A stretch of DNA of 26,936 nucleotides, taken from a virus. Position 1 is the stretch's first letter; the number at the start of each line of letters is the position of its first letter. Shown here one piece after another: positions 1-26,936 of the stretch. The notes under the pieces were generated by a model. The model did not search any database, was not told the DNA's origin, and worked only from the letters and a program-made list of their open reading frames with translations. Position numbers and translations under genes: made by a program. The stretch is from the IMG/VR virus record IMGVR_UViG_3300042898_003706, positions 1 to 26,936 of that record. The stretch is one strand, 5' to 3'.

Positions 1-1
1 C

Positions 2-475
2 TTTACTGTTACTAAAACATCAAAAGGTGGTTATGCTGACTACTCAACTAGTAAATGGTCACGCAAAGAATCTGCACTAACAGCAGAAGAAGCTGCGGCC
101 ATTGAAACTCATGGCTTATACAACTTGAAAGATTTCTTACCTAAGAAACCAAGCGAAGTTGAACTTAAAGTTATGAAAGAGATGTTTGAAGCATCAGTAG
201 ATGGTCAAGCATATGACGCAGAACGTTGGGGTAATTACTACAAGCCAAGAGGCGTAACAATCGTCTCAGCTGAATCAGCTACACCTGTAGCACAAACAGC
301 CGCACCAGCACCAGCAGATGAAGAATTTGAAACTGCACCGGCTGTGGTCGCTCCAGTGGTCGCAGAGGCAGCACCAGCGGCTCCTACAGCACCAGTTGCA
401 ACACCTCCAGCAGGTGGAACAGCACGTGCTGAAGACATCCTAGCGATGATTCGTAACCGTCAAAAGACTTCATAA
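2..475 (+). CDS. 32: gp32-like single-stranded DNA-binding protein, C-terminal part (5' end outside window)
   Basis: The reading frame is open from base 2 with no start, so the gene enters from the left. The visible 157 residues contain a conserved-looking block (DYSTSKWS, then LKDFLPKKPS and the FEASVDG segment), followed by a long Ala/Pro/Val-rich linker and a charged terminal stretch ending EDILAMIRNRQKTS. This layout, a folded core followed by a flexible low-complexity tail, fits gp32 of T4-like marine phages, which coats single-stranded DNA during replication and recombination and uses its tail to contact partner proteins. A uvsX gene 3 kb downstream supports this. The N-terminal cooperativity region and zinc-binding part are not in the window, so the assignment rests on the tail and context. 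A much shorter gene beginning at TTG 125 is unlikely because coding continues upstream in the same frame. Confidence 0.7.
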   Translation, partial: FTVTKTSKGGYADYSTSKWSRKESALTAEEAAAIETHGLYNLKDFLPKKPSEVELKVMKEMFEASVDGQAYDAERWGNYYKPRGVTIVSAESATPVAQTAAPAPADEEFETAPAVVAPVVAEAAPAAPTAPVATPPAGGTARAEDILAMIRNRQKTS

Positions 476-487
476 GAAGTAATAGTT

Positions 488-1120
488 GTGTTGTCAAGGA
501 TAGATGAAATAATCTTTCCGAACCGTTGTGAGGTAATAGAAATACCACCCTTGCAACGGTTCGTCTATCCCATTTTTAAAAATGGCAGTTCAAGTCTGAC
601 CGAATATGCTAGACAACAGGGCTACAAAACATTGCTTAACGAGCAAATTAAACAAATTTCAATTATTGATGTAGTACTCAGAGATCCCATGAGCAGATTC
701 CTGTCAGGGGTTAATACCTATGTCCATAATATTAAAAAAGAAAATCCACAGTTAGATGTTGATACTATAATTTATTTTGCAGAAAATTATTTGTTTTTAA
801 ATAGGCATTATGCACCACAGTTAAGTTGGATTATTAATTTGTCTAAATATACAAATAAGCAAGCAGTATTGCATTTACATGACATATCTGCTTTACAAAA
901 ATTTACTCCTTTATCAATAAAACCAGATGAAACAAATATGTTGTCAGGCGAGATTATTGACAGATTAAAAAATAACATACATAATGAGATGTATCAAAGA
1001 TTAGATCATTTATTACTAGAATTGGTTGGCAAAGAAATAACGATAGTCGAGATACTATCGCATTTAAAATCTCAAGATCCTATAGCATATTCGAAACTAT
1101 CATGCATTGCCCTAGACTAG
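488..1120 (+). CDS. sulfotransferase-like protein
   Basis: A 210-aa protein with the two PAPS-binding signatures of the sulfotransferase fold. A 5'-phosphosulfate loop reads FKNGSSS (K31, S34-S36), and a 3'-phosphate-binding segment reads RDPMSRFLSG (R65, R70, S73). Sulfotransferases of this fold move a sulfuryl group from PAPS to carbohydrate, lipid or protein hydroxyls; the acceptor cannot be predicted. The protein is shorter than typical carbohydrate sulfotransferases. The start is GTG 488, preceded by AAGAAG at 474-479 just after the gp32 stop. The 3' end overlaps the next gene (ATG 1102) by 19 bases, so the two are probably co-translated. No PAPS-synthesis gene is visible, so the donor would come from the host. 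A non-catalytic member of the fold remains possible. Confidence 0.72.
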   Translation: MLSRIDEIIFPNRCEVIEIPPLQRFVYPIFKNGSSSLTEYARQQGYKTLLNEQIKQISIIDVVLRDPMSRFLSGVNTYVHNIKKENPQLDVDTIIYFAENYLFLNRHYAPQLSWIINLSKYTNKQAVLHLHDISALQKFTPLSIKPDETNMLSGEIIDRLKNNIHNEMYQRLDHLLLELVGKEITIVEILSHLKSQDPIAYSKLSCIALD

Positions 1121-1992
1121 ATCATTTTGTCCGCTTTAATCCAGACGGTAGTGTTGGGTGTTGTGGTCATATGACTAGTAATCTTAGTTTTAGCTCATAT
1201 AATGAACTACAATCTAGTAGTTGGCTAGCAGAAATTCGAGACGAAATGTCTCGCGATGCTTGGCCTGTAGAATGCCAACGATGTAAGACTACCGAACAAC
1301 TATCTAATACTAGTATCAGATTGGACAGTATAAAACGAGATCATGCGTTTAAAAGTCTACGTAAAGATTACTTAATAGTTGGCGGAGTTTTGGATAACGT
1401 ATGTAATAGTGGATGTTTGACTTGCAGTGCAGAATATAGTACAAAGATTGGCGGTCTGACTAGTAAAAAATATATTAAGATCAATAATACTGACAGATTT
1501 TGGTCATTGCCACAAGAACGTATTGTTCATTTAGATATTAATGGTGGTGAACCCAGTTATAGCAAAAACTATAAGCACCTACTAGCAAACTTACCCAAGA
1601 ATGTAAAATCAGTTAGACTTAATACAAACTGTAGTACAGTATTAGAAGAATTATTATTATTGGTCGAACATGGGGTCCATGTTACAGTAACGGTTAGTTT
1701 AGATGGTATCGGCACTGTGCATGATCTTGTGCGTTGGCCAATTAAATGGGATAAATTTTATAAGAATTTAATGATATACAAATCGATGCCAATAAAATTA
1801 AATCTATGGACTACAGTGAGTGCGTTAAACATAGATGATCTTCCAAACATCATATCATTTGCCCAAGAACACGGTATAGATCATAGTTATGCTTATCTAA
1901 CTGATCCTATAGAATTAACGGTTGAAAATAAAGGGTCATCGGAATCATTGGCATACATACAAGAGCAAAAGCGATTGAGGGGTATGGAGTGA
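1102..1992 (+). CDS. radical SAM protein with N-terminal cysteine-rich (twitch) domain
   Basis: A 296-aa protein. Residues 1-65 form a small cysteine domain (C3, C20, C21, C58, C61, with an FNPDGSVGCC segment) resembling half of a SPASM/twitch auxiliary-cluster domain placed in front of the catalytic domain. The radical SAM core follows. C101, C105 and C108 give the CxxxCxxC motif for the 4Fe-4S cluster that cleaves SAM, and GGEP at 148-151 contacts the SAM amino group. Later strands (TNCST, VSLDG) fit the partial TIM barrel. Such enzymes make a 5'-deoxyadenosyl radical to modify peptides or small molecules; the substrate is unknown. The protein is roughly 90-125 residues shorter than its relatives at 2459 and 5921, ending soon after an RLRG segment. 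It overlaps the preceding gene by 19 bases and the next by 4 (GTGA), so it lies within one operon. Confidence 0.88.
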   Translation: MHCPRLDHFVRFNPDGSVGCCGHMTSNLSFSSYNELQSSSWLAEIRDEMSRDAWPVECQRCKTTEQLSNTSIRLDSIKRDHAFKSLRKDYLIVGGVLDNVCNSGCLTCSAEYSTKIGGLTSKKYIKINNTDRFWSLPQERIVHLDINGGEPSYSKNYKHLLANLPKNVKSVRLNTNCSTVLEELLLLVEHGVHVTVTVSLDGIGTVHDLVRWPIKWDKFYKNLMIYKSMPIKLNLWTTVSALNIDDLPNIISFAQEHGIDHSYAYLTDPIELTVENKGSSESLAYIQEQKRLRGME

Positions 1993-2480
1993 AGATAGCT
2001 ATCACAGGACACAGTGCAGGAATTGGACAAGCACTAACAAAAATCTATACAGAACAAGGACACGAGGTTGTTGGACTTAGTCGGCGTAACGGATATAATA
2101 TACGTAGTCTACCTAAGGTGGCATCAATGATCGAACCTTGTGATATGTTTATTAACAATGCCCAGGTAGGATTCGTACAAACAGAATTATTATTTGAAGT
2201 TTGGCGTCGATGGGAAGGACAACAAAAAACAATAGTAAATATTAGTACGCAGATGACCGATCTGCAAGTTCCGCTTAAACGCGAATGGGATGAATATATC
2301 ATACAAAAGAAATCATTGGAACTGGCAGAAGATTTGCTAATAGAACGCAATGCTTGGCCTAGGCAAATAATGATAAGACCGGGCGGTATAGCAACACAAC
2401 CAGGACAACATCCACCAGAATACATGGACGTTGACGAGTATGCTTTAGGAGTATCCCATTGGATAGCAAAGAATATCTAA
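1989..2480 (+). CDS. short-chain dehydrogenase/reductase-like oxidoreductase
   Basis: A 163-aa protein with a Rossmann nucleotide-binding start: TGHSAGIG at residues 6-13 matches the TGxxxGIG motif of SDR enzymes. NNA at 56-58 is the SDR NNAG-type strand end, ISTQ places a possible catalytic Ser at 86, and Y103-x3-K107 gives the YxxxK catalytic pair. PGG at 131-133 resembles the PG motif. It would reduce or oxidise a hydroxyl or keto group with NAD(P)H. It is much shorter than the usual 240-260 aa, lacking much of the middle and the C-terminal substrate-binding part, so it is a minimal or trimmed SDR. The start is GTG 1989, whose last two bases form part of the upstream TGA. The 3' end overlaps the next gene by 22 bases. 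Confidence 0.78.
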   Translation: MKIAITGHSAGIGQALTKIYTEQGHEVVGLSRRNGYNIRSLPKVASMIEPCDMFINNAQVGFVQTELLFEVWRRWEGQQKTIVNISTQMTDLQVPLKREWDEYIIQKKSLELAEDLLIERNAWPRQIMIRPGGIATQPGQHPPEYMDVDEYALGVSHWIAKNI

Positions 2481-3616
2481 TTAACAAGAATTTTTGTCCT
2501 ATACCTTGGACTGGGTTTATGTATAACTTTGATGGTACAGTAAAGAATTGTATCCGCAATCCCCGACCAATTGGCAATCTAAAAGATAATAGTATAGTAG
2601 AAATACTTCAAGGGGACATTAATTTAACAACCAAGCATAATATGACTTACAATAAGCCAGGATCATCCTGTAATGTCTGTTACGATTTAGAAAAAGATAC
2701 TAATAGTTTTGATATCATCAGCGATCGCATATTTTATCTTAAAGAACTTAAAGATGTTAATTTTAATATCTATAAAAGCATTGACGCATTTAATTTAAGT
2801 ACTATTGATATACGATGGAATAATACCTGTAATTTTAGTTGCGTGTATTGCGGGCCTGAATTTAGCAGTAAATGGGCTACTGAATTAGATGTAAAGTTCG
2901 ACGAAGTTCCACAACACCGGTTTCAACAGATGAAACAATATATATTTGATCGTGCCGACCAACTTAAACATGTGTATATGGCAGGTGGCGAACCTTTATT
3001 AATGAAAGAAAATCTAGAACTATTAGAGATACTACAAGAAAAAAATCCACAGGTTAATCTTAGGATAAACACTAATTTAAGCAAGACCGGCACACGAGTA
3101 TTTGAAAAGATATGCGAATTCCCCAATGTGCATTGGATTGTGAGTGTTGATGAAATGGGAGAAGAATTTGAATATGTGAGATATGGTGGCAAATGGGCGG
3201 ACTTTTTAGATAATTTAAATCAAATTAAGAAATTTGATCATAAGATAACATTTAACATGTTACATCATTTATTAAACTACAAATCATTGTTTGATACGAT
3301 TAAATTTTTTAAAGGCCTGGGCTTCCACAATAACAGTTTTGTTATAGGTGCACTATCACATCCGGATCACCTAAACATTAGACATTTACCAAATACTATG
3401 CTACAATCAGTAGAGCGAGAATTAGAAGACTGGATTAGTCAAAAACCAGGATTTTTACTTGAAAACGGACTTAAAAATGTGTTACAATACATAAAAGAAC
3501 CTATAGAAAAGAATATCGAATACTGTTTAGCAGAGATAGCAAAGATGGATCAGAGACGCAACATTAACAGCAGGGCAGTATTCACAGAATTATACAATTT
3601 AATAGAGGGCAAATAA
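2459..3616 (+). CDS. radical SAM protein with N-terminal cysteine-rich (twitch) domain
   Basis: A 385-aa protein with the same layout as the proteins at 1102 and 5921. The N-terminal cysteine domain has C13 (FCPIPW), C31, C71 and C74, with an FDGTVKNC segment typical of twitch/SPASM folds. The radical SAM motif is C124-x3-C128-x2-C131 (TCNFSCVYC), GGEP lies at 176-179, and the barrel continues through INTNLSK and VSVDE. The C-terminal helix carries a KMDQRRN segment, like the KDRRRN near the end of the 5921 protein. It would use a deoxyadenosyl radical with an extra Fe-S site; the substrate is unknown. The best start in frame is TTG 2459, inside the end of the SDR-like gene, because C13 and the FCPIPW block lie ahead of the first ATG. 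The gene ends two bases before uvsX. Confidence 0.9.
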   Translation: MDSKEYLINKNFCPIPWTGFMYNFDGTVKNCIRNPRPIGNLKDNSIVEILQGDINLTTKHNMTYNKPGSSCNVCYDLEKDTNSFDIISDRIFYLKELKDVNFNIYKSIDAFNLSTIDIRWNNTCNFSCVYCGPEFSSKWATELDVKFDEVPQHRFQQMKQYIFDRADQLKHVYMAGGEPLLMKENLELLEILQEKNPQVNLRINTNLSKTGTRVFEKICEFPNVHWIVSVDEMGEEFEYVRYGGKWADFLDNLNQIKKFDHKITFNMLHHLLNYKSLFDTIKFFKGLGFHNNSFVIGALSHPDHLNIRHLPNTMLQSVERELEDWISQKPGFLLENGLKNVLQYIKEPIEKNIEYCLAEIAKMDQRRNINSRAVFTELYNLIEGK

Positions 3617-3618
3617 AC

Positions 3619-4704
3619 ATGGCAAAACCATTTGATATATCAAAGTTTAGAAAGTCAATTACCAAATCAATCGAGGGATTGGGCATTGGTTTTAACGATC
3701 CGACTGATTGGATCAGCACCGGCAACTACACATTAAACTACCTACTATCTGGTAACTTTGAAAGAGGTATTCCGATGGGCAAGGTCACTGTGTTTGCAGG
3801 TGAAAGTGGTGCAGGAAAATCATTTATCTGTTCAGGTAACATTGTTCGACACGCACAAGAGCAAGGCATTTATGTAATCTTGATTGATACAGAAAACGCA
3901 CTTGATGAAGCATGGCTACACGCACTTGGTGTAGATACTACAGAAGACAAATTACTAAAACTTAATATGGCTATGATCGATGATGTGGCTAAAGTTATCA
4001 GTGACTTTGTTAAAGAGTATCGCACACTTCCAGAAGAAGACCGACCAAAGGTGTTATTTGTTCTAGACTCACTAGGCATGATGCTGACTCCAACAGACGT
4101 TAACCAGTTTGAAGCAGGTGAGATGAAAGGTGATATGGGTCGTAAACCTAAAGCACTTACAGCACTTGTCCGTAACTGCGTGAACATGTTTGGCACATTA
4201 AATCTTGGATTGGTTTGTACTAACCATACGTATGCGTCACAGGATATGTTTGATCCAGATGACAAGATTTCAGGTGGTCAGGGCTTTATCTACGCTTCAA
4301 GTATTGTTGTTGCCATGCGTAAACTTAAACTCAAAACAGACGCTGATGGTAATAAGACTACAACAGTCAATGGTATCCGTGCTGCTTGTAAGATCATGAA
4401 GACCAGATATGCTAAACCGTTTGAGTCAGTGCAAGTAGAAATTCCTTATGAAACTGGTATGAGTCCATACAGTGGCTTAACAGATATGTTAGAAGCTAAA
4501 AACTTGCTTAAGAAAGAAGGCAACAGTTTAGTTTATACATTTGCTGATAAAACAACTATTAAACAATTCCGCAAAGCGTGGGAACGTAATGAAGATGGAT
4601 GTTTAGATAAAGTAATGAAAGAATTGTCATCTGATGCTAAACTATTAAACAACAGCCCAACGTCAGAAGCACCAGCACAAGAGGAAGATGTTACAATAGA
4701 ATGA
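3619..4704 (+). CDS. uvsX: UvsX RecA-like recombinase
   Basis: A 361-aa RecA/UvsX-family ATPase. The Walker A loop GESGAGKS is at residues 61-68 and the Walker B strand VLFVLD at 145-150. The segment VCTNHTY (around 199-205) corresponds to the strand and loop 2 region of RecA-like proteins, and the C-terminus is acidic (EEDVTIE), as in many presynaptic-filament proteins. In T4, UvsX coats ssDNA and drives strand exchange for recombination-dependent replication, working with gp32 and UvsY. The length is close to the 391 aa of T4 UvsX and typical of marine T4-like phages. The start ATG 3619 follows a GAGGG ribosome-binding site at 3605-3609. The stop overlaps the next gene as ATGA. It is flanked on both sides by radical SAM genes, which is unusual for this core gene. 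Confidence 0.95.
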   Translation: MAKPFDISKFRKSITKSIEGLGIGFNDPTDWISTGNYTLNYLLSGNFERGIPMGKVTVFAGESGAGKSFICSGNIVRHAQEQGIYVILIDTENALDEAWLHALGVDTTEDKLLKLNMAMIDDVAKVISDFVKEYRTLPEEDRPKVLFVLDSLGMMLTPTDVNQFEAGEMKGDMGRKPKALTALVRNCVNMFGTLNLGLVCTNHTYASQDMFDPDDKISGGQGFIYASSIVVAMRKLKLKTDADGNKTTTVNGIRAACKIMKTRYAKPFESVQVEIPYETGMSPYSGLTDMLEAKNLLKKEGNSLVYTFADKTTIKQFRKAWERNEDGCLDKVMKELSSDAKLLNNSPTSEAPAQEEDVTIE

Positions 4705-5372
4705 ATAAAGAACTTTTAGTTACTAACTCTAATCCTATAGTTAAACTAAAAACCTTTACTGATGCATTTGTAGTTCATTGGTTTATTGGAAAACGGTGTA
4801 ATTTTGATTGTAGTTATTGTCCATCGATGTGGCATGATAAAACATCTAAGGATTTATCCTACGACATGTTAATCAGAGCATGGAACCGCATAGTTGCATC
4901 AACACAACATAAAAAAGATATAAAATACAATTTAACGATATTAGGTGGGGAACCGACACTTAATAAAGATTTTTTGCCATTCATACGTTGGTTACATACA
5001 GAATACAAAGATAAAATTGTTGAGTTAGGAGTTATAAGCAACGGAACAGCAAAAGCTGAGTATTATAAAGAATTGGCAGAATACTGCACTTGGATAACTT
5101 TTACTATACACAGTGAATTTACCAATGAAAAAAAGTTTTTCGATACAGTATTAGAAACCAAACAACATGCTGACCAAATAGGATGCATGGTACATGTGAA
5201 TATAATGGATGAACATAGAAATCTTCTTAAGAATAAAAAACTTAAAGAGTTTTTAACTACAAAAAATATTTCTAATTATCTGCACCCGATACACGATTTT
5301 GAAGAAAATAAAGTAGCACACCCGATTAAACGATTAGATGAAATTTATGAATACGATACTAACCCAAGATAA
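4701..5372 (+). CDS. radical SAM catalytic domain, separated by frame from its SPASM-like domain
   Basis: A 223-aa protein carrying a radical SAM core: C33-x3-C37-x2-C40 (RCNFDCSYC), GGEP at 82-85, and barrel strands ISNGT and FTIHSEF. Unlike the three twitch-type relatives, it has no N-terminal cysteine domain. The sequence stops after about the length of the core barrel, and a cysteine-rich SPASM-like continuation is found in the +1 frame from 5338. The two frames overlap by 35 bases. It starts at ATG 4701 overlapping the uvsX stop (ATGA). It may be one subunit of a two-chain enzyme, or the front half of a single protein broken by a frameshift, either real or an assembly error. The substrate is unknown; enzymes of this layout modify peptides or mature other enzymes. 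Confidence 0.85.
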   Translation: MNKELLVTNSNPIVKLKTFTDAFVVHWFIGKRCNFDCSYCPSMWHDKTSKDLSYDMLIRAWNRIVASTQHKKDIKYNLTILGGEPTLNKDFLPFIRWLHTEYKDKIVELGVISNGTAKAEYYKELAEYCTWITFTIHSEFTNEKKFFDTVLETKQHADQIGCMVHVNIMDEHRNLLKNKKLKEFLTTKNISNYLHPIHDFEENKVAHPIKRLDEIYEYDTNPR

Positions 5373-5670
5373 AAATTGTAACGTTGAAGTAGAATTGCAG
5401 GACGGAAATAAAATTAATGTGTTTGCAAATCAACTATTTGATAAAGAGTTACACCATTGGAAAGGTTGGGAATGCAATGCTGGCATGGATGGTATTTATA
5501 TATTTGATGATTTTACCGTCTATAGCGGTAATTGCAAAAATGATTTACTAGGTAATTTATTTGATGATAATTTTAAACTATTTAATAAACCAACGATATG
5601 TAAAAGAGAAACCTGCACAAGTTGTACTAGTGATCTTTATATGACTAAATTGAAAAAACAAGGAGAATAA
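5338..5670 (+). CDS. SPASM-like cysteine-rich domain, probable second half of the radical SAM enzyme at 4701
   Basis: A 110-aa protein with cysteines at 14, 46, 66, 88, 93 and 96. The pattern GWEC(46)NAGMDG, VYSGNC(66), LLGNLFD, and C88-x4-C93-x2-C96 followed by D99 and K104 matches the C-terminal SPASM-type auxiliary cluster domain seen fused to many radical SAM enzymes, where it binds one or two extra 4Fe-4S clusters. Here it is encoded in the +1 frame relative to the catalytic domain, beginning at ATG 5338 (or ATG 5347) inside the end of that gene. The frame is closed by TAG at 5335-5337 directly upstream, so any frameshift would have to occur between 5338 and 5372. No clear Shine-Dalgarno precedes either ATG, which favours coupling or a broken single gene. 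Confidence 0.7.
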   Translation: MKFMNTILTQDKNCNVEVELQDGNKINVFANQLFDKELHHWKGWECNAGMDGIYIFDDFTVYSGNCKNDLLGNLFDDNFKLFNKPTICKRETCTSCTSDLYMTKLKKQGE

Positions 5671-5675
5671 TTAAA

Positions 5676-5921
5676 ATGAGCACTGAATTAGAAGCATTAG
5701 GTGAAGTTTGGTTAACCTGCAAAGAGTATATCGCCCCTAAAGATCGCCAAGCTGCCGCTGATCACGTATTATCTATTGTGGCTGATCATAATATTATTGA
5801 ACGTGATCTTAAAGCATTTGCAGGCACTGATAGTTATTTAAAACGGGCATTGACAGAATATCTAGGTGAAGATGAAGAAGATGGATCTATAGATACTGAA
5901 GATAATAGTGATGACTATTAA
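5676..5921 (+). CDS. small acidic conserved T4-like phage protein, function unknown
   Basis: An 81-aa protein with a mainly helical N-terminal part (WLTCKEYIAPKDRQAAADHV is the most distinctive block) and a strongly acidic tail rich in Asp and Glu. It resembles small proteins found next to uvsX or helicase genes in T4-like marine phages, but no function is known to me. The start ATG 5676 is well placed behind a strong AGGAG at 5661-5665. Its stop overlaps the next start as TAATG. It could be a small replication-complex accessory or inhibitor. Being between two radical SAM genes raises the idea of a modified peptide substrate, but it has neither Cys/Ser/Thr-rich core repeats nor a leader-like cleavage site. 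Confidence 0.8.
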   Translation: MSTELEALGEVWLTCKEYIAPKDRQAAADHVLSIVADHNIIERDLKAFAGTDSYLKRALTEYLGEDEEDGSIDTEDNSDDY

Positions 5922-7186
5922 TGTCCGACGAAAAAAAATATTTTCCAATAAAAACTGACACAGCTTGTCAATTAAAATGGAATTGGAGTACCTTGTATTT
6001 AAATTCTGGTACTACTGCATCCTGCCACCGAACAGCAATCAGTGAATTAACAGCAGAAAATTTTTTAAATTTTCATAACACACCGTTAAAACTTGCTGAT
6101 CGACAACGTATGCTCGACGGAGTATGGCCCGAGCAAAGTTGCGGGTACTGTCGTGAAATTGAAGAGGCTGGTGGAATTAGTGATAGAAACAGACAACTAT
6201 CGATACCGGACATGTACCCAACTGAGCTTGAGACCAACCCAACAGCAACTAAAATATTGCCTACAATACTAGAAGTTTATTTTAATAATGCATGTAATTT
6301 AGGATGTTTATATTGTGAAACATCCGGGTCATTGAGTTCAACTATAGCAACTGAAAATAAACAATATGGAGATTTTAAAAAAGAAGGAGTTGAATTAACA
6401 TCAATTGGCGGACATTTTAAAGATCTTGTGCCGCATTTTTGGGGATGGTTCCCAGACGGCTTTCCTAAAATTAGACGCTTGCAAATTTTAGGTGGAGAGC
6501 CATTTTATCAAAAAGAATTAGATAAATTATTAGATATGATTGACCAGTACCCTAACCCAAATTGCGAACTTAGTATAATTACAAATTTAATGGTTCCAAA
6601 AAAACGTATAGAAGATTTTTTACTAAAAACAAAGAAGTTATTAATAAAAAGAAAACTCAAACGAGTCGATATTACGTGTAGTATTGATTGTTGGGGGGCC
6701 GAACAAGAATATGTCAGATGGGGAATTAATTTAAAACAATGGGAAGAGAATTTTAATTTGTTAATAGAAAATGAATGGCTATATTTAAATATTAATCAAA
6801 CTATATCTGCGCTAACTATTAAGACTATGCCTGAACTATTATCGAAACTCAATGAATGGCGTAAAAACAAAAAGATAGGTCATTGGTTTAGCGGAGTTAC
6901 TCCCGGCCCAAGTTATCTTAAAGGTGAAATATTTGGCGCTAAAGAATTTTTAACCAATGAAGAACCTATTTTATCTCTAATGCCGCAGGAGACAAATGAA
7001 GATAAAGAAGCGTACAACTATATGCAGGGAATTTTTAAACAAATCCTTGTACCAAAACAAAATATAAATGAGATTAAAAATCTTATTATTTTTTTAAATG
7101 AAAAAGATCGCAGAAGAAATACTAATTGGCAACAAACTTTTCCCTGGTTAATTAAATATGAGGACTTATGTGGTATTCAAGAGTAG
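5921..7186 (+). CDS. radical SAM protein with N-terminal cysteine-rich (twitch) domain
   Basis: A 421-aa protein, the largest of the three twitch-type radical SAM enzymes here. The N-terminal domain carries C16, C35 (TASCHRT), C74 and C77 (SCGYC). The core motif is C125-x3-C129-x2-C132 (ACNLGCLYC), followed by a long insert, GGEP at 191-194, a TNLM strand and a VDITCSIDCWG segment. The end carries KDRRRN and TFPWL, the same terminal pattern as the 2459 protein. The reaction is SAM-dependent radical chemistry on an unknown substrate, with an additional Fe-S site likely in the N-terminal domain. The start ATG 5921 overlaps the stop of the acidic small protein (TAATG). The 3' end overlaps the next gene by 19 bases. 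Confidence 0.9.
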   Translation: MSDEKKYFPIKTDTACQLKWNWSTLYLNSGTTASCHRTAISELTAENFLNFHNTPLKLADRQRMLDGVWPEQSCGYCREIEEAGGISDRNRQLSIPDMYPTELETNPTATKILPTILEVYFNNACNLGCLYCETSGSLSSTIATENKQYGDFKKEGVELTSIGGHFKDLVPHFWGWFPDGFPKIRRLQILGGEPFYQKELDKLLDMIDQYPNPNCELSIITNLMVPKKRIEDFLLKTKKLLIKRKLKRVDITCSIDCWGAEQEYVRWGINLKQWEENFNLLIENEWLYLNINQTISALTIKTMPELLSKLNEWRKNKKIGHWFSGVTPGPSYLKGEIFGAKEFLTNEEPILSLMPQETNEDKEAYNYMQGIFKQILVPKQNINEIKNLIIFLNEKDRRRNTNWQQTFPWLIKYEDLCGIQE

Positions 7187-7623
7187 TAGCAAGTTTAAAT
7201 AGCATTCCTGATTTCATAGCTCATTATGAACAGGAATTAGAAGAAGCACGACGAGAAGTTGCTGTCTATGGTAACATAGAGAAAAATCTCGCTGGCCTGC
7301 CCGGTATAACTGAGCGTCGCTTTAATCAGCTGCAAGAGGTTGAAGCGGTGCTCAATTACCTTAATATTAAATTACGAAAGATACGTAGGACACACTTCCA
7401 AAAATATCTAGAAAACTATCAACGTGCCCTAACAAGTCGCGATGTAGAAAAGTATGTGGATGGTGAAGACGAAGTCATTGACTTTGAAACTATCATCAAT
7501 GAAGTAGCATTATTACGTAACAAGTGGCTAGGTATCATGAAAGGTCTTGAAAGCAAGAACTTCATGCTTGGACATGTTACACGCTTAAGAACAGCAGGTA
7601 TGGAGGACGCATCAATTGGCTAA
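7168..7623 (+). CDS. conserved T4-like phage protein of the recombination region (UvsY-like C-terminus?)
   Basis: A 151-aa, highly charged, mostly helical protein. Residues from about 15 to 45 and 55 to 90 look like long amphipathic helices, followed by RALTSRDVEKYVDGEDEV and a C-terminal segment reading LGIMKGLESKNF then LGHVTRLRTAG. The final part resembles the tail of T4 UvsY (an AIKSRGFAIKH-type segment), the mediator that loads UvsX on gp32-coated ssDNA, and the gene sits close to uvsX. The N-terminal half does not match the UvsY sequences I know from cyanophages, so I treat this as a conserved T4-like protein without a fixed name. The start is ATG 7168, inside the end of the radical SAM gene. 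Confidence 0.85.
   Translation: MWYSRVVASLNSIPDFIAHYEQELEEARREVAVYGNIEKNLAGLPGITERRFNQLQEVEAVLNYLNIKLRKIRRTHFQKYLENYQRALTSRDVEKYVDGEDEVIDFETIINEVALLRNKWLGIMKGLESKNFMLGHVTRLRTAGMEDASIG
7602..7606 (+). promoter_or_regulatory. strong ribosome binding site deciding a TTG start
   Basis: GGAGG lies nine bases ahead of TTG 7616, inside the end of the 151-aa gene. It is a near-perfect Shine-Dalgarno and supports initiation of the methyltransferase gene at this TTG rather than at a later ATG. Confidence 0.7.
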
Positions 7624-8521
7624 TCACAATCAAAAAACACTAAATCTTATTAGCGGCTATGACACATTCTTGGAAAGTCTGCGCACCGTCTGTGATATGG
7701 GTTGCGGCACAGGCGGAGATATCACCTGGTGGGCTATGTTAGAAAGCAAAGATGACCCCCCAGAGCCATACAATTATAATTGTTTTGCTGTTGACCGTGA
7801 TGCGGGCAGATTAAATCAGGTTCCTGATCTTGTTAATATTAATAAAATCAATAGAGATTTTACTGAACAGCGAATTATCCCAGTAAGTGTTGATCTTATG
7901 TGGAGCCACGATAGTTTACAATATAGTCACAATCCATTGGAAACACTACGATTTTGGAATGAACAGATGACAGTTAATGGTATGTTGGTATTGCATGTTC
8001 CGCAATTCAATGGTGTAGAAAATAATAGATACTATAGTAGAACCTACAATAATTGTTATTATAATTATACTCCTACTAGTTTAATATACATGCTAGCAGT
8101 TAACGGGTTTGACTGTCGTGATGCATATCTATTAAAACAGTTCAATGATCCATGGATTCGGCTTGCAGTATATAAAAGTAATATAGAACCAATGGATCCT
8201 AAGACAACTACATGGTTCGATTTAGCTGATAAAAATTTATTACATCCAAGTGTAGTACAGAGTATCAATAAAAACGGTTTCTTAAAACAAGAAGAAGTTA
8301 TCATGCCGTGGTTAGATAAAGAAAATTATTACATTGATTGGATTCCACAACAGACAGAGATTCCGGAAGAAGCTGGTGAGCCAACGGTCGATGGTATTTT
8401 TAATAAAAATGTTAATGCTAAAGAATCTAAACTTAAACAGGCAGCTGCGACAACTAGAGAAACACAACTGTTAAAACCAATTAGTATAACACGCCCACCC
8501 AAAGAAAGATTCGTAAAATGA
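7616..8521 (+). CDS. class I SAM-dependent methyltransferase-like protein
   Basis: A 301-aa protein. Motif I of class I methyltransferases is DMGCGTG at residues 27-33; an acidic strand end (FAVDRD) follows, and the WSHDSLQYSHNPLETL segment resembles the post-IV region where an acceptor would sit. It would transfer a methyl group from SAM; the acceptor is unknown. The C-terminal 60 residues are lysine-, threonine- and proline-rich and look like a separate tail. It starts at TTG 7616 behind GGAGG and overlaps the upstream gene by 8 bases and the next by 4 (ATGA). It follows the conserved recombination-region gene, so it may be part of the phage core rather than the accessory set. The SAH it makes could be cleared by the hydrolase at 24510. 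Confidence 0.82.
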   Translation: MANHNQKTLNLISGYDTFLESLRTVCDMGCGTGGDITWWAMLESKDDPPEPYNYNCFAVDRDAGRLNQVPDLVNINKINRDFTEQRIIPVSVDLMWSHDSLQYSHNPLETLRFWNEQMTVNGMLVLHVPQFNGVENNRYYSRTYNNCYYNYTPTSLIYMLAVNGFDCRDAYLLKQFNDPWIRLAVYKSNIEPMDPKTTTWFDLADKNLLHPSVVQSINKNGFLKQEEVIMPWLDKENYYIDWIPQQTEIPEEAGEPTVDGIFNKNVNAKESKLKQAAATTRETQLLKPISITRPPKERFVK

Positions 8522-8946
8522 TTAATCGTGTGGTACTGTGTACTGGTGGGTTTGACCCCTTGCATAGCGGACATATTGAATATTTCCGTGCCGCACGACA
8601 GTTAGGCAGTATATTGGTTGTGGGAGTTAACAGCGATGCTTGGTTAACCCGTAAAAAAGGGCGACCTTTTATGCCCAGCAAAGATCGTGTGGCTATTATC
8701 GAAAATCTCCGTATGGTTGATCATTGTATTTTATTTAATGACGATGATGATACTGCAATAGAAGCAATTAAAAATGCACAATTATTATACCCTAATAGCC
8801 AAATAATATTCGCTAATGGTGGTGATAGGAACAAAGAAAATATCCCAGAAAAATCAGTCCAAGGCATAGAGTTTGCTTTTGATGTTGGCGGAGGGTCTAA
8901 GCTAAATTCTAGTAGTGAATTACTAGATCGATGGAAAACACAGTAA
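8518..8946 (+). CDS. cytidylyltransferase-like nucleotidyltransferase (HxGH family)
   Basis: A 142-aa single-domain protein with the hallmark of the nucleotidylyl transferase superfamily: GGFDPLHSGH at residues 10-19, where H16-S-G-H19 is the HxGH catalytic motif. A VGVNSD strand and a late SKLNSSSELL segment correspond to the second nucleotide-binding region (the ISSTxL/TSSTxL type seen in glycerol-3-phosphate cytidylyltransferase and the HldE adenylyltransferase domain). It would activate a sugar- or polyol-phosphate, or another small phosphorylated substrate, with CTP or ATP. Its length equals the stand-alone enzymes. It may supply an activated precursor to the carbohydrate module at 16031-20635, though it is separated from it by 7 kb. 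The start ATG overlaps the upstream stop (ATGA). Confidence 0.88.
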   Translation: MINRVVLCTGGFDPLHSGHIEYFRAARQLGSILVVGVNSDAWLTRKKGRPFMPSKDRVAIIENLRMVDHCILFNDDDDTAIEAIKNAQLLYPNSQIIFANGGDRNKENIPEKSVQGIEFAFDVGGGSKLNSSSELLDRWKTQ

Positions 8947-8948
8947 AG

Positions 8949-8955
8949 ATAAATA
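8949..8955 (+). promoter_or_regulatory. T4-type late promoter motif
   Basis: ATAAATA followed by CTAT closely matches the T4 late consensus TATAAATACTATT except for the first base. It stands only 7 bases ahead of ATG 8963, so transcription would begin at or next to the start codon, giving a leaderless message. No Shine-Dalgarno is visible. Confidence 0.5.
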
Positions 8956-8962
8956 CTATATC

Positions 8963-10390
8963 ATGCAAATTCGTAACCTAATTAATATTATTCAAGAAAA
9001 TGAAGAACTAGCCGCAAATCCGCAGGTGGATCAGCTGATCAAAGATATCAAAGCCGGAGAAATTGCACCCACTGTAGTACAGGCTGTCAGTAATTATATT
9101 CAAAAAAAATTAGTTCAACCGCAACAATCAGAAGTAGAACCCCAACCACAACAGAAACCAGAAGTTGCTCCTAAGGAGCCCGCAGAAGTAACCCCGATTG
9201 ATCAAGGAGAAAAAGAACTAGCAGAAGCTGTAGCAAAGGCCATGCCAGTCGGCATTACAATTAAACCAGATGAGTTACGTAAATTCTTGTTAAAAGGTGG
9301 CATTAGTAAAGACGAAGTTGATAATATTGTTACTTTTACATATAAACAAACTATTGAATTGGCCTGTAAAGAAATAGCCGCAGTAAAACTGTATAAAGCG
9401 GAAGCAGCTACTATGCTAGCACAACTATTTTTTAGCGTTCCGGGTACACTAAGTCAACGTAATCATATAGCCAATGTATTAACAACAACCGGAGTGTTAG
9501 ATCTTGCAAAACTAACTAAACCTGGAGTTGGTACATTAGATGATTTATTACTGCCAAAATATAAAACAAATCCGATAGTTATAAACTTAAAAACAAAACT
9601 TAAATCACGTAGTGATTTCCCTACACAGGTTAGCGCCGCAAATAAAGGTGCCGGTGAAGACCTAATCACTATTTTAGGTAATCCTGTTAATAAACTAAGC
9701 CCCGGTGATTTAAATATTAACGGTAAAGAAATTGAAATCAAAGGTATGGGTGCTAGACTAAAGGGCTTTGGTGGCACTAGTGTTTACGGTGATGCGGCAC
9801 GTATCTACAAAGAATGGGCAAACATAATGATACAGGCCCTAGGACCTGCAGGATTGGAAGTATTAGAAGGATCAGGCGCTAGTCTTAAAACATATCTACA
9901 TTTTAGCCTAAAGAATTTAAATGCCTTAAATGATGCTATACAAGTTAGTAAAGTGCCACAACGCGGCAAGTATATTCGTATGGCGTTTGAATTACTATTA
10001 GAAACACTGTATGTACAAAGCGATAGCAAGATGAGAGAAGTTGTCTTGCGTAGTTTTAACAGCAAAACTGGTATGTTCAATGTTGAAGAATTAAGAAAGA
10101 ACTGGTTCTTATTCAGTTATGAATACTATAAACTAACTACCGCTGACAAGAAAACAGGTCAGCAAATGCACGCTATTATGTTCTTAAATCAAGTTGATGA
10201 AACTTATCAAATCGTAACAGACAGGCAGCAGTTAGAAAGCACCCTTGACAGTTACCAACTTGGTACCGACTTATTCAATTGGACTAATCCAACAGGCCAA
10301 GCACCAAAAGTTACCTTAGGTAAAGAAGTAAGAGTCCAACGCAAAAGAGAACTGCGTTCCAGTAAACCAATCGCCAGAAAAAAACGTTAA
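8963..10390 (+). CDS. T4-like phage protein with possible PD-(D/E)XK nuclease core
   Basis: A 475-aa protein. Residues 1-50 are helical (RNLINIIQENEEL), 51-80 form a Gln/Pro/Glu-rich linker, and 85-475 form a larger folded region. Within it, E232 (KGAGEDL), D249 (LSPGDL) and E258-I-K260 (EIEIKG) are spaced as in the active site of restriction-like PD-(D/E)XK nucleases, followed by GMGARLKGFGG. The C-terminus is very basic (KRELRSSKPIARKKR), compatible with DNA binding. It could be a phage nuclease or a DNA-packaging or structural factor; the family was not recognised for certain. It appears to be expressed late and on its own: a late-type promoter abuts its start, and its stop touches the stop of the opposing gene without a gap. 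Confidence 0.85.
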   Translation: MQIRNLINIIQENEELAANPQVDQLIKDIKAGEIAPTVVQAVSNYIQKKLVQPQQSEVEPQPQQKPEVAPKEPAEVTPIDQGEKELAEAVAKAMPVGITIKPDELRKFLLKGGISKDEVDNIVTFTYKQTIELACKEIAAVKLYKAEAATMLAQLFFSVPGTLSQRNHIANVLTTTGVLDLAKLTKPGVGTLDDLLLPKYKTNPIVINLKTKLKSRSDFPTQVSAANKGAGEDLITILGNPVNKLSPGDLNINGKEIEIKGMGARLKGFGGTSVYGDAARIYKEWANIMIQALGPAGLEVLEGSGASLKTYLHFSLKNLNALNDAIQVSKVPQRGKYIRMAFELLLETLYVQSDSKMREVVLRSFNSKTGMFNVEELRKNWFLFSYEYYKLTTADKKTGQQMHAIMFLNQVDETYQIVTDRQQLESTLDSYQLGTDLFNWTNPTGQAPKVTLGKEVRVQRKRELRSSKPIARKKR

Positions 10391-11053
10391 TTATCTAACA
10401 CAAGTGCCTAGCAAATTATACATAGGTTCAGTACCTATGTTGATGGTGGAATATTGATGATTAATACCATCAAGGGTGTAGATCTTTCCAACAGCAGGTT
10501 CAAAATATCCAATATCTGTGGCGGCTATAAGTCTATTCTTGACGTAATTCAATGGAATCCAATAGAGCTTGTACCCATCTTGTTCTTCAGTGGTAGGATG
10601 ATTATTTTTAGGACTCCACCAACCCATCGGATCAATTCTGATTAGTAGGCACCACCGCCATTGCTTTCCTATAGGCGCAAGCGAATTTTTAAATAGTTCA
10701 TATTCGGGTGCCCATGATATTTGTTGTGCATTACTGTTATGATTTTTGTCGTAACTATAAACTCCAGATTCAACGACTGCTGATTGATTTGTGAAAACTT
10801 TTTGATAGTGTTCGTGTGCAGCAATACCATCTATATTACATAAATCTCTAGAATATAAGTTATGTGTAGCATCATTGCGATACCATGTATATTTTTTTTG
10901 AAGTCTTGGGGGTAAATCTACAGTTTTTGCTAAATTATACATTGAATCCACAGTAGACATAGGAATGTCACTGACTTCTGAGAAGAAATCGTTGTCAGAA
11001 GTCTCTAGTCTAGGTAAATGCTGGAAAAATCTTAAAGCTCGATTGTCAATCAT
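10391..11053 (-). CDS. unknown phage protein, paralogue of the 11489-12106 gene
   Basis: A 220-aa protein clearly related to the product of 11489-12106. Shared blocks are MID..., FFQHLPRLE/FFQNLPRLE, YSRDLCNI/YSKDLCNI, APIGKQWRW/SPIGKQWRW, IRIDPMGWW, YWIPLNYVKNR and the end YSTINIGTEPMYN. The order of blocks (a WRW strand, RIDPMGWW, a strand with IPLNY, then STINIGTEPMYN) recalls the beta-strand succession of double-stranded beta-helix oxygenases, and a dioxygenase gene heads the operon. However, the usual HxD...H metal ligands cannot be placed with confidence; this copy even lacks the histidine that its paralogue has after GWWGP. It is the last gene of the minus-strand operon, overlaps the 148-aa gene by 8 bases and abuts the opposing gene at 10390. 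Confidence 0.85.
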   Translation of the reverse strand: MIDNRALRFFQHLPRLETSDNDFFSEVSDIPMSTVDSMYNLAKTVDLPPRLQKKYTWYRNDATHNLYSRDLCNIDGIAAHEHYQKVFTNQSAVVESGVYSYDKNHNSNAQQISWAPEYELFKNSLAPIGKQWRWCLLIRIDPMGWWSPKNNHPTTEEQDGYKLYWIPLNYVKNRLIAATDIGYFEPAVGKIYTLDGINHQYSTINIGTEPMYNLLGTCVR

Positions 11054-11492
11054 TGTTAAAACACCATTGCTCTATAGGCAAACTAAATGATAGATAAAAC
11101 ACGCCAGGATTATTAATCCAAGTTGCAGACTGCCAATGATCACTACCATATTCACTAGGCGCCGGAACTAATGTATCTGTGTAGACATGATAAAAACTAG
11201 TCTTGCTGAATAGTCTGGGCTTGTCAATATATAGATAGTTAATTTCAATATCATCTATTTCACTGTCGGTGGTGGGCTTAGTAGGCCAAACAATAGCCAT
11301 GTCATTATTAGTATCACAGTCAAATACTGTGTCAATAGATTGAAAAAACAAATCTTTGTTTTCGTAAATATCAAAATGTTGCCCATGATTGACGAGTTCA
11401 TATGGATATTCAACTTGATTACAGAATATTTTACAATCGACACTGTCGATCTTTTCTTTTGATTTTAACATTATCCTTACAGGAATAATCAT
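11046..11492 (-). CDS. unknown 148-aa protein between the two paralogues
   Basis: A 148-aa protein with many aromatic residues (Tyr, Phe, Trp) and Asp, predicted by eye to be rich in beta-strands. Distinctive segments are NHGQHFDIYEN and SDHWQSATWINNPG near the C-terminus. I do not recognise the family. The start ATG (11492-11490) overlaps the upstream stop as ATGA, and its own stop lies inside the next gene, so it is translationally embedded between the two related 205- and 220-aa proteins and probably works with them. The end segment (GVFYLSFSLPIEQWCF) could be a beta-hairpin of a cupin-like fold, but this is only an impression. Confidence 0.75.
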   Translation of the reverse strand: MIIPVRIMLKSKEKIDSVDCKIFCNQVEYPYELVNHGQHFDIYENKDLFFQSIDTVFDCDTNNDMAIVWPTKPTTDSEIDDIEINYLYIDKPRLFSKTSFYHVYTDTLVPAPSEYGSDHWQSATWINNPGVFYLSFSLPIEQWCFNND

Positions 11493-12106
11493 TTAACACA
11501 TACTCCGGTTATATTATACATAGGTTCAGTGCCAAGATTGATAGTAGAATATCGGTATTCATGTCCACGTTGGATATATCCCTTGCCGACCCTGGGTTCA
11601 AAATATCCTATGTCACTGGCACCAAAAAATCTATTCTTAACGTAATTCAATGGAATCCAATAAAGAGTATAATCATCTTGATCTTCGGGCCCGGGAACAT
11701 TAAAATGTGGACCCCACCAACCCATGGGATCTATGCGCACTATCATAACCCATCGCCATTGTTTACCTATAGGAGATAATGCTGTTTTAAACAGTTCATA
11801 TCCAGGCGCCCATTCAAGTATAGGATTTTCTATAACAGAGCCCGGAAACATCTTTTTATAATGATCATGTGCAGGGACTCCATTGATATTACACAAATCT
11901 TTAGAATATAAATTGCCGGTATGGTCGTCAATATACCAACGATATTTTTTATTGCCTCGTGGAGCTATGTCGACAGTTTTAGCTACTTCATGCATGGCAG
12001 TCAATACCGTGGTATCGATATCAAATACAGATTGAAAGAAGTCGTTGTTGGATTCTTCCAACCTAGGTAAATTTTGAAAAAACTTTATTGTTTGACGATC
12101 AATCAT
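11489..12106 (-). CDS. unknown phage protein, paralogue of the 10391-11053 gene
   Basis: A 205-aa protein sharing most conserved blocks with the product of 10391-11053: FFQNLPRLE, YSKDLCNINGVPAH, GKQWRW, RIDPMGWWGPH, YWIPLNYVKNRF, IGYFEPRVGKGY and STINLGTEPMYN. H134 (GWWGPH) and H182 (GHEYRY) are possible metal ligands of a double-stranded beta-helix oxygenase, but the pattern is not canonical, so the function is left open. I chose ATG 12106 as start because it aligns with the MID start of the paralogue. A GTG at 12130, one base after the stop of the dioxygenase gene, would add eight residues and is also possible. Neither has a clear Shine-Dalgarno, suggesting coupling to the upstream gene. 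The pair probably arose by gene duplication followed by insertion of the 148-aa gene between the copies. Confidence 0.85.
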   Translation of the reverse strand: MIDRQTIKFFQNLPRLEESNNDFFQSVFDIDTTVLTAMHEVAKTVDIAPRGNKKYRWYIDDHTGNLYSKDLCNINGVPAHDHYKKMFPGSVIENPILEWAPGYELFKTALSPIGKQWRWVMIVRIDPMGWWGPHFNVPGPEDQDDYTLYWIPLNYVKNRFFGASDIGYFEPRVGKGYIQRGHEYRYSTINLGTEPMYNITGVCVK

Positions 12107-12131
12107 CGAATTTAATATTTGCAAAGTCACA

Positions 12132-13181
12132 TTAAGCGGCTAATGCTAATCCTTCAGTGGCAATCTTCATCATATTCATACGCTCTTGACGTTGGATATT
12201 ATACGATTCTTGATAGAACGGTTCATAATCACCTGCGATAGTATCATAGTCAAATTGGATACGTAGACCTACACGATTTGGACTGATGCCATCATTTTCA
12301 ATTTTACGATTGTGAACGGTAATACTATTGTCAAAGATCAAAATATCTTTATCGTGTTGATACCAATGTTCATACATGTATTCAGGTTGTATGACTTCAC
12401 CCCAGATACGATCGTATAGTTTAGTAGATTCTTCTTTGCTCATGCCTTTAAAATAGTCAAACGTAGTAGCAGGTAAGTGCAGACCTTTAATACCGCCCGG
12501 GCTATTAATTACCAATGGAATCTCACCGTTTGGAATAGGACATTGATTGTTGTTATAGAATTGCTCTTGTTCTTCTTTAAGCACAGGATTGAGGCTCAAC
12601 GGACGATAGTTGTTAACCGTGATCAATTCATCTAGTTCACTACGGAAACTTTCTGATTGTTTCTCATACCAATCAACAGTGGTGGCAAATCCTGTGCAAC
12701 TACCTTGCATCGATTCCCAACCCATTAATGCTACACCAGGAGTGAATGCCGGATCAGCACATTCGTTACTGTGCCATTTAAGTTCGCCATTATCAAAAAT
12801 ACCCAATGGTTCGCCCTTGTCATTCAGTTTACCTGTAACACGCACCATACCAGGACGACGTTTGTCAATCTGCCATAAGCGTCCCAGACGCAATTCGTTC
12901 TTGTCACCATCATCAAGCAGGTTATTCATAACTAACTCTTTAACAGGCTTACCGTATTTTAGATAAAAGTTCAATGGACGACTGTATCGTGGTGTGCCCC
13001 ATTGTTTGAATAGATCGTAATAGGTATCGTAATTTAAATCGTTACCACGGATGATTGTTACCAATGATTCTAAATGGATACGACCAATTTCCATCCATTC
13101 TTCGTGTGAAATATTTGCTAGGTCTACGTCGTCGATATAAACACCAAAGCGTCCCAGACCAGGAATTTTTGTGACTTTCAT
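12132..13181 (-). CDS. TauD/TfdA-like Fe(II)/2-oxoglutarate dioxygenase, HSN variant
   Basis: A 349-aa protein with the TauD/TfdA fold signatures: WHSNE around H137, SPGG at 227-230, a distal DNSITVH ending at H290, and R307 in LRIQFDY as the likely 2-oxoglutarate-binding arginine. The family hydroxylates, desaturates or halogenates small molecules using Fe(II), O2 and 2-oxoglutarate. Unusually, the proximal ligand motif reads H-S-N(139)-E instead of HxD/HxE, so iron binding may involve the next residue or be altered. It is a paralogue of the 25798 protein, sharing the start MK(V/I)TKIPGLGRFG. It is first in the minus-strand operon. ATG 13181 is preceded by AGGAG at 13190-13194 and by an AT-rich promoter-like region. 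Confidence 0.88.
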   Translation of the reverse strand: MKVTKIPGLGRFGVYIDDVDLANISHEEWMEIGRIHLESLVTIIRGNDLNYDTYYDLFKQWGTPRYSRPLNFYLKYGKPVKELVMNNLLDDGDKNELRLGRLWQIDKRRPGMVRVTGKLNDKGEPLGIFDNGELKWHSNECADPAFTPGVALMGWESMQGSCTGFATTVDWYEKQSESFRSELDELITVNNYRPLSLNPVLKEEQEQFYNNNQCPIPNGEIPLVINSPGGIKGLHLPATTFDYFKGMSKEESTKLYDRIWGEVIQPEYMYEHWYQHDKDILIFDNSITVHNRKIENDGISPNRVGLRIQFDYDTIAGDYEPFYQESYNIQRQERMNMMKIATEGLALAA

Positions 13182-13189
13182 TCAAAGTT

Positions 13190-13194
13190 CTCCT
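13190..13194 (-). promoter_or_regulatory. ribosome binding site of the minus-strand dioxygenase gene
   Basis: AGGAG on the minus strand, eight bases ahead of ATG 13181. It fixes the start of the dioxygenase gene and shows that this message has a normal leader, unlike several plus-strand genes in the window. Confidence 0.7.
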
Positions 13195-13204
13195 AAGAAA
13201 CTAT

Positions 13205-13210
13205 ATTATA
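13205..13210 (-). promoter_or_regulatory. possible -10 element of a minus-strand promoter
   Basis: TATAAT on the minus strand within an AT-rich stretch. The best -35 candidate at 17-base spacing (13228-13233, TAGCAA) matches the consensus poorly, so this would be a weak or activator-dependent promoter for the dioxygenase operon. Confidence 0.35.
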
Positions 13211-13249
13211 TACTAATTAAAATAATATTGCTAGTGAAGAACTCACACA

Positions 13250-13340
13250 CGGAAGGCGTTCTAATTATCAAATTAGTAAAAGGGTAATTCCCTAGGCGTC
13301 TTGTTTGTCCGACGTCGGCATTGAAATCCGGCGCTGCAAC
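13250..13340. other. divergent intergenic region with several hairpins
   Basis: Between the two divergent gene sets there is no gene but several short structures: a 6-bp hairpin CTAATT-ATCA-AATTAG at 13261-13276, a small AGGG/CCCT hairpin at 13281-13293, a 10-base palindrome CCGACGTCGG at 13309-13318, and near-direct copies AGGCGTTCT and AGGCGTCTT at 13254-13262 and 13294-13302. If transcription starts from the minus-strand late motif at 13341-13350, all of these would lie in the roughly 150-base leader of the dioxygenase operon. A regulatory leader, a small RNA or a binding region for a transcription factor are all possible. It does not fold as a tRNA. Confidence 0.4.
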
Positions 13341-13350
13341 AGTATTTATA
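13341..13350 (-). promoter_or_regulatory. T4-type late promoter motif on the minus strand
   Basis: TATAAATACT on the minus strand is an exact match to the T4 late promoter core. It points at the minus-strand operon, with about 150 bases of leader before ATG 13181. Confidence 0.5.
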
Positions 13351-13361
13351 TCAGTTAATGG

Positions 13362-13390
13362 TTGACTATGCGTTTATTATACTATATAAT
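13362..13390 (+). promoter_or_regulatory. sigma-70-type promoter
   Basis: TTGACT at 13362-13367, a 17-base spacer, and a perfect TATAAT at 13385-13390. Five of six -35 bases and all -10 bases fit the bacterial housekeeping consensus, so host polymerase should read it early. The predicted start point falls at about 13396-13398, directly on ATG 13398. Confidence 0.7.
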
Positions 13391-13397
13391 TATTGTT

Positions 13398-14072
13398 ATG
13401 TCAAACTCATTAATATTTTTAGGCACATGTGCTAACATAATCAGATATAAAGATGCGGCAGAACGTCAGGGCTTAACTGTTGCTGGTATTTTAGACAGTG
13501 ATTGGTTTGGAAATACCGCAGACTTTCAAGGCATACCAATATTAGACTCTGAGCAAAATATCTCTAAATATAGAAACTCGCATAATTTTTTTATAGCGAC
13601 CAACTGGAGCATAGATCCAAATCATGTGCGTGATAAAGAAAAACGCAAAATGCTAATTGATCTAGTACGCAAACAAGATATAGACTGCGTTAATATCATT
13701 GATCCTAGTAGTTACATTGGTACCGGAACGAAAATTGGTCAAGGGGTATATATTGCATTTTGCGCAATGATTGAACCTGGTACCGTACTTAAAGATTTTT
13801 GTCAAGTACATGACTTTGTTGGCCTAGCACACGGAACACAGGTGGGCGAGAATACTATTATCCAACGTCAGGCAGGACTACATGCTGACATCGGTGATGA
13901 TGTTTATGTAGGCATGTGGGCCAAAGCATACAAACCGGGATTGCTAAAAATCGGAAATGGTGCTATAATTAATCCAAGTTTGTATGTAGCCCGTGATGTT
14001 GAACCTGGTGAAACTATCAGGTTAACCAAAGACAGTATTAAAGTTTACCAACATGGTATTAAAATAGAATAG
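13398..14072 (+). CDS. sugar O/N-acyltransferase (NeuD/PglD-like, hexapeptide repeats)
   Basis: A 224-aa protein. An N-terminal part (SNSLIFLGTCANI, AGILDSDW, PILDSEQNI) resembles the nucleotide-sugar-binding domain of NeuD/PglD-type acyltransferases. From about residue 105 on there is a left-handed beta-helix of hexapeptide turns (IGTGTKIGQGVYIAF, VGENTIIQ, IGDDVYVG, IGNGAIINPS). Such enzymes acetylate amino sugars or sialic-acid-like sugars with acetyl-CoA. H142, in the VHDFVGLAHG stretch, is a candidate for the catalytic base. I chose ATG 13398 because the family starts just before the first beta-strand and because the promoter's -10 ends at 13390. An upstream in-frame ATG at 13368 would lie inside the promoter. 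With this start the message would be leaderless. It opens the carbohydrate module. Confidence 0.82.
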   Translation: MSNSLIFLGTCANIIRYKDAAERQGLTVAGILDSDWFGNTADFQGIPILDSEQNISKYRNSHNFFIATNWSIDPNHVRDKEKRKMLIDLVRKQDIDCVNIIDPSSYIGTGTKIGQGVYIAFCAMIEPGTVLKDFCQVHDFVGLAHGTQVGENTIIQRQAGLHADIGDDVYVGMWAKAYKPGLLKIGNGAIINPSLYVARDVEPGETIRLTKDSIKVYQHGIKIE

Positions 14073-14073
14073 A

Positions 14074-14195
14074 TTATTAGTATAGGGTTCTCAACCAACC
14101 AATTTATGATATATGCGGACTAATTCTAGATAGCTAGCTTCCGACGGGTCATATGCTACGGTTGCAACTGTAGCGCGAGAACCCTATACTAATAA
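14074..14195 (+). ncRNA. candidate structured RNA with perfect 19-bp terminal stem
   Basis: TTATTAGTATAGGGTTCTC at 14074-14092 is exactly complementary to 14177-14195. The 84-base interior holds a second hairpin at 14156-14173 (CTACGGT/AACTGTAG type, 7 bp with one G-U pair and loop TGCA) and possible pairings ATATG/CATAT and CGGA/TCCG in the first half. The element fills the whole gap between the acyltransferase stop (14072) and the first base of tRNA-Ser (14198). It could be a stable RNA cut out of the tRNA transcript, comparable in position to the two stable non-tRNA species in the T4 tRNA cluster. Alternatives are a processing or termination structure, or a small inverted-repeat insertion. 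There is no open reading frame of note. Confidence 0.5.
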
Positions 14196-14197
14196 AT

Positions 14198-14285
14198 GGA
14201 AACGTGGCCGAGTGGTCGAAGGCACTTCACTGCTAACGAAGCAAACCGAAAGGTTTCGAGAGTTCGAATCTCTCCGTTTCCGCCA
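14198..14285 (+). tRNA. tRNA-Ser(GCU)
   Basis: The acceptor arm GGAAACG (14198-14204) pairs with CGTTTCC (14275-14281), followed by G and an encoded CCA. The anticodon loop CTGCTAA gives anticodon GCT, reading AGC/AGT. A long variable arm (AACC/GGTT) marks a class II tRNA, and the T-arm is GAGAG-TTCGAAT-CTCTC. The anticodon stem has an A-C mismatch next to the loop. Confidence 0.93.
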
Positions 14286-14302
14286 TTTTTAAATTGGGCC
14301 TT

Positions 14303-14310
14303 TATAAATA
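14303..14310 (+). promoter_or_regulatory. T4-type late promoter, exact TATAAATA
   Basis: A perfect TATAAATA lies 17 bases after tRNA-Ser and five bases ahead of ATG 14316. Transcription would begin at or beside the start codon, giving a leaderless or nearly leaderless message; no Shine-Dalgarno is present. Confidence 0.6.
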
Positions 14311-14315
14311 TAATA

Positions 14316-15875
14316 ATGAATATAGTAATTTTATCTGCACAAGCTGAAGCTGACCAATCTTCATTCCAACTAATAAACAGTTACGCATGGCATAATGAAT
14401 TTAGTTATTCCAGAAATGCTGGCGCCTATAAGATCGCAGCAGAGATGCGCAATCTAGGGCATAATGTTGAGGTCTTGGATTTCATTGTCTATTGGCCCGA
14501 AGAAGCAATTAAGAAATATTTTGAAGAACGTGCCGATCAAATAGATGTAGTTGCATGGAGTTCACAATTTTTTTTCAGACATTCGTTTTATCTAGAGTAT
14601 TGTGATTATATTAAAGAACTCAACCCAAATATAACAATAATAACAGGTGGCCCTAAGGTTGCTAACTTATTAAATTTTACCAAAAGTAAATATTTGATCG
14701 CTGGATATGCAGAAACAGCAATAGTTGATGTATTAAATCACATAGAAAAGAAACCCAATAAGTTAAAATTTCAAATAGTTAACGGTCAATACTATGTAGA
14801 TTGCCTAAAACATTATACAATGATAGAATTACCGCCTTTAGAGACCAAATATCATCCTAGTGATTATATTATTCCTTCAGAAACGCTAACACTCAGTACT
14901 TCAAGAGGATGTATATTCAAATGCGATTTCTGTACTTATCCGTATATTGGTAAGAAAAAAGGTGAATTTACCAGGATGGGGGCCGAAACTTACTATAATG
15001 AGTTAATGCAAAATTATATACAGTGGGGTACGACTAACTATTATCTAGCTGATGAGACTGCCAACGATTTGATTGATAAACTAATGGACCTCGAAGAGGC
15101 AGCTAAAATGTTGCCCTTTAAATTGGATATCACTGGATTTGCCAGATTAGATTTATTGATTAAACAAGAACCTCATTGGGCACTCTTTAAAAATATTGGA
15201 TTTACTAATTGGCATTTGGGTGTAGAAACATTTAGTCCCACATCTCTCAAAGCAATATCTAAACCATACTCGCCAGTTAAGTTGCAACAGGCACTAATAA
15301 AAATACGCGAGTATTTTCCTGAAGCAAATATGACTGCTTCTTTCATATTAGGGGCACCATACGATAGTCCAGAGCTGTTTGAAAAACACACAATCTCATG
15401 GTTAACAGGGACGGGCAAAGGTGTGCTGTCCGGAATAAGCATATTTGCTTTAAATGTACCCAGAGAAACACCGTATGCAGTTGGAAGTGAAATATCAAAG
15501 AATTTTAGAAATTATGGATATAATGAAATGACTGCTGATGAAATAGCACACGAAATGAAACTGCATCCGTCTATTACTATGAGTACAGTAGAAGAAACCT
15601 CAAAATATAATGTGCTATGGTCTACACCAGATTGGAATGTTATTTCAACAGAAACCTATTCCAGAGAAATTACTAAAACGGCATTACAACCAAATAATAT
15701 ATCTTGTTGGACTAGATCTAGAGCAATCAATGTGGGAATAACCCCTCAGGAAATTAAACAGTTGGTCAATCCAAATAATCAACCCCTGTCTAAACTAATC
15801 AGACAAAAAGTCGATGAATGTAGAAATGCATATATCAATAAAAAACTTGCACACAATTGGTTTCACGTGTTATAA
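14316..15875 (+). CDS. cobalamin-binding-type radical SAM protein
   Basis: A 519-aa protein. Residues 1-185 look like a B12-binding Rossmann-type domain (VEVLDFIVYW, DVVAWSSQFFF, ITIITGGPK at 107-114, IAGYAETAI). The radical SAM core begins at RGC(199)IFKC(203)DFC(206), followed by LADETAND, LGVETFSPTSLKAISKPYS and SFILGAPYDSPE, the typical strand endings of this class. Members often methylate unactivated carbons or rearrange and ligate substrates; the DxHxxG cobalamin motif is not obvious, so base-off cobalamin binding is uncertain. I chose ATG 14316 because the in-frame extension to 14196 runs through the tRNA-Ser gene. It sits between an acyltransferase and sugar-activation genes, so a carbohydrate or lipid substrate is plausible. 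Confidence 0.87.
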   Translation: MNIVILSAQAEADQSSFQLINSYAWHNEFSYSRNAGAYKIAAEMRNLGHNVEVLDFIVYWPEEAIKKYFEERADQIDVVAWSSQFFFRHSFYLEYCDYIKELNPNITIITGGPKVANLLNFTKSKYLIAGYAETAIVDVLNHIEKKPNKLKFQIVNGQYYVDCLKHYTMIELPPLETKYHPSDYIIPSETLTLSTSRGCIFKCDFCTYPYIGKKKGEFTRMGAETYYNELMQNYIQWGTTNYYLADETANDLIDKLMDLEEAAKMLPFKLDITGFARLDLLIKQEPHWALFKNIGFTNWHLGVETFSPTSLKAISKPYSPVKLQQALIKIREYFPEANMTASFILGAPYDSPELFEKHTISWLTGTGKGVLSGISIFALNVPRETPYAVGSEISKNFRNYGYNEMTADEIAHEMKLHPSITMSTVEETSKYNVLWSTPDWNVISTETYSREITKTALQPNNISCWTRSRAINVGITPQEIKQLVNPNNQPLSKLIRQKVDECRNAYINKKLAHNWFHVL

Positions 15876-15886
15876 TATTGCAATAT

Positions 15887-15962
15887 GCTCCCATCGTCTA
15901 GAGGCCCAGGACACCCGCCTTTCACGCAGGTAACACGAGTTCAAATCTCGTTGGGAGTACCA
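15887..15962 (+). tRNA. tRNA-Glu(UUC)
   Basis: The acceptor arm GCTCCCA (15887-15893) pairs with TGGGAGT (15952-15958, first pair G-U), then A and an encoded CCA. The anticodon loop CTTTCAC gives TTC. The anticodon stem CCCGC/GCAGG carries one C-A mismatch, and the T-arm CGAGT-TCAAATCTCG is normal. It lies in the short gap between two protein genes. Confidence 0.9.
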
Positions 15963-15981
15963 AATTTATTTTAGCTCGGCC

Positions 15982-16010
15982 TTGCAAAAAGTTAAATAGT
16001 AGTATATAAT
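15982..16010 (+). promoter_or_regulatory. sigma-70-type promoter ahead of the sugar module
   Basis: TTGCAA at 15982-15987, a 17-base spacer, and a perfect TATAAT at 16005-16010. A start near 16017 would leave a leader of about 14 bases holding the AGAGG ribosome-binding site (16021-16025) for ATG 16031. It probably drives the run of overlapping genes from 16031 to 20635 and tRNA-Leu. Confidence 0.6.
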
Positions 16011-16030
16011 TATCTACATAAGAGGCCGCT

Positions 16031-16501
16031 ATGACTGTAGAATTCCTAAGAATTGAAGATTGCCACGTGGTACATAAACCATGGGGAACCGAAACTTGGC
16101 TTATGCCAGGTAATGATGTTTATCCATTTGCACTCAAAGAATTAATCTTAAAAGCAGGGTTTGTTACCAGCTTACAAGTACATCAATACAAATCAGAAAG
16201 TATCCATTTACATATTGGTAAAGGTGCACTAGCATATCATCCACGACCGTTTGATTGCGAGCGTTTTTTAGCAGGTGGATATTCAGCCGAAGAAATTGCA
16301 CAGATCAAATCAGAACTTATAGTACAAGAATTAGAGCCAGGCGCGGTATTCCATACTCCACCTAATACTGTCCATCGCATGATCGCCTATGATGATTTAC
16401 ATTACACAGAAGCCAGCACCACTCAATTAGATGACGTAATACGCCTTGAAGACTCTGCAAACAGAGGTCATGGAAGAATCGATGCCGAACACCAACAATA
16501 A
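16031..16501 (+). CDS. mannose-6-phosphate isomerase-like cupin
   Basis: A 156-aa single-domain cupin. KPWGTETW near residue 18 opens the fold as in type II phosphomannose isomerases. VHQYKSESIHLHIGKG supplies His and Glu metal ligands around residues 49-58, PPNTVHRM the later His, and the end EASTTQLDDVIRLEDSANRGHGRI matches the DDxIRLEDxxGR terminal motif of that family. It would isomerise or epimerise a sugar phosphate, or bind one, in a divalent-metal site. It heads the operon of sugar genes behind its own promoter and an AGAGG ribosome-binding site. Without the GDP-mannose pyrophosphorylase domain it is often fused to, it is a stand-alone version. Other sugar-modifying cupins cannot be excluded. 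Confidence 0.85.
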   Translation: MTVEFLRIEDCHVVHKPWGTETWLMPGNDVYPFALKELILKAGFVTSLQVHQYKSESIHLHIGKGALAYHPRPFDCERFLAGGYSAEEIAQIKSELIVQELEPGAVFHTPPNTVHRMIAYDDLHYTEASTTQLDDVIRLEDSANRGHGRIDAEHQQ

Positions 16502-18086
16502 ACTCACAGTATTAATCCTAGCCGCGGGCTATGGTCGTCGTATGGGACCATTTGGTCGTATGATACCCAAAGCACTTATTCCATATGACAACAAACCTTT
16601 GATCAGCCACATCATGGCTAAGTTTGATATGGGCACACGTTTCGTTGTTGCCTGTGGTCATATGGGCCAATATATTAAAGATTATGTCAGCGTGGTCCAC
16701 AGCGACAAAGATGTAGTATTTGTAGACATTCCTAACTATGCAGAAGGTGATACCGGACCTGCAACCAGCATACAGGCCTGTGCAAAATATCTACATGGTG
16801 GATTCATGTGGTTAGCCTGCGACACATTATTTGATTTTGAATATAGAGATAAATTAGATCACGATTGGATCGGTGTCCATCCAGTAGACAGTGCTATCGC
16901 ACAAGACTATTGTTGGATTGAACGTGAAGCTGATAAAATTATCAGCGTAAAGAATAAACTACCTAGCAAGACCGCAGTTGATGCGTTCATTGGTTTGATG
17001 TATGCTAAAGACGATCAATATCTAAACAACTTAATACATCGTAAAGCCAAAGAAACTCCAGAAGGATTTGATGGACTTAAATTACGAGCACACACAGTAC
17101 GTGGATGGAAAGACTTTGGCACTTATGAGAAATGGGAAGAACTAAGCAGTGAGTTTACAGATGTGAGTTTTCCTAAACCAGATGAACTATTCTACAACGA
17201 TAATAAAAAGATCGTCAAGTTTTGGACTAATCCTCGACAGGCAGAAATGCGTGTCAAACGAGCAAACTGTAATCCAGAGGCCATGCCCTCAAATGTAGAA
17301 CAATCAGGAAACTTCTTAATACACGACTTTGCCAAAGGTGATATCGTTTATAATCAATACTCACCAGAAGTGTTTGAAAGTATGCTGGCTTGGTGTGAAT
17401 CAACATTATGGAAACCTGCTCCATCTGAGAACAATGCTGATATAGATCACCTAACTATCTGTAATAAATTCTATCATGATAAAACCATGGAACGTGTAGA
17501 AATGTTCCGCGCCAAATATGCTAACTGGTCAGAGCCTTGCGTGGTTAATGGAATCGAAGTAGATACTATCGACACATACCTAAGCAAGATTGACTTTACC
17601 TGGTTAACTACAGAAACGTCATGGAAGTTTATCCACGGTGACCTACACTTTGATAATACCATTTACCAACATGGACAATACCTAGGTTCGTTGGATCTAT
17701 ACAAACAAGACAAAGAAACATATAAAGACAAGTTTACTGCCATCGATTGGCGCACTGACTTTGGCGGCGCATTATACGGCGACCAATATTATGATCTAGC
17801 TAAAATGCTAGGCGGCTTACATTTGAGCTATAAAGACATCAAACATGAACGTTACAGCTATACAGAACGCAATGATTATGCTACAATAGAAGTTCCTAGC
17901 GTAAAAGATGTTCAGGTATATGAAGATATCTTACAGCGTTGGGTGGTTAAACAAGGATTGGATTGGAAGAAGGTCAAGACCTTAGTACCTATTATCTACT
18001 TGAACATGAGCCCATTGCACGAAGCACCATTTGATAAGTTCTTAGTAGCATTAGCACAGTTACACTTTAGTAAGGTATTAGGATAA
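16482..18086 (+). CDS. fusion of sugar-phosphate nucleotidyltransferase and APH/choline-kinase-like kinase
   Basis: A 534-aa two-domain protein. Residues 1 to about 230 form a nucleotidyltransferase of the GT-A-like fold: LILAAGYGRRMGPFG is the NTP-binding signature, IPKALIPY follows it, and LACDTLFDFE is the metal-binding region. Residues from about 250 to 534 resemble aminoglycoside/choline kinases: IHGDLHFDNT is the Brenner catalytic motif (HGDLHxxN) and AIDWRTDFGG is the DxD/DWR metal site. One chain would phosphorylate a sugar or similar alcohol and then activate it with an NTP. The start is probably ATG 16482, behind GGAAGA; ATG 16470 is also possible. It overlaps the cupin gene by 20 bases and the phosphatase gene by one base (TAATG). 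Confidence 0.88.
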   Translation: MPNTNNKLTVLILAAGYGRRMGPFGRMIPKALIPYDNKPLISHIMAKFDMGTRFVVACGHMGQYIKDYVSVVHSDKDVVFVDIPNYAEGDTGPATSIQACAKYLHGGFMWLACDTLFDFEYRDKLDHDWIGVHPVDSAIAQDYCWIEREADKIISVKNKLPSKTAVDAFIGLMYAKDDQYLNNLIHRKAKETPEGFDGLKLRAHTVRGWKDFGTYEKWEELSSEFTDVSFPKPDELFYNDNKKIVKFWTNPRQAEMRVKRANCNPEAMPSNVEQSGNFLIHDFAKGDIVYNQYSPEVFESMLAWCESTLWKPAPSENNADIDHLTICNKFYHDKTMERVEMFRAKYANWSEPCVVNGIEVDTIDTYLSKIDFTWLTTETSWKFIHGDLHFDNTIYQHGQYLGSLDLYKQDKETYKDKFTAIDWRTDFGGALYGDQYYDLAKMLGGLHLSYKDIKHERYSYTERNDYATIEVPSVKDVQVYEDILQRWVVKQGLDWKKVKTLVPIIYLNMSPLHEAPFDKFLVALAQLHFSKVLG

Positions 18087-18556
18087 TGTATAAACGTTTT
18101 ATCATGGATGTAGATGGTGTATTAAACGATGGCATGCTCTATTGGTACGCTGGCGGGAAACCATTTAAAGCCTTTGGTAACTATGATCATGATGGACTTA
18201 AACTCCTACGTAAACATCTAGAAATAGAATTTGTATCAGCCGACGAAGTAGGTTGGCCTATTACAGAAAGCCGTATCGTTGATCATATGAAATTTCCTTG
18301 TACTATGGTTAAAGAAAAAGATAGACTTAACTGGGTCTTGAGCAAGGGAGATCCAAAGGAAACTATCTTTATGGGCGACGGCCCCTATGATGCAAAGATA
18401 TTCCCACATGTGGGGTTAAGTATTGCTCCGGCTCAGGCTTGGAAAACAGCGATTGAAAACGCAGACTATGTCACAGACCGCGAAGGCGGTAAAGGTGCAG
18501 TCATGGAAGCCTGCGTGCATATTATGTATTTAATGGACATTGAAAATGAATTTTAG
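18086..18556 (+). CDS. KdsC-like HAD phosphatase
   Basis: A 156-aa protein of the HAD superfamily, cap-less KdsC (type C0) size. DVDGVLNDG at residues 8-16 contains the nucleophile and acid/base aspartates (DxD). V-S-A at 52-54 is motif II, K75 in VKEKDRLNW is the motif III lysine region, and MGDGPYDAKIF is motif IV. KdsC-type enzymes remove phosphate from 3-deoxy sugar-acid phosphates such as KDO-8-phosphate, and relatives act on other sugar phosphates. It is embedded by overlaps between the nucleotidyltransferase-kinase and the aldolase, so it probably dephosphorylates the aldolase product or an intermediate of the same pathway. Specificity cannot be read from the sequence. Confidence 0.9.
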   Translation: MYKRFIMDVDGVLNDGMLYWYAGGKPFKAFGNYDHDGLKLLRKHLEIEFVSADEVGWPITESRIVDHMKFPCTMVKEKDRLNWVLSKGDPKETIFMGDGPYDAKIFPHVGLSIAPAQAWKTAIENADYVTDREGGKGAVMEACVHIMYLMDIENEF

Positions 18557-19532
18557 ACTAGGGTTTGGGCCAATGAGCCGTGAAGTTATTGAGATATTGT
18601 GTAATTATAGCCACAATAATAAAAAACCATTGATGATTATTGCTAGCCGCAATCAGGTCGATGCTGAAAGTGGGTATGTAATGACAACCCCACAGATACG
18701 TGAACAGTTGTCTACATTGCCTACGGAATATATTTGGATGTGTCGCGATCACTGTGGTCCATATTTCTTAGACGCAGAAAAAAGTTTAAGTCTACGCGAT
18801 GCTGTAGAAGCAACTAAGAAAACTATCGCCTACGATATTGAACAAGGATTTAATTTAATCCATATCGATACTAGTCGTGTTGATGATACTTATGGTATCG
18901 CTGAAGAACTATTTAAATTCTGTTTGGATCTGAACCCAAATATCCAATTTGAATTTGGTACAGAAGAAAACGTAGGTGTAGCCGCAGGTGCAATCAAATA
19001 TAAAGCAGACGTGGCCTTTGCTAAAGATATTCCTAACATTCAATTTGTTGTAGCACAAACAGGTAGCCTGTGTCACGAAGATCATCAAGCAGGTGGCTTT
19101 GAAACTGATACAGTTAAAGAACTAGTTGACGTGGCTAATACTAATGGCGTTAAGATGAAAGAACATAACGCTGATTATTTGTCAGCTGAAGAAATCAGCC
19201 TACGCAGTACTGTAGGTGTACATGCTCTTAACATAGCACCACAGCTAGGTGTAGTCCAGACTAAACTATTACGTAGATTAGTTGAAGCTCACCCAGATGC
19301 ACAAGGTCAATGGATGGATTTTGCTAACGAAGTAGTTGCCAGTGGTCGTTGGCGTAAGTGGACTGACCGTGACGACCGTGAGCATCAAATTAATGTTGCA
19401 GGCCACTATTGTTTTTCATCAAGCAAATATCAAGCCTTGGTAAATGTGCTTAATCAACAGACAGACTGGAAAGCTGCTATCACCGGCGAAATTGAATATA
19501 TCTTAGATTTATACACAAATAATCTAAAATGA
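18546..19532 (+). CDS. GatZ/KbaZ-like class II aldolase family protein
   Basis: A 328-aa protein resembling the tagatose-1,6-bisphosphate aldolase GatZ/KbaZ family. PLMIIASRNQVDAESGYV near the N-terminus matches the family's IEATxNQVN...GY block. RDHCGPY follows, then a central FEFGTEENVG strand, and KEHNADYLSAEEI with an INIAP-type segment late in the protein. In enteric bacteria GatZ/KbaZ assist a class II aldolase that joins or cleaves C3 units. Relatives in polysaccharide clusters may be aldolases in their own right, which would fit the phosphatase just upstream. The start is taken as ATG 18546; TTG 18540 is two codons earlier. It overlaps the phosphatase gene by 11 bases and the next gene by 4. 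Confidence 0.8.
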   Translation: MNFRLGFGPMSREVIEILCNYSHNNKKPLMIIASRNQVDAESGYVMTTPQIREQLSTLPTEYIWMCRDHCGPYFLDAEKSLSLRDAVEATKKTIAYDIEQGFNLIHIDTSRVDDTYGIAEELFKFCLDLNPNIQFEFGTEENVGVAAGAIKYKADVAFAKDIPNIQFVVAQTGSLCHEDHQAGGFETDTVKELVDVANTNGVKMKEHNADYLSAEEISLRSTVGVHALNIAPQLGVVQTKLLRRLVEAHPDAQGQWMDFANEVVASGRWRKWTDRDDREHQINVAGHYCFSSSKYQALVNVLNQQTDWKAAITGEIEYILDLYTNNLK

Positions 19533-20635
19533 TCGTTTTATTTAATGTAAAGATCACTGATGTGAAAATGACACATCCGTATGCTGGTACAGTATATGAC
19601 CGGGCTAGTTGGTTCCCAGTTAGCAACAGATTTGACATATTTAAATACTGTCTCGCTAGTCGTGCGGTCATGGCCCCGGTAGTAGACAAGTTTGTATTCT
19701 ATATTGACCTAGCAGAGTTTACCCACCGCCAAGAAGAATTGTATGAATATATGTTGAGTATATTCCCCCGGGACAAATTAGAAGTCAATTGGTATAGGAT
19801 AGATCGCACACAAAAATGGAGGGACCTTTGTGATAGCCAATTTACTGATAATAATGAGTTAATTTGGTATGAAGGTAACGATGATCATATCTTTATAGAC
19901 AGTAACTTAGATATGATTAGTGCGGCTGTTAATACACTAAACGCTGACCCTGATCCATTGGCTGTGATGTATTATAGCCATTGGCCAGAACAGATGCGCA
20001 TGAGCTTGCTACATAACGGTGAATTAACATCAGATGGTAATTTTATCAAGTTCCAATGGGATACTGTTGATAGTCTACTAATGATGAAAGCAGATAGATT
20101 CAAGAAGTATTGGTTTGATACAGATTGTGGTGAAGATAATATGTATCGATCAGACTCACTTGGGTGGCAATACGGATTGAAAATACCCGGCACCGTATAT
20201 TCTCCCACAAAAGAGTTAATACGACACTATGATGGTTACAGTCATGTGGGTAATCTATTAGGTACTATAGCACCTCCATTATTTGTACCAATAGGATTTT
20301 TAGATCATAATATGAAAGTACGAGTTGGATATCCTGAGCGTAAAGAAGGGTGGACTAATTTATATTCAGCGGCAGAAAGATTGTACAGCATAGACCCTAA
20401 CGGTGCAGAATATCGTTGGTGTGTGGAAGATATTCCTTTGTTTTGGAAGCCGTATATCAGTGAATTTGATATTAATTTAGATCAAGATATCGCTGCACTA
20501 AAACAAGCACGTGACTCTGCATTTTTGTCTATGACTAAAATTCCAATGAAGGCACATGGGCATGTGTTTAATTATGAATGCCACCCAAAAGAATGGTTTA
20601 CAAAACATTTACTAAGTGCTAAACTAATAAATTAG
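19529..20635 (+). CDS. probable glycosyltransferase (GT-A-like)
   Basis: A 368-aa protein without membrane segments. The N-terminal half shows a GT-A-like order of elements: FDIFKYCLASRAVMAP, a strand ending FVFYID, a later strand IWYEGNDDHIFIDSN with an acidic pair (NDDH, a DxD-like metal site), and a middle block with TVDSLLMMKADRFKKYW. The aromatic-rich C-terminal half could bind the acceptor. It would transfer the sugar made by the upstream genes. The family itself was not recognised with certainty; context (four preceding sugar genes, ATGA overlap with the aldolase) carries much of the weight. The final G of its TAG stop is the first base of tRNA-Leu. Confidence 0.6.
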   Translation: MIVLFNVKITDVKMTHPYAGTVYDRASWFPVSNRFDIFKYCLASRAVMAPVVDKFVFYIDLAEFTHRQEELYEYMLSIFPRDKLEVNWYRIDRTQKWRDLCDSQFTDNNELIWYEGNDDHIFIDSNLDMISAAVNTLNADPDPLAVMYYSHWPEQMRMSLLHNGELTSDGNFIKFQWDTVDSLLMMKADRFKKYWFDTDCGEDNMYRSDSLGWQYGLKIPGTVYSPTKELIRHYDGYSHVGNLLGTIAPPLFVPIGFLDHNMKVRVGYPERKEGWTNLYSAAERLYSIDPNGAEYRWCVEDIPLFWKPYISEFDINLDQDIAALKQARDSAFLSMTKIPMKAHGHVFNYECHPKEWFTKHLLSAKLIN

Positions 20636-20719
20636 CCCTGGTGGTGGAATTGGTAGACACACTGGTCTTAGAAGCCAGCGACGCGAGTCATGAGAGTTCG
20701 AGTCTCTCCTGGGGCACCA
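20635..20719 (+). tRNA. tRNA-Leu(UAG)
   Basis: The acceptor GCCCTGG (20635-20641) pairs with CTGGGGC (20709-20715, two G-U pairs), then A and an encoded CCA. The anticodon stem CTGGT/GCCAG encloses the loop CTTAGAA, anticodon TAG. It has a long variable arm (class II) and the T-arm GAGAG-TTCGAGT-CTCTC. Its first base is the last base of the upstream stop codon. Confidence 0.93.
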
Positions 20720-20743
20720 ATCAAATAACAAAGGGGAATAAAA

Positions 20744-20950
20744 ATGGCAAAAACTAATGCAAATTTTAATATGTCGAGAGTAACAAAATACAAACTAGCT
20801 GGGTATATTGATCCGGTAGCACGTAACTTTTATAAAAAGATGATGGTTGATGCTGAAGCAACATTAATAGCGGCTAAGAATCGCAAGTTTAGTGACCCAG
20901 CGTCTGCACAAAAAGGTGGAAATCGCACACAACCAAAAGAAAGCGAATAA
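20744..20950 (+). CDS. small conserved T4-like phage protein, function unknown
   Basis: A 68-aa basic protein (NFNMSRVTKYKLAGYI, then FYKKMMVDAE and a Lys/Arg/Gln-rich tail). Short proteins with an N-terminal NFxMS-K/R-xTK pattern followed by a K(R)xMIxAE-type helix occur in T4-like marine phages, but no role is known to me. The start ATG 20744 is supported by AAGGGG at 20731-20736. The stop overlaps the acyl carrier protein start (TAATG). The sequence is compatible with a small nucleic-acid- or protein-binding factor. It has no cysteines or repeats that would suggest a modified peptide. Confidence 0.75.
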   Translation: MAKTNANFNMSRVTKYKLAGYIDPVARNFYKKMMVDAEATLIAAKNRKFSDPASAQKGGNRTQPKESE

Positions 20951-21192
20951 TGAATAATAATGTTGAAGAACAATTAAAGAAGATTGTAGCTAACCAATTA
21001 GGGCGGAATGTAGAAGAGTTGGATATCAATGATGAATTACTAAACGATCTGGGCGGAGATTCTTTAGATGCTGTTGAAATAACTCTTTCTATAGAAGAAC
21101 AATTTAACATCAGAATTGCAGATGCAGAATATGTTAATTTAAAAACACTTCAGGAATACGCTGAGTTAATTAAAACCAAATTGGAAAAATAA
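20950..21192 (+). CDS. acyl carrier protein
   Basis: An 80-aa, acidic, helical protein with the phosphopantetheine site GGDSLD (Ser38) and the typical following helix (AVEITLSIEEQFNIRI), then a final ALIKTK-type helix. Length and pattern equal bacterial acyl carrier proteins, which hold acyl, aminoacyl or other thioester-bound intermediates on a 4'-phosphopantetheine arm attached by a host transferase. No ketosynthase, adenylation or thioesterase gene is visible in the window, so the phage either uses the host's lipid machinery or loads a cargo for the neighbouring methyltransferase and radical SAM enzyme. It follows the small phage protein with a TAATG overlap. Confidence 0.93.
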   Translation: MNNNVEEQLKKIVANQLGRNVEELDINDELLNDLGGDSLDAVEITLSIEEQFNIRIADAEYVNLKTLQEYAELIKTKLEK

Positions 21193-21195
21193 AAT

Positions 21196-21252
21196 ATGGA
21201 TTGTAAAGTAAAAGATATAAATTTAGCAACCCAGCACCAGAATAATGACTGA
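21196..21252 (+). pseudogene. 18-codon remnant resembling the start of ahcY
   Basis: ATG 21196 opens an 18-codon frame beginning MDCKVKDINLA, nearly the same as [11 protein letters not shown], the start of the SAH hydrolase encoded at 24510. The first 20 bases differ at only one position, and 25 of the first 33 bases agree; similarity ends there. The frame stops at 21250-21252, within the methyltransferase start. It may be a decayed or partial duplicate of ahcY, or a scar of recombination at that gene. Chance similarity or a tiny leader peptide are the alternatives. Confidence 0.45.
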
Positions 21253-21931
21253 TAAAATCAGAGATTTTTATAGTAGGATAAACTTCCCGGGACATTATAC
21301 CTGGGAAGACATCTGCTTTTATGGCGAGCATGGCATACACAATATATATCTTAAAGAAATTGATAAAATATTAAAAGATGATATTGATGTATTAGATGTT
21401 GGGTGTGGAACCGGGCTTGTATCAAATCTTTTTGCACATAGATATTCTAGTTCATTTACTAGCATAGACTTCTCTGATTCGATTGATTATGCAATGGAAT
21501 TTTCTAAGAAAAACGGCATTAAGAATGTTCGATGGGTTAAAAAGGATTTTTTAAAGTTTAACACAGAAAAGAAGTATGATGTTATAATCTGTTGCGGAGT
21601 ATTGCACCATATACCCGAATATAAACAAGCATTGGCTAAAATGAAAAGCCTGCTTAAACCCAACGGTAAATTAATATTGGCTGTTTACAATAAGTATGGA
21701 AAAATACTTAAACATTTGGTTAAGATCAACTATAACAGCGATATATTATATCAAGATCAAGAGAATAACCCTTTTGAATTAAGTTTCACACATGATCAAG
21801 TATTGGCAATGTGTGACGACCTAATATTTCATTCTGTTAATCCTAGTGTTGCTAATAGACTAGTTAACTTGTTAGCCTGTTTTAACAGCTCAAATGGTGG
21901 ATTAGCATTGTATGTCTTCAGCAAATCCTAA
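21245..21931 (+). CDS. class I SAM-dependent methyltransferase
   Basis: A 228-aa protein. RINFPGHYT near residue 15 is an N-terminal signature seen in a group of methyltransferases. Motif I is DVLDVGCGTG at about 48-57, motif II is the acidic SIDFSDS, motif IV is YDVIICCGVLHHI, and the post-motif strand is LKPNGKLILAVY. It would methylate an unknown acceptor with SAM, perhaps a carrier-bound or sugar intermediate, because it lies between the acyl carrier protein and a cobalamin-type radical SAM gene. The start ATG 21245 overlaps the stop of the short ahcY-like remnant (ATGACTGA). The 3' end overlaps the next gene by 20 bases. Confidence 0.9.
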   Translation: MTDKIRDFYSRINFPGHYTWEDICFYGEHGIHNIYLKEIDKILKDDIDVLDVGCGTGLVSNLFAHRYSSSFTSIDFSDSIDYAMEFSKKNGIKNVRWVKKDFLKFNTEKKYDVIICCGVLHHIPEYKQALAKMKSLLKPNGKLILAVYNKYGKILKHLVKINYNSDILYQDQENNPFELSFTHDQVLAMCDDLIFHSVNPSVANRLVNLLACFNSSNGGLALYVFSKS

Positions 21932-23822
21932 AAAGAAAAACATAGTAATATGTAACTTTCCTAGATTTAGTGACGAGATTTGGATGCCATACCTATGGGC
22001 TAGTGCCAAGACATATTATGAATTATACGGTCTTCGTAAAGATGAATGGACCTGGGCTCCTTGCTACGCTGACGTTTATAGTTCAGACTATAAAGATAAA
22101 ATCAAAGAATCTCTACTAGAGGCACAACCAGATATATTTGCTATCAGCCTGTATGTTTGGAATTACACCCTAGCACATGAAATAGCCGCTTGGGTTAAAA
22201 CTACTTGGCCCGAATGCATAATCGTCAGTGGTGGCCCTCATCAATATTTCAAACATGATTTAAACTGGTTTAAAGAACATTGGTACTTAGATGCTAGTCT
22301 TCCGGGCGATTGTTATGGTGAATTATGTTTTAAAGAAATATTAGATAATTATGATACATCTATGGATTGGAATTCAGTCACTGACGCAAGATATCCTAGT
22401 TCAGGACGCAATATATTATCAAGCAAAATATCTATGTCACATGCTGATAAACGTCAATTCCAATATGATTGGAGTGCCTTGCATAGCCAGTTTGATCTTT
22501 TAAATGAATTTGTTATCTATCAACGCAAACAATTCCCTAAATCTATGTTGTTGTGCGTATTAGAGACTACCAGAGGTTGCCCATATGGTTGTACTTACTG
22601 TGATTGGGGCGGCGGTACCGCTACCACGGTCATAAAGAAAAGTATTGAAAATGTTAAACTAGATATAGATGCTGTAGCACAGTTTGATCTTACATTCTTA
22701 TATTTTGCTGATGCTAATTTTGGTATCTTTGGTGATCGCGATGTTGACATAGTCAAATACCTAGTTAAACGCAAGAAAGAAACAGGACAAATGTTTAAGA
22801 TTGGCTACGGTGGATTTGCTAAAACAGAAAATAGATTAAATTCCATCAGAGAAATATTAAAAGTAGATATTGATAACTCATTGAGTCTGACCAAAGAACT
22901 TAAACTAAGCCTACAAAGTCTCGACGAACAGGTATTAGAAAATATAGACAGGGTAAATGTAAACTTAGATAAACAGTTAGAAGTATTTGAACCTTTGGCC
23001 AGAGACAAGCAAATGCCCTTGTATGTAGAAATGATCATGGGCCTACCAGGAATTAGTTTAACAAAATACTATTATGAACTAGATAAACTAGGCGAGCATG
23101 ATCTCAGTGTGCAATGGTTTGAATGGATTTTATTGCCAGAAACTCCTGCTTATGCGTTGGCATATAGACAACAATATGGCATAGAAACAATAGTTAAGAA
23201 CAAAGGGTGGGCAGTTAAAGAAGAAGATTCAGACCGTGAAGTAGTAGTAGGCGGCACAGAGTTTAACAAAGATGATTATCTACAAATGTTGTTAAGCAAT
23301 AGTCTTTACCATTTATTTGTCCAAGGTGGATTTTATCAAAATAGCCTAGATTGGATACGCATCACCCACAGGATTGGGCACGGAGTGATAGTTCAAGATG
23401 TATATGAAAACTTTTTCTTAAAGTCAAAGTATAGCACGGGGGTAAAACAACGATGGGAACAAATAATTTCAGATCCTGATCTACACTGTGCTTTTCATGT
23501 TGATGGAGAAGAAATATATGGTGGTTGGTATTTTGTTGCCCAAGCATTTTTAAATTTAGAATTTACACAGGCACTAGTAGATTGGTTACAAAAAAGACAT
23601 AAAATTCCTAATAAATTTATCAAGCAAGATCGACAAGTGACTATAAACAAAGAAAATTTTAATAAAATTAAGTTACAGGGATTATCTATACTTGATTATA
23701 GAAAACATGGTGGATTCCGTGACAACAGTATACATTCATTGATTGGGTTATTTATAAATCACCACGACACGGGTAGGGTATTCCAAGGAAAACGTAGGTT
23801 ATTTGGATTAGTAACAATCTAA
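21912..23822 (+). CDS. cobalamin-binding-type radical SAM protein
   Basis: A 636-aa protein. Residues 1-200 form a B12-binding-like Rossmann domain (IVICNFPRFS, DIFAISLYVWNYTLAHEIA, CIIVSGGPH at 102-110, LPGDCYGE). The radical SAM motif is RGC(223)PYGC(227)TYC(230)DWGGG, followed by FADANFGIFGDRD, ELKLSLQSLDEQVLENIDR, and EMIMGLPGIS. A C-terminal region of about 200 residues is additional and unassigned. CDWGGG after the cluster motif is characteristic of a group of B12-dependent radical SAM enzymes. The DxHxxG cobalamin-ligand motif is not evident. Likely reactions are C- or P-methylation, or a rearrangement; the substrate is unknown. It starts at ATG 21912 inside the methyltransferase gene. 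Confidence 0.88.
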   Translation: MSSANPKKKNIVICNFPRFSDEIWMPYLWASAKTYYELYGLRKDEWTWAPCYADVYSSDYKDKIKESLLEAQPDIFAISLYVWNYTLAHEIAAWVKTTWPECIIVSGGPHQYFKHDLNWFKEHWYLDASLPGDCYGELCFKEILDNYDTSMDWNSVTDARYPSSGRNILSSKISMSHADKRQFQYDWSALHSQFDLLNEFVIYQRKQFPKSMLLCVLETTRGCPYGCTYCDWGGGTATTVIKKSIENVKLDIDAVAQFDLTFLYFADANFGIFGDRDVDIVKYLVKRKKETGQMFKIGYGGFAKTENRLNSIREILKVDIDNSLSLTKELKLSLQSLDEQVLENIDRVNVNLDKQLEVFEPLARDKQMPLYVEMIMGLPGISLTKYYYELDKLGEHDLSVQWFEWILLPETPAYALAYRQQYGIETIVKNKGWAVKEEDSDREVVVGGTEFNKDDYLQMLLSNSLYHLFVQGGFYQNSLDWIRITHRIGHGVIVQDVYENFFLKSKYSTGVKQRWEQIISDPDLHCAFHVDGEEIYGGWYFVAQAFLNLEFTQALVDWLQKRHKIPNKFIKQDRQVTINKENFNKIKLQGLSILDYRKHGGFRDNSIHSLIGLFINHHDTGRVFQGKRRLFGLVTI

Positions 23823-23853
23823 TGATATATACTGTATAACAGGCAAAACGACC

Positions 23854-24525
23854 ATGAAAATTTACTCTATATTGGCACATCCAAATCAAGGAAGTTTGAA
23901 TACAGAACTATTTGATTTAGCTAATAGACATTTTAAAAAAAATGGGCATAAAGTAAAAACGTTTGATTTATACCGATCCACAGACAAGTTGATTAATGCC
24001 GCAACAACATTAACACAATCTAACAAATCAATGGTTGATAGAAAACACATGTCAACTTATACCCATAATTATACCATGGTACAATATGAACCATTGGCAG
24101 ATTCGTTTGCTAAGGATGAAATAAAGAAACTTAAAGAAGCAGATCTGTTGTTTATACAAACACCAATTTTTGTTTGGTCTATGCCTGCAATGTTAAAACT
24201 CTACGTTGAAAATGTATTTTTATATAATGAATTGTTTGCATTGACTGATTCCTGGTCAGATAAGAATTTTAAAATTGATAAATTTATGACCGATAAGAAA
24301 ATTTTGTTTTCTATAACTACAGGTAGCAGTCAAGGGATGACAAAATCTGTATTAGGCAGCACAAATGCATTAACACAACCTATTAGGTCAATGTTTGAAT
24401 TTGTTGGCTATGAATGGTTAGATCCTTATATTACTTGGGGCACTACTAAATCGAGAGATATATGTGACGAATACTTGGTAAATTTTGATAATTATTTAAA
24501 GGAAGTAACATGGATTTTAAAGTAA
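23854..24525 (+). CDS. NAD(P)H:quinone oxidoreductase-like flavoprotein (flavodoxin-2 fold)
   Basis: A 223-aa protein with the flavodoxin-like fold of the NQO/MdaB family. [11 protein letters not shown] at residues 6-16 is the phosphate loop for FMN or [38 protein letters not shown] is the typical helix-strand-flavin contact region, and TTGSSQGMT is the second flavin loop. It would pass two electrons from NAD(P)H to a quinone or other acceptor. Next to radical SAM genes it might also help to reduce iron-sulfur clusters or cobalamin, but this is inference. It begins after a 31-base gap and overlaps the SAH hydrolase gene by 16 bases, so both are probably translated together. Confidence 0.88.
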
Positions 24526-25796
24526 AAGACATTGGTCTTGCCGTATGGGGACATAAGGAAATTGTTATTGCTGAAACAGAAATGCCAGGATTAATGGCCG
24601 TTAGAGAAGAATTTAAAGAACAACAACCACTTCGAGGTGCACGAATTGCTGGGTCATTGCATATGACTATCCAGACAGCAGTGCTAGTTGAAACACTAGT
24701 TGCCTTGGGTGCAGAGGTACGCTGGAGTTCATGTAACATATTTTCAACACAGGATCACGCCGCCGCCGCACTAGCTGATCTAGGTATTCCTGTATTTGCT
24801 TGGAAAGGCGAAACAGAAGAAGAATATTGGGATTGTATTGAACGCACACTGAGTGGTCCTAATGACTGGCGGCCAAATATGTTACTTGATGATGGGCATG
24901 ATTTAACTTATTATGTACATAAACATCACCCGGGACTATTAGAAGGCATCCGCGGTGTTACAGAAGAAACCACAACTGGTATCCATAAAATCAACGAAGC
25001 GATGGCCAAGGGTGAATTTAAGTTACGTGCTATCAACGTAAACGATTCAGTGACCAAAGCTAAATTTGATAACTTGTATGGTTGTCGTGAGTCGTTGGTA
25101 GACGGTATTAAACGTGCCACTGACGTTATGATCGCAGGTAAAGTAGCAGTGGTAGCAGGCTTTGGTGATGTGGGCAAAGGCTCGGCCGCCGCACTTCGCG
25201 CACTATCAGCACAGGTATGGGTGACTGAGATTGATCCAATCTGCGCACTACAAGCGGCCATGGAAGGCTATCGAGTTGTTACCATGGACTATGCCGCAGA
25301 CAAGGCAGACATCTTTGTAACAGCTACAGGTAACATTGATGTTATCACTCGTGAACACATGGTCAAGATGAAGCATAACAGTATCGTCTGTAACATTGGT
25401 CACTTTGACAGTGAGATCGACATCGCTGGAATCCGGGATTTAGTCTGGGATGAAATCAAACCTCAAGTTGATCATGTAACTTTACCAAACGGTAATAAGA
25501 TCATCATCTTGGCTAAAGGCAGATTAGTTAATCTAGGTTGTGCTACGGGACACCCTAGCTATGTTATGTCAAACAGTTTCACTAATCAAGTTCTAGCACA
25601 GATTGAAATGTTTAATAACACTGAAGATTATCAAATTGGACATTTATATCTATTACCAAAACATCTAGATGAGAAAGTAGCTCAATTGCATCTGGCTAAG
25701 ATTGGTGCAGAATTAACAGAGTTGACTACTAAACAAGCAGAATATATTAGCGTTGCAGTCAATGGCCCTTACAAGCCCGATACTTATAGGTACTAA
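24510..25796 (+). CDS. ahcY: S-adenosylhomocysteine hydrolase, full length
   Basis: A 428-aa protein with all family landmarks. [12 protein letters not shown] carries the substrate-site His at 51, followed by [22 protein letters not shown] with the Asp pair near 127-128, [19 protein letters not shown] with catalytic Lys, Asp and Asn, the NAD loop GFGDVGKG at 217-224, NIGHFDSEI, and the classical C-terminus KPDTYRY. It splits SAH into adenosine and homocysteine, relieving product inhibition of methyltransferases. The start ATG 24510 lies 4 bases after AAGGAAG. An intact copy in a phage fits the many SAM-consuming enzymes around it: SAH is made by the two methyltransferases and, if they are methylases, by the cobalamin-type radical SAM proteins. 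A one-base gap separates it from the second dioxygenase gene. Confidence 0.97.
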
Positions 25797-25797
25797 C

Positions 25798-26898
25798 ATG
25801 AAAATAACAAAAATCCCAGGACTAGGAAGATTTGGTGTTATCATTGATGACATAGATCTCAATAATATCACCGACGGAGAGTGGGTAGAGATTGGTAAAC
25901 AACATTTACAAAATCTTGTGACTGTTTTTAGGCAAGCTAATATAACTAAAGAAAGGCAAATAGAACTTACTAATCTGTTAGGCGCTCAACGATTTGGATC
26001 AAAGAATTATTTTATTACCAAATATAAACGATCCTGGGAATATATCATTGCTATGACCTTAGAAGATTCCGATGAGATTGAAGCATTAGATCGAACAGTG
26101 ATACGTAGTTGCATTTCAGCACAAGAACACACCGATGTGGGTTACGATATTACTAGGGTCCAGGGCGGATATGACGAACACGGTAACCCATTAGGCATGT
26201 TTGCTGAAGGTGAACTGTTATGGCATAGTAATGAAAGTGGTACATTAACTTTTACTCCGGGTGTTAGTTTGTTGGCCGCTAAAAATGTAGTTGGTAGTGC
26301 TACAGGATTTTTAACCACCAGTGATTATTATGAAAACGTCAGCGAAAGTTTCCGCAGTGAATTAGATGAAATGATTATCCTACATAGATTTACTCCAGGC
26401 AAAATTAGTCCAGGACTAAACAAACGGCAAGACATTATCATGAATCTCAATATGTGTCCATATGATGACACAGAGATTCCTTTAATCATGACCAGTCCAG
26501 GTGGCATTAAAGGCCTACACTATTCTGTAAACACCGTATGGAGTATCAAAGGTCTTACTAAAAAAGAAAGCGACAAGGTTTTTAAGAAAATTAATAAAGA
26601 ATTATTTGTAGACAAATATATCTATGACCATTGGTATCAAAATGAGGGCGATTGGTTGCTCTTTGATAATAGTATTACACAACATCGTAGACTGGGTAAT
26701 ATTAAAGATCGTTTATGTTATCGTATCCAACACGATTATACTAATTTGCAAGACGGAGTATGGTATCCATACAGCCAAAAAGACATACAGCGACGTTACG
26801 AAAAAGAAATACGTAGATTTATTAAATCTACAGGCATCAAGGGATTTAAGTTGCCGCCAAAACGTCTAGTAGATTATATCCCATTCTTGGATAGATAA
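25798..26898 (+). CDS. TauD/TfdA-like Fe(II)/2-oxoglutarate dioxygenase, HSN variant, second copy
   Basis: A 366-aa paralogue of the minus-strand dioxygenase at 12132-13181; both begin MK(V/I)TKIPGLGRFGV. Motifs are WHSNESG with H143, N145 and E146, SFRSELDEMI, SPGG at 233-236, DNSITQH ending at H296, and R309 in YRIQHDY. As in its relative, the proximal HxD ligand motif is replaced by H-S-N followed by Glu. A segment of about 40 residues (100-140) and the basic C-terminal tail (ending VDYIPFLDR) differ from the first copy. It should use Fe(II), O2 and 2-oxoglutarate on a small molecule or lipid if the iron site is intact. I chose ATG 25798 because its start matches the paralogue; earlier in-frame starts lie inside ahcY. 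Confidence 0.9.
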   Translation: MKITKIPGLGRFGVIIDDIDLNNITDGEWVEIGKQHLQNLVTVFRQANITKERQIELTNLLGAQRFGSKNYFITKYKRSWEYIIAMTLEDSDEIEALDRTVIRSCISAQEHTDVGYDITRVQGGYDEHGNPLGMFAEGELLWHSNESGTLTFTPGVSLLAAKNVVGSATGFLTTSDYYENVSESFRSELDEMIILHRFTPGKISPGLNKRQDIIMNLNMCPYDDTEIPLIMTSPGGIKGLHYSVNTVWSIKGLTKKESDKVFKKINKELFVDKYIYDHWYQNEGDWLLFDNSITQHRRLGNIKDRLCYRIQHDYTNLQDGVWYPYSQKDIQRRYEKEIRRFIKSTGIKGFKLPPKRLVDYIPFLDR

Positions 26899-26936
26899 TG
26901 AATCTACGTTTAATTTCCATATTTGTTTTAGTATCA
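26898..26936 (+). CDS. start of a gene with hydrophobic N-terminus (cut by window end)
   Basis: ATG 26898 overlaps the TAA stop of the dioxygenase gene (TAATG), and the frame remains open to the window end. The 13 visible residues (MNLRLISIFVLVS) have a basic residue followed by a hydrophobic run, as in a signal peptide or a membrane anchor. Nothing more can be said about function. Confidence 0.45.
   Translation, partial: MNLRLISIFVLVS

Follow-up and report, generated by a model that had tools for sequence, protein, structure and literature searches.

Genomic setting and predicted fold

The window analyzed here is a stretch of 26,936 nucleotides from an uncultured virus (positions 1 to 26,936 of IMG/VR record IMGVR_UViG_3300042898_003706), which is assigned to the T4-like phages on its gp32-like, UvsX-like and UvsY-like genes. 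On its + strand, a gene at 13398..14072, whose product has the hexapeptide-repeat look of an acyltransferase, ends with a stop codon at 14070-14072, and a tRNA-Ser(GCU; GCT in DNA letters), called by both ARAGORN and Rfam, occupies 14198..14285. As the upstream protein gave weak matches only, to PHROGs of unknown function, the name acyltransferase-like is drawn from its sequence. The gap between stop codon and tRNA is filled, except for 1 and 2 nt, respectively, by a 122-nt element (14074..14195) bounded by a perfect inverted repeat, the two 19-nt arms of which (14074-14092 and 14177-14195) are 100% complementary and enclose 84 nt. These borders, spacer and neighbours are exactly those given in the original prediction, made from the letters alone.

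Several further features were observed around the element. A candidate sigma-70 promoter (TTGCTA-17-TATAAT, 10/12 in a consensus scan, with TG before the second hexamer) lies inside the acyltransferase-like gene at 13941..13969 (+), and the gap before that gene holds overlapping divergent matches (13362-13404; 12/12 on the - strand, 11/12 on the + strand); all such calls are candidates, being matches to the sigma-70 consensus. Moreover, TATAAATA boxes like T4 late promoters are found at 14303-14310 (+), just after the tRNA-Ser and before a radical-SAM-like gene, and at 13350-13343 (-), before the gene at 13181-12132. Between 1102 and 23822, several proteins resemble radical-SAM/B12 enzymes, and sugar-nucleotide and methyltransferase-like genes are present as well, all named by eye.

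The 19-bp repeat is the sole perfect one among the inverted repeats listed for the window, and a window-wide search for the arm sequence, allowing up to 3 mismatches, matched the two arms and nothing outside them (2 matches vs 0.01 expected). Related phage DNA, 1.03 Mb in total, was found to hold only 7 other uninterrupted stems of at least 16 bp (G-U allowed) with similar spacing. As an RNA, the element is predicted to fold at -47.9 kcal/mol, compared to -24.1 +/- 3.3 for shuffled sequences (z = -7.2; 0/200 shuffles as good), into a long helix P1 formed by the arms, an interrupted arm P2 and a hairpin P3. Based on the predicted fold and the alignment, P2 (14105..14153) consists of the pairings 14105-14110/14148-14153, 14116-14119/14140-14143 and 14126-14129/14134-14137, and P3 (14155..14174) carries a palindromic loop, GUUGCAAC in the window. 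At least one further hairpin, of 7 bp, had been claimed for the interior, and one is indeed present, its 8 bp including one G-U pair and its loop having 4 nt. By themselves, the inner 84 nt fold mildly better than shuffles (z = -1.8), so that the inner structure depends on comparative evidence. When element and tRNA-Ser were folded together, two independent modules resulted, in which the element structure was kept and the tRNA part remained separate.

The element is not tRNA-like, as had been anticipated: it shows neither T-loop nor cloverleaf, and ARAGORN and Rfam call the adjacent tRNA-Ser alone. Nor is it a terminator, as no short GC stem followed by a T run was found in 13360-14400. A retron msr-msd was also considered and rejected, as the first arm is not followed by a conserved G, and none of the window's ORFs stood out as a reverse transcriptase when read by eye. 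Short ORFs within the element were set aside too, as no ribosome site is evident and variants do not preserve the ORF through P3.

Distribution and conservation of the element

Homologues were found in 16 IMG/VR contigs, which together with the window make 17 contigs and 11 distinct sequences. The identical 16 contigs were retrieved with each of three patterns, two from the core and one from the stem, arm-only matches of the stem pattern being left out; such matches, seen in 56 other viral contigs, were read as chance, as the second arm is absent. Two homologous loci were retrieved with the upstream protein as bait, and none with the radical-SAM-like protein. A covariance model of the element (R1) added no members, either from 87 sources around UvsX and other relatives or from whole records, and gave weak chance matches only on contigs carrying the same tRNA-Ser alone. 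In addition, nothing credible was found among INPHARED phages (four short matches, at chance level), PLSDB plasmids gave no match, and 85,000 species genomes scanned by pattern yielded nothing credible, the two matches there being read as chance since the fold and the flanks of the element are missing from both. Judged from IMG/VR, the family appears to be narrow, with absence from a given contig representing weak evidence, as contigs are fragments. An Rfam scan of the element at gathering and permissive thresholds returned only tRNAs and chance matches, and the open-access literature searched gives no description of it in titles and abstracts. The original proposal of an undescribed RNA agrees with these results, the element being conserved and structured in its homologues and without an Rfam family match.

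In all 17 element-bearing contigs, the 3' neighbour is the tRNA-Ser, at a distance of 2-4 nt, and the upstream context differs: the element follows the acyltransferase-like gene in the window, L015 and L018, a tRNA-Leu in L011, L019, L020 and L022-L025 (thus standing between tRNA-Leu and tRNA-Ser), an HNH-like gene in L010, L013, L017 and L021, and, at a short distance, a promoter-like sequence in L012, L014 and L016. Promoter matches reach 11/12 in L012 and L014, with about 24-36 nt between their ends and the helix, and the window has one of 10/12. Regardless of what lies upstream, the left edge of homology coincides with the first bases of the helix. Moreover, the tRNA-Ser can exist without the element, as in 8 contigs this same tRNA stands alone, immediately preceded by a promoter-like sequence or a tRNA-Arg. 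The fixed spacing, combined with differing upstream genes, suggests that RNA and tRNA act as a unit.

When the window is compared to L006/L018 (one contig), identity is 90% for the element and 94% for the tRNA, against 53% at the third codon positions of the adjacent gene. Covariation in homologues had been put forward as one way to check the RNA, and the homologues do show compensatory and wobble changes, with substitutions preserving pairing in both the stem and the inner hairpin: pair 13/114 of P1 is seen as G-C, G-U and A-U, two pairs of P3 are changed on both sides, and the wobble pairs are compatible with the + strand alone. Of 500 shuffles, 1 attains the covariation score of the alignment (98.7% of cells paired), which drops once partners are slid. 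In turn, R1 scores 148 bits on the + strand and 34 bits on the - strand. P2 has one variable base (C/U) among the 11 distinct sequences, and this near-invariance leaves its pairs untouched by the covariation test. The covariation is supportive, not conclusive, as shuffles leave relatedness in place, and it is thin, resting on those two P3 pairs, as P1 and P2 hardly vary; part of the conservation is also explained by common ancestry, as the family is narrow. Altogether, the comparison supports selection on the element as a folded RNA with + strand polarity.

Possible roles of the RNA

The homologous loci combine a conserved RNA fold and + polarity with a fixed site before tRNA-Ser, whichever gene stands upstream, and with a tRNA that also occurs alone. 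We consider it fairly probable that the element is a gene of its own in a T4-like phage, encoding a discrete non-coding RNA that is co-transcribed with tRNA-Ser from the + strand, released and acting in trans; a processed and trans-acting RNA would be the most likely product. Judging from general tRNA processing, RNase P would free the 3' end of the RNA when maturing the 5' end of tRNA-Ser, and P1 would keep the two ends joined and exonucleases out. The 5' end could be set by 3' processing of tRNA-Leu, or by exonuclease trimming back to the helix. Being near-invariant, P2 may bind a partner, representing a surface that recognizes a host or phage molecule in trans. The palindromic P3 loop, in turn, may pair two copies, so that the RNA is perhaps dimeric. 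Dimerization is suggested by loops that remain palindromic while changing among homologues (UUGCAA, UUGCGCAA and GUAUAC, with few independent changes); in a further variant, GUGCAA, the central UGCA is palindromic. Palindrome switching is a signal that has been used for the kissing loops of GOLLD and OLE (PMC12286853). Complementarity of the element to 16S and 23S rRNA of E. coli was no better than in shuffles, and a search of four contigs for antisense matches returned, besides the element itself and its reverse strand, one 11-mer, in L010 only.

The link to tRNA-Ser in 17/17 contigs would fit a cis role as well, and a cis role in tRNA-Ser release is the main rival. The element would then be a leader, its helix serving as an RNase III or RNase P processing signal, or as an insulation signal, that tunes tRNA release or separates the upstream transcript. 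Its invariable position 2-4 nt before the same tRNA-Ser is in agreement with such a role, as are the homology, which starts with the first few bases of the helix irrespective of the upstream sequence, and the length of P1, 19 bp coming near that of an RNase III substrate. However, 8 contigs have the same tRNA-Ser and no element, and a near-invariant 49-nt P2 arm would be superfluous for a processing helix; on balance, we regard a cis-acting leader as rather unlikely. Far less probable is a ribozyme that would cleave itself and so trim the adjacent tRNA, as proposed for HDV-like theta ribozymes in gut phages: the element is small, has a conserved core and adjoins a tRNA as these do (PMC10879173), but it matches no Rfam ribozyme family even at E = 10, and theta ribozymes were proposed to process the 3' ends of tRNAs, whereas the tRNA that always adjoins the element lies 3' of it. 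A MITE-like small mobile DNA repeat is hardly credible, as the arms, although perfect terminal inverted repeats in varying upstream contexts, recur nowhere else in the window, each record searched holds one copy, always at the same spot before tRNA-Ser, and the G-U pairs kept on the + strand are A-C mismatches on the - strand, a bias unexpected for a DNA repeat.

Returning to the released, trans-acting RNA, a tentative extension would be small phage RNAs of a new class, freed from tRNA operons, that dimerize through the P3 loop and capture a host factor with P2, a possibility we hold with considerable doubt. If true, the tRNA arrays of phages would contain several unrelated RNAs closed by long helices, the element among them. 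The small size of the element and the natural tRNA-Ser loci without it make in vitro study practical, and deletion too once a phage is cultured.

Other RNAs of phage tRNA arrays and known systems

The study of the element led to a second array-leader RNA, which is much more widespread. This family, unrelated to the element, about 150-270 nt long and recognized by the motif AAACGAGGTCC...AAACGGGCGGAC, was found via the long-stem scan in 60 IMG/VR contigs (L182-L241; an example locus is L118:18976-19218), mostly just 5' of tRNA arrays; 50 of its 60 loci have tRNAs, mostly downstream. Its 33 distinct sequences keep both motifs, as the search pattern required, with variable sequence between them, and a stem domain of 15-21 bp usually follows, containing in some cases a T-arm-like sequence (L205, L240). 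Those loci that were scanned against Rfam gave no family, only tRNA matches and sub-threshold ones at tRNA-like places, and the one member searched against INPHARED had no match. In addition, L138:20200-20437 is a candidate for another structured RNA in a phage tRNA array: its 238 nt are closed by an uninterrupted helix of 18 bp, fold at -81 kcal/mol and end 5 nt before a tRNA-Asp.

Judged by its sequence, the element is a structured RNA without a known RNA family match, in a small group of T4-like phages. Phage tRNA arrays harbour several RNAs of unknown function, namely T4 rnaC/rnaD, GOLLD and ROOL, to which the element adds a very small, sharply bounded RNA, resembling them by niche only. 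The analogy with the stable RNAs of T4, on which the original prediction drew, holds for the position in a tRNA cluster and not for homology. The late RNAs rnaC and rnaD of T4 (species 1 and 2 stable RNAs), whose function is unknown (PMC9697503), measure 119-139 nt, a size like that of the element, and are located in the T4-type tRNA cluster; the element shares this location, in several contigs between tRNA-Leu and tRNA-Ser, and lies 2-4 nt from its tRNA, compared to 1 nt for rnaD. However, rnaC and rnaD are without a long terminal helix, such as the 19-bp one of the element, and there is no sign of homology, as the predicted folds differ and rnaC ends in a T-arm-like hairpin.

The phi29 pRNA is a packaging RNA of about 120 nt with paired ends, a three-way junction and loop-loop multimers; it belongs to an unrelated phage type, is not matched by the element in Rfam, and is like the element in shape only. 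Theta ribozymes are also small structured phage RNAs adjoining tRNAs, proposed as an alternative route for processing tRNA 3' ends (PMC10879173), but the HDV-like Rfam models do not match the element, and its constant tRNA is on the opposite side. GOLLD and ROOL share the element's niche near tRNA islands; their Rfam covariance models give no match, and GOLLD often exceeds 800 nt, compared to the 122 nt of the element. Both have symmetric kissing loops, and in one GOLLD loop the palindromes switch between homologues (PMC12286853).
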